Positions 1-64,000 of a stretch of DNA of 64,000 nt are shown here, piece by piece. Below the pieces are notes generated by a model. That model saw only the letters and a program-made list of their open reading frames with translations. It was not told the DNA's origin and did no database searches. The first letter of the stretch is position 1. Every line of letters begins with the position of its first letter. The DNA is from Chloroflexota bacterium (GTDB taxonomy: Bacteria; Chloroflexota; Anaerolineae; UBA2200; JACIWT01), in NCBI GenBank assembly GCA_014360825.1, contig JACIWT010000003.1, forward strand, positions 1 to 64,000, in the 5' to 3' direction. The translations under genes were made by a program, and so were the position numbers.

Positions 1-342
1 CTGATCCAAAACCACAAAGGCCATTGTGAGGAGAATGCACATGTCGAACGCTCTCACCGCACCGATGACGATGAATTCTACATCCCCAGAGCGCTTGCTA
101 TTCACAGCGAGCGGGATTTGCTCGACGAAGCCCTGGGCTATCTCTACTACTACAACAACGTACGAGAACACTCCTCCCTGGGCTACCAAACACCTTTTGC
201 CCACCTCAAGGAGCAATTGCCAGAGATCGATGAGAACATCAGGTTGGTCGTACCTTTTATGCTCGACAAAGTCGCCGTTGAACTAGGCCCTTGGAGTGGA
301 TACCATGTGCTGGCACAGCACCCAAATGACTCGCACCGCTGA
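1..342 (+). CDS. IS transposase, C-terminal fragment (5' end outside window)
   Basis: The frame is open from base 1 and encodes about 113 residues. It begins inside an integrase-core (rve/DDE) domain: the stretch ENAHVERSHRTDDDEFY carries the likely third catalytic acidic residue, and NNVREHSSLGYQTP is the usual end of IS481/IS3-type transposases. The two upstream acidic residues would lie before the window. The tail after the SLGY motif is longer than in many relatives. I cannot name the IS family or see the downstream inverted repeat. An insertion just upstream of lgt is the simplest reading. Confidence 0.75.
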   Translation: MIQNHKGHCEENAHVERSHRTDDDEFYIPRALAIHSERDLLDEALGYLYYYNNVREHSSLGYQTPFAHLKEQLPEIDENIRLVVPFMLDKVAVELGPWSGYHVLAQHPNDSHR

Positions 343-396
343 GGAAACCATCACTAGTGATTGCTCTCCCTTGGGCCATTCGCCCGATCTACCCAC

Positions 397-424
397 TTGC
401 GAAAAAGGTCCGTTGGAGTATAAT
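397..424 (+). promoter_or_regulatory. Sigma70-type promoter for lgt
   Basis: A TTGCGA hexamer (397-402) and a perfect TATAAT (419-424) are separated by 16 bp, about 39 bp upstream of the lgt start codon. This is consensus reading by eye only; no transcript start is known. Confidence 0.6.
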
Positions 425-462
425 GACCTCTGAAGAAATCAATCTTTGGATAGGGGGAAAGA

Positions 463-1269
463 ATGGGTGGTCCTAAGATCGCATTCTATATCGGCCCTAT
501 TGGCATTGCTTGGTATGGCATTATCTTGGTCGCTGCGACGTTAGCAGGAACCACAGTCGCCGCTTACGAGGCCAAGCGTCGTGGCGACAACCCAGATCAC
601 GTCTGGAATGGTGTTCTGTTGGCGTTGGCCTTCGGCATGATCGGGGCGCGGTTGTATCATGTCCTCTCAGCGTGGGACTATTACAGCCGGAACCCGCTCC
701 AGATATTCAACACTCGCACTGGGGGGTTGGGTATTTTCGGGGCCCTTGCTGGCGGCTTGCTGGCGCTGTGGATCTACACTCGACGCAATAATCTGAGTTT
801 CTTTCACTGGGCTGACATCGCTGCGCCGGGAGTCGCCCTGGCTCAAGTCATTGGCCGTTGGGGCAATTTTGTTAACCAGGAACTCTATGGTTACCCGACT
901 AACGTACCCTGGGCCATCTACATTGACCCAGCCCATCGCTTACCCGGCTTTGAGAGTTACGAGCGCTTCCACCCGACTTTCCTCTACGAATCATTGTGGA
1001 GCCTGGGCAATTTCCTCTTCCTGATGTTCGTGGCCCGTCGGTTCAAAGAACGCCTCCTCGATGGCGACGTCTTTTTACTCTATTTCATCAACTATGGTGT
1101 CGGGCGTTTCCTGGTGGAATTCCAGCGACCAGATGCCTGGCGCATCGGTGGCATTGCTACTGCCCAGATTGTGGGGTTAGTGGCTGCCGCAGCATGTTCC
1201 GTAGTCCTGTGGCATCGGCACCGCGCCCTACCGCATCGGACAACCGAGCACGAGGGCCCAAGCCTGTAG
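463..1269 (+). CDS. lgt: Prolipoprotein diacylglyceryl transferase
   Basis: Lgt moves the diacylglyceryl group of phosphatidylglycerol to the lipobox cysteine of prolipoproteins in the cytoplasmic membrane. The 268-residue length and multi-spanning profile fit the family. The signature GRWGNFVNQE lies at residues 131-140 and the conserved HPTFLYE at 170-176. The ATG follows a purine-rich ribosome site (GGGGGAAAGA). Its substrates probably include the PstS lipoprotein encoded later in this window. A small membrane protein gene follows after about 50 bp and may be cotranscribed. Identification is secure. Confidence 0.97.
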   Translation: MGGPKIAFYIGPIGIAWYGIILVAATLAGTTVAAYEAKRRGDNPDHVWNGVLLALAFGMIGARLYHVLSAWDYYSRNPLQIFNTRTGGLGIFGALAGGLLALWIYTRRNNLSFFHWADIAAPGVALAQVIGRWGNFVNQELYGYPTNVPWAIYIDPAHRLPGFESYERFHPTFLYESLWSLGNFLFLMFVARRFKERLLDGDVFLLYFINYGVGRFLVEFQRPDAWRIGGIATAQIVGLVAAAACSVVLWHRHRALPHRTTEHEGPSL

Positions 1270-1320
1270 GTGTGGGCAGGGGGCATCCGCTGGGCCCCAG
1301 GCGAAGTTTGGAACGATGCC

Positions 1321-1737
1321 ATGAAAAAGCAGCGATTGTGGGCCATCCGGCTGACACTTATGCCGACTCTGGCGGTGAATCTCCTGTCCGGGCTCTCATG
1401 GGCTCTGGCTCCCGAGGCCGTCATGCCGGGCTTCGAGGTGGAGGGTATCGGTGGGCGGGTGTTGGTACAGGCATTCGGCATCTCACTTGCCCTCTCCACA
1501 ATGCCGTATGTTGCGGCATGGTCGAATCCATACCGCCATCTGCTATCTTTCGTTTACGTCCTACTATTTCAATTGTTGGGGACGTTGGCGGAGATAGTGG
1601 TTATCACCACCCTGCCACCTGGGCATGAGGTATTGCGAACCACAGGGAAATTATTCATTACCGTAGATGGAGCAGGGTTTCTGCTCCTGTTAGTAGGCTT
1701 TGTTCTGACGTGGCAGGGCCGAGGGAAGCGAGTTTGA
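1321..1737 (+). CDS. Small integral membrane protein, unknown function
   Basis: This 138-residue protein has about four hydrophobic segments and a basic N-terminus (MKKQRLW), with a basic C-terminal end (GRGKRV). I chose the ATG at 1321 because the frame upstream, back to a GTG at 1270, encodes a non-hydrophobic run with no ribosome site and directly abuts the lgt stop. It resembles small four-helix membrane proteins of the DUF4345 sort, but I cannot confirm that. It sits between lgt and tldD on the same strand, so cotranscription with lgt is plausible. No function is proposed. Confidence 0.7.
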   Translation: MKKQRLWAIRLTLMPTLAVNLLSGLSWALAPEAVMPGFEVEGIGGRVLVQAFGISLALSTMPYVAAWSNPYRHLLSFVYVLLFQLLGTLAEIVVITTLPPGHEVLRTTGKLFITVDGAGFLLLLVGFVLTWQGRGKRV

Positions 1738-1791
1738 GTCTGCGAAGACGAACTTGTTGATCTTAGAAAACGAGAGAGAATAGAGGGTGTA

Positions 1792-3192
1792 ATGAGAATC
1801 CACGATCCATTGTCAGAGGAACTTGTTTTGGTGCGTGGTTTGCTACCCAGCCTGGTGGCAGCGATGGAACGCACTGTACCCTACGCTGCTGCCTGGGTCT
1901 CACGCATGCAAGGGCTCCAGATCATAGTGAGCGACCGCGAACAACATATCGCTGAGGTACTGCCCAGCCAGGGCGCAGTCTTCACCGCCTGGAACGGCGA
2001 GTTTCTGGAAGAAGCGGCTACTAGTGATCTAAGCCGTGGGATACTCGAGAAAACCGCCCTCGATCTGGCAAAATGCATAACCTTCAGGCACGGGGCCGAC
2101 GGCATCGACCCTGGCGACGCACTTACACAGGAGTATGTAACCCGAGTGAAGATGTGGCCCAGCGACCTCTCGCCTCAAGAGCGCCTGGAGTTCTGCATCG
2201 ATTTGCATGCCCGCACCCGGCGACTTGACCCGCGCATCATCAATGTACAAGTGCGCTACACCGATGGCGCGATAGCCACCGTCTTCGCCAATCGGGCAAA
2301 ATTGCTTTCCCAATTTGTGCAGCGCGTGCGACTCCTGGTTCTCGTGATGGTGAGCGATGGCGAGAAAATGCGCTACGACTATCTTTCCCGCGACGGTACT
2401 GGCGGCATGGAATTGCTAGAGGTCAGCGACGACGACTTGCGGAGGCTATGCGACACCGCCGTAGCACTTCTATCTGCTGAAAGAATCGAACCGGGCTTCT
2501 ACAATGTAATCTGTACACCAGACGTGTCTGGCGTGATGGCGCACGAAGCCTTTGGTCACGGCGTGGAGATGGACATGTTCCTGAAAGATCGTGCCAAATC
2601 ACGGGAGTTCTTGGGTAAGCGCATTGCCCCGCCACATGTGAATATCCTGGATGATCCTTCGTATCCGGGTGGCTTTGGCAGTTACTTTTTCGATGACGAG
2701 GGGCAACTTGCCTCCCCCACATACATCATTCGCGATGGTATCTTCGAGCGTGGTCTAACTGACCTGTACTCGGCGCATGTCTTAGGTTTTCCGCGCAGCG
2801 CCAATGGCCGCCGTGAGAGTTTCGCGCGCAAAGTCTACGCCCGGATGTCCAATACTTTTTTCGGAAGGGGAACCACACCGGTAAGCGAAATGGTCGCCAG
2901 CATGGAACGGGGCATCTACCTCAAGCATGTCTCCAGTGGTATGGAAGACCCCAAGGGGTGGGGTGTGCAACTGACATGTCACTATGGCGAGGAAATAGCG
3001 AATGGCAAGCCAACAGGACGGCTCTTCCACCCAATCGGTGTCACTGGCTACGTGCCAGACGTGCTGAACAGCATTAGCATGGTGGGCAACGACTTTGCGC
3101 TGGATGGTGGAAATTGCGGCAAGGGGCACAAAGAATGGGTGCCGGTTTCATCAGGCGGTCCACATCTGAAAATGAAAGTGAGATTGGGGTGA
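1792..3192 (+). CDS. tldD: TldD metalloprotease subunit
   Basis: TldD is the catalytic subunit of the TldD/TldE zinc protease, which trims peptides such as microcin precursors and the CcdA antitoxin in E. coli. The 466-residue protein carries the HExxxH motif as HEAFGH at residues 251-256, followed by GVEMD, as expected for the active subunit. The ATG is preceded by GAGGGTG. The stop codon overlaps the start of the next gene (TGATG), so the two subunits are translationally coupled. No substrate peptide gene is recognisable next to the pair. Confidence 0.93.
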   Translation: MRIHDPLSEELVLVRGLLPSLVAAMERTVPYAAAWVSRMQGLQIIVSDREQHIAEVLPSQGAVFTAWNGEFLEEAATSDLSRGILEKTALDLAKCITFRHGADGIDPGDALTQEYVTRVKMWPSDLSPQERLEFCIDLHARTRRLDPRIINVQVRYTDGAIATVFANRAKLLSQFVQRVRLLVLVMVSDGEKMRYDYLSRDGTGGMELLEVSDDDLRRLCDTAVALLSAERIEPGFYNVICTPDVSGVMAHEAFGHGVEMDMFLKDRAKSREFLGKRIAPPHVNILDDPSYPGGFGSYFFDDEGQLASPTYIIRDGIFERGLTDLYSAHVLGFPRSANGRRESFARKVYARMSNTFFGRGTTPVSEMVASMERGIYLKHVSSGMEDPKGWGVQLTCHYGEEIANGKPTGRLFHPIGVTGYVPDVLNSISMVGNDFALDGGNCGKGHKEWVPVSSGGPHLKMKVRLG

Positions 3193-4520
3193 TGTTAGAT
3201 AGTGTAGCAGAATTACTGAATGAGCAACGTGGTGTAGATGATTGGTTAGCCCGCGAAATTGAGAAAACCAGCACCCAGGTCTATATAATAGGCGAACGGC
3301 CCGAAAGCCGACGCACCGTGTTCAACCACTTGGTCCAGGTAAAGGTATTTAATGATCACGTGGCTCCAGATACCGGTGACCGAAGCCGTGGCTCTGCTGT
3401 TTTCACTGTCCTTTCCTCAGACAAAGATAACGTACCTACTAAGATAGCCGATGCTGTTTCCATCGCTCGACTGACACATAACCAACCGTATGGTCTTCCT
3501 GGTCCCGCAATGTATCCAGAGGTGCCCATCGTGGATGAAGATATATGCCACGCACCGTTGGACGTCGCTGAGCGACTTACTGAACAGTTGCACCGTGCCT
3601 TGCGTGATGAGAAAGGCGTCCGACTTTCTAGCGCGGAAATTTTTGTCCAATCCTCACACTTGCATCTGCGCAACAGTCGGGGTATTGACGCCGTTATGGA
3701 CAGCACAAGCCTATTGCTTGACCTAGTGCTCCTTGCGCGTAGAGACAATGGCGAAATGGAGTCACATGTTGCTCTGGAACGCCGCCGTAGCGCTGACCTC
3801 GACATCTCTGCCCTGGTGCATCGCTACGCCCAATATGCCCGGGATTCGTTGGAGGCTATCCTCCCCGCGACCGGTCGCTATCCCGTTGTGGTGAGCCACG
3901 AGGCGCTCGCCGAACTATTGTTTGGAGAGGGCTCCTCGCCGCTTGTGTTCCGCACTGCAGCGGAGCAGAAGTATCAGAAAGTAAGCCCTCTGGAAGTGGG
4001 TGAGAGCATCTTTGGCACAATTCAGCCAACCGGCGATCCCATTACTTTCTACTCTAATGCTGTCCTGCCCTACGGCATGCGTAGCTGTCGCTTCGATGAG
4101 GAAGGATTACCAGGCCAGAGAGTTATCATCGTGGAAAGCGGCACGTTGCGACACTTTTGGGCCCCTCAACGCTACGCTGAGTATCTGGGCGTCTCGCCCA
4201 CCGGTATTTTTGGCAACCTGGAGATGGTTGGAGGCACCACGCCGATGGCTGACCTATTGCACAGCGACGGACGTATGTACCATCTAGTGGGTTTCTCGGC
4301 CATGAATCCGGATCCGATCACCGGCGACTTTGTGGGCGAGATCCGCCTGGGATATGAGATAAACGGCAACCGCAAAAGGGCCATCAAGGGTGGCTCAGTC
4401 AGCGGCAACTTGTTCGATGCCCTTGCGACAGCGCGGCTCTCAGAGGAGTCAGTTTTTCTGGGTAACTACCAAGGCCCCGTCGCGGTACTTTTCCCCTCAT
4501 TGACCATCTCTGGTGCGTAA
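3192..4520 (+). CDS. tldE: TldE/PmbA partner subunit of the TldD protease
   Basis: This 442-residue TldD/PmbA-family protein lacks the HExxxH motif seen in its upstream neighbour, as expected of the non-catalytic TldE (PmbA) subunit. The start is the ATG at 3192, which shares its A with the TldD stop; an in-frame ATG further upstream would lie deep inside tldD. The family-typical C-terminal segment (GEIRLGYEINGNRKRAIKGG, then GNLF) is present. The order tldD then tldE, with overlapping codons, indicates balanced synthesis of the heterodimer. The gene ends about 80 bp before a new promoter. Confidence 0.9.
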   Translation: MLDSVAELLNEQRGVDDWLAREIEKTSTQVYIIGERPESRRTVFNHLVQVKVFNDHVAPDTGDRSRGSAVFTVLSSDKDNVPTKIADAVSIARLTHNQPYGLPGPAMYPEVPIVDEDICHAPLDVAERLTEQLHRALRDEKGVRLSSAEIFVQSSHLHLRNSRGIDAVMDSTSLLLDLVLLARRDNGEMESHVALERRRSADLDISALVHRYAQYARDSLEAILPATGRYPVVVSHEALAELLFGEGSSPLVFRTAAEQKYQKVSPLEVGESIFGTIQPTGDPITFYSNAVLPYGMRSCRFDEEGLPGQRVIIVESGTLRHFWAPQRYAEYLGVSPTGIFGNLEMVGGTTPMADLLHSDGRMYHLVGFSAMNPDPITGDFVGEIRLGYEINGNRKRAIKGGSVSGNLFDALATARLSEESVFLGNYQGPVAVLFPSLTISGA

Positions 4521-4598
4521 ATAGTCGTCAGAGATACAATTCGGTTTCTTAGGGGTTTGCAATTCGTTTCTACTATTCTGTAACGCTGTAGATCAGTT

Positions 4599-4627
4599 TT
4601 GCCAAATGTACATAAATATGCTATAAT
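4599..4627 (+). promoter_or_regulatory. Strong sigma70-type promoter for the PA14 protein gene
   Basis: TTGCCA (4599-4604) and a perfect TATAAT (4622-4627) are spaced 17 bp apart in an AT-rich stretch. The predicted 5' untranslated region is about 130 nt, ending at a strong AAGGAGGA ribosome site (4747-4754). It separates this gene from the tldDE transcript. Confidence 0.7.
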
Positions 4628-4760
4628 AAAATTAAATAAATGTTCAAAACAGGAGTCTGAGATCACACGCCACGCGGCGGGTCAGCGGAACAATGAATTA
4701 GGAGATTGCGTTTACAAATCATAAGATGAGTCCCTAACTTTGGGGCAAGGAGGAACAACA

Positions 4761-6677
4761 ATGACGGAAACAACAAGGACCCCATCGAAAAGCACCCGCC
4801 CCGTATCCCCCCTATGGCTAGCTCTCCTGATTGGCGCTATGGTTTTGGCTGTGGTGGCGTCACCACTGACCGGCTCAGGAGCAGCATCGGCTCAGGAGTA
4901 TCTTCGCTGGCGCGGCGAGTACTACGACAACGAGGCACTTCAGGGAACCCCCCGACTAGTTCGCTACGAGAATGAGATCAAGTTCCGCTGGGGGTCTGGC
5001 CGACCTGCCGCTGACTTCCCGAAAGACCACTTCTCTGCCCGTTGGACCGCCATGGTCTTTTTCGAGCCCGGGCGCTACCGCTTCAATGCCTATGTGGATG
5101 ATGGCGTGCGCGTGTGGTTGGACGGCCAGGAAATCCTCAGCGCCTGGTACAGGCAGCCAGTGACCCTCTATCGCACCATCGTGGAAATCTCTACTGGATA
5201 CCACGACTTGAAAGTCGAGTATTTCGAAAACATCGGCGATGCCATCTGCGAGGTGTGGTGGGAGAAAGAGGCTCCACTGCCTCCCCACGAGGGCGAACTA
5301 TGGAGAGGGGAGTATTTCGACAACCGTGATCTCAATGGTTTCCCCGTCTTAGTTCGCAACGACTCCGAGGTCAACTTTGACTGGGGCTACGCTGCGCCTG
5401 GCCCTGGGGTTCCCGCCGACAATTTCTCGGTGCGCTGGACCCGCTATATGTGGGTGGAGAACCGAACGACTTTCACCTTCTACGCTCTGCACGACGATGG
5501 CTTGCGTATGGCGGTGGATGGGTCCTGGATCATCAATGCCTGGTACGATCAGCGCCCGACCACGCATCAAGCGACCGTAACTCTCGACCGGGGCTGGCAC
5601 ACGTTACAAGTGGACTACTACGAGCACACCGAGGTGGCCATCGCGAAAGTGTGGTCTACACCGGGGATCGGGCCTGGGGTCACCCCAAGTCCCACTGTCT
5701 GTCCGAGTGAGGTCGTCATAGACGATTACTATGGCTCGGGCTTCTACCGGTACGGCCCGAACGAAGGTTGGTTCTCCGGTTGGGTGGGGTACCAGGGACA
5801 CGTCTATTGGACGTATAACAGTTATTCCGACGTGATCAACTACGCTCGTTGGAAACCCAACCTGGTCTGCCCGGGCAACTATGAAGTCTATGCCTACATC
5901 CCCCGCCAGTATGCTGATACGACTGGAGCGCGGTATCAGATACACCATAGCGGGCAAGACCACTACAAGGTCGTCAACCAGTCCATCTACTTCAATCAGT
6001 GGGTCTCGCTGGGTACATATTACTTCACCGCTGATGGCAGCGAGTACGTCCAATTGGCTGATCCGACCTACGAGTACTATCTTTCACGCAAACTCGGGTT
6101 CGATGCCATGAAGTTTGTGCGGCGAGGTGCACCAGCCGCCACGCCTGTGCCAACCGTGACCACTATACCTACGGCGGGGCCTACACCCACTGCAACCAGC
6201 ACGAGCGCACCGATACCTGTTTGCACACAACCTCTGGTTGGTGGCTTCGCGACGGTTTGGAATACACACTCCGAGGTCCGGACTGGATTGGGCTGTCCCA
6301 TTGCCCCTGAGGCCAGCATCCAAAGCGCCGAGCAGACCTTTGAGAATGGCTATATGTACTGGCGCGCTGACCTTAGCTACATATACGTGCTGTACACAAG
6401 CGATCACACTTGGGCCCAGTACGTAGACTATTGGCATGAAGGCGATCCGGAGTGGGATCCCAGCATCGTCCCACCCGCTGGCCTCTACCAGCCCAAGCGG
6501 GGCTTTGGCAAGGTGTGGCGTGAGCAGCCTGGCGTGCGCAGCAAGATCGGCTGGGGCACTATCGAGGAACGCGCTCTATCTGCTGCCTACCAGTCATTTG
6601 AGCACGGCCTCATGATCTGGAGCGCCACGCAGGGCGTTTTTGTGCTATACGATAACCATACCTGGGCAAAGTATTAG
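4761..6677 (+). CDS. Secreted PA14/PA14/CBD-like/LGFP-like protein
   Basis: This 638-residue exported protein has an N-terminal signal or anchor helix (about residues 17-44, ending ASAQ). Two PA14-type beta domains follow (about 46-168 and 178-300); both contain the WRGEYxDN opening and the DDGxRxxxDG core that usually binds carbohydrate. A golvesin/Xly-CBD-like domain follows (about 313-450), then a Thr/Pro linker (about 452-482), then two LGFP-like repeats with GFxxVWxxxxxVRxxxG patterns to the end. No catalytic domain is visible, so a cell-surface glycan-binding role is inferred. The ATG has an excellent ribosome site. A convincing terminator lies downstream at 6802-6832. Confidence 0.8.
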   Translation: MTETTRTPSKSTRPVSPLWLALLIGAMVLAVVASPLTGSGAASAQEYLRWRGEYYDNEALQGTPRLVRYENEIKFRWGSGRPAADFPKDHFSARWTAMVFFEPGRYRFNAYVDDGVRVWLDGQEILSAWYRQPVTLYRTIVEISTGYHDLKVEYFENIGDAICEVWWEKEAPLPPHEGELWRGEYFDNRDLNGFPVLVRNDSEVNFDWGYAAPGPGVPADNFSVRWTRYMWVENRTTFTFYALHDDGLRMAVDGSWIINAWYDQRPTTHQATVTLDRGWHTLQVDYYEHTEVAIAKVWSTPGIGPGVTPSPTVCPSEVVIDDYYGSGFYRYGPNEGWFSGWVGYQGHVYWTYNSYSDVINYARWKPNLVCPGNYEVYAYIPRQYADTTGARYQIHHSGQDHYKVVNQSIYFNQWVSLGTYYFTADGSEYVQLADPTYEYYLSRKLGFDAMKFVRRGAPAATPVPTVTTIPTAGPTPTATSTSAPIPVCTQPLVGGFATVWNTHSEVRTGLGCPIAPEASIQSAEQTFENGYMYWRADLSYIYVLYTSDHTWAQYVDYWHEGDPEWDPSIVPPAGLYQPKRGFGKVWREQPGVRSKIGWGTIEERALSAAYQSFEHGLMIWSATQGVFVLYDNHTWAKY

Positions 6678-6764
6678 GATTCGACACGCTCTTTAGACAG
6701 AGGCGGGGTTAAAAGCCGGCTCAAAATTGGCTCGGCCGTAGGGTTTTACCTAAATCATGTGCGA

Positions 6765-6795
6765 TGGGGATGCAACTGCAAGGGTTGCATCCCCA
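6765..6795 (+). promoter_or_regulatory. Perfect 12-bp hairpin in the phoB leader
   Basis: Arms TGGGGATGCAAC and GTTGCATCCCCA flank a 7-nt loop. There is no T-run after it on either strand, so it is not a standard terminator. It lies 25 bp or less upstream of a true terminator-like hairpin and about 60 bp before the phoB start, so a leader-regulatory or mRNA-stability role is possible. Confidence 0.6.
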
Positions 6796-6801
6796 AAGAT
6801 G

Positions 6802-6832
6802 ATGCCTGGTGAACTAAGAGCCAGGCATTTTT
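6802..6832 (+). terminator. Intrinsic terminator between the PA14 gene and phoB
   Basis: Arms ATGCCTGG and CCAGGCAT with an 11-nt loop are followed by TTTTT. It ends only about 20 bp before the phoB ATG, too close to leave room for a separate promoter, so phoB is expressed by readthrough or from a promoter upstream of the hairpin (attenuation). Confidence 0.7.
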
Positions 6833-6852
6833 GGGATAGGCTCCTGAGAGTC

Positions 6853-7527
6853 ATGCAAACCAACATCCTGCTTGTCGAAGACGAAATAACCCTTCTCGAT
6901 ACTCTAAGATATAATTTGGAGAAGGAGGGCTATACTGTCTCCACAGCCACCGATGGTGTACAGGCACTGGAGATAGCCCGCCGTGACAAACCTGACCTCA
7001 TCATTTTGGACATCATGCTGCCCGAGTTGGATGGGCTTTCAGTCTGTCGGATCTTGCGGAAGGAAATGAGCGTGCCCATTATCATGCTCACTGCCCGCGG
7101 CGGAGAGGTGGATAAAATCATCGGCCTGGAAAGCGGGGCCGACGATTACATTACCAAGCCCTTCAGCCTAGGAGAGTTTCTGGCACGCGTCCGTGCTGTG
7201 TTGCGCCGGGCACCATCAACCCCCGCGGATCGCTTGGAATCAGGGGACCTCGTCGTGGATCTCATCGGCCGCCGGGCTTACCTCGGAGATAAGGAGCTGA
7301 ACCTAACCCACAAAGAATTCAGCCTCCTTGTGGAATTGATGCGTCATAAAGGCGTCGCTCTCTCCCGGGACCTGTTGCTTACGCGGGTATGGGGCTATGA
7401 GTATTACGGTGACAGTAGAACGGTGGATGTACATATCCGCTGGCTGCGAGAAAAGATCGAACAGGATCCCTCCGTTCCTCAGAGAATCCAGACCATTCGC
7501 GGCATTGGCTATCGTTTCGAGGGATAG
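6853..7527 (+). CDS. phoB: Phosphate-type response regulator PhoB (OmpR/PhoB family)
   Basis: The 224-residue protein has a receiver domain with phosphoacceptor Asp53 (LIILDIMLP), the switch threonine in MLTAR and the lysine in YITKPF, followed by an OmpR-type winged helix ending [13 protein letters not shown] use the ATG at 6853; the longer open frame back to 6757 would translate both leader hairpins and adds no conserved sequence. phoR follows after 3 bp. The pst genes 5 kb downstream carry a repeat array typical of PhoB-class operators, which supports naming it PhoB rather than a generic OmpR member. Confidence 0.88.
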
Positions 7528-7530
7528 GCT

Positions 7531-8727
7531 ATGGCCGCGAATTGGTTTTATCTCTTTGCCCTAATCGCTGGGCTCCTTCTGGCTTATGCCTTCTACCAAC
7601 TGCACTGGCTCAGGCGACGCCTCGCTGCGGCTGGAGAACACGTCGCCGAATTGACCCATGATCTTCAGGCTGAAGCAGTGAGAACTGCCTTCTACCAGGG
7701 TCAGTTGGAAGCCATCGGCGATGCCATTTCAGATGCTCTCTTCGTTGTGGATGAATCCCGCTGCGTGATCTCTCTGAATGAGGTCGCTGCTAACCTATTC
7801 CCGATCGAACACCCTATCGGCCGTCCGTTCATCGAGGTAATCCGCGACCACGAGATCCATCAGTTACTCGGGGAAACCTTGGCTGGACATGTAGGCCTCG
7901 TTCGCCAGATTTATTTAGATGACCGCGTGTTCCTTGTCCGCGCTGTGCGCTTCAGATCGGACGGGAGCAAAGGAGCAGTTATCACTCTTCGTGATATCAC
8001 TGAATTAACCCGCTTAAGCCGCGCCCGCCGCGACTTTGTCGCCAATATTTCTCATGACCTTCGCACACCCTTGACCACCATTCGCCTTTTGGTAGAAACC
8101 TTGCAGCGCGGTGCGGCAGGCGATAAAAAGCTCTGGTCACAGTTGGTGGAGCGTATTTCCGCTGAGGTGGACATGTTAGAGCGGCTGGCGCAGGAGTTAC
8201 TCGACCTCTCGCAACTGGAGTCTGGCAAGGTGCTGCTGAAGTTGACCCCCGTGTCTTTGGCACAGGTAGTAGATGAGGTAATTGATCACCTGGCCTCTCT
8301 GGCCGAGAGGAAAGGAATAACTGTTTCTTCGAAAGTAACGCCCTCCAGCCTGGCGCTGGCTGACGGCGAGAAATTATCACAAGTGCTCACCAATTTGATT
8401 CACAACGCCATCAAATTCACGCCGAACGGGGGGCGCGTTGTGGTGGACGCACAGGCCAATGATGAATGGTTGCAGGTGAGCGTAGAGGATACAGGCATTG
8501 GCATTCCGGCACAGGAACTGCCGCGCATCTTTGAGCGTTTCTACACAGTAGACCGCGCCCGAAGGCGCGCCGATAGCGGCATGGGGCTCGGCTTGGCGAT
8601 CGCCAAACACATTGTGGAAGCACACGGGGGCAGAATTTGGGCTCAGAGCGACGAAGGCCGTGGCTCGACGTTCTACTTTACAGTGCCCCGGGCCGAACCA
8701 TCTTCGTCTCCGGAAAGCGGGGCATAA
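7531..8727 (+). CDS. phoR: Sensor histidine kinase PhoR
   Basis: This 398-residue kinase has one N-terminal membrane helix (about residues 5-22), a short coiled coil, a PAS domain (about 60-155), a HisKA domain with phosphoacceptor His175 in ANISHDLRTPL, and a HATPase domain with N-box LIHNAIKFTPNGG, G1 box VEDTGIGIP and G2 box GMGLGLAIAKHIVEAHGG. It lacks a second helix and extracytoplasmic loop, so it senses phosphate indirectly, normally through PstSCAB and PhoU. It is cotranscribed with phoB. The gene ends about 40 bp before the convergent larC. phoU is not seen in the window. Confidence 0.88.
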   Translation: MAANWFYLFALIAGLLLAYAFYQLHWLRRRLAAAGEHVAELTHDLQAEAVRTAFYQGQLEAIGDAISDALFVVDESRCVISLNEVAANLFPIEHPIGRPFIEVIRDHEIHQLLGETLAGHVGLVRQIYLDDRVFLVRAVRFRSDGSKGAVITLRDITELTRLSRARRDFVANISHDLRTPLTTIRLLVETLQRGAAGDKKLWSQLVERISAEVDMLERLAQELLDLSQLESGKVLLKLTPVSLAQVVDEVIDHLASLAERKGITVSSKVTPSSLALADGEKLSQVLTNLIHNAIKFTPNGGRVVVDAQANDEWLQVSVEDTGIGIPAQELPRIFERFYTVDRARRRADSGMGLGLAIAKHIVEAHGGRIWAQSDEGRGSTFYFTVPRAEPSSSPESGA

Positions 8728-8769
8728 CCCAAATCGCTGCTGGTATTGCGGCGATGGGTCGCATTCTGA

Positions 8770-9957
8770 TCACAACAGTGCCCGCCCGGCCTCCATAGCC
8801 GCCTCGTATACCCGCATAAGTGGCTCCCCCGACTCCCGGGCCAGGCGCGCACAATCCTCATATTCAGGTGAGGCGCTGACTGGCTGTCCGGCCAGGTATT
8901 TCACTTTGATTCGTACCGGACCCCAGGGAGTTTCCACGGTTTGATCGCTCGTCCTCCAGGCTACATGGCGCTGCAGACGAGTTTGACGCAGGCCAAGGGT
9001 GGTGGTCTCCTGCAATATGATCTCTGCGACTGCCCCCACGCGCTCTGGTGTGGCTAGGGCGGATAACAGAATGCCAGGTCGGTTCTTCTTCATCTGGATG
9101 GGCGTGAACCACACATCCAACGCCCCAGCAACCAAGCACCGTTCCATTGTGTAACCCAACACCTGGCCCGTAGTGTCGTCCAAATTACACTCTAAGAGCA
9201 CAACCTCATCGCGCTCTGCTATCTCTAATAGCGGTTCTCCGAGGACCACACGGACTGCATTTGTCCACGGCAGTTCTCGGTCTCCAAAACCGTAGCCCAC
9301 CCTGTGCACGCTCATTGAGGGTTGATCGAAAGTGGCGAACTCAGCGAGCAGCGCAGCTCCAGTCGGTGTAAGGAGTTCGGTCTCCACAGGGGTAAACTGG
9401 ATTGGCGCTCCCACTTCGGCCAGTATCTCTAATGTAGCCGGGGCGGGGATGGGCAAAGGTCCGTGTGCCGTTTCCACCATTCCGCTGCCGGTGGGGAGGG
9501 TCGAGGCATAGACTGTGTTCACGCCCAGTCGGTGAAGTCCGACGACGAAGCCCACCACATCCACAATGCTATCCACGGCGCCGATTTCGTGGAAGTGTAC
9601 TTCATCGAGCGGAATGCCGTGCACCTTCGCTTCAGCCCGAGCCAGCCGCTCAAATACGGCGATGGCACGTGCAACCACCTGAGGGGCGAGTGTGCTCTCT
9701 TGGATAAGCGCACGGATTGCCCTTAAATCACGGTGCGGTTGGTTAGTGCTCTGGTCTACGGTCACGCGCAGTTTCGTGCCGCTTACACCACGCCGCACTT
9801 GCCGCTCCGTCGAAAGCGTGTAGCCCCCCAAAGGCAATTTCCCCAGTTCTGTCTGTAGGATATCAAGCGATAACCCGGCATCCACCAAAGCACCCAGTAA
9901 CATATCGCCGCTCGCGCCTGAGTAGCAGTCGAAGTATGCGATTACCCTATCTGGCAA
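8770..9957 (-). CDS. larC: LarC, nickel-inserting enzyme of the NPN cofactor pathway
   Basis: LarC inserts nickel into pyridinium-3,5-bisthiocarboxylate mononucleotide, the last step in making the cofactor of lactate racemase-type enzymes. The 395-residue protein starts with the family pattern YFDCYSGASGDM and carries the histidine-rich DEVHFHEIGAVDS. In Lactiplantibacillus the protein is made from larC1 and larC2 by frameshifting; here it is one uninterrupted frame. The start is TTG at 9957, three bases after the larB stop, with a GGGGGTGA ribosome site inside the end of larB. It is the last gene of the operon. Confidence 0.93.
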   Translation of the reverse strand: MPDRVIAYFDCYSGASGDMLLGALVDAGLSLDILQTELGKLPLGGYTLSTERQVRRGVSGTKLRVTVDQSTNQPHRDLRAIRALIQESTLAPQVVARAIAVFERLARAEAKVHGIPLDEVHFHEIGAVDSIVDVVGFVVGLHRLGVNTVYASTLPTGSGMVETAHGPLPIPAPATLEILAEVGAPIQFTPVETELLTPTGAALLAEFATFDQPSMSVHRVGYGFGDRELPWTNAVRVVLGEPLLEIAERDEVVLLECNLDDTTGQVLGYTMERCLVAGALDVWFTPIQMKKNRPGILLSALATPERVGAVAEIILQETTTLGLRQTRLQRHVAWRTSDQTVETPWGPVRIKVKYLAGQPVSASPEYEDCARLARESGEPLMRVYEAAMEAGRALL

Positions 9958-9960
9958 TTT

Positions 9961-10683
9961 TCACCCCCTTCGCGCCGCCGCGACGCGGTTAGCGATCCGC
10001 GCCGCCACTGCCCCCGCGCCGATGCCATTGTCAATGTTCACCACGCACAACCCTGGCGCACAGGTCTGTAGCATTGAGAGCAGCGCTCCCACGCCCTCGC
10101 CACCCAAGCCGTAGCCCACGGACGTGGGCAGTCCGATCACTGGTATATCTACCAACCCTGATACCACCGAAGGCAGTGCCCCATCCATTCCTGCAGCGAC
10201 GATGAGCACGTCCACGCCTTCCTCTTTCACCATATGCTCCAGAGGCCCAAAGAGGCGGTGCAGCCCGGCCACGCCCACATCGTAGGCGTTGTAAACGGCG
10301 CAACCAGTCTCGCGGCAGACGAGTGCGGCTTCTTCGGCGATGGGTACGTCGGCCGTCCCTGCAGTGATGATGCCCACCCTCCCGCCAGTTCGTGGCACCG
10401 ATTGCCCACTCCTGCGGAGGATTGCGGCTCGGGGCGCAGCATACCATTCAAACATTGCATCTGAACTGAACTCAGTTCTGAGCCGTGCCTCCAATGTTGG
10501 TGGCACGCGGCTGATGATAGCCCGGCCCTCTTGTTCGAGAAAACGCCGCGCGATGACGATGACTTCTTCCTCCGCCTTACAATCGGCCAAGATGATCTCG
10601 GGTATGCCACACCGTTCGGTGCGCCCGAAATCTGGACAGGCAAAATCGTTCGGTGTCTGTATTTCACTACCTGTTGAGGACAT
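9961..10683 (-). CDS. larB: LarB, nicotinic acid adenine dinucleotide carboxylase/hydrolase
   Basis: LarB carboxylates the pyridinium ring of nicotinic acid adenine dinucleotide and hydrolyses the phosphoanhydride, the first step of NPN cofactor synthesis. The 240-residue protein has the C-terminal PurE (AIR carboxylase)-like domain: GIITAGTADVPIAEEA, YDVGVAGLHR, and GLPTSVGYG. The N-terminal third is LarB-specific. The ATG at 10683 lies within the end of larE (17-bp overlap) and larC follows after 3 bp, so all three genes are translationally linked. The gene is intact. Confidence 0.93.
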   Translation of the reverse strand: MSSTGSEIQTPNDFACPDFGRTERCGIPEIILADCKAEEEVIVIARRFLEQEGRAIISRVPPTLEARLRTEFSSDAMFEWYAAPRAAILRRSGQSVPRTGGRVGIITAGTADVPIAEEAALVCRETGCAVYNAYDVGVAGLHRLFGPLEHMVKEEGVDVLIVAAGMDGALPSVVSGLVDIPVIGLPTSVGYGLGGEGVGALLSMLQTCAPGLCVVNIDNGIGAGAVAARIANRVAAARRG

Positions 10684-11482
10684 CGTTCATGCTCCCTGAT
10701 TTGAAAGCGCCCAAATCCAGCGCTACATATATGTAGCCCAGCTCGCGCAAACGCTGCACAACGCGTTGTCGATTGCCTTCCGCAGCGAGGAGTGGAATAG
10801 CCTGGGGTTCGACCTCCAGTCGGGCAATGGCGTCATGGTGACGGACGCGCACTTGTCCCAATCCGAACTCACAGCGCAGGAACTCTTCTGCTGCTTCGAC
10901 CCGGCGTAACGCTTCTGCCGTCAGCGGCGTGCCGTAGGGAAAGCGCGATGCCAAGCAGGCCATGGCTGGCTTGTTCCAAGTAGGCAGGCCACGTTGTTTG
11001 GACAAAGCACGGATATCGGCTTTTGTTAATCCGACCTCTGATAGCGGTGCCCGCGCCCCCGATTCTCTCGCCGCCTCTATGCCAGGGCGGTAGTCACCCA
11101 AGTCGTCCGCATTCGCGCCATGGATTACGTGACGCAACCCTCTCTCTCGTGCTATCTCCCACAGCCGGGTCATGAGTTCTCGCTTGCAGTGGTAACAACG
11201 GTCCGGCAAGTTTCGGGCGAACTGTGGATTATCTAATTCATTGGTCTTTATCACTTGGTAGGTCGCCCCCAGGTGTTTGGCCACTGCTTGCGCCTCCTCC
11301 AATTCGCGGCGTGGATAGCTCTCCGAATCGGCGATGACCGCCAGGACGTTCTGTGGTTTCAACACTTCAATACACACTGAAAGCAAGTACGTGCTATCTA
11401 CGCCGCCAGAGTAGGCCACTACCACGCTCCCTAATTCCTTCACAATACTTCGTAATCTCGCTAACTTCTCGTCTTCACCCAT
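10667..11482 (-). CDS. larE: LarE, ATP-dependent sulfur transferase of NPN cofactor synthesis
   Basis: LarE adenylates the carboxylates made by LarB and replaces them with thiocarboxylates, using a cysteine as sulfur source or an iron-sulfur cluster. The 271-residue protein has the PP-loop SGGVDS at residues 25-30. Candidate functional cysteines are in RCYHCK and ACLASRFPYG; which type of sulfur transfer applies is not decided here. I place the start at the ATG at 11482 because GAGGAG lies about 8 bases upstream; the open frame to 11557 runs through a strong hairpin and is not conserved in look. It overlaps larB by 17 bp. Confidence 0.9.
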   Translation of the reverse strand: MGEDEKLARLRSIVKELGSVVVAYSGGVDSTYLLSVCIEVLKPQNVLAVIADSESYPRRELEEAQAVAKHLGATYQVIKTNELDNPQFARNLPDRCYHCKRELMTRLWEIARERGLRHVIHGANADDLGDYRPGIEAARESGARAPLSEVGLTKADIRALSKQRGLPTWNKPAMACLASRFPYGTPLTAEALRRVEAAEEFLRCEFGLGQVRVRHHDAIARLEVEPQAIPLLAAEGNRQRVVQRLRELGYIYVALDLGAFKSGSMNDVLNR

Positions 11483-11507
11483 TGCTGTGTATCTCCTCAC
11501 CAAAGCA

Positions 11508-11548
11508 AAGACCACCGCCCCCGGCCTCCTGGCCAGGTCGGTGGTCTT
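11508..11548 (-). promoter_or_regulatory. Terminator-like hairpin in the larE leader
   Basis: On the minus strand a perfect 10-bp stem (AAGACCACCG with CGGTGGTCTT), containing a nested GGCC/GGCC pair, is followed by TTTGCTTT and then the larE ribosome site. It lies between the DUF3842-like gene and larE. It may terminate part of the transcription from the upstream gene or act as an attenuator; I see no known riboswitch. Confidence 0.55.
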
Positions 11549-11608
11549 CATGACCACGTTCTCCAGCAGATCCCTTATGTTGCTCGGGTTATAGGTTGGG
11601 AACCCTTT

Positions 11609-12064
11609 TCAGGCTTGGCTCACTGGCGGACTCAGTCTCGCCTGACGCACGATTTCATCAATGGCAGACTCGATGTGTTCGCCCAGCGACTTGGGCTCAA
11701 TGCCCATAATTTGCAGATGCGACTGTTCCACCGGCAATAGAAGTTTCACGCCGGGCGCGGCTACCACTGTTTGGGCGATCTCGGGTGTGATCTCGCCCAG
11801 CATTGAATTGGGGATCACGATGCCAATCGGCCCGACGATGAAATCCGCCGACTGCACAGTAACGCGGATGGCATTCTCCCCACTCGCACCTCTATTAGCG
11901 CGGGCTTTTAGCATACGCTCCGTGGCGATGGCATTCGTGCCCAGAGCGATAATTTCCACCTGACGCGGCAGGGCACTTCGGAGGCGGCTTACTATCTCGG
12001 CTCCCAAACCCCCGCCAAGCCCATCAATCACGGCCACAACGATTTCCCCCCGGCCTTTTTCCAT
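11609..12064 (-). CDS. DUF3842-like protein upstream of larEBC
   Basis: The 151-residue soluble protein starts VAVIDGLGGGLG near its N-terminus, a nucleotide-binding-like glycine-rich turn, and contains GTNAIATERMLKARANRGASG (in two parts) and a GPIGIVIPNSMLGEITPE segment. These match my memory of the DUF3842 family (about 140 residues, no known function). It is the first gene of the lar operon, on a good promoter 20 bp upstream, and about 125 bp before larE. Position suggests a role in NPN cofactor synthesis or use, but no reaction is known. The family label needs a profile search. Confidence 0.7.
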   Translation of the reverse strand: MEKGRGEIVVAVIDGLGGGLGAEIVSRLRSALPRQVEIIALGTNAIATERMLKARANRGASGENAIRVTVQSADFIVGPIGIVIPNSMLGEITPEIAQTVVAAPGVKLLLPVEQSHLQIMGIEPKSLGEHIESAIDEIVRQARLSPPVSQA

Positions 12065-12084
12065 AAGCCTGTCTCCGATTCGGA

Positions 12085-12114
12085 ATTATAGCGTGAGTAA
12101 ATGTCGGCGGTCAA
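12085..12114 (-). promoter_or_regulatory. Promoter for the DUF3842-larEBC operon
   Basis: Reading the minus strand, TTGACC (12114-12109) and a perfect TATAAT (12090-12085) are 18 bp apart. The start of transcription would lie near 12078, leaving a leader of about 14 nt that contains a GGAG ribosome site before the ATG at 12064. Confidence 0.7.
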
Positions 12115-12134
12115 ACACGCGATAGTCATCTGTG

Positions 12135-12209
12135 TTAAACAGACTTAACACAAATTTAAGGACGAATTAAAAAACAGTTAAACGGCATTTAAATGTACAG
12201 TGATATGAT
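12135..12209 (+). promoter_or_regulatory. PhoB-type operator array and pstS promoter
   Basis: TTAA starts at 12135, 12145, 12156, 12167, 12178 and 12189: six units with steps of 10, 11, 11, 11 and 11 bp, all on one face of the helix. A -10 element TATGAT lies at 12204-12209, and no good -35 hexamer exists at the proper distance, so the last repeats occupy the -35 position. This is the layout of PhoB/PhoP-activated promoters (established for pho regulons). The site controls pstS and could also affect the divergent lar promoter, whose -35 ends 20 bp away. Confidence 0.8.
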
Positions 12210-12274
12210 GGTGTTGCCAAAAGAACAACTGGATCAAAAATCGTGCAAACACACAGTGAGGAGGAAACAGAACA

Positions 12275-13459
12275 ATGTTTCACAAGATCGTACGAATAGG
12301 TCTGGTCGCATTTGTAGTGCTCGGCCTTGTTGCGGGATGCGGCCCCGCTGCCACACCAACCTCGGCCGTCCCAACCCAGACCCCCCGCGTCATCGAGGGG
12401 CTTGTCACACCGACGCCGGAGCCAAAGCCTGCTCCCGGTTCCATTGCCTTGAACGGTGCTGGTGCAACTTTCCCGTGGCCAATCTATACGGAGTGGATTT
12501 TCGCCTACCAGTATGTTGATCCTTCTGTAACGATCAATTACCAAGGCATTGGTTCTGGCGGTGGAATTAAGGCGATCAAGGACGGGACCGTGGACTTCGC
12601 TGGTTCTGACTCGCTCTTGAAAGAGGAAGACTATGCCGAAAAACCAGATTTGCAGATGCTGCCTATCCTCGCGGGTGCTGTAGTTCCTATCTACAACCTT
12701 ATCGGGAAAGATGGCGAGCCTATCCAAGACCTGATCTTGGATATACCAACACTCGTTGACATCTACATGGCCAAGGTCACGAAATGGAACGATCCGAAAA
12801 TTGCGGCCCTAAATCCAGACCTGAGGGACAAACTCCCAGATGCGATCATCACTGCCGTGCACCGCTCCGATGGCTCTGGCACCACTGAGATTTTCACTAC
12901 TGCACTAGCAGGTGTAAGTGATGAATGGGAAAACAGCGTCGGCGCTGGTAAGGCTGTGGAATGGCCAGTGGACAAAGCAGGGAATGGCATCGGAGGCAAA
13001 GGTAATCCAGGAGTCGCTGCGGCGGTGCAGAACACGCCCAACTCCATTGGCTACGTCGAACTGAGCTACGCGGTCTCGAACAATATTCCGTTTGCCAAGA
13101 TGGTGAATGCCGCCGGCAACGTAGTGGTAGCCAATGCTGAGACTCTTCAGTCTGCCATGTCGGACTTCGGCACAGCCTTCGACGAAAGGCTCACCATCAA
13201 AAGCATCAGCAATGGCCAGGGCCCATATTCCTGGCCTATCTGCGGCTACACTTACCTCATCATAACTATGGAGCAGTCGGATTGTGCTAAAGCCAAGGCG
13301 TTACTCAACTACATTCGGTGGTCTTTGACCGATCCTGGCGCGGCCAAGCGTGCAGCGGACCTGGGATATGCCACCATACCTGAAGCGGTTCGCGATCTGG
13401 TACTCTCCAAACTGCAAGAGGTGAAATGCAACGGTCAGCCTGTGCTGTCCAGTGAGTAA
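12275..13459 (+). CDS. pstS: Phosphate-binding lipoprotein of the Pst transporter
   Basis: PstS captures phosphate outside the membrane and delivers it to PstCAB. The 394-residue protein has a lipoprotein signal with lipobox LVAGC (Cys22), a Thr/Pro-rich linker, and then the mature domain starting LNGAGATFPWPIY. Phosphate-contact segments are visible as YQGIGSGGGIKAI, DFAGSDSLL and HRSDGSGTTEIF. AGGAGG lies before the ATG. Synthesis is expected under low phosphate via the upstream PhoB array. A 13-bp hairpin after the gene may give more PstS than the membrane components. Confidence 0.96.
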   Translation: MFHKIVRIGLVAFVVLGLVAGCGPAATPTSAVPTQTPRVIEGLVTPTPEPKPAPGSIALNGAGATFPWPIYTEWIFAYQYVDPSVTINYQGIGSGGGIKAIKDGTVDFAGSDSLLKEEDYAEKPDLQMLPILAGAVVPIYNLIGKDGEPIQDLILDIPTLVDIYMAKVTKWNDPKIAALNPDLRDKLPDAIITAVHRSDGSGTTEIFTTALAGVSDEWENSVGAGKAVEWPVDKAGNGIGGKGNPGVAAAVQNTPNSIGYVELSYAVSNNIPFAKMVNAAGNVVVANAETLQSAMSDFGTAFDERLTIKSISNGQGPYSWPICGYTYLIITMEQSDCAKAKALLNYIRWSLTDPGAAKRAADLGYATIPEAVRDLVLSKLQEVKCNGQPVLSSE

Positions 13460-13502
13460 ACGCTCCATTGATCGAAAAGAAATACAAATGCACCGATATG
13501 TT

Positions 13503-13536
13503 GGGATAGCCCCGCGGCGTGTGGCGGGGCTATCCC
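13503..13536 (+). promoter_or_regulatory. Perfect 13-bp hairpin between pstS and pstC
   Basis: Arms GGGATAGCCCCGC and GCGGGGCTATCCC enclose an 8-nt loop, with no T-run. It sits in the 106-bp gap between pstS and pstC. Such hairpins often protect the 3' end of the abundant binding-protein message; here that is an inference. Confidence 0.7.
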
Positions 13537-13565
13537 CAGACGTGCACAAGTGAGGGAGTCACGCG

Positions 13566-14576
13566 ATGTCAGTTTCTCAAAGAACGCTGAGGAAAGTGAA
13601 CGGGCCATTTGCCGCTTTTGGTCGATGGCTCCACCACGGTGACACCCCCTGGCGGCTGTTGACCTTTGTGATGGCGCTCTGTATCCTATTGGTAGTGGTG
13701 GCGATAGGAGTATCACTGTGGCAACAATCTCGACCAGCCCAGGTCGCTTTCGGTTGGCAGTTCCTCGCTCCTACCCAAGATGCGTCGTGGAACCCAGTGC
13801 TGGACAAGTTCGAGGCCTGGCCCTCCATCTACGGTACGCTGGTGACATCGCTTATCGCAGTGGTTCTGTCAGTGCCGGTGAGCATTAGTGTGGCCATTTT
13901 CCTGACCGAACTTTGCCCTGCTTGGCTGCGCACACCCCTGGGCCTCCTTATCGAATTACTGGCTGCGGTCCCTAGTGTTGTCTACGGTCTGTGGGGCATG
14001 TTTGTATTCTTGCCAACGGTTGTAACCCCAATTGGTCAATGGCTGGAAAGCGCTCTGGGAACCCTCCCGATTCTCGACGGACTTTTCTCGGGACCCGTGC
14101 CGCTCTCAGGCCTCAGTCGACTGGGTGCTGGCTTCATCCTCGCGATCATGATTCTTCCCACGATCTCGGCTGTCTCACGGGATGTGTTGCTGGCCATTCC
14201 GCGAGCACAACGCGAGGCCTCACTCGCCCTCGGCGCGACACAATGGGAGACGATCTCGCAAGTGCTCATCCCCTACGGACTTTCCGGTATCCTCGGCGCT
14301 ATACTTTTGGGCTTGGGCCGAGCGCTCGGCGAAACAATGGCGGTGACCATGGTAATAGGCAACAGTCTAGAACCCACATCTTCGCTTTTGCGCCCCGGCT
14401 CCACAATGGCCAGTGTGATTGCGAACGAGTTTGCAGAAGCAGTCAGTACACTGCACTCGAGCGCTCTGCTCGAGATAGGGCTCATTTTGTTTGCGATGAC
14501 CCTCCTATTGAATGCGATAGCCCGGTTGCTCGTGTGGAGCGTCGCCCGACGAATCCCACAGGAGGCGTGCGCATGA
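13566..14576 (+). CDS. pstC: Phosphate ABC transporter permease PstC
   Basis: PstC is one of the two membrane subunits of the phosphate importer. The 336-residue protein has about six membrane helices and a periplasmic-side loop after the first helix. The permease EAA loop lies in REASLALGATQWETI. The start ATG follows GAGGGAG. The end overlaps the pstA start by four bases (ATGA), so the two permeases are coupled. No anomaly is seen. Confidence 0.94.
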   Translation: MSVSQRTLRKVNGPFAAFGRWLHHGDTPWRLLTFVMALCILLVVVAIGVSLWQQSRPAQVAFGWQFLAPTQDASWNPVLDKFEAWPSIYGTLVTSLIAVVLSVPVSISVAIFLTELCPAWLRTPLGLLIELLAAVPSVVYGLWGMFVFLPTVVTPIGQWLESALGTLPILDGLFSGPVPLSGLSRLGAGFILAIMILPTISAVSRDVLLAIPRAQREASLALGATQWETISQVLIPYGLSGILGAILLGLGRALGETMAVTMVIGNSLEPTSSLLRPGSTMASVIANEFAEAVSTLHSSALLEIGLILFAMTLLLNAIARLLVWSVARRIPQEACA

Positions 14577-15526
14577 ATGGCACTTTGCTGAGGACAAGAT
14601 CAGGCTTACTCAACCCCAGAGCGCGATATCGTGCTCGATGCTTCAGCAACAGGTTCATGATGTTTCTGATGGGTTTGGTGACCGCATTGGCGTTTGTGCC
14701 ATTGGTATGGATTGTGACCTATGTAATGGCAAAAGGTGGTCGCTACCTGAACCCAGCGTTCTTCACTCAGCTCCCCAAACCGATGGGTGTAGAAGGCGGC
14801 GGCATACTACATGCGATCGAGGGTACGTTGCTACTTGTTGGTCTGGCCACCTTGTTTGCTATCCCTATTGGTGTACTTGCGGCTTTTTACGTTGCTGAAC
14901 ATTCCAATGCTTCTCTTGCCATTGCTGTACGTTTCGGCACAGATGTACTGGCTGGCGTGCCCTCCATTGTGATAGGATTATTTTGTTACACGGTGGTTGT
15001 GAAATCGCAAGGGCACTTCTCCGCGCTGGCGGGTGGAGTGGCACTGGCGATTATTATGTTGCCGACAATTGTCCGCACTACAGAAGAAATGCTCAAGTTG
15101 GTGCCCCGCAGCCTGCGTGAGGCCTCATTAGGGCTTGGCGCGCCGGAATGGAAAACCTCTCTCAAAGTGTTGATGCCAGCGGCGATCGAGGGCATTATCA
15201 CAGGGTTTCTACTGGCGATGGCGCGGGCAGCTGGCGAGACTGCACCCTTGTTGTTCACGGCATTGGGTAATGACCGTTACGAGATCAGCAAAATCATCCG
15301 TCAAGGTATTGCGGCAGGAATGAGTGCGGGGCAGATTATCTCTGGCGTCATCGGCCAGCCGGTGGATGCGTTGCCACTGACTTTGTGGAAATACGCACAG
15401 CAGCCTTACCCCGAGCGCATCGCCCAATCGTGGGCTGTTGCCTTGGTGCTGATGACCTTTGTCTTGTCCGTCAACGTGTTTGTGCGGATATGGATACAGC
15501 GGCGCATGTCGCGTTTGAAAGGATAA
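14573..15526 (+). CDS. pstA: Phosphate ABC transporter permease PstA
   Basis: The 317-residue second permease has about six membrane helices and an EAA loop in REASLGLGAPEWKTSLKVL. I use the ATG at 14573, which overlaps the pstC stop; longer open sequence upstream in this frame is only the shadow of pstC. GGAGG lies 6-10 bases before the ATG. The N-terminus is basic (RTRSGLLNPRARYRARCF) and probably cytoplasmic. pstB follows after 47 bp. Confidence 0.94.
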   Translation: MNGTLLRTRSGLLNPRARYRARCFSNRFMMFLMGLVTALAFVPLVWIVTYVMAKGGRYLNPAFFTQLPKPMGVEGGGILHAIEGTLLLVGLATLFAIPIGVLAAFYVAEHSNASLAIAVRFGTDVLAGVPSIVIGLFCYTVVVKSQGHFSALAGGVALAIIMLPTIVRTTEEMLKLVPRSLREASLGLGAPEWKTSLKVLMPAAIEGIITGFLLAMARAAGETAPLLFTALGNDRYEISKIIRQGIAAGMSAGQIISGVIGQPVDALPLTLWKYAQQPYPERIAQSWAVALVLMTFVLSVNVFVRIWIQRRMSRLKG

Positions 15527-15573
15527 CGGGCCTCGAAAGCAAGATGATTCTAAAAGAGGGGGTTTAAAATCTC

Positions 15574-16431
15574 ATGGAGAGGGCAATAGAACGAAAGGGG
15601 CAACTATTTGTTTTAGTTCAGCCCCTATCCTATCACTGTGAGGATGTAGCGACCGCCGTGATGGCTGGTGAGAAAATGCGGGTAGACAACGTCTCGATCT
15701 ACTACCGTAATTTCTGCGCGCTACGTGATGTGAGTCTGACAATCTTAGATCGGAGAATCACAGCCATTGTAGGGCCATCGGGCTGTGGCAAATCGACACT
15801 ACTTCGTGCTCTCAACCGTATGAACGACCTCATTCCTGGGTCACGGCTCGAGGGAACCGTGTGGCTTGGCAATCAAAACATCTATGGCCCCGGCGTGGAT
15901 GTGGTAGAGGTCCGTCGGCGCGTCGGTATGGTTTGGCAGAAGCCTAACCCGTTCCCTAAGTCCATTTTCGACAATGTCGCCTATGGTCCTCGCTTGTATG
16001 GAGTACGCGGTGGGGCGTTGAAGGAATTGGTCGAAGCCAGCCTGCGTCGCGCTGCACTATGGGACGAGGTAAAAGACATACTTCATCAGCCCGCCTTAGC
16101 CCTTTCCGGTGGGCAACAACAACGTTTGTGCATTGCTCGGGCTTTGGCTGTGGAACCCGAGGTCATCCTAATGGACGAACCTTGCTCGGCTCTTGACCCC
16201 TTCGCCACATTGCGTATTGAGGACCTGATGCGGGAACTCCGGCGGGACTACGCCATTGTCATCGTTACCCATAATATGCAGCAGGCAGCTCGCGTGTCCG
16301 ACTACACCGCTGTTTTTACAATGGAAAAGGATCGCTCCGGTGTGTTAGTGGAATATGGCCCAACGAGTGAAATCTTCACCAACCCGAAGGACAAGCGCAC
16401 CGAAAACTATATCACAGGCCGTTTCGGCTGA
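15574..16431 (+). CDS. pstB: Phosphate ABC transporter ATPase PstB
   Basis: PstB powers phosphate uptake. The 285-residue frame has Walker [10 protein letters not shown] (residues 67-75), signature LSGGQQQR, Walker B VILMDEP with CSALDP, and the H-loop histidine in IVTHNMQQ. It is about 25-30 residues longer than usual at the N-terminus; ATGs at 15661 and 15676 would give the standard length, but the best ribosome site (GAGGGGG) precedes 15574. A terminator follows at 16550. phoU does not follow, unlike in many pst operons. Confidence 0.93.
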
Positions 16432-16549
16432 CTTTGCCACCAGGCCCAGATTTGCTTGTTAGGAGAGATTCGACGATTACACGAGAGAGAATGTCAACGA
16501 ACGCAGGTGGTCTTGGGAGATAGTGTTTAGTGAGGTGATCGTCTTCTTG

Positions 16550-16594
16550 GCCCCGAGCAGATCTCTAGATCCACTCGGGGCTGACTTCTTTTTG
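16550..16594 (+). terminator. Intrinsic terminator of the pst operon
   Basis: Arms GCCCCGAG (16550-16557) and CTCGGGGC (16574-16581) are followed by TTCTTTTT. The 120 bp between pstB and this hairpin hold no recognisable gene. Confidence 0.75.
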
Positions 16595-16621
16595 TAGACC
16601 CAATAGATTTTGAGGTATAAT
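16592..16621 (+). promoter_or_regulatory. Promoter for the glycosyltransferase at 16661
   Basis: TTGTAG (16592-16597) and a perfect TATAAT (16616-16621) are 18 bp apart. The -35 overlaps the T-run of the pst terminator. The predicted leader is about 30 nt and contains the GAGCGAGGG ribosome site. Confidence 0.55.
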
Positions 16622-16660
16622 GTTTGTGATTATCTATTGTTTACTCAGAGTGAGCGAGGG

Positions 16661-17542
16661 ATGAATACTGTTAGTGTCGTGATCCCAATTTACAACGAGG
16701 AAAAGGCTATCGCTGATGACCTGGATGTGATTATTCGCACGATGGACGCATGGGGCGGCCGCTACGAAGTCATTGTCGTTGATGATGGCTCTACCGATCG
16801 CAGCGCCGAGATTGTGAGCCAATATCCCACTGTCCGACTCATCCGGCATCCCTACAACCGGGGCACGGGTGCCGCACGGAACACGGGCCTCTTGGCTGCC
16901 CAGGGTGATGTTGTGGTAATGACCGACGGGGATGGCACCTACCCCAACCAGGACATTCCCCGACTCCTCGAGTTCATTGACCAGTATGACATGGTGATCG
17001 GCGCTCGGAAGCAGGAGAGGGGCACGCTACCATGGCTACGAGCGCCCGCCAAATTTTTCATCCGCAAACTAGCATCTTACCTGGTGAATGTGCCTATCCC
17101 CGATCTCAACTCCGGGTTCCGCGCCTTTAGGCGGGAATCCGCGTTGCGATGGCTGCATATTCTGCCGAGCACACACTCCTGGGTGAGCACCATCACGATC
17201 GCTTTTCTGAGCGATGGGTATTTCGTGAAGTGGATACCCATTGACTACTACGCACGCAAGGGCCGTTCCTCATTTCGTCCAATTCGTGACACCTACAACT
17301 ATATATCGCTTGTGTTGCGCTCGGTGGTGTATTTCAATCCCCTGAAAGTTTTTCTACCGGTCAGCGCCGCACTTTTCACCATTGGCGGGGTGAAAATGAT
17401 ATACGATATCTTCAAGTATCACTTTCACTTCGCACCCTCGACCGTGATCCTGGTAGCGACTGCTACCCAGATTTTCGTCATGGGATTGTTAGCGGATCTC
17501 ATCGCTCGTGCCAGTCGTTTGGGACGAGGTTGGCCATCCTAG
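16661..17542 (+). CDS. DPM1-like polyprenyl-phosphate glycosyltransferase (GT2)
   Basis: The 293-residue protein starts with a GT-A fold: VSVVIPIYNEEKAI, VIVVDDGSTDRS for nucleotide binding, and the acidic metal motif as TDGDGTYP. Two membrane helices lie near the C-terminus. Such enzymes move a sugar from GDP- or UDP-sugar to polyprenyl phosphate on the inner face, making donors for GT39-type enzymes such as those later in this window. The ATG at 16661 has a good ribosome site; the open frame back to 16610 overlaps the promoter. The gene ends 4 bp into the convergent neighbour. Confidence 0.85.
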   Translation: MNTVSVVIPIYNEEKAIADDLDVIIRTMDAWGGRYEVIVVDDGSTDRSAEIVSQYPTVRLIRHPYNRGTGAARNTGLLAAQGDVVVMTDGDGTYPNQDIPRLLEFIDQYDMVIGARKQERGTLPWLRAPAKFFIRKLASYLVNVPIPDLNSGFRAFRRESALRWLHILPSTHSWVSTITIAFLSDGYFVKWIPIDYYARKGRSSFRPIRDTYNYISLVLRSVVYFNPLKVFLPVSAALFTIGGVKMIYDIFKYHFHFAPSTVILVATATQIFVMGLLADLIARASRLGRGWPS

Positions 17543-18738
17543 CCGGAGTTCCTGGTGCGAGGCACTGTCTGCAAGACCTCCATGAATTGCCTGGCCCCTC
17601 GTTGCCACTGAAATTTCTCTCGGGTGTATTTCATGCCCGCACAGCCCATCTGTCGGGCGATGTCTTTGTGGCTTAACAAATAAAGAAGTTGCGCGGCCAG
17701 CGCTTTGGGCGTGGCTGGTACCAGAAACCCAGTGCGGCCATCTAACACGATCTCGCGGGGCCCACCCTCGTTCACTGCTACCACGGGCACCCCAAATCCT
17801 GCCGCTTCTAAGAGGACCAAGCCCAGTGATTCCTCCCGCGCAGTGTGAACGTAGACCTCGCTCAGCGCATAGTGGGCGGGCAGTTCGCTTTCGAGGACAA
17901 AGCCAGGAAACCGCACATAAGGCTCCAGTTCGAGTTCTTGGCATAGTGCTTTCAGGCGTTCGTTTTCCGGGCCTGACCCTACAATGAGTGCTACTGCCTG
18001 TGGGCGCTCGCGAACGATCAGCGACATTGCCCGCAGTAGCAGGTCGAGCCGCTTGCGGGGATGGAGGTGATTCACTGCGAGGATTACTTCACTGCTTTCT
18101 GAGAGCCGATAGCGTGCCTTGAGGGCAGTGAGTTCGCTCGGGTCAACGGAGTCAGCCAGGTCTGAGCCGCAAGTGGAGACATAGGCTTCGATTCCGTAGA
18201 TCTCGCGTATTTGTTGCTTTGAGAAGTCGCTGTTCGTGAGAATGGCATCGGCATAGCCGATCATTTGTCGGTCTGCGTGTCGATAGAGGGCGAATAAACA
18301 GTTTGCGAGCGGGCCCAGGGGGCCCAGGCGAGTCGGTATTTCGGCACGGTCTCGGTAGAGAAAGCGCGGCGGTTCGAAGGCGTAGTATAGGCAAGGGATG
18401 CGCAGGCGCCGAATTGCTTTGGCATACCACAGCCCCGGTAGTCCTGGGCCGCCGAAAAAACACGCAGCGCTCGCTTCCGGTCCAATGTACTCTGCAAGGC
18501 GTAGTGAGGCCAGATATTCCAGTGCCGCCTTCAGGTAATGGTTAGTGGTCCGGTCCTTCCAGTGCCCCGTCTCAACGAGCGTTACATTCGGGGTCACAAG
18601 CGCTCGACAGGCTGGCACGCACTGGTGAGTCGCGATGGTAACAGGTTGACCCCCTCGCGCTAAGTATTCGGCCAACTTGAGGATGTGTCGCTCGGCGCCA
18701 GTGAGTTTGGCCAACCGAGGGTAAAGGAAATAGATCAC
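17539..18738 (-). CDS. GT4 family glycosyltransferase
   Basis: The 399-residue cytoplasmic GT-B enzyme has an N-terminal acceptor domain (LTGAERHILKLAEYLARGG) and a C-terminal nucleotide-sugar domain containing the GT4 signature ESLGLVLLEAAGFGVPVV, with a glutamate expected to bind the donor. Sugar and acceptor cannot be told from sequence. It starts with GTG, overlapping the stop of the upstream GT4 gene by four bases (GTGA), so both are coupled. It converges with the GT2 gene, with 4 bp shared. Confidence 0.85.
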   Translation of the reverse strand: MIYFLYPRLAKLTGAERHILKLAEYLARGGQPVTIATHQCVPACRALVTPNVTLVETGHWKDRTTNHYLKAALEYLASLRLAEYIGPEASAACFFGGPGLPGLWYAKAIRRLRIPCLYYAFEPPRFLYRDRAEIPTRLGPLGPLANCLFALYRHADRQMIGYADAILTNSDFSKQQIREIYGIEAYVSTCGSDLADSVDPSELTALKARYRLSESSEVILAVNHLHPRKRLDLLLRAMSLIVRERPQAVALIVGSGPENERLKALCQELELEPYVRFPGFVLESELPAHYALSEVYVHTAREESLGLVLLEAAGFGVPVVAVNEGGPREIVLDGRTGFLVPATPKALAAQLLYLLSHKDIARQMGCAGMKYTREKFQWQRGARQFMEVLQTVPRTRNSG

Positions 18739-19955
18739 CGTGACCTCTGCGATTCGGCCAGACCTTCGTAAATATCCACGAACTGGCGCGCTACATCGGC
18801 CCAGGAATATTGTTCTTGAACAGTGTGCCGGGCGCGCAGACCCAATTCTGTCCGGAGATGAGGTGCGGCTAACAGGCGGATGATAGCCCGTGCCAAGGCC
18901 ACATGGTCACTGGGTGGGATCAGGAGTCCATTGCTACCATCATGAATCACTTGGGGGATGCCGGCGACACGAGTGGCGACAACGGCCCGCCCCGTGGCCA
19001 TACCCTCAAGGAGAGTGTTCGGCAACCCATCTACGTTACCGCTCTCATCTTGTACCGAGGGGACAACGAAGATGTCGCATGCGGCCAGGTAACGAGGTAT
19101 ATCGTAGTGAGGGATGGCTCCCAGGAAATGCATATGCTCGCTCACGCCGACCTCATTGGCCTCGCGCTCCAGCGCTGGTCGTAGGTCGCCATCACCAATC
19201 AGGACAAAATGAGCGTCTGAGTGTTCCGCTAGTACTAAGGGGGCAGCGCGGATCAGGTATTCGAAGCCTTTCTTATGCACCAGCCGCCCGATGGCTAGGA
19301 TCACCGGGCTATCGGACCACGGATAAGGAGGGGGCCCTTGCATTGGGGTAAAGCGCTGTGTGTCCACGCCGTAGGGGATCACCCGGGTCTTGGCGGGATC
19401 CGCACCTAAGGTCACTGCCCGTCCCCGCAAGTCTTGACTGCAGGCGGTGATGGCCCCGGCGATTTTGAAGCAAACCCGGGCCACCGCTCCCACGGGAGCC
19501 AAGCGCTCGGCCAAGTATACATCAGAGCCATGTAGGCTGACTACGAGAGGAATATCCCTGTGCCGGGCGAAAAATGCGGGCACAGGTGCATTGGGGATCA
19601 CCCAGTGCGCATGCAGGATTTCAGGTCGAGCATCATGCAGTAACTGATGAAGGGCGCGAGCCATTGCCGTAACTACGAAGGGCGCGAGTAGATAGATGGC
19701 GGGCTTCACCCTGATGTCGGCGGAGAGGGACGAGGCATAGCCCCAAAGATATAGGCCTGGCAGCGGTGTGTAACGGAAAAAATGCAGGTGTACGCCATCT
19801 TCGATGGGGTTGCGGCGAATGTCGGGGTGAAAAGGGGCCAGCACGTGCACTTCATGGCCCTGGGCTGCTACGTGTGTGGCGATGGATTCGATGAACGGAG
19901 CTGTCCCATCCCCTGGGGATTTCGGATAGGATGACGTTAACATACAGATGCGCAT
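18735..19955 (-). CDS. GT4 family glycosyltransferase
   Basis: This 406-residue GT-B glycosyltransferase has N-terminal motifs TSSYPKSPGDGTAPF and LHGSDVYLAERL, typical of GT4 enzymes that build exopolysaccharide or surface glycan repeat units, and C-terminal EGMATGRAVVATRVAG. The ATG at 19955 is divergent from the GT2 gene at 20024; the short gap must hold both promoters, but I see no strong hexamers. It is the first gene of a two-gene unit with the GT4 at 17539. Confidence 0.86.
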   Translation of the reverse strand: MRICMLTSSYPKSPGDGTAPFIESIATHVAAQGHEVHVLAPFHPDIRRNPIEDGVHLHFFRYTPLPGLYLWGYASSLSADIRVKPAIYLLAPFVVTAMARALHQLLHDARPEILHAHWVIPNAPVPAFFARHRDIPLVVSLHGSDVYLAERLAPVGAVARVCFKIAGAITACSQDLRGRAVTLGADPAKTRVIPYGVDTQRFTPMQGPPPYPWSDSPVILAIGRLVHKKGFEYLIRAAPLVLAEHSDAHFVLIGDGDLRPALEREANEVGVSEHMHFLGAIPHYDIPRYLAACDIFVVPSVQDESGNVDGLPNTLLEGMATGRAVVATRVAGIPQVIHDGSNGLLIPPSDHVALARAIIRLLAAPHLRTELGLRARHTVQEQYSWADVARQFVDIYEGLAESQRSR

Positions 19956-20023
19956 GGTTTCACACTCTTACGCGGTTCGTTCAACATGAGTATAGCATAG
20001 CCTTCACATTCGAGCAAAGGCTG

Positions 20024-20962
20024 GTGGCGGTAAGATTGTCTGCGGATTATCCTTTGGTCTATATCGTCATTTTAAACTGGAATGGCGCGGCGGATACTAT
20101 CGAGGCTCTCCTATCTGTCGAACAGTTGACGTATCCCCGATATTGTGTGGTTGTGGTGGACAATGCCTCCACAGATGAATCTGTCTGTGTTATTCGTGAG
20201 CGCTTTCCTCACGTGCCGCTTATCGCCAACACGGAAAACCTGGGTTGTGCGGGGGGCAACAATGTCGGCATTGCCTATGCTCTGGAGCACAGTGCCGATT
20301 ATGTGTTCATTATGAATAACGATGCCGTTGTGGAACCTGGTCTGCTGGAAGCGCTCGTGGCGGAGGCACAAAAAGATAGCACTGTAGGCATCCTTGCGCC
20401 CAAAATCCTCTATTATCATGAGCCCACGCGCATCTGGAACTTGGGGGCAGAGTGTCATTGGTATGCGCCTCTGCCAGTCAGTCCGGGCTTGAATCGTGCG
20501 GACGGCCCGATGTACCAACAGGTACGCAAAGTGGATCTAGTCACTGGCTGTGGCATGCTGGTTCGACGAGCGGTGTTTGAGCGTATAGGTTTGCTTGACA
20601 CACGCTTTTTCATGTATTATGAAGATAGTGACTTCTGTCGTCGCGCCCAGGAAGCCGGTTTCCAGGTACTAGTCGTACCTTCCGCGCGCATGTGGCACAA
20701 GGTGTCGCGGAGCACTTCTGACCAGGCTCCTGCGCAACGTTATTACAAGACCAGATACCGGGTACAATTCTACCGTCGACACCGCTATGGCCCACATCCA
20801 CTCCTTACCCATATGTTAGTTCTCGCCAGTGTTGTACGCAATGCCGCGCGTGACCTCTTGCGAGGCGATAGTGCAGCGGCACGGGCCACTTTGCGCGGCT
20901 GGCGCGATGGTTGGCTGCCTCCCGGACGGGGTTGTGATCTGGATACCGCTCGCACAAGTTGA
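20024..20962 (+). CDS. GT2 family glycosyltransferase (rhamnosyltransferase-like)
   Basis: The enzyme has the inverting GT2 fold: VYIVILNWNGAADTIEALL, VVVVDNASTDES, metal-binding MNNDAVVEP, and EDSDFCRRAQEAGF for the catalytic base region. The class is often annotated as rhamnosyltransferase. The start is uncertain: the open frame begins at 19931 inside the divergent neighbour; I prefer GTG at 20024, with AAAGG just before it (312 residues). The next gene starts on its stop codon (TGATG). Confidence 0.83.
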   Translation: MAVRLSADYPLVYIVILNWNGAADTIEALLSVEQLTYPRYCVVVVDNASTDESVCVIRERFPHVPLIANTENLGCAGGNNVGIAYALEHSADYVFIMNNDAVVEPGLLEALVAEAQKDSTVGILAPKILYYHEPTRIWNLGAECHWYAPLPVSPGLNRADGPMYQQVRKVDLVTGCGMLVRRAVFERIGLLDTRFFMYYEDSDFCRRAQEAGFQVLVVPSARMWHKVSRSTSDQAPAQRYYKTRYRVQFYRRHRYGPHPLLTHMLVLASVVRNAARDLLRGDSAAARATLRGWRDGWLPPGRGCDLDTARTS

Positions 20963-21915
20963 TGCTTATGGAAAAAATTCGTTGTGATCTATGCGGGGCG
21001 GATGATGCAGCTTTATTCATGGAGGAACGAGATCGCTTCTTCAATCGTGGGGAGATATTTACCTTGGTGCGCTGCCGTCAGTGCGGCCTCGTTTACCTGA
21101 ACCCTAGGCCCACACCAGAGGAGATGGCCCGCTACTATCCTGATGAATACGTGGCCTTCAGCCGGGCCATTGAAGATGAGCCAGGGATTGTGAATCGTTT
21201 GGACCGCATGTATGGCATCTACAAGAAATGCCGGGCTGTGGTCTCGGCTCAACCGTCTGGAGGACGGCTGCTTGACCTGGGATGCGCAACGGGCAATTTC
21301 CTGAACGCGATGCGCGCTCGCGATGGCTGGGAAGTCTATGGCGTCGAGGTCAATGCCAACGCCGCGGAGTATGCTCGGCGCCGTTTTGGGTTAAATGTGT
21401 TCACTGGGGAACTGGCAGACGCCCATTTCCCAGATAAGTTCTTCGATGTGGTTACATTGTGGGATGTGCTGGAACACTTACATGAGCCAACCAGGACGCT
21501 GCGCGAGATCGGACGGATTCTGGTGCCTGGTGGTTTGTTAGTGGCCAGCATGCCTAACCTCGACAGTCTCGATGCCCGCCTCTTCAGTCGCTACTGGGTA
21601 GGGCTGGACGCGCCGCGCCACTTGTACGTTTTCACCCCCGACACTGCGCGTGCCCTATTTATCAAGACGGGCTATCGGCTCGAACGCATTTGTAGTTTCA
21701 CAGGGGGTTATCTCGCCTCTGCTCTCAGCCTCACCTTTTGGCTGGACGAACACCTGGGGAGCGAGAGCATAAAGCAGATGCTGAGACATGTCCTCTACTC
21801 CCCACTAATCAGGTTGTTGGCTTTGCCCTGGTTCACGCTGCTGGGGAGACTTAACAGGATTACGGGAATGACACTGTTTGCAACCCATGCGGGGGAGGTT
21901 GAACCTACGTGTTAG
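20962..21915 (+). CDS. SAM-dependent methyltransferase with N-terminal zinc ribbon
   Basis: The 317-residue protein begins with a four-cysteine ribbon (CDLCG, then CRQCGLVYLNPRP), followed by a class I methyltransferase domain with motif I LLDLGCATGNFL and a conserved DVLEHLHEP acidic loop. This architecture is common in glycan and lipid biosynthesis clusters, where it methylates sugars; the substrate here is unknown. Start ATG at 20962 overlaps the stop of the GT2 gene. It overlaps the next methyltransferase by 7 bp. All three genes form one unit with the flippase-like gene. Confidence 0.85.
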   Translation: MLMEKIRCDLCGADDAALFMEERDRFFNRGEIFTLVRCRQCGLVYLNPRPTPEEMARYYPDEYVAFSRAIEDEPGIVNRLDRMYGIYKKCRAVVSAQPSGGRLLDLGCATGNFLNAMRARDGWEVYGVEVNANAAEYARRRFGLNVFTGELADAHFPDKFFDVVTLWDVLEHLHEPTRTLREIGRILVPGGLLVASMPNLDSLDARLFSRYWVGLDAPRHLYVFTPDTARALFIKTGYRLERICSFTGGYLASALSLTFWLDEHLGSESIKQMLRHVLYSPLIRLLALPWFTLLGRLNRITGMTLFATHAGEVEPTC

Positions 21916-22637
21916 AGATACGTCAAGAACACATCTCCGAAAGTGCAGATAGTCAGCGTGCCTATGATGAGATTTACGCCGGTGAAGGTATCCGCCAGCC
22001 CGACTCTTTTTACCGCTGGGTTTTGGATCTCCTTGGTGTTGAGCGAGGTAAGCGTCTACTGGACGTGGCGTGTGGTATAGGGGTGCTCGTGGGCCTCGCT
22101 GCCCGGCGGGGCCTCGTCGCGCACGGGGTGGACCTCTCGCCGGTTGCCATCTGTGCCGCCTGCTACAGGACTCACGATGGCTATTTCGTGGTGGGGGATG
22201 GCGAAGCCTTGCCCTACGCCGACGAAACGTTCGACTACGTGACAAGCATTGGCAGTTTGGAACATTACTTGGATATGGAAGGTGGCACGCGAGAGATGGC
22301 CCGGGTACTGCGCGACAATGGACGAGCATTGATCCTTTTGCCCAATACATTTGCTTTGCTCGGTAACTTTCTGCACGTGTGGCGCACGGGCCGGGTATAC
22401 ATTGGGTCGCAGCCTATCGAGCGCACGGCAACACGCGCAGAGTGGCAAGATTTACTAGAGGCTAATGGTTTCCACGTCGTTCGTACGCTAAAGTGGGAAA
22501 GGGAAATGCCGCGTTCTTTAGCCGATCTGCGCTGGTACCTCCACCACCCCAAGCATCTGGCACGATTGATGCTCTCTCCCTTTGTGCCCCTCAATCTGGC
22601 GAATTGTTTCGCTTATCTCTGCTACAAGGTCAAATAA
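21909..22637 (+). CDS. Class I SAM-dependent methyltransferase
   Basis: The 242-residue cytoplasmic methyltransferase has motif I RLLDVACGIGVLVGLAARRG and the motif YADETFDYVTSIGSLEHYLD with the post-II acidic and aromatic residues of the UbiE/Methyltransf_11 group. It lacks the zinc ribbon of its upstream neighbour. Start is GTG at 21909, inside the end of the previous gene. The next gene follows 13 bp after the stop. Likely role: methylation of a glycan or lipid-linked intermediate; this is an inference from neighbours. Confidence 0.83.
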   Translation: MLEIRQEHISESADSQRAYDEIYAGEGIRQPDSFYRWVLDLLGVERGKRLLDVACGIGVLVGLAARRGLVAHGVDLSPVAICAACYRTHDGYFVVGDGEALPYADETFDYVTSIGSLEHYLDMEGGTREMARVLRDNGRALILLPNTFALLGNFLHVWRTGRVYIGSQPIERTATRAEWQDLLEANGFHVVRTLKWEREMPRSLADLRWYLHHPKHLARLMLSPFVPLNLANCFAYLCYKVK

Positions 22638-22650
22638 GCGAGGGTGTACA

Positions 22651-23565
22651 TTGTTGAGCAAAATGCAATCCAACAACCGCCGCATACTCCAGGTGGCGCT
22701 TGGTGTGCCGATTGCCTTGGCGTGTTTCGGTTTCCTGGGTTATAGTATTTACACCAACTGGGCTAAGTTAGCATCGTATCCCTGGGAATTACGCTACGGT
22801 CCACTGATCGCCTCGTTCTTCGTGTACACCTTCGATCTGGGATTGGCAGTGATAGGCTGGCATAACATTATGCGACACTTTGACCTTGGTTCGGATCTGC
22901 GTCTAAACGCCAAGATTTGGTGTATGACCAACCCTGGGCGACGACTGCCTGGTTTCCTGTGGCATGTTGTAGGGCGTGTCTATTTTTACGAGCGCGAGGG
23001 TGTGCCCATTTCTGTCACGTCGGTGGCAAGCGGCGTGGAATTGGTGGTCATCATAGTGGCTGGGCTTATCACTGCACTCTGTGCCCTCCCCTTTGCACGT
23101 GATCTGCCATTGGAGATAGGCCCTTGGCCGCTCCTGGTGGGGCTCTTGCTGGGGCTTGTCCTCGTCCACCCACGGAGCATGACCTTCATCTTGGTAAGGT
23201 TGCGGCAATCGCCACCGCCTGGTCTGCGCTACCGCGACACCCTAGCATGGCTACTCATTTATGCAGTAGTCTGGGCAGTGGGTGGAGTGATGCTGTATGC
23301 AGTCGTCAATGCGGTGTCAACCGTGGAGGTGCGCTTGTTACCTGGTCTCATTGCTGCGTGGACGCTTTCTGGCGTGGCCTCTGCGCTTGCTACCTTTAGT
23401 CCCAGCGGCCTGGGCATCAGAGAGGTCACACTTGCGCTGCTCCTCACCCCTTACGTGCCCACCGCTGTGGGGGCCATCATTGCTTTGCTGATGCGATTGG
23501 TACTGACAGTGTACGAGGTAACGTGGGGGCTGATAGCGACCAGGATCCCTGTAGAAGTCAGGTGA
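22651..23565 (+). CDS. Flippase-like membrane protein (LPG_synthase_TM/UPF0104)
   Basis: The 304-residue protein has about eight membrane helices and the family's conserved NPGRRLPGFLWHVVGR and SPSGLGIREV segments. The family includes the membrane part of lysylphosphatidylglycerol synthase and proteins placed in glycan or lipid export clusters. It is one of three in the window. The start is uncertain: TTG at 22651 follows GCGAGGG by six bases, while the ATG at 22663 lies further from it. It ends the plus-strand glycan unit. Confidence 0.8.
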   Translation: MLSKMQSNNRRILQVALGVPIALACFGFLGYSIYTNWAKLASYPWELRYGPLIASFFVYTFDLGLAVIGWHNIMRHFDLGSDLRLNAKIWCMTNPGRRLPGFLWHVVGRVYFYEREGVPISVTSVASGVELVVIIVAGLITALCALPFARDLPLEIGPWPLLVGLLLGLVLVHPRSMTFILVRLRQSPPPGLRYRDTLAWLLIYAVVWAVGGVMLYAVVNAVSTVEVRLLPGLIAAWTLSGVASALATFSPSGLGIREVTLALLLTPYVPTAVGAIIALLMRLVLTVYEVTWGLIATRIPVEVR

Positions 23566-23581
23566 AGGGATCTTACACACG

Positions 23582-24100
23582 AAGAGTTCGGTATCAGACA
23601 AGCAATACAACATTCGCCCTCATCTGCTCTCAGGTTACTGGGAGAAACTCTCCGCATCGGATTACGATTTGGGTGCGATGGTCTATTCAGGCCGTTGCTG
23701 CGATCACCAGCGCCCGTATCGAAGATATGCCCCAATCCGTCTTTAAGAGTGGGCAGAGCAGTTAGGCAAGGATAGCGGTGAGCAGATGCCACTCGTCCCG
23801 TTTGATTATTACAGTGTGAGTACTCACGCGCTGCGGCGCGCGATGACGAGGAATTGTATCGCCGCATTGCGGTATAATTACATTATAAGGCACTCGGACA
23901 ACGTGCATTACACCATCGCTATCTCAGGGCTATTAAGAGGTGATTACAATCCCTGGCATATCTTCAAAATGGTGGTGGACATGGAAACCAACGCCTATGT
24001 GCGGGTGCTCCTTAATCAGGGCGTTTACCTGGCTGGCGATTACAAGGCAAGGTCATTGGTTCGAGTGAGAGGCCTGCCATCGTTATTGGGATTGAGGTAG
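23582..24100 (+). pseudogene. Possible decayed coding frame with an in-frame stop
   Basis: In the 552-bp gap between the flippase gene and the IS remnant, one frame reads through as protein-like sequence from about 23582 to 24100 except for an in-frame TAA near 23743. Before it come segments like LLSGYWEKLSASDYDLGAM; after it, an open stretch of 104 codons from ATG 23786 with NYIIRHSDNVHYTIAIS and NAYVRVLLNQGVYLAGDY. I do not recognise the family. It may be a gene broken by point mutation and the nearby IS event, or chance. No ribosome site is convincing. The gap otherwise holds nothing clear. Confidence 0.3.
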
Positions 24101-24117
24101 AATAAGAGAAAGCAGGG

Positions 24118-24142
24118 TGTAGTGACCCCCTTAGAATGGACA
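24118..24142 (+). repeat. Left terminal inverted repeat of the IS3-family remnant
   Basis: It begins TGTAGTGACCCCC and ends TGGACA, and pairs with 24998-25022 with four mismatches. Confidence 0.85.
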
Positions 24143-24240
24143 CTTTTAGGCCTGGGAACCGAATACTTTGCATCAGTGGCATAGAGTTTCAGCGGATCCA
24201 CAGGTGGTCCTTCCGGACTTACACGGATAGACCGGGCTTC

Positions 24241-24687
24241 CTACTGCGCCTGGAATTCGGCGGGTGGTAGATAGCCTAAGGCAGAATGGACCCGCTTGTG
24301 CATGTACACGCCGTCCAGAAAGCACTGGATATGCTGGTAAGCGTCATGGGAATCTGCGTACTCGTTCAGATACACCTCCTTTTCTTTCAAGGTGCGAATC
24401 AATCTCTCGACGTAGGCATTCTCGCTCGCTTGGCCCCGCGCAGCCATGCTGTTCTCCACTCGGGCCTCGTGCAGCAAGGCCGTGTAGCCGTTTGCGGCAT
24501 ACTGCACGCTCTGGTCCGAGTGATGAATCTCAGGGCGACGGTGGCTCAAGGCACGTACCAAAGCCGCTTTGGGCAATTCCTCGGTCGGGTGGCGAGCCAA
24601 CTCCCAGCCACGAATAGCCCGCGTGAAGATATCCGCCACCGCCAGATAGATAAACTCGCGCTGCAGGCGAATGTAAATCTGGAGGCT
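24241..24687 (-). pseudogene. orfB remnant of IS3-family transposase
   Basis: The frame encodes the last part of an IS3 OrfB: LQREFIYLAV, FTRAIRGWELARH, second catalytic Asp in IHHSDQSVQYA, and the catalytic Glu in SENAYVERLIRTLKEKEVYL, ending HSALGYLPPAEF. The N-terminal half with the first Asp (the WVTDITYI region) is missing; the deletion joint lies at the A6G run near 24687-24693, and the fused frame is +1 to orfA. No start codon of its own lies at the joint. It cannot be active. Confidence 0.85.
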
Positions 24688-24947
24688 TTTTTGACGCCGA
24701 CAACTCCATGGTCAACTGGCCTACCAAGCGTTCCAGCTCGGCGATGCGTTGCTGTTCCGCTGAGAGGGGCTCGACACCAGCAAAGATACTCGCTGCTCGC
24801 TCCAAGAAGGGCCGCCACTTGCAAAGCCTCGGTGGCGCAATCTCGTACTCGCGACAGATTTGTGCATCGCTTTTGTGGCCTTGCAGCGAATCACGCATCA
24901 CCTTGAGCTTGAACTCAGGAGAGTAGGTACGTGCGTCGTTTACCCAT
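24688..24947 (-). pseudogene. orfA remnant of IS3-family element, frameshifted
   Basis: An ATG at 24947 starts MGKRRTY, the expected beginning of OrfA, but a 4-bp duplication (TACCTAC near 24922-24930) throws the frame; after it, the next frame continues YSPEFKLKVMRDSLQG with a helix-turn-helix (AQICREYEIAPPRLCKW) and the leucine-zipper region up to ELSASKK. A ribosome site (GGGGGTT) precedes the ATG. Normal OrfA length is about 100 residues. The frameshift plus orfB deletion show a dead element. Confidence 0.8.
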
Positions 24948-24997
24948 GACAACCCCCTTCTCTTGGACAGTATACTACAAAACATTCGTTTCATACC

Positions 24998-25022
24998 TGT
25001 CCAGTTTTAGGGGTTCACTACA
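24998..25022 (-). repeat. Right terminal inverted repeat of the IS3-family remnant
   Basis: Read on the minus strand it begins TGTAGTGAACCCC and ends TGGACA. It ends only 10 bp before the ATG of the AT-rich glycosyltransferase gene. Confidence 0.85.
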
Positions 25023-25032
25023 ATTCGGGAAC

Positions 25033-26961
25033 ATGCTTCTGATCTTAGTGCTGGTGTTTACATTTTCGAGAATCTTGTTTTTGGATGCCGACCCCTTTAT
25101 ATTTAAGGGCATAATCGATATTGGAGATGAGGGATATTGGGCATACGAAGCCAGAAATAAGGTCCTATTTGATGAGTGGATATCGGATGATCTTACTGCA
25201 AGCATGGCAATGGCACCCCTATATGCTTTCTTATCATTTGTTGCATTTAAATCCTTTGGTGTGCATTTGTTTAGTGCAAGATTAGTGCCCGCAGTAGCAG
25301 GTATTCTATCTGTTTTTGGGGTGTATCTTATCGTAAGAGAATACAATAAAAGATTGGCTGTTATTGCGGCCTTCATTATGGCAATAAATAACGCATTTTT
25401 TATGTATAATAGAATCGGACATCCAGAGTCATTAGTTATATTTTTCTTATTACTCAGTTTCTTTTTCCTAACATCTAAAAAGAGATCCAATATTCATTAT
25501 TTACTAGCAGGAGTTTGTTTTATGTTAGCAATTCTTTCCAAATTGACTGCAGTCTATTTTTTCCCTGTTATAATTTTTTATTTCGTGGCACTGTCCTTTA
25601 GAAAGGAGACGTACTCTAGAGGCATTCTTACCTATTTTGCTGGGGTCTTTTTAATAGCAATACCTACAGTGCTTTTTTACTATATCCGGCTCTTTCCGAT
25701 GTTCAAATCGACTCTGAACGGGCTTTCGGCCGGTAGAGGTGTACTATCTTTAATCTTGATCCCTTCTCACATTTTTCGTTTTGCATCAAATCAATATTTC
25801 TCTTTACCATCTATTTTCTTACTCTCACTATTATCAATAATCTATTTCAGAGAAAGAAAGGCTCTCAGATTTTTTGGGAATATTAAACAGAATATAAAAT
25901 GTCTTGATGCGATAGAACTGATGGCTTTCTCTTGGTTTTTCGGTTATCTAATCGGAGTACTGTTTTCTGATTTTTACGATAGAAGATTCACGATTCTGAT
26001 AATTCCCTTGACATTATTCGGTTCGATGGTATTTGATAAGAATGAAAAAGTTAACTTTGCAGGTAAGGAACATATTGGCCTGTTTACATTCGTTATTTTG
26101 CTAGTGCCTTTTTTAAACCTGTTACGCTATCCAGTTTATGAGTTATCGAATCATATAAATTTAAAGTCAATGTTAGAGCCTGTGCTTCCTTCAAGGCTCT
26201 TTTCTATGATTGAACCACTTAAATATGCCACAGTAACAGAATTAGCATTGACAGGAATACTCCTTTTGATGGCGAGCATTACAGCAGTTTTATATGCGAC
26301 CATATTTACACTTAAACCAAAATATAGAGCCCCAATAGGTAGATGTTTGCCCCAGTTTTCCCTCTTTAGTCTGTTTTTAGCATTGTTATTAAATTTCACT
26401 TATAGAAACAGTGCAATCATAGAGTTCTTTTACACTAGAATCCCCAGAAGTTTTGTCATCTTAATTGCGACATTGTTATCTATATCGCTAACTAGAGGTG
26501 TAAAAGAGCACACTTCTCTATTGAAAACAATAGTCTCAAGCATTTATGTGGTATTCTGCACACTCATAATAGCCTGCACTTTATTCTTTCCTTCCTTCTC
26601 TATAACAAAGTCTTCCGCAGAAATGGCCAAGATTTGCAATGAGAGGGAGTGGATTATTGGCCCTTTGGGGCATGAGCTCTCATTCGAGAATAAATTGAGA
26701 CCCTTGTGGTGGATACCAAATGAGAAAAATTACGAAGATATGAATAAGGACGCTATGGAGAAGTACAGACCAAAGTATTATCTTAGAGCAATATATTGGT
26801 ATTGGGAGGGGGAAAAGACGACTCTTGAGGATAGTTGGCCAACACCAGAACAGATCAACAGGCCATTAGTCTACTTGGATACCTTTGAGTTATGGCCCGT
26901 TTTTGGGAAACCACGAGCCATTTTGGAGTTATATAGGATAGATTATGTATTGCCTATGTAG
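25033..26961 (+). CDS. GT39/ArnT-like membrane glycosyltransferase, AT-rich
   Basis: The 642-residue protein has a PMT_2-type core: an N-terminal helix, the acidic catalytic-type pair Asp32-Glu33 in DIGDEGYWAYEAR, then many helices (about 11-13) and a small soluble C-terminal part. Such enzymes use polyprenyl-phosphate sugars outside the membrane. Base composition is clearly AT-rich, with codon use (AAA, ATA, AGA, TTT) unlike all neighbours, a sign of transfer. It has no beta module like the other GT39 genes here. The start at 25033 is just outside the IS end with only GGGA as a ribosome site; the frame continues upstream into the IS. The original 5' region may be lost. Confidence 0.8.
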   Translation: MLLILVLVFTFSRILFLDADPFIFKGIIDIGDEGYWAYEARNKVLFDEWISDDLTASMAMAPLYAFLSFVAFKSFGVHLFSARLVPAVAGILSVFGVYLIVREYNKRLAVIAAFIMAINNAFFMYNRIGHPESLVIFFLLLSFFFLTSKKRSNIHYLLAGVCFMLAILSKLTAVYFFPVIIFYFVALSFRKETYSRGILTYFAGVFLIAIPTVLFYYIRLFPMFKSTLNGLSAGRGVLSLILIPSHIFRFASNQYFSLPSIFLLSLLSIIYFRERKALRFFGNIKQNIKCLDAIELMAFSWFFGYLIGVLFSDFYDRRFTILIIPLTLFGSMVFDKNEKVNFAGKEHIGLFTFVILLVPFLNLLRYPVYELSNHINLKSMLEPVLPSRLFSMIEPLKYATVTELALTGILLLMASITAVLYATIFTLKPKYRAPIGRCLPQFSLFSLFLALLLNFTYRNSAIIEFFYTRIPRSFVILIATLLSISLTRGVKEHTSLLKTIVSSIYVVFCTLIIACTLFFPSFSITKSSAEMAKICNEREWIIGPLGHELSFENKLRPLWWIPNEKNYEDMNKDAMEKYRPKYYLRAIYWYWEGEKTTLEDSWPTPEQINRPLVYLDTFELWPVFGKPRAILELYRIDYVLPM

Positions 26962-27014
26962 CACACATTCAGACAGCGAAAGAGGGAGCGACCCCAAATA
27001 CTACCAAGGGGTTA

Positions 27015-27046
27015 TTGACATTGAAGCGTAGGTGTAGTAATATAAT
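27015..27046 (+). promoter_or_regulatory. Promoter for the four-repeat secreted protein
   Basis: A perfect TTGACA (27015-27020) is followed after 17 bp by TAATAT (27038-27043), which overlaps a perfect TATAAT at 27041-27046 (20-bp spacing). The leader would be about 130 nt. Confidence 0.7.
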
Positions 27047-27049
27047 AAT

Positions 27050-27146
27050 AAAGGTGTGAGCCGGTTTTGTTCACCCTACCCGTGGAAGGGGGTGGTAGCG
27101 AAGAAATTCGCTGGCCCAATCGGGAATCACTTTCGTCTGTCGAAAG
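27050..27146 (+). promoter_or_regulatory. Structured 5' leader of the repeat-protein gene
   Basis: Several small hairpins follow each other: GGTGTGA/TTCACC, GCGAA-GAAA-TTCGC (27098-27111, GNRA tetraloop), CCC/GGG around 27115-27124, and CTTTCG/CGAAAG (27130-27146). The last ends about 20 bp before the AGGAGG ribosome site. It does not match a riboswitch class I know; mRNA stability is one possible role. Confidence 0.4.
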
Positions 27147-27182
27147 ACTATAAATCCAGACTAACAGGAGGAAACAGAGAGT

Positions 27183-28493
27183 ATGAAAAAGATACTTGTG
27201 ATCAGCCTGGCCTTGGTACTGTTGTTGGTTACACCTATGGCGGCCTTTGGGCAAATCACGTACAACACTGGTTTTCAGGTCCAGAATCTGGGCACTGGCA
27301 TAGCCACTGTTACTATCACGTTCTACAACCAGAACGGCACGGTGGCAGCCACACGCACGGTGACCATTCCCGCGGGCGCCTCGATGACGTTCTTCCCCTT
27401 GGCCGATGTGCCTGATGGCTTCAATGGCTCGGTGGTCATTTCGTCTAACGAGCCTATCGCCGCCATTGGCAACGAACTGGGCAATGTCAACCAATACGCA
27501 TCGAGTTACGCCGGTTTCACCGCAGGTGGAACAGAAGTGTACCTGCCCCTCATCATGCGCAACAACGCTGGGTTCAACACCTGGTTCAACGTCCAGAACG
27601 CCGGCACGAGCGATGCCATGGTCACTGTGAGATATACCGCTGGCCCAGCGGGCAACAACTACACCGATCCGACCACCTACACCATCAAGCCCGGCGCGGC
27701 GCGCACCTTTGACCAGGCCCCGCTTTCTGCCCTGGGCAGCGTCTTCATCGGTTCGGCCAAGGTTACCTGCACCAACGGCGTACCAATCGTGGCCACGGTC
27801 AACCAGGTTGGCACAGGCACGGCCAGGACCATGCTCACGTACAATGGCTTCCTGGGCGGTTCATCCGAGGTTGTGTTGCCGCTCATCAACCACATGAACG
27901 CCGGGTACGTGACTGGTGTCTCAATCATGAACATCGGCGCCTCCAGTGCAACTGTTACGCTGGAGTATACGCCCAGCCTGGCGGGCGATCCCGCTACTGA
28001 GACCCAAACTATCCCCGCGGGCGGCTCCAAGATCTTCTGCCTGAACTTCCTGACCTCGAGGTTCATTGGCTCGGGCAAGGTCACCAACCCCGAGGGACAG
28101 CCGCTGGTTGCTGTCGTGAACCAACTCAATGGCGGTGCCAACAAAGGTGCAGCCTACGGTGGTTTCAACCCTGCCAGCGCCACCGACAAAGTCTCTATGC
28201 CACTGATCATGGACCGGAACGCTGGCTTCTTCACCGGCTTCAGCGTGATGAACGCCGGCACGACCACTACGATAATCAACGTCGCTTACTCGGACTCCGC
28301 CGTCACGGAGTCGGCCACTCTGGCGCCCGGTCAGGCCTACACATCGATTCAGAATGGCCGCATCGCCAGTGGTTATGTGGGCTCAGCGACGGTGACAGCA
28401 AGCGGCGGTGGCAAAATCGTGGCCATCGTGAACGAACTCCACGCCACTCTGGCTGGCGACATGTTCCTGGTCTACGAGGCTTTCAACTACTAA
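27183..28493 (+). CDS. Secreted protein of four tandem ~105-residue beta repeats
   Basis: The 436-residue protein has a clear signal peptide (cleavage near AFG-Q, residue 23) and then only repeats: about 27-119, 120-231, 232-338 and 339-436. Each has a TGFxVxNxGTxxATVTxxY opening, a PAG or PGxxxTF turn, a GSxxVTxxxPIVAxVNxL strand and ends in a LPLIMxxNAGF link. Codon use favours GC-rich, highly expressed patterns; promoter, ribosome site (AGGAGG) and terminator are all strong. I know no named domain. An abundant surface-layer, sheath or adhesive protein is a reasonable inference. Confidence 0.8.
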   Translation: MKKILVISLALVLLLVTPMAAFGQITYNTGFQVQNLGTGIATVTITFYNQNGTVAATRTVTIPAGASMTFFPLADVPDGFNGSVVISSNEPIAAIGNELGNVNQYASSYAGFTAGGTEVYLPLIMRNNAGFNTWFNVQNAGTSDAMVTVRYTAGPAGNNYTDPTTYTIKPGAARTFDQAPLSALGSVFIGSAKVTCTNGVPIVATVNQVGTGTARTMLTYNGFLGGSSEVVLPLINHMNAGYVTGVSIMNIGASSATVTLEYTPSLAGDPATETQTIPAGGSKIFCLNFLTSRFIGSGKVTNPEGQPLVAVVNQLNGGANKGAAYGGFNPASATDKVSMPLIMDRNAGFFTGFSVMNAGTTTTIINVAYSDSAVTESATLAPGQAYTSIQNGRIASGYVGSATVTASGGGKIVAIVNELHATLAGDMFLVYEAFNY

Positions 28494-28511
28494 GCATCTC
28501 CCCGAACGCCA

Positions 28512-28541
28512 AGAGGCCACCCTACAGGGTGGCCTCTTTTT
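28512..28541 (+). terminator. Strong intrinsic terminator after the repeat-protein gene
   Basis: Arms AGAGGCCACCC and GGGTGGCCTCT enclose TACA, followed by TTTTTCTTCT. The hairpin overlaps the last codons of the convergent O-antigen-ligase-like gene, whose stop codon (28524-28522) lies in the loop. Confidence 0.85.
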
Positions 28542-30030
28542 CTTCTGTCTCTCCCACCATTGACCCGACGACCATGGTCAGACCGATGAAAAGCCAGAAG
28601 GTAGCCACTGCATGGGGGAAATTGAAGTTTAAGAAATAATGGTCGAAAATCCCGCCCACTAAAGCGCCCACGACTGCGGCTTGTAGGCTGATCAGCAATG
28701 ATGCGATCCCCTCATTCGCGCTCACCGCACGCAGCCAACGAAATGTCTGTGCGAAGAAAAGCACCACGATGAGCGAGAATAATCCCAGACCTACCAAACC
28801 CAATTGTTCGGCGATGAGCAAGTACATATTGCTCACCCCCAGATAGATGTCGATGTCTGGCGTGCCTGTGAAACCCACCCCGAGGATGGGGTAGCGAGAG
28901 ATGAGGATAAACGCATCCTTGTATTCCCCGAAGCGCATCTGGGTGGCCAGGTCCTCCCCTTGTATTCCCTCGACGTAGCGCTGGATGTACCACTGGGTCT
29001 GGGGGAGGAATAAGGCGATGAGAGCGATGATGGCCAAGAGAATGAGAAGTCTCCGGTAGCGGAAAACGCCCAGATAAACGAGCCCCAATGCCATTCCTGT
29101 GAAGGCTCCGCGAGAGTAGGTCAGCATCATGCACAGGATCATTGTGCCAAGCACAGGAACAGTCAGCAGGTTGATACCCCGCCAGCGCAATCGCCGCCAG
29201 GAGAACATAGGCAAGGGCTTTTCGGATACAAGTTGAGGGGCGGTAATAACCGTCACCAAAATCAATAGGCCGCCGAAGACATTAGGGTCGATGGAAGTGG
29301 ATGTAGCACGCATTGGCAAGTCGGGGTTATCTTCAATAAAACGCAGTACGTCACTGCCTGATGGATAGTGCAGGACACGGAGGACGGATAGCAGCCGTAT
29401 GGTCAAATCTTGAGGCAGGAAATACAAGACCACGCCGACGAGTGCGGCCATGAAACCCGCCAATATGATGACGCTTACAACCTGTTGCACTTGCTCAGGC
29501 TCACGCACAACATTGACAACGACGTAGTACAGGCTGATAGCCAGCAGAAACTCCCCGAACTGACGGGCTACGTTAAGTGTGGGCAAAGCATGAGATAAGC
29601 CCGCTAGGAATGATGCAATGGATAGGAGAAGAAACACGAAGATCGGGAGCCCCAAGATTGTTCCACCGAAAGTCTCCTGCCGGCCAGTTGCTATTTTCAT
29701 CAGCCACACGAAGAACAGCGCCGCAAGAGCGATATCCAAGAGGGTGGGGGTAAAGGGAAAATTGCCGGGCAGGGGGATGGCAGCAAACGGTAGCAGGCAG
29801 ACTACGGCGACTAGCGCGAATATCCCGAACTGCGTATTGCGCAGTATGAGTCCGCCCGCGACAAGCCCCATGACAAAGACAGCGGTGAGTATCGGGCCCA
29901 GGAAAGCCATGACCGCACCACCTATCATCCCCACCACTAAGCAAAAGATGATGGTGGCCACAAGTTTGCGGTTCCCCCTGCTTGTAACTAACCAATCTTC
30001 GAGACGTTGTCGAAAGGCGCTGCTTTCCAT
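28522..30030 (-). CDS. O-antigen ligase/polymerase-like membrane protein (Wzy_C)
   Basis: The 502-residue protein has about 12 membrane helices and the Wzy_C features: MLTYSRGAFTGMALG before a large external loop, and RYPILGVGFTGTPD after it. Such proteins ligate or polymerise lipid-linked glycans outside the membrane. A lipid A core is not expected in this lineage, so a polymerase or a protein/wall glycan ligase is likelier than classic WaaL; that is inference. It is the last gene of the long minus-strand glycan run, and its final codons (EEKEATL) are encoded inside the convergent terminator stem. Confidence 0.82.
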   Translation of the reverse strand: MESSAFRQRLEDWLVTSRGNRKLVATIIFCLVVGMIGGAVMAFLGPILTAVFVMGLVAGGLILRNTQFGIFALVAVVCLLPFAAIPLPGNFPFTPTLLDIALAALFFVWLMKIATGRQETFGGTILGLPIFVFLLLSIASFLAGLSHALPTLNVARQFGEFLLAISLYYVVVNVVREPEQVQQVVSVIILAGFMAALVGVVLYFLPQDLTIRLLSVLRVLHYPSGSDVLRFIEDNPDLPMRATSTSIDPNVFGGLLILVTVITAPQLVSEKPLPMFSWRRLRWRGINLLTVPVLGTMILCMMLTYSRGAFTGMALGLVYLGVFRYRRLLILLAIIALIALFLPQTQWYIQRYVEGIQGEDLATQMRFGEYKDAFILISRYPILGVGFTGTPDIDIYLGVSNMYLLIAEQLGLVGLGLFSLIVVLFFAQTFRWLRAVSANEGIASLLISLQAAVVGALVGGIFDHYFLNFNFPHAVATFWLFIGLTMVVGSMVGETEEKEATL

Positions 30031-30115
30031 CCACTAATTTCCCACGACTTCTTCCAAAGGCAATGATAGCACAATGCGAATTCTTAGCCAAAAGGCGTTT
30101 GGAATGGATGTGATA

Positions 30116-33100
30116 CTATGGCTGAATTTCCACCGTTCCAAGCAAAATGCGTCGCTCAGGGATGTCACTGCCACCTACCTGCACGGGCAGACGCATACCC
30201 GTTGCCTCATTGTACAAACCGACCTCGAGGGTATATACGCCGGGCACAACATCCACGCCGATGGGTAACGCATAATGGTCCACAACGATTTCTCCTGCGA
30301 TCCAGCCACTCGTGGGTCGTGCCCCATTTTGGGGAACTGTGTCCCGTTGGGCGCGCAGGATACCTGTGGTATCCAGGAGATGCACGAAGCCTTTGTAATC
30401 TTCGCCGATGTCCGCCAGCGCTTTCCAATATAATGTAACTTCTAGTACCTCGCCCGATTTGACCGAGGATGTAGCCAGGTCATAGCCCAAAAAGGTGATA
30501 CTCTCGCCCAATTGTGCCGATATGGGGTGTTGAATGGGGGGCATTTGGAATAGATATTGGCGAGGTTCGACTGGCACATTCAGCAATGACAGATCCTCCC
30601 TAAGAACCATAGTGCCATCCCCCCGTTGGAGGTTAATGAATAATGTTCCTTCTCCGGGCGATGCGTTCGGCGCTACAGGTAGGCGGTATGGTACACGCAG
30701 CCGCTCTCCCTGTGGCCACGATGTTGTCGGATACTCTAGTCCTGCTACTGGCCATAGCGACTGACCCAATATTTGTCCGTCCTGATCACGCAAAGTGAGC
30801 CTAATTTTATAGTCGGTGGAGGGCCTTTCCTGCGCCTCCCAGTACAACCAGACCGTGAGTTTTTGCCCGGCTATGGCGTGGGCCCCAGCCAATGTGTGGC
30901 CGACCAATGCCAGTTCTGGCCCTATCATTTCATGCATTGCGTTGGGCGGTGCCAATTCTTCCAACGTCGCCGGCACGGTTGCGGGCCGGACCTTGATCTC
31001 TCCCACCAGCCATGCTGTCCCTGTGCCTGTTCCTCCTGTGGTGAACACGTTCAGGCGATGGTTATCGGCTGGGCGATACACGCCCAGGACGAGCCGGTAC
31101 TTTCCAGGTGGCACACCTGGCATGAGCGCTAGGGTATATGTCCCCTCGGCTTGTGTGCCCAAGACCCAGGCTGATGAAGGGTTCCCATTGGTGTCCAAGA
31201 TGGGCGCATCAACCTGTGCCCACTTGCGCCCGGCTTCGTCCACTAAGTGCAGAAAAACGTTGTAGTCGCCGTCCAACGCGCCGTCACTGTGCCAGCGCAG
31301 GGCAACCCCCAAACTTTGGCGGTACTCCGCACTTGTGGCACTCAGGCCATACGCTTCCAGGCGCAGATGGTCACCAAATGCTATTTCCGCATGGCGGTCT
31401 GCCAATAGTGGTTGGAACACTGCTCCCTCACGCAATTGGTACAAGCGCAATCGGGTATGAAGAAAGACGTGTTCTTCCAATAGGAGCGCGTGTGTATCCA
31501 ACAAACGTAGGAGAGTGGTGTTGCCGTAATCAATCAGCCAGATCCGCTTGCGGTTCTCTGTCCATAGGTTCAATATCTGTGCCAATGCGTTCTCATCAGC
31601 GGAGGGAACTGTGTACAAGGCAGCAGGACCCTGGTAGTGCCGGACGATGCGCGATGGTGCGCCTAACAGGATTAGGTCACTGGCGGTGGTTTGCTCTTGT
31701 AGGAGGGACAATGCCTCTTGCCCGACGATGTTCGGGTACACCCAGACGTATTCAGTGCCGAAGAGTTGTACGGTGAAAGGCGTCACCTCAGACTCCTTGA
31801 ATGCCTCTAACAGTGGCGAATGAGTCTGTTCATCAGAAATGTAAAAGAGGACGTAATCTGCGTTGACCAACCCCGCTTCATCTAACGGCAGCGTCTTACC
31901 GACAAACCTTGGAGCCACACTCACCACTGCCGCTGTCGCCACACTCGTCTCCGTTGCGTTGGGCAAGGCATTTAGATAAGCGACCGCCTGGTCAATACCC
32001 TCCCCCCAACCAACAGGCAAAACCCATCTGGCCTCCGGTAGCCCACCTACGAGAGGGTTATAATAAGCCAGATAATAGGGATGGAGTGGCAGGGCGAGAA
32101 GCGCTTGTGTACCAATGAGCGCCAAGACCATTATAGCGTTCGGTAAATGGGCCATTTTCTTCACCCATTGCCCAGCCGCTCCCCAGCCGATCCCAGATAG
32201 CATTGCCAGCGCGGGGAAAATGGGCGTCAAGTATCGGTCAAATTTCTTTGCTCCCAGGGTCATGATAAGAACGAAGAGCAAAATGTAGATCAGCAAGGCG
32301 CTAACGACCCACCGCTGTTCTTTCTGTTTGGCGAGGTAGAGGGGCGACAAGATCACTCCCAGGAGCGTTAGCGGCGAAAGGCGGAAGAGCAGGGCTATCG
32401 GATAGAAAAATATACCCGGGTCAGTGTCTACCTGTTTGCCCATAAAAAAGCCGGCTAAGTGGGGGGTCGAGGCATGATGTGACGCAGTGCCCAACACCAT
32501 CGTAAGGGCAGTGGCTGGTGATGTCCACATAGCCGGGAAAAGCAGAATAAAGACAAGAGCAGCAGCCAACCCCCAAGTGCCCCAACCCTGGAGCACGAAA
32601 AGTGCCCGTTCTCGCCAGGCCATTTTCTCACGCTGAAATACAAAAGCAGTAAGACCCACAAACACTATGAGAAAAGCCGCCGGCGTCTTGGTTAACACGG
32701 CTAGTCCGGCCATGGCTCCGGCGAAAAGCATATCGCTGCGAGAGTGTGGAGGTCGCAAGTAGCAGAGGCTGGCAAGTGCCGATAACGCCATGAAAGAAGC
32801 GGCCAAGGCATCCACGTGTAGCACACGGGAGAGGGCGATATGAAAGGGCTCAAAAACCAGTAACAAAGTGCCCAGCGACGCTATAGAGTGGCCGAACAAG
32901 CGGCGCGATAGGACATAGATACCAACTAAAGTGAGCGAAAGCACAATGGCTATGGCTACTTGCGCGGCAGGCAGGTAGGCGTCAAGGGTTTTCATCGCGG
33001 CTGCGTTGTAAGGGTCCAGGCTCGGGGACGAGACAAGCCAATCCCCGGCTTTAAGGGTGGGATGGAGCATGTTCGTTAGCGAAATGGCAAGGCTGCCTAT

Positions 33101-33313
33101 CCACATTGTGGTGATGCCGGGGTGGCCAGCCAGGGCGGTCGCAGCAAAATCACCTCGAGTGAGCGCGCCCAGGAACTTGGCTGAGCGATCAACCCACTTT
33201 AGTTCATCCCACGTGATGAAGACCGCCGGCGAGATCGCACGTGTGAGGAGACTTAGAGAAAATAGTCCCAGGCAAATACACCATTCCTGCCAGCGTTCAG
33301 TAAGAGTCCGCAT
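30116..33313 (-). CDS. Giant GT39-like glycosyltransferase with three C-terminal beta modules
   Basis: The 1065-residue protein has a GT39/ArnT-like membrane part (about 12 helices, residues 1-430) with the acidic pair in TWDELKWVD near the first external loop. The C-terminal half is external. Three copies of a beta module shared with four neighbours lie at about 660-760, 815-900 (diverged) and 955-1062; each has a WLYW or LRW strand, DYxxFxHL, a PTSxW turn and GxYxLxxGLY. A segment around 540-650 looks like a separate domain. It probably transfers sugar from a polyprenyl phosphate donor outside; acceptor unknown. The ATG is clear. The neighbour phosphodiesterase gene ends 9 bp upstream. Confidence 0.82.
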   Translation of the reverse strand: MRTLTERWQEWCICLGLFSLSLLTRAISPAVFITWDELKWVDRSAKFLGALTRGDFAATALAGHPGITTMWIGSLAISLTNMLHPTLKAGDWLVSSPSLDPYNAAAMKTLDAYLPAAQVAIAIVLSLTLVGIYVLSRRLFGHSIASLGTLLLVFEPFHIALSRVLHVDALAASFMALSALASLCYLRPPHSRSDMLFAGAMAGLAVLTKTPAAFLIVFVGLTAFVFQREKMAWRERALFVLQGWGTWGLAAALVFILLFPAMWTSPATALTMVLGTASHHASTPHLAGFFMGKQVDTDPGIFFYPIALLFRLSPLTLLGVILSPLYLAKQKEQRWVVSALLIYILLFVLIMTLGAKKFDRYLTPIFPALAMLSGIGWGAAGQWVKKMAHLPNAIMVLALIGTQALLALPLHPYYLAYYNPLVGGLPEARWVLPVGWGEGIDQAVAYLNALPNATETSVATAAVVSVAPRFVGKTLPLDEAGLVNADYVLFYISDEQTHSPLLEAFKESEVTPFTVQLFGTEYVWVYPNIVGQEALSLLQEQTTASDLILLGAPSRIVRHYQGPAALYTVPSADENALAQILNLWTENRKRIWLIDYGNTTLLRLLDTHALLLEEHVFLHTRLRLYQLREGAVFQPLLADRHAEIAFGDHLRLEAYGLSATSAEYRQSLGVALRWHSDGALDGDYNVFLHLVDEAGRKWAQVDAPILDTNGNPSSAWVLGTQAEGTYTLALMPGVPPGKYRLVLGVYRPADNHRLNVFTTGGTGTGTAWLVGEIKVRPATVPATLEELAPPNAMHEMIGPELALVGHTLAGAHAIAGQKLTVWLYWEAQERPSTDYKIRLTLRDQDGQILGQSLWPVAGLEYPTTSWPQGERLRVPYRLPVAPNASPGEGTLFINLQRGDGTMVLREDLSLLNVPVEPRQYLFQMPPIQHPISAQLGESITFLGYDLATSSVKSGEVLEVTLYWKALADIGEDYKGFVHLLDTTGILRAQRDTVPQNGARPTSGWIAGEIVVDHYALPIGVDVVPGVYTLEVGLYNEATGMRLPVQVGGSDIPERRILLGTVEIQP

Positions 33314-33322
33314 GAGCCTTCG

Positions 33323-34984
33323 CTAACCTAGGTATCCAAGATCCCTTAGCCGGTCGAGAACTTCTTGTTCTTCTTCCGCACTCATGGTGTATTCCGTCAT
33401 GGCGGGTGCGGGTTCGGTTTTGGAGTATTGTATCGCGTGCGAGAGGCTGTAACCGGGTTCGAATATCTCGGTTAGCACACGCCCGTCCATATCATCAGGC
33501 ACAGGCACTCCCATGCTATATAAGATCGTAGGTGCAATATCCACTATTCGTGCGCCCGCTACTTGCGTCCCAGCGCGAATATGCCGTCCATGGGCAATGA
33601 ACACCCCATGTTGTCGATGGCTGCCTGAGTCGCCACGGATCTGCTGTGTGATCACATCGACGCGGCTGGCAAAGAGGGGGAAGGAGATATAGCGGTAGCC
33701 GTCCATGACCACATATAAGTCGGGGCTGCGATCGAAGTAGGGGCCAGAGCAAACCTCCTCTTTCCGTAGTATGCGATCCACGATAGGCTTGCCCGTGTGA
33801 GGGTCGCGAAGTTCACGTAATGCTGCGATGAGGTATTCTCGTACTGCTTCGTACTCTGCGCCAGGCTCGACAATCCCGTGTGGTTCGCGCCCCTTCAGAT
33901 TCACATACAATTGGCCAACGTGACCCATTGAATAGGCCTTTGTTCGTGACCAATCCACATCCTCAAACGAGAGAAACCGGCTGATGATGCGGTTGCGCTG
34001 TTCTTTAGACACTTTCCAAGTCAGATTCTGCAGGCCCAGGCGCGCGATCCATTCATAGGCGTGCGCCGGGCTCAAGCCCATGCGGAAGGCTGTCCAACGC
34101 AGTTGGGTTGTAGGCCTGTTCTTGAGTCTTAATAGGCCCAGCATGAGCAGGTAACTGTTCAAGTTGACAATGTAGTGTAGTGGCCCGAACCCGTGGTCTG
34201 ACATCACAATGATAGTTACATCGGTGGGGAGTCTTTCCCTCATGAGATTGATCATCCTATCTACAGCCTGATAGACGCGTTGGATGCCACTCTTGAGTTC
34301 CTCGGCTGCAGCTGGGTTATGTCGGGGATGGGTTGGGTCCATGAATCTCCACAATGAATGCTGAGCAATGTCGGTCGCCAAGAAGTGCACCATCAGAAAA
34401 TCCCAAGGCTGTGTCTCCATCACTCGCAGTGCGAAACGCCCCTGGGTTTGTGTTAGGTCGAGCAAATCTTCGATAAGTGCCTCTTCGTCTCCTTCGCGGT
34501 ACTCTACACGAGGCACGATGCGGTAGCGCCCTAACTCAGCCTCGTATGGCTTGAGGAAGCCAGGTGGATGGCACAGATCGGCATTCGGGGGCGAGAGCAA
34601 GCCGGTGATCATAAAGCCGTTCACCGGCGACGGCGGATAAGTTACCGGCACGTTCATGACGCCGACTTTGTACCCCGCCTCCGATAGAATGCCCCAGAGG
34701 GTCTTGCCGTCAATGGATGAGGCATTCACTAAAGTGAAATCGCCTTGCTTGTTGCGAATGAAATCGAAGACCCCGTGTTTGCCCGGGTTTTTGCCAGTCA
34801 TGAAAGACGGCCAGGCTGGGGAGGTTACTGGTGGCATAGTGGATTCCAGCGGCCCACTCACCCCACCCTTTATCAGGTCTGCTAGGGCGGGCAAACTCCC
34901 CCTTTCTGCCCAAGGTCGTATCAAGTCTAGGGTGCCCCCATCGATGCCAATGACGAGGACACGGGGTTTGGGTTCGTTCTTCAT
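33323..34984 (-). CDS. Type I phosphodiesterase-like protein (alkaline phosphatase superfamily)
   Basis: The 553-residue protein has the metal-binding aspartate in VIGIDGGTLD, the nucleophile region SPAWPSFMTGKNPGKHG, and the metal site MSDHGFG, as in the nucleotide pyrophosphatase/phosphodiesterase group. A later histidine lies in RQHGVFIAHG. No signal peptide is evident, so the site is probably cytoplasmic; the substrate may be a nucleotide-sugar or lipid pyrophosphate, which I cannot tell. It ends RLRDLGYLG, like its paralog at 36029. It starts 7 bp after the GT2 gene and precedes a GT39 gene by 9 bp. Confidence 0.82.
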   Translation of the reverse strand: MKNEPKPRVLVIGIDGGTLDLIRPWAERGSLPALADLIKGGVSGPLESTMPPVTSPAWPSFMTGKNPGKHGVFDFIRNKQGDFTLVNASSIDGKTLWGILSEAGYKVGVMNVPVTYPPSPVNGFMITGLLSPPNADLCHPPGFLKPYEAELGRYRIVPRVEYREGDEEALIEDLLDLTQTQGRFALRVMETQPWDFLMVHFLATDIAQHSLWRFMDPTHPRHNPAAAEELKSGIQRVYQAVDRMINLMRERLPTDVTIIVMSDHGFGPLHYIVNLNSYLLMLGLLRLKNRPTTQLRWTAFRMGLSPAHAYEWIARLGLQNLTWKVSKEQRNRIISRFLSFEDVDWSRTKAYSMGHVGQLYVNLKGREPHGIVEPGAEYEAVREYLIAALRELRDPHTGKPIVDRILRKEEVCSGPYFDRSPDLYVVMDGYRYISFPLFASRVDVITQQIRGDSGSHRQHGVFIAHGRHIRAGTQVAGARIVDIAPTILYSMGVPVPDDMDGRVLTEIFEPGYSLSHAIQYSKTEPAPAMTEYTMSAEEEQEVLDRLRDLGYLG

Positions 34985-34991
34985 ACTCGCT

Positions 34992-35951
34992 CTATTCCAG
35001 AATCTCCCGTATCACATAAGTGCGTTTGCCCTGCGACTCGTGGTAGGTGCGCACCATTAATTCAGCCAGCAGGCCCATAGTCATGAATTGGATGCCGATC
35101 ACGATTAAGAGAACTGCCAAAAGCAACAAGGGCCGCTCTCCAATGCTCCGATGGTAAGCGATTTTGAGGATGGAAAGGTACAATCCCAATAAAGAGCCTA
35201 TTCCAAAAGAGATCATCCCCAGTGTACCAAACAGTTGCATCGGCCGTGCCGAAAAACTGAGCAAGAAGCGAACTGTGAGAAGGTCCAGCAGCACCCGAAT
35301 GGTGCGCGATAAACCATACTTAGAATGCCCGAACATCCGCGCACGGTGGTTCACTGGCACCTCGGCTACATCCACACCCATCCAGCTCGCCAGAGCGGGT
35401 AGGAAGCGGTGCATCTCGCCGTACAGTCGTAGACTCTTCACCACCTGTCGGTCATAAACCTTGAGAGAGCAGCCATAGTCATGCAATTTGACCCCTGTAA
35501 CCGTGGAGATGAGCCAGTTTGCCACCATAGAGGGCAGGCGACGAGTAAGTAGTGGATCCTTGCGGTTTTTCCGCCAGCCACTGACTACATCGTACCCTTC
35601 TTGCATCTTCGCCAGCAGAATAGGAATGTCATGGGGGTCGTTTTGGAGATCGGCGTCAATGGTGATGACCGCGTTTCCGTGGGCGTAATCGAAGCCCGCA
35701 GAAAAAGCAGCGGTTTGTCCGAAGTTCCGGCGGAAGCGGATGACCTTGAGGTTGTTGTCCTTGGCATGTAGTTCGCACAGTGTTTCGTAACTGCCATCGG
35801 TTGAACCGTCATCCACGACGATGATCTCATAGGGCCGACCCACTGCATCCATCACCTCTTTGAGTTGCTGGTGTAGTGCCGGCAAGCACTGCACTTCATT
35901 ATACACCGGGATAACGATGGAGAGATCCACGCCGGCTTTGTTATCAGACAT
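34992..35951 (-). CDS. ArnC/DPM1-like polyprenyl-phosphate glycosyltransferase (GT2)
   Basis: The 319-residue enzyme has SIVIPVYNEVQCLP, VVDDGSTDGSYE, FRRNFGQTAAFSAGFDYA, the metal motif TIDADLQNDP and GWRKNRKDPLLTRRLPS. Two C-terminal membrane helices follow. This is the ArnC/YfdH/GtrB type, which loads a sugar on undecaprenyl phosphate for later use by GT39-type enzymes. It is placed between two phosphodiesterase-like paralogs and close to several GT39 genes that could use its product. ATG at 35951; a 77-bp gap separates it from the upstream gene. Confidence 0.88.
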   Translation of the reverse strand: MSDNKAGVDLSIVIPVYNEVQCLPALHQQLKEVMDAVGRPYEIIVVDDGSTDGSYETLCELHAKDNNLKVIRFRRNFGQTAAFSAGFDYAHGNAVITIDADLQNDPHDIPILLAKMQEGYDVVSGWRKNRKDPLLTRRLPSMVANWLISTVTGVKLHDYGCSLKVYDRQVVKSLRLYGEMHRFLPALASWMGVDVAEVPVNHRARMFGHSKYGLSRTIRVLLDLLTVRFLLSFSARPMQLFGTLGMISFGIGSLLGLYLSILKIAYHRSIGERPLLLLAVLLIVIGIQFMTMGLLAELMVRTYHESQGKRTYVIREILE

Positions 35952-36028
35952 GGTTTACTCCTATTGCTGGTTGGTCGCGATCTAGAAACCGCTCTCGCAA
36001 AGGGACAGCCCCCGTGAAAAGTAGGTCT

Positions 36029-37705
36029 TCATGAAACATAGCCCAGATCCCTGAGCCGTTGCATCACTCGCTCTTCATCTTCCTCAGAGTAGTCTTCGCT
36101 CTCAGGCCGCTTGGTGCACCCAACCTCTTCGTAGCGAACCGGGTTAGCGCTCATATACTCGGATGCGAATGCTTCACTTAGTACGCGTCCGTCCATATCT
36201 GAGGGCACAGGCAATCCCATGGCGTAGAGTAGTGTCGGAGCAAGGTCTATGATCTGTGCACCTTCGATCTTCTTCCCCCGCTGTATTTGCTCTCCGCAGA
36301 TCATCAGAATGCCGTCCATCTGGTGATGACCGGTCTGCCCGAAACTGGGTTCCAGAATGCGGTTGGAGCCGAAATCGGCATGGCCAAAGGAGACGTACTT
36401 GGAGCGGTCCGTGTGCAAGATAATATCCGGCGCGTGAACCAGGCTCTCGCCGTAGTAGATCTCCTCTTTCCGGTAGGCGTATTGGATGACGGCCTCACCA
36501 GTCTCGGGATCACGTAGTGCCAACGCCTCGCGGATGATACGATCGCGCAGGGCCTCGTACTCTGCACCGGACCGAACGATGCCCTGTGTTCGCTTACCCG
36601 CCAGATTGATGTAGATTTGACCAAAATTGCCGACGGCGAAGGCAGCCGTGTGGCTCCAGTCCACATCATTGAAGGAGAGGAAGACTCGCTTTAACATCTT
36701 CACACCACGCCCACGTTTCACGTTCTTGCGCAGCCGGCTCAATCTCAGGAATGTGACCATCTTCAACACGTTCACTGGCGTGAAGCCCAACCTATAAAGA
36801 GTATATTTCGCCATGCTGACTGGATTGCGCTTCCAGCGGAGCAAACCCAGGCTGTGCAACCAATTGTTGACGTGGAAAAAATACTGGAAAGGCCCGGCCC
36901 CGTGGTCTGACATAATCAATATTAGAGCATCCTCTCCTGCCGCATCTATGAGCTGGCCCAGTGCATGGTCAATATCTGCATAGAAGCCCCAAATTGCCTC
37001 ATGGTACCGACTGGCTTGCTGTGCGTCGTGTCGGGGATGGCCTGGGTCCAGAAGATGCCAGAGTTCGTGCTGCAGCGTATCCGTCGAACTGAAGACAAAT
37101 GCAAATAGGTCCCAGGTCTTGTTCTTCATCAAATAAAGCACATGCTTCACTCGGCCCAAATCAAAGTCGCGCATCTCCTGGATAAATTTGAGCACATCGC
37201 CCGATCGCTGCGCCTCTGACATAATGAGGGGAAACTCTCCCACCGCATCCCGTAGTTCATACTTGAGGCCATCAGGGTAGGTCCAAGGGCTGTCGAAATT
37301 GGGGGCGAGGAAGCAACTGGCTACAAATCCGTTCACGGGACGACTGGCGGGCGGGTAGGTGATGGGCACGTTGACTAACCCCACCTGTCCTCCTGCATCG
37401 CTTATGTATTCCCAGAAGGCGCGTCCGGAGCGATAAGTAACATTGGCAACGCAGACCTCGTAACCATCGGGTCTGGGAAATACAAAGTCAAAGAGCCCAT
37501 GCTTACCCGGATTTTTGCCGGTAGCGAAAGACACCCAAGCGGAGGCCGAAACCGGCGGTATGGTAGTCCTGAGTTTGCCCCACACCCCATTGGCTCGCAA
37601 TTTCGCCAAGTTGGGAAGCCATCCCTCATCCATCAAGGGCCCCAGGATGTCAAATGTGGCCCCATCCATGCCAATGATGAGAACCTTTCTCAATTTGCTC
37701 ACCAT
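36029..37705 (-). CDS. Type I phosphodiesterase-like protein, paralog of 33323
   Basis: The 558-residue protein shares the whole layout of its neighbour at 33323: IIGMDGATFDILGP, the nucleophile segment SASAWVSFATGKNPGKHG, MSDHGAGPF, and the tail RVMQRLRDLGYVS. It differs in the middle, so the two may act on different substrates. It follows the flippase-like gene by 8 bp. The family includes nucleotide pyrophosphatases and lipid-sugar phosphodiesterases. The function in glycan assembly is an inference from position. Confidence 0.82.
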   Translation of the reverse strand: MVSKLRKVLIIGMDGATFDILGPLMDEGWLPNLAKLRANGVWGKLRTTIPPVSASAWVSFATGKNPGKHGLFDFVFPRPDGYEVCVANVTYRSGRAFWEYISDAGGQVGLVNVPITYPPASRPVNGFVASCFLAPNFDSPWTYPDGLKYELRDAVGEFPLIMSEAQRSGDVLKFIQEMRDFDLGRVKHVLYLMKNKTWDLFAFVFSSTDTLQHELWHLLDPGHPRHDAQQASRYHEAIWGFYADIDHALGQLIDAAGEDALILIMSDHGAGPFQYFFHVNNWLHSLGLLRWKRNPVSMAKYTLYRLGFTPVNVLKMVTFLRLSRLRKNVKRGRGVKMLKRVFLSFNDVDWSHTAAFAVGNFGQIYINLAGKRTQGIVRSGAEYEALRDRIIREALALRDPETGEAVIQYAYRKEEIYYGESLVHAPDIILHTDRSKYVSFGHADFGSNRILEPSFGQTGHHQMDGILMICGEQIQRGKKIEGAQIIDLAPTLLYAMGLPVPSDMDGRVLSEAFASEYMSANPVRYEEVGCTKRPESEDYSEEDEERVMQRLRDLGYVS

Positions 37706-37713
37706 ATCACCTT

Positions 37714-38724
37714 CTATTTCTCAGCCTCGTTCTGTTTCACTGTTTTGGCCAGGCCTCGTAGTCCCTCGGCTATGTGGAGAAGTCCCCCGATGAGGCCGCC
37801 TATCATGCGCATCACATAAAATGCCAGCGACATGGCTATCGAGGCGGCGGTTGACACTCCGGCCTGGCCGAATAAATACACGTAAGCAACCTCTCGCACC
37901 CCAAGTCCGTTCAAGGAGATGGGAAGCATGGCGACCAAGTTAATAATAGGTACGAAAATCAGGAAGTAGAACAGGTGAATTCGCACATCCATAGCGAGCG
38001 CGATGAGATATCGCACGACGATCAGGGTGGCGTTGAAAAGCAGTGCAATGGCGAGGGCGCGAACAATGGTTTGGCCGTCGTAGGCTTCCATCGAGGCTAC
38101 AATGCGCTGCACCTGCTGGGTTTCCAGCACTCGGCGGATAAGGGCCCAGCGGCGGCTGATATTAGCCCAGGCTTTGCGGTGGCGCAACAACCATACGCCT
38201 CCCAATACAATTGCCCAGAAGGCGATCACAGTCAAACGGATCTCTGGAGAAACAAGCCGGTACGCGAATGGCAGACTTACCAAAGCGATGGCGAAAAGCA
38301 TCACGATGCCCGTCACTCGGTCCATCACCACACTGGTAGCCGCCGAGATAGTCTCTCCCTTCTCACTCGCTAACATATACATTTTTACCACATCCCCTCC
38401 GACGGTGGAGGGTAAGAGGCTGTTAAAGAACCCACCGATGAAATAGAGCACCGTCAATCGTCCCAGTGAAACGTGAACGCCTTGCGAGGCCAGGAGCACC
38501 TGCCAGCGCCAGGAACTGATAACCTCGCCAGACAGGAAGAGTGCAAAGGCCAGTAGATAGTAACGACTATCCACCTCCCGGAGAGTGCTGATCAACGAAT
38601 TGAGCCCTACCCTTGAGAGTAACCAGGCAAGCAAGACAACACTGAGCGCGATCCGTCCCCCTTGCATCCATCTGCGTTTCAAGTTGGAATGGCTTCCGGC
38701 AGACATTTCAGTGCTCTCTACCAC
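37714..38724 (-). CDS. Flippase-like membrane protein (LPG_synthase_TM/UPF0104)
   Basis: The 336-residue protein has about eight membrane helices. The family motif appears as FFNSLLPSTVGGDVVKMY, and the second as GLGVREVAYVYLFGQAGV. It is a close paralog of the protein at 41586. It may move a lipid-linked sugar or lipid across the membrane, as suggested for AglD-like relatives. It can start at GTG 38724, overlapping the upstream GT39 stop by 7 bp, or at the ATG 38706. It is followed 8 bp later by a phosphodiesterase gene. Confidence 0.82.
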   Translation of the reverse strand: MVESTEMSAGSHSNLKRRWMQGGRIALSVVLLAWLLSRVGLNSLISTLREVDSRYYLLAFALFLSGEVISSWRWQVLLASQGVHVSLGRLTVLYFIGGFFNSLLPSTVGGDVVKMYMLASEKGETISAATSVVMDRVTGIVMLFAIALVSLPFAYRLVSPEIRLTVIAFWAIVLGGVWLLRHRKAWANISRRWALIRRVLETQQVQRIVASMEAYDGQTIVRALAIALLFNATLIVVRYLIALAMDVRIHLFYFLIFVPIINLVAMLPISLNGLGVREVAYVYLFGQAGVSTAASIAMSLAFYVMRMIGGLIGGLLHIAEGLRGLAKTVKQNEAEK

Positions 38725-40637
38725 ACCTGGATAGGTGGCAGCAAGATGCTGTCATCCAACGCGTTTCCCTCGGCATCCACCACCCGGAGTCGCTCGACCG
38801 CAGGCCAGGTATATAACCCGATACGGAACTGGTAGCGACCAGGAGGCGTATTGTTAGGTACAGGCACTTCGTATCGGTCCTCGATGATCTCCCCTGTTGC
38901 CCAGCGCGACGTGGGATATATGCCATCAGTAGGTTGGCGGTCTACCTGAGCCCACCGCGAATCCAGAGCATCAATGAGGTGTACGAACACAACGTAGTCT
39001 TCGCTCATTGGCTGTAGTGCACGCCAGCGCAATATCAGGGAGATGGTTTCGCCAGGATGCACTGTCGTAGGCTCCAATTTGTAATCCTCCAAACCTAATT
39101 TTCCTTCCCAACTCACTTGGGGCAAGTAGCGCTGGAGTGCGGCTTCGGCGGAGGGCACCATGATCCGCCGGCCCCCATGATAGATTTGGAATGGTTCATA
39201 GCGCTGGAAAACCCACTGTGTGAACTCTGATAGCGTCGACAATCGCCCGCTCGACAAAACAATGGCCGACGGTGATGCCACCTCCGTCGCTGCGATAGCC
39301 TCTTGGTCTGAAAGGAACCCCGCTTGAATGCGTTTATGGGACGTGTCGCACAGCCAGTTCACCGATTTTCGCCCGGCCTGGAATGCGATGATCGGGTCGT
39401 CACAAACCACCCGTGAATCCGGTGGCGTGACTATTTGCAGCACCCTGGCCATCTGAACACTCGTCTCGTCATTGGGAGCAGAAGCCAACGTTTGATTAGC
39501 GGCTATCGAATCCGGTAACGTTGTCAGGTAAAAGGCACCAAAGATCAATCCCCCGATTGCCAAGCCGCGTTGCAATAGGTGTAACGAGCCAAAACTGCGC
39601 ACCATCCGCGTCATCTCACCGATAGCCACGCCCGATAGTACTCCCACTGGGGGCAGCAAAATCGCTGTGTGGTGTGCTAGCCATAACGGCGAGTGTGCCA
39701 ACAACGATGCCACCGTCAGCGCCAACCAGAGCGGGACTGGCCATGACTCTCTCTTGTGTCGGAGGAACAGTACTACCGTCCCGTAAGCAGCCAATCCCAA
39801 TAGGGCAGGGTACTGATTCCTCACGTAGTCCCAAAGAGCCATTGCATTGGCTCTCCAATCCAGCGGATAGACCGCCCTGCCAACCCACCACATCCCCCAG
39901 ATCTGTTCCCACATAGCACGCGGCTCGTACGCGATCAGGCACAAGGACACTGGCAGGGTTATGGAAAGCAGTAAAGTGCCCACGGAGGTTGCCAAATCCA
40001 GGTAGGTCGTTCTGCTGTCGGATGGTCGTGCCAGGATAATCGCCACTAATGCCAGGCCAGAAGGCGCCATCACGGGCTTGACCAGCAGACTCAGGGCAAA
40101 TATCAGACCCGAGAGGACCAACCACCATCGTCTGCCATTCCGAGTATAACGGAATGCCACTGCCAGCGCCAGTGCAGCCAGGCTGGCGGCAGGTAGATCA
40201 GTCATGACTGCCCGTGACCATTGGGAGAAGGTAGGTGTAACGGCGATGGCAGCCATGGCGAAGAAGGCTGCTAACCATCCACTGATTTGGTACGCGAGCC
40301 ACGCCGCCCCGATTAGCCCTAACGTGCCGAAAAGCAGACTCGTCATCCGTCCTGCGGCCACAGTGCGTCCCATGATATCAAATGCAACCGCGATGGCCCT
40401 GATGAAAGCGGGTGGATGGGCGGCCCAAACATCGGTGTAAAGGGCGGCACCATCGTGGGTGGTCCATGCCCATTGTAGGTAGACGCCCTCATCGTAATCC
40501 CACAACCACCCGCCCAGCCGATTCGCCTGCCAGGCAAAAATCAATGTGAGTGTCACAGCCAGCACGAGTAAACCTACGGCATCCCGCCGAATGGCATATC
40601 GCGATGAGTTGGGCGGGGGACCGCTCAAAGTGGCCAC
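38718..40637 (-). CDS. GT39-like glycosyltransferase with one C-terminal beta module
   Basis: The 639-residue protein has about 11 membrane helices in residues 1-390 and the catalytic-type acidic motif WDYDEGVYLQWAW in the first external loop. The external C-terminus carries one copy of the shared module (about 528-625: LILRWRALQ, DYVVFVHLID, YPTSRWATGE, GRYQFRIGLY). A short domain around 400-500 may be a separate fold. Start is GTG at 40637, inside the end of the epimerase gene. It probably uses polyprenyl-phosphate sugar outside the cell. Confidence 0.82.
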   Translation of the reverse strand: MATLSGPPPNSSRYAIRRDAVGLLVLAVTLTLIFAWQANRLGGWLWDYDEGVYLQWAWTTHDGAALYTDVWAAHPPAFIRAIAVAFDIMGRTVAAGRMTSLLFGTLGLIGAAWLAYQISGWLAAFFAMAAIAVTPTFSQWSRAVMTDLPAASLAALALAVAFRYTRNGRRWWLVLSGLIFALSLLVKPVMAPSGLALVAIILARPSDSRTTYLDLATSVGTLLLSITLPVSLCLIAYEPRAMWEQIWGMWWVGRAVYPLDWRANAMALWDYVRNQYPALLGLAAYGTVVLFLRHKRESWPVPLWLALTVASLLAHSPLWLAHHTAILLPPVGVLSGVAIGEMTRMVRSFGSLHLLQRGLAIGGLIFGAFYLTTLPDSIAANQTLASAPNDETSVQMARVLQIVTPPDSRVVCDDPIIAFQAGRKSVNWLCDTSHKRIQAGFLSDQEAIAATEVASPSAIVLSSGRLSTLSEFTQWVFQRYEPFQIYHGGRRIMVPSAEAALQRYLPQVSWEGKLGLEDYKLEPTTVHPGETISLILRWRALQPMSEDYVVFVHLIDALDSRWAQVDRQPTDGIYPTSRWATGEIIEDRYEVPVPNNTPPGRYQFRIGLYTWPAVERLRVVDAEGNALDDSILLPPIQVW

Positions 40638-41596
40638 TCAGCGCCTCCAATTGGCGAGTTATCCGCCTGCCACGCTATCTGCGCTCGCAGACCTGCCTCT
40701 AAATCCACCTTAGGCCGGAAACCCAACATCTCCCTCGCTCTCGTCGTGTCGGCCCAGGTGTGGCGAACGTCGCCGTGTTGAGGTGCTTCGTGGACGATCC
40801 GAGGCTCTCGTCCCACGATCTCGCCTATCCGCTGTATCACATGACCGACAGTAACCTGCGACCCGCCACCGATGTTGAGCACTTCGCCTACCAGATCCGA
40901 TTTCGCTGCCAACAGAGTAGCCTCTACTGCGTCCGCGACGTACGTGAAATCTCGCGTCTGTTCTCCGTCGCCGTAGACAGTCACCTCGTGCCCTGCTGAT
41001 ATCCACCGGATAAAACGGTGGAAGGCCATATCCGGGCGCTGCCGGGGCCCATAGACAGTGAAATACCGCAACGAGATCACAGGCACACCGAAGTTGCGAT
41101 AATAGAGGTAGCAGAGTTTCTCACACGCTAGTTTCGTCACGCCATAGGGCGAAATCGGCTGCAGGGGGCTTTCCTCGCGCAACGGCAAGTCATCGGAGTC
41201 GCCGTACACCGAAGACGACGACGCGAAGACGAATTTTCTCAAAGGGAGACCCTTCGCTGCCTCCAGCAACCGTTGGGTAGCCGCCACGTTACTCTCCAGA
41301 TAGGCGGAGAAATTCTGACCCCAACTGGCACGCACACCCGCCTGGGCGGCCTGATGAAACACCACCTCAACGCCATTTAGCAATTTCGTCAGATCCACCA
41401 GATTTAGATCGCCTTCTATGAATTCGAACCGCGATTCTGTTCGAAGTTTCGCTAAATTGCCCTCCTTGACTGTGCGTGGATAGTAGTCGGTAAAGGAATC
41501 CACTCCCCGTACGTTCCAACCATCTGCCACCAATCTTTCAGCCAAGTGCGAGCCAATGAATCCCGCGACACCAGTCACGAGTGCGTTATTTGGCAT
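40625..41596 (-). CDS. NAD-dependent sugar epimerase (UDP-glucose/glucuronate 4-epimerase-like)
   Basis: The 323-residue extended SDR has the Rossmann motif TGVAGFIGSHLAE at the N-terminus, SSSSVYG with catalytic Ser, and the YGVTK catalytic Tyr/Lys pair. The start is the ATG at 41596, where GGAGAAAGGG precedes it; the open frame to 41656 is upstream noise. It most resembles UDP-sugar 4-epimerases such as glucuronate epimerase; the exact sugar cannot be fixed. It overlaps the flippase-like gene upstream and the GT39 gene downstream, so translation is coupled on both sides. Confidence 0.85.
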   Translation of the reverse strand: MPNNALVTGVAGFIGSHLAERLVADGWNVRGVDSFTDYYPRTVKEGNLAKLRTESRFEFIEGDLNLVDLTKLLNGVEVVFHQAAQAGVRASWGQNFSAYLESNVAATQRLLEAAKGLPLRKFVFASSSSVYGDSDDLPLREESPLQPISPYGVTKLACEKLCYLYYRNFGVPVISLRYFTVYGPRQRPDMAFHRFIRWISAGHEVTVYGDGEQTRDFTYVADAVEATLLAAKSDLVGEVLNIGGGSQVTVGHVIQRIGEIVGREPRIVHEAPQHGDVRHTWADTTRAREMLGFRPKVDLEAGLRAQIAWQADNSPIGGAEWPL

Positions 41597-42548
41597 CCCT
41601 TTCTCCACCCTTGTAATACCCGCGTAGACCTTCAATGGCGTAGAGCACGCCACCAATTAACCCTGTGATCCCGTTGATAGCGCCTATAGCCAGGGAGATC
41701 GAAATAGCCTTGGCCTCGGGCACACCCGCTTGTCCGAAAAGGTATACATATCCCACTTCGCGAATCCCCCACCCGCTCACTGAGAAAGGCAATACGAGCA
41801 GTGTGGAGATCAGTGGCACAAACAATAGAAAATATTTCAAATCCATTTGCACGCCCAGTGAACGAGCCAGGAGTACGTTGATGAAGATGAGCAGGGCGTT
41901 GAACGCCACTGAGATAACAGAAGCCTTCTGCAACGCTGTGGAACTATATCCCACCAGGGACTGGTATACTTGGCTTATGGTTTTCCCGCCCCAACGCGGC
42001 CGTAAGCGACCAAGCCATGCCCCAATGCCCTTGATCCAACGTCGGTTGGCAAGTGCAAGCAACCCTACCGCTGAACCCACTCCCAGGGCTATGATAAGCA
42101 TCACGACCCCTGGTGGCACCAGGTGATAACTGAACGGGAGAGCCATGGTGGCCATCGCCAGGAGCGTGAGCAGTCCGGTGGCTCGGTCCCAAAGCACGGA
42201 ACTCACGGCCAATGCGCTTTTATTGCTTGCCCTCCCCAGTTCATACATTTTGACAATATCCCCGCCTACGCTGGTGGGGAGAAAATTGTTAAAGAAAGTG
42301 CCAACGAAAAACAGGTGTACTAGCCGTTGTAAAGGCACGCAAAGCCCTTGGTCCGCCAGCAGCACACTCCAGCGCCAACTACGGACCACCATACCTACCA
42401 GCGATAGAAATAGCGCCAGGATGACATATCGCCAGTCCGTGCCCTGCAAGACAACCCATGTCTCCCGCAATCCCGCTGACGAAAGGACGAAAATCAGGAG
42501 TGCTACACTGACCACCACGCGGGCCAGGTTCAATAACGTATCACGCAT
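41586..42548 (-). CDS. Flippase-like membrane protein (LPG_synthase_TM/UPF0104)
   Basis: The 320-residue protein is a paralog of 37714: FFNNFLPTSVGGDIVKMYEL and SGWGIREVGYVYLFGQAGV are nearly the same. About eight membrane helices. I choose ATG 42548, which has GGGG five bases upstream; an ATG at 42575 and a longer frame to 42656 are less supported. The 174-bp gap upstream holds a perfect TATAAT at 42591-42586 (minus strand) but no strong -35 hexamer. It starts the epimerase-GT39-flippase unit. Confidence 0.8.
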   Translation of the reverse strand: MRDTLLNLARVVVSVALLIFVLSSAGLRETWVVLQGTDWRYVILALFLSLVGMVVRSWRWSVLLADQGLCVPLQRLVHLFFVGTFFNNFLPTSVGGDIVKMYELGRASNKSALAVSSVLWDRATGLLTLLAMATMALPFSYHLVPPGVVMLIIALGVGSAVGLLALANRRWIKGIGAWLGRLRPRWGGKTISQVYQSLVGYSSTALQKASVISVAFNALLIFINVLLARSLGVQMDLKYFLLFVPLISTLLVLPFSVSGWGIREVGYVYLFGQAGVPEAKAISISLAIGAINGITGLIGGVLYAIEGLRGYYKGGERDAK

Positions 42549-42585
42549 TACAACCCCGATGGCAGAATGTGCCATATCTCGGCAT

Positions 42586-42591
42586 ATTATA
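42586..42591 (-). promoter_or_regulatory. Candidate -10 element upstream of the flippase-like gene
   Basis: A perfect TATAAT is present on the minus strand in the only gap over 100 bp in this run. No good -35 is found 16-18 bp upstream (TTCGGC at best), so it is a weak candidate for an internal promoter. Confidence 0.3.
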
Positions 42592-42722
42592 TATCCATAT
42601 GTCGCGGGGCCGAAACTCCTATTCCATGGGCTGTAGTCTGAGAGCAGAGCAAGCATAGGGCGGCTAGAATGGCCGCCGTGGGATGCCCATTATGTCCTCA
42701 GCCGGGCGTCTTGGAAAATCAT

Positions 42723-44948
42723 CTATCTGACGGTGACAATAGCAAGTTCTATGTAGTCGCCCAGAGAACTACCATCCGCGCCTGTGATGTCCAGCCGCTC
42801 CCCCGTTTCCAATAGATACATGCCCACTCGCAGGTAGTATATGCCCGCTGGTGCATCGCTCTGTAGAGGGATCACGTATTCGTCGCGCACTACCTCATCG
42901 GGTGACCATAGGCTGGTCGGATATTCGCCGCCCAGAGGTTGGGAATCGTGCTGCCCCCAGACTTCTCCGTTGTCATCCTCGATGTGCGTGAACACGGTGT
43001 AATCTTTTTCGAGCGGGCGCAGACAACGCCAATACAATGTTAAAGGTACGGTTTCGCCCGCTCGCGCAACGGTGCGATCCAGATCATAGCCAACGAGCGC
43101 GATGGAATCACCTAACCTGACATCCGTTGCGTGAGCCGGATGATAGATGGGTGGTGTTTTCTCGATGAGTTTGAGCGTGGCGAGGATGGGGCTACTGACA
43201 GGACGACCACTGGCGTCGCGCACGGGCAAGACGCTGTATGTTTCCAGGTCGTATAGGCCGATCTCAACTTGCACCTTGGATGGCGTGATGGCTTCATCAG
43301 ATATTTGTACAGTGTAAATATCACGGACAATGTCGCCAGGCTGCCAGAGACTGGTGGGATATGTCCCGCGGCCTGGGTAACTATCGTGTTGTCCAATGGG
43401 CTGGCGTTTGTGCCCGAACAAGTGTACGAAGACGCTGTAATCTCTGCTCATGGGAGCGAGAGATTGCCAGTACACAGTAATGCGCAGCGAATCGCCAGGG
43501 TGTAGAGGAGAGCTCTCTATTTGATAGCCCAACAGGCACATTGCATTATTGTAGGTGTAGCCCACATGTTGCACCGAGGCCGGCACATCCTCCGGGCAGA
43601 GGATGGCGGGTCGGGCGTAAGCCGGTTGGATGAAAGCCCATGGGCAGATAGCAGTGATGAAGAAGAGGACCGCCGACAACACAACAAGCAGCCAGCGGTG
43701 GTAACGAGCGGACACCCATTCTTCCAGCCCGCGGTACATAAGAATAGCGATGGCTGCACCGGCTGGATAAAGCAGACGCCCTTGGCTGGCGGGCACCAAC
43801 ATGGTCCAGCGGATCAGCCCCGCTCCGATAATCAGCATCCAACTGAAGGTAATGCCTACCTCGCCGCGCATACCCTGTCGTGGCCGGCGCGCCAAAGCCA
43901 ATCCCAGGCCAGCCACGGCAGCTATCGCAAGCAGGTCGAACGCCAGATACTGCCAACGGTCGACCAAAATCTGAAACCAGCCGAAAAGTGCCCAATAGGA
44001 CATCCGAAGGCCACGAACTTCACCCCATAGTGCATCGGGCCTTGGCAGGGCAGTCCGCCGCCCGAAGACGTCCAGCATGACGTTGAGGCCGGTGAAGTCG
44101 CCGTACAGCGCGAAATTACGCACATACCACCAGCCGGCTAAAGCGAGGGCAATCAGCCCAGCGAGGGCCGCACCAGACAGTACACTAGCCCCCTCTCGCC
44201 GCCACAAAGCAATAGTTACCAGAATCGCCAATATCGCCAACCCCAACCCGCTCAGTTTGGCCAATCCTGCCAATCCCACCAACATCCCAAGGGCTATCCA
44301 ACGCCGCCAAGATGGCCCATGCCGCCAAATGCGAACTAACAGCCAGAGGCCCATTGTGCATAAAGCGATGACGGCATTGTCATTGTTCACGGCACTGCTG
44401 ATGAAAACGAACTGCGGCGTGAAAGCCAGAAGCATCGCTGCGCCCAAAGCGGTGTATTTTCTTTGCGGAAAAATCTCTCGTGCCAGAAGGTAAGTGAAAA
44501 GCACGGTGGTCGAGCCTAGGGCGAGGGAGAATAGTCGCAGGATGTGCACAGCCAGCGGCACGCCATGCCAGGGAAAATCCTCGTCGCGGGTGTGAATGAA
44601 GACGTTGATGTTGTCTTCTGTGCCTGGGATACCTACTTTGGCATGTGGGTTCCGCCAGCCCATCCTTTCGATGCTACCCGTTTCGATCCAGAAAGTCAGG
44701 GCCGCACCTGCTGCGTAGTACAACGGGGGCTGGCTACCCTCTTGCTTCCATGCCGTCTCGCGGTCAGGACTCTGCACCGGGAGTCCGCCGCCGTCGGCCA
44801 GATGCTGGATGTAGGCATAGTGCTCCGACTCATCGGGCGCCTCGAAGACCGGCGTGACCACGCCGTAGGTCAGACCAAGTATCCAAAAGACGAGTATCAG
44901 CAGAGCAATGCCCTGGTGTTCACACCAGTGTTTAAATCTCATCTTCAT
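42723..44948 (-). CDS. GT39-like glycosyltransferase with two C-terminal beta modules
   Basis: The 741-residue protein has about 11-12 membrane helices and the acidic motif FEAPDESEHYAYIQHL after the first helix, with a GSQPPLYY segment shared with the 47769 protein. Two shared modules lie at about 488-574 and 634-722 (YWQSLAPMSRDYSVFVHL; YWRCLRPLEKDYTVFTHI). It is a tandem paralog of 47769 with 44953 between them. The ATG is at 44948, four bases after the neighbour's stop. Function inferred as external sugar transfer from a polyprenyl carrier. Confidence 0.83.
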   Translation of the reverse strand: MKMRFKHWCEHQGIALLILVFWILGLTYGVVTPVFEAPDESEHYAYIQHLADGGGLPVQSPDRETAWKQEGSQPPLYYAAGAALTFWIETGSIERMGWRNPHAKVGIPGTEDNINVFIHTRDEDFPWHGVPLAVHILRLFSLALGSTTVLFTYLLAREIFPQRKYTALGAAMLLAFTPQFVFISSAVNNDNAVIALCTMGLWLLVRIWRHGPSWRRWIALGMLVGLAGLAKLSGLGLAILAILVTIALWRREGASVLSGAALAGLIALALAGWWYVRNFALYGDFTGLNVMLDVFGRRTALPRPDALWGEVRGLRMSYWALFGWFQILVDRWQYLAFDLLAIAAVAGLGLALARRPRQGMRGEVGITFSWMLIIGAGLIRWTMLVPASQGRLLYPAGAAIAILMYRGLEEWVSARYHRWLLVVLSAVLFFITAICPWAFIQPAYARPAILCPEDVPASVQHVGYTYNNAMCLLGYQIESSPLHPGDSLRITVYWQSLAPMSRDYSVFVHLFGHKRQPIGQHDSYPGRGTYPTSLWQPGDIVRDIYTVQISDEAITPSKVQVEIGLYDLETYSVLPVRDASGRPVSSPILATLKLIEKTPPIYHPAHATDVRLGDSIALVGYDLDRTVARAGETVPLTLYWRCLRPLEKDYTVFTHIEDDNGEVWGQHDSQPLGGEYPTSLWSPDEVVRDEYVIPLQSDAPAGIYYLRVGMYLLETGERLDITGADGSSLGDYIELAIVTVR

Positions 44949-44952
44949 CTGT

Positions 44953-47772
44953 TCAGCGGGTTACGACTAAACCCACACCCAGTAGGGCGCGGCTGTCCAG
45001 TCGTTCACCCCGCTCGTTGACAACGTAAAGTCGGTCACCTGACAACCGCTGATATAAACCAATTTCCAAGTACAAAGGACCAGGAGGCGTGTCCGGCGCG
45101 ATAGTCAGAGCGTATTCATCCTTCACTACCTCTCCGGGCGCCCAGAAAAGCGTGGAGTAACCGTCCTGGGGTAGTTTATCATGCTGCCCCCGGATCTGGC
45201 TCCCGCTATCGAGCAAATGTGTGAACACTGTGTAGTGGCCAAAAACTCTCTTTTGGGGCTGCCAATACAAAGTCAGGTGTATCGTCCCCCCGGGTACAGC
45301 AGTGAAGAGTGAAGACTTATCGCTCTCTCGTGGCTCTGCCACATCGAATCCCAAAAGCCGAATGGATTGTTCGAATGTGGTATTCAACTTGTAGGACATT
45401 GGGGGGACTGTGAACGCCCTCGGACGCGTCTCTACAACGATCGTTAAGGGCAAACGACGCGGGTCTCCGTCTTCTGGTGTGACTACCGCATAGTATATAC
45501 CGGGTTGAGTGCGGTAGTCCACCAGGAACAGGTGTTGGCTGTAACCACTCTCGTTAACGCATTGGAGCGGCAACTCAGTCCAGGGTTTCCATCGGTATCC
45601 CTCATCGTCGTGATTGCGAAGTTCCAAGCAAACAGACTGTGGGGGTAGTGACCTCATCGTGCCAATCCATTCGAGTTGGATGATAAGGCTGTCTCGGTAA
45701 TGCAATTTGGTGTACCCATCCCGGTTTATCCTGCCCCCAACTGAACTGTAGCCGCTCAATGTCAGTCCGTTCCCCACATCCAGGTCTAACGTTTGACCCT
45801 TCGCGTGATGGCTTATCTCCTTCTCGACCTCTAATGAGCCGATGACGACCTGCGACACAGCCCCGGCCTCCCGCATAGGCCGAGCGAGTAGCACCTGGGC
45901 GTTGTCCGCATTCCATAAGGAGAGTTCCAGGAAATATGTTCCTCCCACCAAATTTGGCGGCAGCAAGAGCACGTGAGCGTCTTCCACATAATCGCCGGCA
46001 TCCCAGGCAGATGTGGGGTAACGCCCCTGGGCCATCTGCTGTGCGGAGATGGCATAGACACCACCGCCATCTACCAAACTCAGTTGTGTCACGATGTCGC
46101 AGTCCATTGTGGCACTAGCGTGCCAGTATAATGTTACCTCTACTTCCCCGCCTGGACGTGCCTCGGTGTCGGTAGAATAACCCAGGAGGGTGGGTCCACC
46201 TTCGAATTCCACCTGGCAAAGGTGTTGAATCGTATGGGCGGGGAATGGAGTGGTGCGCACCGGCAGACTGGGCCCGTAGGCCGGCAATAAGAAAGCATGA
46301 AGGCAGACGGCTGAGAGAAGGCATAGCGCCCCGCCAATACCAGCCGTCAAGCACATCCCCCGCTTCTGGCCTGCCCACTCCCACAGGCCGACGAAGAGCA
46401 ATATGGCGAAACCGGAGATAGCCGGAAAGAGGTGCCGGCCTTGGGCTGTGTCAGGCAGGCGAGCCATGACTCCGTAGAACATAGCCTCTACGCCCAAGAA
46501 TGCCAGGAATTGGAGGGCCAACAGTCCGAATGTCAGACCCCGATCACCCAGCCCCTGGCGTTGGAGATGGCGACAGGCGCGAACCAATAGCCCCACTAAG
46601 GCCAGCACACATAGGGATGCGACCACAAGATATACCCAACTGTCCGCCTGCACCGTCATTGGACCGTAAAAAGCCCAGAACGATTTAAAAAGCAGACTTG
46701 CCCAACGCGCTGGCTCGTGTCGGAAAAAGGAGATAATTGCTCCTGGAAAAGCAGTCAGGCCGGCGCCTGCTGTCCCCTCGCCCACAGAAGTGAACCAACG
46801 CTCCATATGCACTACATCCAACCAAAGCAAGAATGCTGGTAGTCCACTGCTAATCGGTGTTTGCTCGGATAAAGGGCGGATATACGACAACCACGGCCCA
46901 GCGATCACCATGCTCAACACTACGGTGCACATCCCCCCGATGGTCAATTCTCGCACCGATCGGCGCCGGAAAGAGGCGACCGCGATCACTAGCAGTGCCA
47001 AAGGCAAGAGCACCAAGGTATAGAACTTGGTCAGGCGCGTCAAGCCCAGAAGAATGCCCAACGCGACATAATCCAGAGTTCTCCGTTCTCCCTTGAGGAT
47101 ACGCACCAGAACAAGCAGTACCAGAGACGATAGAGCAATCGCTAGGTTGTCGTTGTTGATCATTGCGCTGATATATATGAACTGGGGAACGAACGCATTG
47201 ATGGCCGCGGCCCCCGCTGCAACCCATGGCTCATCGGGATAGAATTGGCGGGCGATGGCATAAGTGGTAACAATGGTAACAACGCCGAAAATGGTTGAAA
47301 GTAGACGAACCAGGTGCCATGACAACACGACGCCCCGATAAGGTAAGCCCTCGTCGGCGGTGTGCATAACCGCATGCTCAATCAGCACTTCGCTTGGAAT
47401 ACTGTGGCGCGGGTAGAGATTAGGGTCAAGAAGTTTGAGCGTAGGGCCATCCGAAGTATCCACCCAAGCGGTCGCGATCGCGCCTATGATGTGATAGAGG
47501 GGCGGTTCGTGCCCTTTATAGCCTGCTGTGGCGCGCTCACTGGCCGTCTGGGGCAGCCGGTGGATCTGGAGGATGTACTGGATGAACTGGAAGTGGGCCA
47601 GTTCGTCTGGAGCTTCGCCCAAGGGAACCGTTATATTGTAAACCAAACAGAGGGCGAGGAACGCCATCAGGATAGCGAGCAATATCCAGTGCCGAGATAG
47701 ATGGGTCAGTATTCCTGGCGAAACATTTGGCATAGGGAATTCTCTTCGTCCCATCGCTACGCCTCGGCTCAC
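44953..47772 (-). CDS. GT39-like glycosyltransferase with three C-terminal beta modules
   Basis: The 939-residue protein has a GT39-type membrane part (about 12 helices, residues 25-480) with GEAPDELAHFQFIQYIL in the first loop. Three modules follow at about 542-626, 694-775 (strongly diverged) and 830-917. Its middle region lies between two paralogs that are closer to each other. The frame starts at GTG 47772 (overlapping the previous stop, GTGA); ATGs at 47754 and 47733 are alternatives with slightly better ribosome sites. Confidence 0.82.
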   Translation of the reverse strand: MSRGVAMGRREFPMPNVSPGILTHLSRHWILLAILMAFLALCLVYNITVPLGEAPDELAHFQFIQYILQIHRLPQTASERATAGYKGHEPPLYHIIGAIATAWVDTSDGPTLKLLDPNLYPRHSIPSEVLIEHAVMHTADEGLPYRGVVLSWHLVRLLSTIFGVVTIVTTYAIARQFYPDEPWVAAGAAAINAFVPQFIYISAMINNDNLAIALSSLVLLVLVRILKGERRTLDYVALGILLGLTRLTKFYTLVLLPLALLVIAVASFRRRSVRELTIGGMCTVVLSMVIAGPWLSYIRPLSEQTPISSGLPAFLLWLDVVHMERWFTSVGEGTAGAGLTAFPGAIISFFRHEPARWASLLFKSFWAFYGPMTVQADSWVYLVVASLCVLALVGLLVRACRHLQRQGLGDRGLTFGLLALQFLAFLGVEAMFYGVMARLPDTAQGRHLFPAISGFAILLFVGLWEWAGQKRGMCLTAGIGGALCLLSAVCLHAFLLPAYGPSLPVRTTPFPAHTIQHLCQVEFEGGPTLLGYSTDTEARPGGEVEVTLYWHASATMDCDIVTQLSLVDGGGVYAISAQQMAQGRYPTSAWDAGDYVEDAHVLLLPPNLVGGTYFLELSLWNADNAQVLLARPMREAGAVSQVVIGSLEVEKEISHHAKGQTLDLDVGNGLTLSGYSSVGGRINRDGYTKLHYRDSLIIQLEWIGTMRSLPPQSVCLELRNHDDEGYRWKPWTELPLQCVNESGYSQHLFLVDYRTQPGIYYAVVTPEDGDPRRLPLTIVVETRPRAFTVPPMSYKLNTTFEQSIRLLGFDVAEPRESDKSSLFTAVPGGTIHLTLYWQPQKRVFGHYTVFTHLLDSGSQIRGQHDKLPQDGYSTLFWAPGEVVKDEYALTIAPDTPPGPLYLEIGLYQRLSGDRLYVVNERGERLDSRALLGVGLVVTR

Positions 47773-50018
47773 GATTCGGCGGGCAAAACCCGCACTTTGC
47801 TCAGGAACGCGCGGTCATCCACCACTTGGCCGCCTTCCCCCAGTACACTAAGGCGTTTTTCGCCCAGGTAAAATCCTATCTCAATCTCGTAAACTCCAGC
47901 CGGCGTCTGGTCATTCAATCTCAATTCATAGTGATCCTCGATAACCTGACCTGGCACCCAGGTGGAGGTAGGCGCATTACCGCCCTGCGGCCAACTGTCC
48001 ATCTGTGCCCAGATACTGTTATTGGGACCTAAAACGTGGGTGAAAACGCTGTAATTGTCCCGTACAGGGCGGAGGCATTTCCAGAACAGCGTTAGGTGAA
48101 AGGTTTCGCCTGGTCGGGCTACCTGGCGGTCTAGATCATAGCCAACCAGCGCAATGCAGTTGTCGAAATTGATATACACGGGATTTGGAATGCCCTCCTG
48201 AGGGCTAACCGCAATGGTAATCTCGCCGAATCGCACGTGATCACCGACAGGTTTTCCCTCTATGTAGGCAGGCAGACGTTGGCCAGTTTCTACTGTGTAC
48301 AGGCCTACCTCAACCTGTGCCGCTTCTGTGGCGAGTGCCACCGGAGATACCTTGAGGGCATAGGTATCCCGAATAGTATCCCCTGGCTTCCACAGGGTGG
48401 TAGGGAATTTTCCCAACCCGGGGTATGTGTCCCTCTGGCCGAGGATCAAATCGCCTGGCGCCAGCAGGTGCACGAAAACGCTATAATTGCGCTCCATCTC
48501 TTTTTGTGCTTGCCAGTATAGTGTCACCTCGAGCCAGTCGCCGGGTCCCACTGCATCCGCACTTAATTCGTAGCCCAGCAGGGTAATCTCGTCGTTGAAT
48601 GAGACGTGCAGTGGATTGAGAATGGCGGCTGTTTCTGTCGGTGATAGGAGAGCAGGCCTGGCGTAGGCAGGGGCAATGTATATGAAGGGAGCAACGATCG
48701 CAATGGCGAACATAAGCGCAGCCAAAGCCGCCATGCTCCATGGCCGGACACGTGGTGGCGACAGATGCCACAAACCGAGCGCCACGATAAAGGCAATACA
48801 GGGCAGGGCAGGGAAGAGGTGTCGCCCTTGCGACGCTATTGTCATCAGGGTCCAGCGCACGAAAGAGGCGAAAAGGATGATAGGCCAGGCCATAAGCAGG
48901 GTGATTTTCAGCCAACGTTCGGTGTGGAAACGCCGCTGTAGCCAGGCCCAGACCAGCGCTAAGACACAACTGAGCACGCCGATCTCAGCAATCGCTGTCA
49001 GCAGTTGATAGATCCAATGGGCCATCGGTACATTCACTCCGCCGAAAAAGCCCCAGAACGACATAATGAATCCCCAGCGCTCCCCCCACAACTGAAGCAA
49101 AGTGGGCGTTGGGTGACGCGGCCCGGCAATGGTAACGAAGACATTGAGGCCCGTGAAATCACCATAGAGCAGCCAATTGCGAATGTACCACCAGCCGGCC
49201 ACCACTGTCACGCAGGAGAAGACAATAGCACATCCTCGAACCAGGAAGGACCATTCTTTTCGCTGCCAACTTACCAATATCAGCGCCAACATTGCCAATG
49301 GCAACAAACCCAGCCCACTCAGTTTCGAAAGCGCCGCCAACCCGATGACCAAGCCCAATAATGCCAGATGGCCGCATCCCGCCCAGCGCTGAGATACCAG
49401 ACGCACCATCATCCATACCGCAACAGCGCATAGGGCTGTGGCCAGGGTATCGTTATTCACTGATCCGCTAATGAAAAGGAACATAGGATTGAAGGCCGTG
49501 AAAGCCGCCGCGCCCACTGCCAGGGGTTCCCTCTCGGGGAATACTTCAACGCAGATGCGATAGGTACACCACACGGTCACTAGCCCCACGAAGACACTGA
49601 GTGCGCGGATGATGTGCACTGCCAGCACTGTCCCTTGGTAGGGAAATCTCTCGCGATCAGTATGCACTATCATGTTGATATTGCCGTCGGGGGTGGGAAT
49701 GCCGATGTCTGCGTGAGGATTGCGCCACAGTATTTCACTAAGGTCGCTCGTGTCAATCCAGAAGGTAGCAAGTGCGGCCACGGCGTAATACAAAGGAGGC
49801 TGGCTGCCTTCCTGTCGCCAGAGTTGCTGGGCCGTCGGGTCCTGAATGGGCAGGCCATGCCCGTCAGCAATGTGTTTGACAAATGGATAGTGCCACAGTT
49901 CATCTGAAGCCTCGAAAATGGGCGTGACCACACTGTAAATAAGCCCCAGAAGCACGTAAGCACTTAGTACCGAAATGATAGCCCAGTGTGTTTTCCACTC
50001 AGCGCGCCAGGACGGCAC
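47769..50018 (-). CDS. GT39-like glycosyltransferase with two C-terminal beta modules
   Basis: The 749-residue protein has about 11-12 helices and the motif FEASDELWHYPFVKHI with GSQPPLYY close by, very like 42723. Two modules lie at about 494-583 and 639-726 (YWQAQKEMERNYSVFVHLL; FWKCLRPVRDNYSVFTHVL). I place the start at GTG 50018 because GGAGG lies six bases upstream; the open frame to TTG 50045 lacks such a site. The start lies 20 bp inside the GT4 gene upstream, so the two are coupled. Confidence 0.83.
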   Translation of the reverse strand: MPSWRAEWKTHWAIISVLSAYVLLGLIYSVVTPIFEASDELWHYPFVKHIADGHGLPIQDPTAQQLWRQEGSQPPLYYAVAALATFWIDTSDLSEILWRNPHADIGIPTPDGNINMIVHTDRERFPYQGTVLAVHIIRALSVFVGLVTVWCTYRICVEVFPEREPLAVGAAAFTAFNPMFLFISGSVNNDTLATALCAVAVWMMVRLVSQRWAGCGHLALLGLVIGLAALSKLSGLGLLPLAMLALILVSWQRKEWSFLVRGCAIVFSCVTVVAGWWYIRNWLLYGDFTGLNVFVTIAGPRHPTPTLLQLWGERWGFIMSFWGFFGGVNVPMAHWIYQLLTAIAEIGVLSCVLALVWAWLQRRFHTERWLKITLLMAWPIILFASFVRWTLMTIASQGRHLFPALPCIAFIVALGLWHLSPPRVRPWSMAALAALMFAIAIVAPFIYIAPAYARPALLSPTETAAILNPLHVSFNDEITLLGYELSADAVGPGDWLEVTLYWQAQKEMERNYSVFVHLLAPGDLILGQRDTYPGLGKFPTTLWKPGDTIRDTYALKVSPVALATEAAQVEVGLYTVETGQRLPAYIEGKPVGDHVRFGEITIAVSPQEGIPNPVYINFDNCIALVGYDLDRQVARPGETFHLTLFWKCLRPVRDNYSVFTHVLGPNNSIWAQMDSWPQGGNAPTSTWVPGQVIEDHYELRLNDQTPAGVYEIEIGFYLGEKRLSVLGEGGQVVDDRAFLSKVRVLPAES

Positions 50019-51159
50019 GGTAAACCTCCAGCGTCTGCTGTGCAATTTTCTCCCAGCGGAATAACTCCGACAACTTGCGCGCCCCTTCCCTCAGCCTTTG
50101 CCGAACTTGTGGATCGCTCATCAGCGTTGTAACTCGCGCGGCGATCGCCTCCGCATCATCTACGGAGACCAGGGCCACGTTTTCTCCATCAACCAGTTCC
50201 GGCGTCTCGACCTGTGGGTATGTAGTGACAATGGGCAACCCATGGGCCAGTGCGGCCATGAAACTACCGCGTCGGAAACTGGCACCATCGCGGTATGGAA
50301 GCACCACGACATCTGTTGCCAACAGGTTCGCTGATACCTCTTCGGCAGGTGTGTACCCCGTCCACTGGACTCGTTTGCGCAACCCTGATTCTTCTATGAG
50401 CCGGTCAATGCCTGCGGCGTAAGCGATGTTCGTCGGGTCACTTGAACCAGTGCGCCCACCTATCATGAGCAACATTGCTGGCTTTCCTGTGTCCACCAAT
50501 AACCTCAATGCTCGGATCAGCGTTTCCCCACCCTTGCTGGCGTTCAAAAAACCGAAATAGCCCAGGAGCCAATCCTCTGCCCGCACGCCCCAGCGCGCAC
50601 GCCAGGCATCTCGATTATAGTCAGCAGGCGGATGAGGGCAGATGTTGCTGCCGATTGGGATAAGGTGCGGTTCCCGAGGCCTCATCCATGCCCGAAGTTG
50701 TAGGAAATCCTCGCGGTTGGTAGCGATAGCTACCTGACTTTCCCGAGCCAATGCCTTGTTCACCCAGGCCCGCAAAGGCCCTGCCTTGGGGAAGAGATAT
50801 GGCACGCGCACGTCGTGAAATGTAACTACGATTGGCACGCGTCGCCTTACCCAGCGTGAAGCCAGTGGATACAAATTGATGGCTGGATGCAGGTGGTAGG
50901 CTGCTGTCTGGTACTGAATATGGACTACGTCGGCGTGCAGGGTTTGCACATATTGGTGGATCGCAGGCCAGCACCTCCACCCCCAGTTCGGAATGACGCG
51001 ATGCACTGGTAGTGGCTCCGAGGGTTCACTATCACCAACGCCCGTGACCACGACGATTTCAGCACCCAAACTGCACAGGGCACGACCTAACTCGCGGGTG
51101 AAATCGCCCACTCCACCTTGTTGTGGTGGGTATTCGGCGGTCAGCAGGACAACTCTCAC
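49999..51159 (-). CDS. GT4 family glycosyltransferase
   Basis: The 386-residue cytoplasmic GT-B enzyme begins RVVLLTAEYPPQQGGVGDF and has FGFLNASKGGETLIRAL at the start of its C-terminal domain and GASFRRGSFMAALAHG in the donor site. The open frame runs back to 51327, but GTG 51159 has AAAGGGGAT upstream and overlaps the preceding stop by four bases (GTGA). It likely adds a sugar to the lipid-linked glycan on the inner face; donor unknown. Confidence 0.85.
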   Translation of the reverse strand: MRVVLLTAEYPPQQGGVGDFTRELGRALCSLGAEIVVVTGVGDSEPSEPLPVHRVIPNWGWRCWPAIHQYVQTLHADVVHIQYQTAAYHLHPAINLYPLASRWVRRRVPIVVTFHDVRVPYLFPKAGPLRAWVNKALARESQVAIATNREDFLQLRAWMRPREPHLIPIGSNICPHPPADYNRDAWRARWGVRAEDWLLGYFGFLNASKGGETLIRALRLLVDTGKPAMLLMIGGRTGSSDPTNIAYAAGIDRLIEESGLRKRVQWTGYTPAEEVSANLLATDVVVLPYRDGASFRRGSFMAALAHGLPIVTTYPQVETPELVDGENVALVSVDDAEAIAARVTTLMSDPQVRQRLREGARKLSELFRWEKIAQQTLEVYRAVLAR

Positions 51160-52097
51160 GCTATCCCCTTTGTAGGAGTGCGCAGGCCTGAGCGGAGCAC
51201 CTGTGCATAGGCACGCACCCGCTCTGCCCTTAGCGACCGTTTGTGGCCGATCAGCCACTTCAGTCCCTCGAGGACCATCTGATAGAAATATGTGCCCAGC
51301 AAAAACCAACGTAGTATTTCGCCCCAAAGGCCAAAATACTTGCGGAAGTAATACACCTTGCTGCTCTGAAAATAGATGTGGCGCTGTGGCACTACCTGGC
51401 TACTCGAGCGGCCCTCGTAGTGTACTACCCGTGCCGACGGCAAGTAGACCACGTGCCAGCCACGTTTTACCAACCGATGGCACCAGTCCATCTCCTCAGA
51501 GTACATGAAAAAGCCCTCGTCCAGCGGTCCTACCTGATCAAGAGCCTCCCGTCGCATCATCAAGCACGCTCCCACCACCCAATCTACTTCTTGCTCTTCC
51601 TCATCAGAACGGTCCAAACAGTAATAACGGCTGAGGATGCGATTGTGCGGGAACCATTGCTGCAGGATCGTGCTTTCCAGGAAGGCGGTTGCCAGTGTGG
51701 GGAAACGACGCCGCGAAGACTGCACATGACCGTCGGGGTAGATTAGTCTGGGTCCAAGTGCGCCTACGCTGGGGTGTGCATCCATATAACGCACCATGGT
51801 CGAAAGGGCACCGTCTAACACCTCGGTGTCAGGATTGAGTAACAAGATATAGCGCCCCTTGGCGGTAGCAATGCCCTGGTTGTTCGCCGTTGTGAAACCC
51901 GCGTTGCGTTCGTTGGCGACCAGCTGCACTTGAGGGAAGCACTCCCTTACCATCTGAGGGCTGCCGTCCGTTGAGGCGTTATCCACCACGATGACCTCGA
52001 TCTCCAGTCCATCGCTGGCATGGAAGACCGATTCCAGGCAATGCGCCAAGAGATCTTTCACGTTCCAGTTCACTATCACTATAGAAAGGTCTATCAT
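51156..52097 (-). CDS. GT2 family glycosyltransferase (rhamnosyltransferase-like)
   Basis: The 313-residue inverting GT2 enzyme has SIVIVNWNVKDLLAHCL, VIVVDNASTDGS, metal motif LLNPDTEV, and EEMDWCHRLVKRGW with the probable catalytic base. A membrane-associated C-terminal segment follows. The paralog at 20024 shares this layout. The nearby rmd and gmd genes could supply GDP-deoxyhexose as donor, which is inference only. A gap of 64 bp separates it from tatD upstream. Confidence 0.85.
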   Translation of the reverse strand: MIDLSIVIVNWNVKDLLAHCLESVFHASDGLEIEVIVVDNASTDGSPQMVRECFPQVQLVANERNAGFTTANNQGIATAKGRYILLLNPDTEVLDGALSTMVRYMDAHPSVGALGPRLIYPDGHVQSSRRRFPTLATAFLESTILQQWFPHNRILSRYYCLDRSDEEEQEVDWVVGACLMMRREALDQVGPLDEGFFMYSEEMDWCHRLVKRGWHVVYLPSARVVHYEGRSSSQVVPQRHIYFQSSKVYYFRKYFGLWGEILRWFLLGTYFYQMVLEGLKWLIGHKRSLRAERVRAYAQVLRSGLRTPTKGIA

Positions 52098-52161
52098 ACC
52101 GGACCCCGCTGGAGATGGTTGCCGACAAGGGGTGTATGCAGTTCGCTCTGTGTGGATAGGC

Positions 52162-52944
52162 TCAAAAGCCGAAGAGACGGCGAGCGTTCACCGTTGTGGC
52201 CTGGGCGATTGATTGAAAAGAAATCCCCCGCGTTTCTGCTACCTTCGTGGCTATGAGGCGCAGATAAACGGGTTCATTGCGCCGACCCCGGTATGGCATC
52301 GGTGCCAGATAGGGACAGTCTGTCTCTACTAGCAATCGTTCTAACGGTACCCTCGCTATTACTTCTCGCAATCTAATCGCGTTCGGAAAGGTGACAGAAC
52401 CAGCGGTCGAAATGTAGAACCCCATTTGAATGGCTTCTTGGGCTGTCTCCAGGCTGCCAGAGAAACAGTGCATCACACCCTGTAGCCCTGCTCCGTCTGC
52501 CTGTAGCATCTCCAACACCTCTCGGTGTGCGTCTCGATCGTGAACGATAATGGGCAACCCCAATTCTTTGGCCATCCTTAGTTGTGCTCGGAAGGCGCGT
52601 CGCTGATCGGGGGCAGGCGACAAGTTACGGTAGAAGTCCAATCCAATTTCACCGATAGCGATCACTCGGGGATGCTTTGCCAATTGCCGTAATTCTTCCC
52701 AAGTCCTTTTGTCCGTTTCCTTTGCCTCATGAGGATGCACTCCCACTGCAGCGAATACGCCTTCATACGCCTCCGCAATCGCCACAGCGCTCTTACTGGA
52801 AGTGATATTTGTGCCCACAGTGATAATGAAATGCACGCCGGCCGCCACTGCGCGGCGGATGGTTTCTTCCAAATCGTGCTCGAACTGAGGATCATCTAAG
52901 TGGGCGTGTGTATCAACCAAGACAGGCACATCTGTGGTAGCCAC
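52162..52944 (-). CDS. tatD: TatD family metal-dependent hydrolase/DNase
   Basis: The 260-residue TIM-barrel hydrolase has metal ligands in VDTHAHLDDPQF, GEIGLDFYR, HDRDAH, HCFSGS and ETDCPYLAP. Family members are 3'-5' exonucleases with roles in DNA repair. The link to glycan genes is unclear; it may just be part of the transcript. The GTG start at 52944 shares its G with the stop of the phosphohexomutase gene (TAGTG). Confidence 0.92.
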   Translation of the reverse strand: MATTDVPVLVDTHAHLDDPQFEHDLEETIRRAVAAGVHFIITVGTNITSSKSAVAIAEAYEGVFAAVGVHPHEAKETDKRTWEELRQLAKHPRVIAIGEIGLDFYRNLSPAPDQRRAFRAQLRMAKELGLPIIVHDRDAHREVLEMLQADGAGLQGVMHCFSGSLETAQEAIQMGFYISTAGSVTFPNAIRLREVIARVPLERLLVETDCPYLAPMPYRGRRNEPVYLRLIATKVAETRGISFQSIAQATTVNARRLFGF

Positions 52945-54386
52945 TACGAATCCTGCTCCAACCCAGCGATTTCCAGCCCTGCTTCCAGGATGGGCTGCAC
53001 CAAATCCTGGCGTGTGGTTTCCGTATAGATGCGGATAAGGGGTTCCGTCCCAGAGAAGCGGATGAGCAGCCAGCTCCCGTCCTCTAAGTTGAACTTGAAG
53101 CCGTCTTTAGAATCTATGTGCAACACCTTAAGTCCGGCAATCTGGTCACATCGGCAGGATTGGACACGGGAGGTTACTTCGCCCCGATCTTCAGGCGGAA
53201 AATGGACGTCTATCCGGTCGTAGTAGTGGGGCCCAACTAGCGAGTACAGATATTCGACAAGCCTGGAAGGTGACATATCTTTCCGAATCATCAGATCCAG
53301 CAGGAAGAGCCCCGCTACAATGCCATCGCGTTCGGGGATATGCCCTTTGAATCCGAAACCACCGCTTTCTTCACCGCCGAAGATCGCATCTTTCTCCATC
53401 ATCATCGGCCCTACGTATTTGAAACCCACTGGCGTTTCATAAACCGGCAGATCGTATAACTTCGCCAATTTGTTGGCCATCGCAGTCGTGGTAACAGTTT
53501 TAATGATAGGGCCGCGCATTCCTCGGACTTCAAGTAGGTAGAGCAAAAGCAGCCCGTAGACCTGCAACTGGTTGATGAAGTTGCCCTGCTCATCCATGAG
53601 GCCGATGCGGTCAGCGTCTCCGTCAGTGGCCAGCCCTGCGTTAGCCTTGTGCTCAGCGATAGCCTGGGCCAGTGCTTTGAGGTTGTGGTCAATGGGCTCG
53701 GGATGATCGAGGCCCGGGAAAAGCGGGTTGCGGACGTTGTGGATTTCAATCACTTTCGTTGTGCCATCATCCAGCAAAGTTGGGAAGTAACCCATCCCTG
53801 CGCCAAACATAGCATCTACAACAACGGTTAACCCCGCCTTTTTAATAGCCTCTACATTCACCAGCCTTTTCACTTGTTCTAAGTATGCTGGACGGGGGTC
53901 GAGGTCTCTCACGAGCCCCTTCTCACGGGCCCGCTCGAGGTCTATGTACCTCACCTGGATTTTACCCGCCTGGGTTGCGCTAATGTGCTTCTCCAAGGCA
54001 GCGACAACTTGAGGGGAGGCGCTGCCCGCGTAGTCTGGTTTGTACTTGAAGCCATTCCAGATGCCAGGATTGTGACTGGCGGTAATGATGGCAGCGCCGG
54101 CGGCCTTGCGATCCAGGATAGCCCAAGAAATGGCGGGTGTGGGCGCGGGCCGGTCACATAGATAGGCGACGATGCCGTTCCCTGCCATTACTTCCGCCAC
54201 AGCCGCGCCGAAGTTCTCGGACAAGAAGCGCGTGTCATAGCCTACTATCAGGCCGCGTTGAGTGTCGTTAGTCTCCTTCAGATACTCGGCCACAGCCTGT
54301 GCACAGATGCGCACATTCTCAAATGTGAAATCCTCAGCGATGATCGCCCGCCAGCCATCCGTGCCGAATTTGATGACCCCGCTCAT
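52944..54386 (-). CDS. Phosphohexomutase (phosphoglucomutase/phosphomannomutase family)
   Basis: The 480-residue protein has the four-domain alpha-D-phosphohexomutase layout: GTDGWRA at the N-terminus, the phosphoserine loop ITASHNPGIWNGFKYKP, metal loop TDGDADRIG, sugar loop GEESGGFG and the phosphate-binding RFSGTEPLIRIY. Start is ATG 54386 after AGGGAAAGGA; the frame to 54482 is not needed. Following gmd in the same transcript, it may form mannose 1-phosphate or glucose 1-phosphate for sugar nucleotides. Substrate preference is not fixed by what I can see. Confidence 0.88.
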   Translation of the reverse strand: MSGVIKFGTDGWRAIIAEDFTFENVRICAQAVAEYLKETNDTQRGLIVGYDTRFLSENFGAAVAEVMAGNGIVAYLCDRPAPTPAISWAILDRKAAGAAIITASHNPGIWNGFKYKPDYAGSASPQVVAALEKHISATQAGKIQVRYIDLERAREKGLVRDLDPRPAYLEQVKRLVNVEAIKKAGLTVVVDAMFGAGMGYFPTLLDDGTTKVIEIHNVRNPLFPGLDHPEPIDHNLKALAQAIAEHKANAGLATDGDADRIGLMDEQGNFINQLQVYGLLLLYLLEVRGMRGPIIKTVTTTAMANKLAKLYDLPVYETPVGFKYVGPMMMEKDAIFGGEESGGFGFKGHIPERDGIVAGLFLLDLMIRKDMSPSRLVEYLYSLVGPHYYDRIDVHFPPEDRGEVTSRVQSCRCDQIAGLKVLHIDSKDGFKFNLEDGSWLLIRFSGTEPLIRIYTETTRQDLVQPILEAGLEIAGLEQDS

Positions 54387-54397
54387 CGTCCTTTCCC

Positions 54398-56328
<1,931 letters not shown>

Positions 56329-56389
56329 TGCCCCGCCTCCGCACCCAAATTGATTCGATGCCCTTACCTTATTAAGAGTATTTCAACTT

Positions 56390-56418
56390 ATTATAGCCTG
56401 CTTTGACTAGTAACGCAA
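56390..56418 (-). promoter_or_regulatory. Promoter for rmd and the long minus-strand glycan run
   Basis: On the minus strand TTGCGT (56418-56413) and a perfect TATAAT (56395-56390) are separated by 17 bp. The -35 abuts the tail of the ahcY terminator. Confidence 0.65.
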
Positions 56419-56419
56419 A

Positions 56420-56454
56420 GCCGCCCGCGGTCTTTGCAAAGGCCCGCAGGCGGC
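56420..56454 (-). terminator. Terminator-like hairpin after ahcY
   Basis: On the minus strand a GC-rich stem (GCCGCCTGCGG with CCGCGGGCGGC, one bulge) contains the small palindrome CTTTGCAAAG and is followed by TTTGCGTTA. The T-run is weak, so termination may be partial. Confidence 0.55.
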
Positions 56455-56476
56455 AAAATAGCTCTCAAGAGCGTAA

Positions 56477-57751
<1,275 letters not shown>

Positions 57752-58957
57752 TTACCAGACGCTAAATTCGCCTCGAGAGAGGCGTTCTGTGAACTGATAG
57801 ATGTCCGTCAGTTCTCGTTCCATAATGCTGCTCACCCGCTTGTGAATGTCGCGGAGATCAGTCCCTGGTGCTAGCACAAGCTGGGCGGAGGCAATGAGAG
57901 GCTGATCAATGGGCTGACCGATTTGGCTGCACAACCAGACGTAAACTTCTGAGAGGCCTGGTACATTCTCATAAATGTCGTTCGCTATGCGATGGCTGAG
58001 CAGGCTGTAAATTTTGCCCACATGGCTGACGGGATTCTTCCCCGCTGCGGCTTCGGTGCCCATTGGTCGGTTCAGGGCGATCACGCCATTCACCTTGTTC
58101 CCGCGCCCCACTTGTCCACAGTCGCCACCCTCGGCCGAGGTGCCTAATACCGTCAGATACATCCCGTCTGCACCTCGCCCGGGAATATCAAGCGTGTTCA
58201 GATCCACGCGGATGCTGTTAAAGTTCATGTTCTTCGCAGAAATGAAATTCTGAATGGCATCATGAATCTCCTCTTTGCGGGCGAAATACCCCTTCTCGCT
58301 TTCGACAAAGCGGTCTACGAAGGCCATGGCGATGGTGAGCACCAAGTCCCGTCCGCAACGATAGCCCATCACTTTGATATCCTCGCCCGATTCGGGGAAT
58401 TTCCTCTTGAATTCTGGGGAGTTCATGTAATGCTCCACTTCCAAGACAGCCTTCTCCGTTTCAGTAAGTGGTGCATAGCCCACGGCGGCTGAGGTATCGT
58501 TTGCACCGATAACTTCCCGGTCGAAGATATCGGTCAATTCGGGTGACCCCTCTTTGATCTCGTTCTGGTAAACCACGTGGGTCTCCGGATCTACAAAACG
58601 CAGGTTTCGGCCTAACCACTGCTGGGCGGTACGAATGGCAATATCGCCCACGTCCACGCGCTTGCCTTTGTGCTCGTAAATGGCCCGATCACCGAAGACC
58701 AAGCGCATGGGCTCCTCCACGGTACCCCCACCAATGCGGGGCGAGGTCTTGCCTGCTACCAGAAGCCCTTTGTCAATATTGTGGTGCACGATGCGGCCAA
58801 AAGTCTCGCGATAGGCAGCGCACAAAGCCAGAGAAATCTCCTCGGCGATGGCGTCACAGATGGAGTCGGGATGACCAACCCCCTTTCGCTCCACAAGTTC
58901 AACCGCTTGCTGCTCGACGGGCGTCTTGTCGAGGCTCTCAACAATGATGTTTTTCAC
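57752..58957 (-). CDS. Archaeal-type S-adenosylmethionine synthetase
   Basis: The 401-residue enzyme makes SAM from methionine and ATP. It is the archaeal-type MAT (as in methanogens), not bacterial MetK: GVGHPDSICDAIAEEIS, IVHHNIDKGLLVAG, and GRGADGMYLTVLGTSAEGGD are present and the bacterial GHPDK motif is not. Start GTG at 58957 with GGAGGAG. Gene neighbours (methionine synthase, AhcY) and the SAM-I riboswitch agree with the role. Whether the genome also has a bacterial MetK is not visible. Confidence 0.92.
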   Translation of the reverse strand: MKNIIVESLDKTPVEQQAVELVERKGVGHPDSICDAIAEEISLALCAAYRETFGRIVHHNIDKGLLVAGKTSPRIGGGTVEEPMRLVFGDRAIYEHKGKRVDVGDIAIRTAQQWLGRNLRFVDPETHVVYQNEIKEGSPELTDIFDREVIGANDTSAAVGYAPLTETEKAVLEVEHYMNSPEFKRKFPESGEDIKVMGYRCGRDLVLTIAMAFVDRFVESEKGYFARKEEIHDAIQNFISAKNMNFNSIRVDLNTLDIPGRGADGMYLTVLGTSAEGGDCGQVGRGNKVNGVIALNRPMGTEAAAGKNPVSHVGKIYSLLSHRIANDIYENVPGLSEVYVWLCSQIGQPIDQPLIASAQLVLAPGTDLRDIHKRVSSIMERELTDIYQFTERLSRGEFSVW

Positions 58958-59010
58958 TTGCTCCTCCTGACTGATCAGTATGGTTGTACATTTTCTCGCA
59001 ATACGCCTAG

Positions 59011-59027
59011 GCCCTTTACAAAAGGGC
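59011..59027 (-). promoter_or_regulatory. Small hairpin between the kinase gene and MAT gene
   Basis: A perfect stem GCCCTTT/AAAGGGC with a 3-nt loop, no T-run, lies in the 93-bp gap. It may stabilise or process the operon message. Confidence 0.4.
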
Positions 59028-59050
59028 GGTGAATTTCGAACCCGAGTCTC

Positions 59051-60022
59051 TCATTTAACTGTGGTCTCTCGAAGCCGCGGGCAGTCCTTAGCCTGCGGAC
59101 AGATGACATCAAAACTAGTGAAGTTTAAGAAGTCGCTGTATCGGGACATCACATCATCCCAGGTAACCTCACGCAAGCGTTCCACACTGAAACCTTCTAC
59201 CACGAATGAGGCAACCACGCTGCCATGGATAATAGCCCGTTTGATGGAAGGAAGCGTTAGGTCACCGGTTTTTGCCAAATAACCTACGAATCCGCCGGCA
59301 AATGTATCCCCTGCTCCGGTGGGGTCCTTGATTTTTTCCAACGGATAGGCTGGGGCAAAGAAATAAGAGGCCGTTGGATCCTCGCCGTTCGCGAACAGGA
59401 CTGCGCCATATTCGCCCTTTTTGACCACCACGGCCCGGGGGCCCAGGCTGAGGATATGGCGTGCCGCGCGGATGAGACTGAAGGTATTGGCGTACTGCCG
59501 TGCTTCGGCCTCGTTCATCAACACGATATCCACCTTGGAGATGGTTTTAGTGAGTTCCTCTTTACGATAGGTGATCCAATAGTTCATTGTATCGAGCACA
59601 GTGAGTCGGGGGCAATCTACCTGGCTCAACACATTCATCTGCAGCACAGGATCAATGTTGGCCAGGAAAACGTATTCCGAGGCGCGATAGGATATGGGTA
59701 ACTTCGGATTGAAAGTGGCAAAGACATTGAGTTGCGTATCCAACGTCTCCGCAACATTCATGTCATAGCCGTAGCGACCAGCCCAACGGAAAGTTTTGCC
59801 CTCTTCTATCTGCAGGCCTTCCAAACTGACCCCTCTGGATCTAAGAAAGTCCATATACTCTTGCGGAAAATCCGTGCCCACAACGGCGACCATATTCACC
59901 TGGTCGTATAGACTAGCCGCTGTGGAAAAGTACGTGGCTGAGCCGCCCAGGACATCTTCTACCCGCCCAAAAGGCGTTTGGATAGAGTCCATGCCTACAG
60001 AGCCAACGACCAGAATACTCAA
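59051..60022 (-). CDS. PfkB-family sugar/nucleoside kinase
   Basis: The 323-residue protein has the ribokinase fold, with GGSATYFSTAA near the N-terminus and the catalytic anion-hole motif DPTGAGDTFAGG near the C-terminus. Lying between the core methionine synthase and the MAT genes and above ahcY, it could be an adenosine kinase removing the adenosine formed by AhcY, or a kinase for 5-methylthioribose or 5-deoxyribose feeding MtnA. I cannot choose from sequence. Start TTG at 60022 with GGGGGG. Confidence 0.8.
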   Translation of the reverse strand: MSILVVGSVGMDSIQTPFGRVEDVLGGSATYFSTAASLYDQVNMVAVVGTDFPQEYMDFLRSRGVSLEGLQIEEGKTFRWAGRYGYDMNVAETLDTQLNVFATFNPKLPISYRASEYVFLANIDPVLQMNVLSQVDCPRLTVLDTMNYWITYRKEELTKTISKVDIVLMNEAEARQYANTFSLIRAARHILSLGPRAVVVKKGEYGAVLFANGEDPTASYFFAPAYPLEKIKDPTGAGDTFAGGFVGYLAKTGDLTLPSIKRAIIHGSVVASFVVEGFSVERLREVTWDDVMSRYSDFLNFTSFDVICPQAKDCPRLRETTVK

Positions 60023-60035
60023 CCGACCCCCCTGA

Positions 60036-61082
60036 TCAAACGGACAGACCGTATCTACGGCGCATGACCATAGATACGCCTGCTGTGAGTTCCAACACTA
60101 AGCGCGCCACATCTTCAGAGAGTGACCCCGTACCACATGATGGTGTGACAAGCCCGGCGGCCAGTAACTTATCTCTGGACACCCCTTTATCTGCCAGCCC
60201 TTGTATGGCTTGCTCTAAGCGGTCTACCAGACTGGTGATGGTCTCACTCACGGCCTCCGTGCTCGCGGGTACAATGCCCCAGGCGATAATACCGCCCCGA
60301 TCCAGAAAGGCACTGACTTCCTCGGTGTACAGGGCGATGGTGTGCGCGTAGTTATATGCATCCAGATTGAGAATATCTATGGGTGTGGATAACAGAATTG
60401 ACCAGTCCGTATTGCCACAGCAGTGCACGCCTTTAAGTCCCTCAATACCGGCCAGGACTTCGTTTAACAAGGTGATGACCTGCTCTCGACTCAGGGAAAC
60501 GAAGGCGGACCCAAACGAGGCCATGTAGGGCTCGTCAACAAAGATAATAGTTTGAGGGACGACCTGCTGTAACTCGCGTTCCTGCCAAGAGGCCTTAAGC
60601 CGCAGGAGTTTGGCAACGGCGTCGGCTAGGATTTCGTCGTAGAGGATAGGGCGGCGGTTCTGATCCACTACCGTAAGTCCCCAACTAATGGGCCCTGTCA
60701 CCTGTCCTTTGAGCGCAATAGGCGGTGGGTCGACCGATAGGCCTTCCTCCAAAAGTACTGCTAGCCCCGCAGCGTACTTCGGGCTGATGGCAGCATAACT
60801 GAGCCTATTCTCGAGATATGCCATGTATAGGAGTTCGAGTGTTTTGTCTTTCTCCGGGCTATCGGTGTCCACGTAAATGCGTTCGTCCTCGATCACCACA
60901 CCGGGGAAACCCTCGCTGTACTGCACGTACATGTTCTCAAAAAAACTACGTCTGGGCAACTGGGGCCAACAGGGGATCTGCGGGGTGGTGCGGCGTAGAA
61001 GATCCCAGGCATCATAGGGGTTGGTGTGCGGAACACTGCCAACCGACATGGGCAGCCAGTTCGGCTCAAACTTTCTATTCAT
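60036..61082 (-). CDS. Core (folate-independent) methionine synthase, MetE C-terminal domain only
   Basis: The 348-residue protein matches only the C-terminal zinc domain of cobalamin-independent methionine synthase. Likely zinc ligands lie in [11 protein letters not shown] and TPSCGTGSL. The N-terminal folate-binding domain is missing. Such short enzymes (the Mes families, including a Dehalococcoides member) use a methyl group from corrinoid proteins or another donor. Start ATG 61082 with AGGGG five bases upstream, overlapping the mtnA stop by 8 bp. It makes the methionine for the MAT encoded two genes later. Confidence 0.82.
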
Positions 61083-62154
61083 ATGCACCCCTGGAACTGT
61101 GAAGTGAATGTTTTCTCTGCGCATTGGCCACAGCGCGAGCCAATCCCTGTTCGAATGGCGGATATACGATGCCCTCCTCGGTTACAATACCCATAACATA
61201 GCGGTGCGGAGTCACGTCGAAAGCAGGATTGGCAACATGCACCCCTTCGGGAGCGATGGGTATATCGCGGATGTGCGTTACTTCCCGCGTCGCTCGCTCC
61301 TCAATGGGGATCTCGGCGCCCGTGGCTATACTCAGATCAATGGTGGAAGTGGGCGCAACGGAGTAGAAGGGCACACCGTTCTCTCGAGCCAGCACTGCTA
61401 GCGAGTAGGTGCCAATCTTGTTGGCAACATCACCGTTGGCTGCGATGCGATCCGCGCCCACAAGGATAATGTCCACCTGACCCCGGGAGATGAAATGCCC
61501 AGCCATGTTATCGGTGATCAAGGTGCAGGGGATGTTGTCACGCATTAGTTCCCAGGCTGTCAAACGCGCACCCTGGAGATAAGGTCTCGTCTCATCTACC
61601 CAGACATGAACCCGCTTGCCCTGCTCGATTGCGGCCCGCACCACACCCAACGCGGTTCCATAATCTACTGTGGCCAAGGCTCCAGCGTTGCAGTGGGTGA
61701 GAACATTAAACCCGTCCTGGATGAGGATAGCGCCGTTAGCGCCTATGCGCCGGTTAACTTCCACATCTTCATCGGCGATGCGTTGTGCTTCGACCACCAG
61801 CGCCTGGCGGATATGTTCAGGATCAGCAAAGGCCGGGTTGCGGGCTAGGTGCATCATGCGCTGAATAGCCCAGAAAAGATTGACCGCGGTGGGGCGAGTA
61901 GCGCTGAGCACCTCAGCCGCTGTATCGAGGTCTCTGATGAGAGCCTGACAACTGTTCGCCGGGCTTTGGAGGGCGGCCAATGCCAAACCATAGGCAGCAG
62001 CAGCACCAATAGCCGGCGCGCCGCGGATCTCCATTTCCTTGATGGCTTTGGCCACGCCGCGGTAGTCCCTGTATTCCAACACCGCGTACTCCTGGGGGAG
62101 CCTTCGCTGATCTATCAATTTGACAATCCCATCATGCCATTCGATACTGCGCAA
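61075..62154 (-). CDS. mtnA: Methylthioribose-1-phosphate isomerase
   Basis: MtnA isomerises 5-methylthioribose 1-phosphate in the salvage of SAM by-products, and can also act on 5-deoxyribose 1-phosphate. The 359-residue protein has [37 protein letters not shown] with the catalytic cysteine region, [17 protein letters not shown], and [19 protein letters not shown] with the catalytic aspartate. I use TTG at 62154, preceded by GGAGG at six bases; a longer frame would run into the riboswitch. mtnP and mtnB are not in the window. First gene of the operon. Confidence 0.93.
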
Positions 62155-62174
62155 AATGAGCCTCCGCCGGTCAC

Positions 62175-62197
62175 AAAAAAACTCCCCGATGGGAGAG
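62175..62197 (-). terminator. Terminator of the SAM-I riboswitch
   Basis: On the minus strand CTCTCC/GGGGAG (one G-T pair) with a short loop is followed by TTTTTTT. It ends about 10 bp before the mtnA ribosome site. SAM binding should favour it. Confidence 0.85.
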
Positions 62198-62209
62198 ATG
62201 CGTCTTGAC

Positions 62210-62379
62210 AAGCACTCCCTCATCTTCCAGAGAACTACCGCTTGGACGGCAAGCCTCTGCCGGACTTGGCACCGTGATCAGGCACATCCGAACAGAAGGA
62301 ACTCAACGCGGCGCGCCTGAAATGGTTGCCGGGGTTTCACAGGGCCGGTCCCTCCACCCCTCTGGATAAGAGCACGCTT
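62210..62379 (-). promoter_or_regulatory. SAM-I (S-box) riboswitch upstream of the methionine-cycle operon
   Basis: On the minus strand the core follows the S-box consensus: CTTATCCAGAGGGGTGGAGG, GGGACCGGCCCTGTGAAACC, CCGGCAACC, GGTGCCAAGTCC, and GGAAGATGAG. P1 is about 15 bp: 62379-62365 pairs with 62224-62210 with one mismatch and several G-T pairs. The hairpin after GGCAACC (P3) is unusually long. A terminator lies just downstream. The ligand is S-adenosylmethionine (well established for the class). It controls mtnA, core methionine synthase, PfkB kinase, MAT and ahcY. Confidence 0.95.
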
Positions 62380-62411
62380 TCTCCAGTATGTAATTGCTTT
62401 AGAATAAACTC

Positions 62412-62440
62412 ATAATAGCACAGGAAGGCAGGTTTGTCAA
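62412..62440 (-). promoter_or_regulatory. Promoter of the SAM-riboswitch operon
   Basis: On the minus strand a perfect TTGACA (62440-62435) and TATTAT (62417-62412) are separated by 17 bp. The transcript would start near 62405, about 25 bp before the P1 stem. Confidence 0.8.
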
Positions 62441-62443
62441 AAA

Positions 62444-62472
62444 TTGACAGTTTAAAAAAGGGGTCATACAAT
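62444..62472 (+). promoter_or_regulatory. Promoter of ssb
   Basis: A perfect TTGACA (62444-62449) and TACAAT (62467-62472) are 17 bp apart. It is back to back with the opposite promoter; the -35 boxes are 3 bp apart. Confidence 0.8.
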
Positions 62473-62506
62473 GTATTTGACTACAAATCCGCTAAGAGGA
62501 GGGGCT

Positions 62507-62896
62507 ATGTATCAGAATACTGTGGTTGTGGGCCATCTGGGACGCGATCCCGAGATGCGATACACGCCTAAGGGTACGCCTGTGACCCAATTTACCATGG
62601 CCACCACGCGTAAATGGACAGATGCAGAGGGCAACCCGCAAGAAAAGACCACCTGGTTCCGCGTGAGCGCTTGGGGGCGTCTGGCTGAAACATGTAATCA
62701 GTATCTAAGCAAGGGACGATTGGTTCTCGTGGAGGGCGAGATTGATGCCTCGGCGTGGCAGGGGCAGGACGGCCAGCCTCGCGCCACGCTCGAACTTCGC
62801 GCCCGTAACGTGAAGTTCCTCGGTGGTCGCGGTGCTGAGGCAGCCCCTGGTGAACTGGCTGTGGGTGAGGTGGCCGAAGAAGAGATCCCCTTCTGA
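62507..62896 (+). CDS. ssb: Single-stranded DNA-binding protein
   Basis: The 129-residue protein has an OB-fold (VVVGHLGRDPEMRYTPKGTP; TTWFRVSAWGRLAETCNQYL) and a short tail that ends EEEIPF, the usual acidic tip for partner binding. The tail is much shorter than in E. coli SSB. The ATG at 62507 follows AGAGGAGGGG; the open frame from 62471 would start inside the -10 box. ssb is not flanked by ribosomal protein genes, unlike the common arrangement, so it may be a second copy. Confidence 0.93.
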   Translation: MYQNTVVVGHLGRDPEMRYTPKGTPVTQFTMATTRKWTDAEGNPQEKTTWFRVSAWGRLAETCNQYLSKGRLVLVEGEIDASAWQGQDGQPRATLELRARNVKFLGGRGAEAAPGELAVGEVAEEEIPF

Positions 62897-62992
62897 CCCG
62901 CTTGGTAGTGCGCCTACTCAGACAAAGGCAGGCCGGTTCCTCTGCTACTCTTTCTAACTGTTAACTGGCCTGAAGTTTTGGATTGCCGCATC

Positions 62993-63964
62993 ATGACGAA
63001 CCTGGGGGGAACAACCGTCCAAAAGGTAATGATCCAAGAAACCGCAAGCCGTGTGATAGACAACATTGAAAAAGTCATCGTTGGCAAGCGCGATGTCATC
63101 GAACTTGTGTTGGTGGCTTTGCTCTGCGAGGGGCACATCCTCATTGAGGATGTGCCCGGTATCGGTAAAACCACCTTGGCGAAGGCCATCGCTCGCTCCC
63201 TAGGCTGTACCTTTCAGCGCATTCAGTTCACCCCCGATCTCTTGCCTTCTGATGTGACGGGCATATCCTTTTATAACCAAAAGAAGGGCGAATTTGAGTA
63301 CCGCCCTGGCCCCATCATGTCCCAATTGGTGCTGGCTGATGAGATCAACCGCGCCACACCACGTACACAGTCGGCGTTGCTCGAGGCCATGCAAGAACAA
63401 CAGGTAACGGTGGACGGTGATACCAAACCCCTGCCTCGCCCCTTTCTTGTCCTCGCTACCCAGAATCCAATCGAACTGGAAGGTACCTTCCCTTTGCCAG
63501 AGGCGCAAGTGGATCGCTTTTTAATGAAAATTGCACTGGGCTACCCTAGTGAAGAGGATGAGAATCGCATCCTCCTTCGCTTTGAGAAGGATGACCCATT
63601 AGAGAACTTGGAACCCGTTATACAGAGCGCAGACTTGTTAGAACTCCAACGCGCTGCCAGAGACGTTCGCGTGGAGGCATCGGTGCGCGAGTACATCGTC
63701 CGTGTATGTCGTGCCACCCGAGAACACCCTTCCGTGGAATTAGGGGTGAGCCCTCGTGGGACATTGGCCTTGTACAAAACATCCCAGGCCCTGGCTGGTA
63801 TTCGCGGTCGCAACTATGTCATCCCCGATGACGTGAAACATCTGGCTCCGTATGTCCTCATTCACCGCATTATCATTAATCCCCAAACTCGGCTTCGCGG
63901 CCGCACCCCTCAAGAAGTGGTGGCCGAGATCGTGAACGCCGTCCCGGTGCCAGTGGAGCATTAA
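62993..63964 (+). CDS. MoxR-family AAA ATPase
   Basis: The 323-residue ATPase has Walker A EDVPGIGKTTLAKAIA, Walker B LVLADEINRATPRTQ, sensor 1 ATQNP (LVLATQNPIELEGTF), and the C-terminal MoxR helical domain. Such ATPases act with a VWA or DUF58 protein in assembly or activation of envelope or enzyme complexes. The start is uncertain: ATG 62993 or 63029. The stop overlaps the start of the next gene (TAATG), which begins like a DUF58 protein, supporting the pair. Confidence 0.9.
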   Translation: MTNLGGTTVQKVMIQETASRVIDNIEKVIVGKRDVIELVLVALLCEGHILIEDVPGIGKTTLAKAIARSLGCTFQRIQFTPDLLPSDVTGISFYNQKKGEFEYRPGPIMSQLVLADEINRATPRTQSALLEAMQEQQVTVDGDTKPLPRPFLVLATQNPIELEGTFPLPEAQVDRFLMKIALGYPSEEDENRILLRFEKDDPLENLEPVIQSADLLELQRAARDVRVEASVREYIVRVCRATREHPSVELGVSPRGTLALYKTSQALAGIRGRNYVIPDDVKHLAPYVLIHRIIINPQTRLRGRTPQEVVAEIVNAVPVPVEH

Positions 63965-64000
63965 TGTTCAACGAGGTGTGGCTCATTCTGGCTGGCTTTG
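63964..64000 (+). CDS. Start of the next gene (probable DUF58 partner), cut by window
   Basis: ATG at 63964 overlaps the MoxR stop. Only 12 residues (MFNEVWLILAGF) are seen, ending in a hydrophobic helix. moxR genes are usually followed by a DUF58 protein; the identity is inferred from context only. Confidence 0.45.
   Translation, partial: MFNEVWLILAGF

Follow-up and report, generated by a model that had tools for sequence, protein, structure and literature searches.

A probable PhoB-type operator with an apparently inverted distal unit at the pstS promoter of a Chloroflexota bacterium

Introduction

In Escherichia coli, the Pho box recognized by PhoB consists of 11-nt direct repeats located at the would-be -35 position upstream of the pst genes (PMC4415409, PMC1906773), and PhoB binds them head-to-tail while its receivers dimerize head-to-head (PMC4415409). 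The cyanobacterial SphR Pho box contains CTTAACCT units separated by 3-bp linkers (PMC1906773), and the PhoP operators of Streptomyces (e.g., pitH2) are made of 11-nt direct units, with up to four core and two ancillary units (PMC7866108). Inverted repeats are bound by RegX3, a regulator responsive to phosphate starvation that recognizes an inverted GTGAAC repeat with 5-7 bp between the halves (PMC7525159), and by AgrR, of the OmpR family, whose box has a 6-4-6 geometry with an extra direct half-site at some operators (PMC7380067). The literature searched contained no account of a Pho box from Chloroflexota. Here, we analyzed a TTAA array upstream of pstS in a 64,000-nucleotide stretch of DNA from a Chloroflexota bacterium (hereafter the window).

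Results

The window carries pstSCAB, all four products scoring above the cut-offs of their models, and a regulator/kinase pair upstream of it. The genes considered are the following:

6853-7527, plus strand: OmpR/PhoB-family response regulator, ortholog of the pst-linked regulators of relatives
7531-8727, plus strand: PhoR/PnpS-like histidine kinase (best models PnpS, 315.4 bits, and PhoR, 281.1 bits, both under cut-off)
12064-11609, minus strand: DUF3842 gene, on the other side of the intergenic region
12275-13459, plus strand: pstS, phosphate-binding lipoprotein (TIGR00975, 332.9 bits)
13566-14576, plus strand: pstC (TIGR02138, 296 bits)
14570-15526, plus strand: pstA, start codon approximate (TIGR00974, 279.4 bits)
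15574-16431, plus strand: pstB (TIGR00972, 377.6 bits)

About 3.5 kb separates the end of the kinase gene from pstS, and other genes occupy this interval. Three genes between the pair and pst, on the minus strand (8770-11557), resemble larC, larB and larE (nickel-pincer cofactor) by eye. The PhoU gene of this genome lies away from pst, on contig C9.

We then delimited the following elements in front of pstS:

12132-12151: perfect inverted repeat GTGTTAA-N6-TTAACAC, which encloses the distal pair
12134-12149, no strand assigned: distal inverted pair GTTAAA-CAGA-CTTAAC, made of unit 1 (inverted, as judged from relatives) and unit 2 (direct) at a 10-bp step
12145-12192, plus strand: five direct TTAA units (12145, 12156, 12167, 12178, 12189) with a period of 11 bp
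12156-12209, plus strand: canonical four-unit block and -10, the portion common to the pstS promoters of relatives (match to profile R1)
12201-12209, plus strand: extended -10, TGA followed by TATGAT, without a -35
12258-12264, plus strand: Shine-Dalgarno-like GAGGAGG of pstS

A first-pass annotation of this DNA had placed six TTAA and a -10 at 12204 at the pstS promoter, and all of these positions were confirmed: TTAA starts at 12135, 12145, 12156, 12167, 12178 and 12189, in steps of 10, 11, 11, 11 and 11 bp, and the start of the last one lies 15 bp before the start of TATGAT (12204-12209), itself extended by TGA at 12201-12203. Its claim that a good -35 is lacking was also borne out, since the letters at that position (12181-12186) are AACGGC and no consensus -35 is present. 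The array had been described as six 11-bp repeats; the six units stand, but the distal step measures 10 bp and the unit there appears inverted, so that the array is not uniformly direct. The unit consensus given at that time, TTAAACnnnnn, did not hold, as TTAAAC is found in units 1 and 5 only and TTAAC in unit 2 only. The common core is TTAA(C), reduced in the six window units to TTAA alone. As in a Pho box, five units are 11-bp direct repeats (the sixth being inverted and at 10 bp), the array occupies the -35 location in a fixed register to a sigma70-type -10, a 15-bp register that recurs in relatives, and phosphate-scavenging genes follow, pstSCAB here and phosphate genes in relatives. A promoter reading in the opposite direction, towards the minus-strand DUF3842 gene, was rejected: the distal unit has only a poor -10 on that strand, and arrays with a 10-bp distal step precede same-strand genes in one relative (L124).

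The array is not a chance low-complexity AT run, as indicated by shuffles, genome counts and the comparative register. In 20,000 shuffles of the 210-bp intergenic region (12065-12274) that kept its dinucleotides, chains of TTAA at 10-12 bp reached at most three units (6 shuffles), against six observed. Of the five TTAA-N7-TTAA matches in the genome (2.89 Mb, 64 contigs), four belong to the pstS array; the fifth, inside a 416-aa open reading frame, was rejected as a second site. A triple with one mismatch was found at the pstS array and at one other place in the whole genome. This other match was also rejected, with one unit mismatched and no exactly spaced TTAA pair near. In the window, TTAA is under-represented (76 found for about 169 expected from base composition), and no second TTAA pair at the array spacing is present elsewhere. 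Profile R1, built from 20 sequences including that of the window, retrieved the pstS site as its top match in this genome (19.4 bits, E 0.004) and no second convincing site, with one further match only at chance level (E 2.5). The suggestion that the repeat consensus could locate the rest of the regulon was thus not supported by a genome scan with this promoter model. Occurrence of the array at promoters without a link to phosphate had been named as evidence against phosphate control; no such case was found in this genome, and a second class of arrays in relatives, described below, differs in its distance to the -10.

To compare the array with those of relatives, we used 298 genomes of the same class. 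TIGR00975 was present in 43 of them, and 42 pstS upstream regions had enough DNA to be read, counting the window and the Chloroflexota MAG L019. A phased TTAA array was observed in 29/42 (p ≤ 0.01, with mononucleotide shuffles of each region as the reference and genomes counted irrespective of ancestry), and the 13 others had no detectable array. The usual form has four units, of which the first two read TTAAC, the third is weak (TTGA, TTCC or TTTA) and the fourth is TTAA; TANNNT follows after 11 bp. The unit consensus is TTAAC. The last unit typically lies 15 bp before the -10, a register set by the scoring yet satisfied with high -10 scores, and TG occupies the extended -10 position in 11 of 20 aligned promoters. 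In several relatives, pstS is immediately 3' of a histidine kinase gene, and the kinase of the window (7531-8727) resembles those found beside pstS.

A search blind to gene identity detected four exact TTAA at 11 bp in 32/298 genomes, with about 53 matches for the forward pattern and 6 for a reversed-pattern control. The genes located 3' of these arrays were mostly linked to phosphate (PstS-type, PstB, PhoU, the Na/Pi cotransporter NptA, PHO4 and OmpR-type response regulators), which is the strongest argument for reading the array as a phosphate operator. PHP-domain proteins were also encountered, with weak Pfam scores, and a minority of arrays had no clear phosphate link, preceding an FHA protein (L036) or genes without a recognized product (L034 and L045). 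Such arrays extend to other classes of the phylum, where they lie upstream of PstS-like, PHO4 and MGS-like genes. Those before MGS-like (methylglyoxal synthase type) genes have four to five TTAAC units and a -10 at +15 (L179, L180, L182, L186, L187 and L194); Pfam MGS was confirmed for L179, L182 and L187, and our literature search returned no paper on such arrays before MGS-like genes. DUF3419 genes adjoin two Pho-type arrays (L111:2778-3968 and L106:1125-2348), the array of L106 pointing away from the DUF3419 gene. This family includes BtaA-type betaine-lipid enzymes, and its position beside Pho-type arrays fits phosphate-sparing membrane lipids.

Among 59 scored arrays, 27 had four units, 4 had five and 24 had six; the phase search required at least four units, which inflates counts of four, and the share of six-unit arrays is partly a matter of ascertainment. 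A unique six-unit array was rejected, six units recurring in relatives. Six units are equally not exceptional in the sense first annotated, the Streptomyces pitH2 operator having four core and two ancillary units (PMC7866108).

A second class of TTAA arrays with an 11-bp period was observed in relatives (L114-L119, L133, L134, L038 and L049), with TTAA(A/G) units, the last often TTAACCAC. Its -10 lies about 26 bp downstream, and the genes that follow encode DUF5666, PepSY, glycosyltransferase or unknown proteins. Arrays of this class probably serve as operators for a different member of the OmpR family.

We also considered whether an OmpR-family paralog could bind the window array for something other than phosphate, given that the genome encodes about a dozen OmpR-type regulators and that the second class sits at non-phosphate genes. 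We judge this highly improbable: the window array has its -10 at +15 and lies before pst, in contrast to the second class, and the regulator at 6853 is orthologous to pst-linked regulators. The latter point was established by comparison with the relatives. The 6853 regulator shares 56-70% identity with their pst-linked regulators and is their reciprocal best hit in 11/11 cases. In the tree, it groups with three of them with a support of 100/98, and a weaker branch (89/85) unites it with all eleven. Against TIGR02154, the PhoB equivalog model, it scored 235.8 bits, under the curated cut-off of 296.2, a value reached in only 2 of 14 control genomes. Despite this score, sequence comparison identifies it as the ortholog of the pst-linked regulators, and the PhoB gene annotated nearby is supported in this respect, even if it misses the cut-off for the name. 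Two paralogs (C1:17257-17916 and C3:183129-183803, G000) outscore it on the PhoB model and are not orthologs of pst-linked regulators. Among solved structures, RegX3 of Mycobacterium tuberculosis (2oqr) is the nearest in sequence to the 6853 regulator. No TTAA array precedes the gene at 6853; in L124, such an array lies directly 5' of the ortholog.

Regarding the distal end, the step farthest from the gene was 10 bp in 22 oriented arrays of the 59 and 12 bp in none. Units at a 10-bp distal step were preceded by G in 19/22 cases and followed by C in 0/22, whereas those at an 11-bp distal step were preceded by G in 8/30 and followed by C in 25/30 (Fisher, 2e-5 for the preceding G and 3e-10 for the following C, with each array counted as an independent observation irrespective of shared ancestry). 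The remaining units had G before in 47/166 and C after in 84/166. In relatives, the 10-bp distal unit accordingly reads GTTAA(A/G) and not TTAAC. Since these flanks are those of a reversed unit, we conclude from the relatives that the 10-bp distal unit is inverted relative to the others. The consensus of the distal pair is GTTAAR-N4-YTTAAC, with perfect 6-4-6 palindromes in 8 of the 25 listed; the inner base pair of the palindrome showed no significant covariation (p 0.25). The inverted unit was found in families f1, f22, f40, f42, f43, f45, f46 and f47, at PstS and other genes. In another class, the arrays that family f76 (L201-L206) carries upstream of a PstS-like gene have steps of 11, 10, 11 and 11 bp, the 10-bp step falling between units 2 and 3, where TTAAAGG is read.

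Two other readings of this distal pair were weighed. In the first, the operator is of PhoB type with all six units bound head-to-tail, and the 10-bp step and its flanks are a spacing variant without a separate function. TTAA is palindromic, and the core therefore hides orientation; spacing tolerance is known in the OmpR family, OmpR itself using 10-bp half-sites (cited in PMC7380067); and six all-direct units do exist in other classes (L188). However, there is a sharp change of flanks, from TTAAC to GTTAA(A/G), shared by arrays of many families, and the distal step shortens without ever lengthening to 12 bp, which makes this reading rather unlikely, if a serious competitor. In the second, the palindrome would be the site of a different regulator overlapping the Pho array. 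The dyad is near-perfect, and a CcpA site lies right beside a Pho box in Bacillus subtilis (PMC4415409). Nevertheless, the second half of the palindrome is the first direct unit, with the same TTAA(C) core, and the palindrome forms the distal end in 22/59 arrays; we consider this second reading improbable.

Discussion

Taken together, the arrays found mostly at phosphate genes in relatives and the orthology of the 6853 regulator with pst-linked regulators indicate that the window array is very probably a PhoB-type activator operator, a Pho box array, of pstSCAB. Under phosphate limitation, the kinase (7531-8727) would phosphorylate the regulator (6853-7527); the latter would then bind the array, its effector domains lying head-to-tail along the 11-bp direct units. 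Placed next to the promoter, at the would-be -35, the bound regulator would bring RNA polymerase to the extended -10. At the far end, the pair at 12134-12149 would most likely be bound head-to-head as a palindrome, and six units could then accommodate three dimers, of which one would be a symmetric anchor and the other two tandem. The rarity of five-unit arrays (4, for 24 with six units) is in line with this prediction of dimer binding. The extra distal units would probably raise affinity or cooperativity.

On this view, the array may be a composite operator, in which one phosphate regulator would bind the distal pair head-to-head and the remaining units head-to-tail, the inverted terminal half-site anchoring or capping an array kept across many families of one Chloroflexota class. 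We give this proposal an even chance. By analogy, it is made plausible by RegX3 and AgrR, which bind palindromes, and by PhoB, which binds head-to-tail with head-to-head receivers.

The switch itself appears to be of a well-known kind, and the outermost repeat, apparently reversed and one base closer, recurs in many relatives. The conserved register provides a usable Pho-box model for a large and mostly uncultured phylum. If the inverted distal unit is functional, the tandem binding mode of PhoB and the palindromic one of RegX3 and AgrR would coexist on one operator, and natural DNA would then offer a test of a long-standing question, namely how receiver dimers with two-fold symmetry are loaded onto direct repeats.

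The window array shares with the E. coli Pho box the 11-nt direct units, the -35 placement and the pst genes, but the E. coli core is CTGTCAT where TTAAC is found here, and the distal inverted unit is a feature of the present array. The cyanobacterial SphR box has an 11-bp period and almost the same core, in at least three direct units. Compared with the SphR consensus CTTAACCT plus 3-bp linker, the window has the TTAA core and the period, with TTAAC in a single unit, although TTAAC is the consensus of relatives; we saw no inverted distal unit described for the SphR box in PMC1906773. The PhoP operators of Streptomyces are similarly built of 11-nt direct units, with a GTTCACC core (PMC4415409) in direct repeats. 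RegX3, the protein of solved structure most similar in sequence to the 6853 regulator, has a comparable inverted arrangement. Its core is GTGAAC/GTTCAC, unlike the GTTAAR/YTTAAC arms found here, so that the arrangement alone is alike, and no long direct array is attached in the motif as described. The AgrR box has the same 6-4-6 inverted repeat, but belongs to the silver response, with an ATTACA core and one extra direct half-site upstream and/or downstream. Overall, the distal inverted pair resembles the palindromes of AgrR and RegX3, joined here to a PhoB-like direct array.
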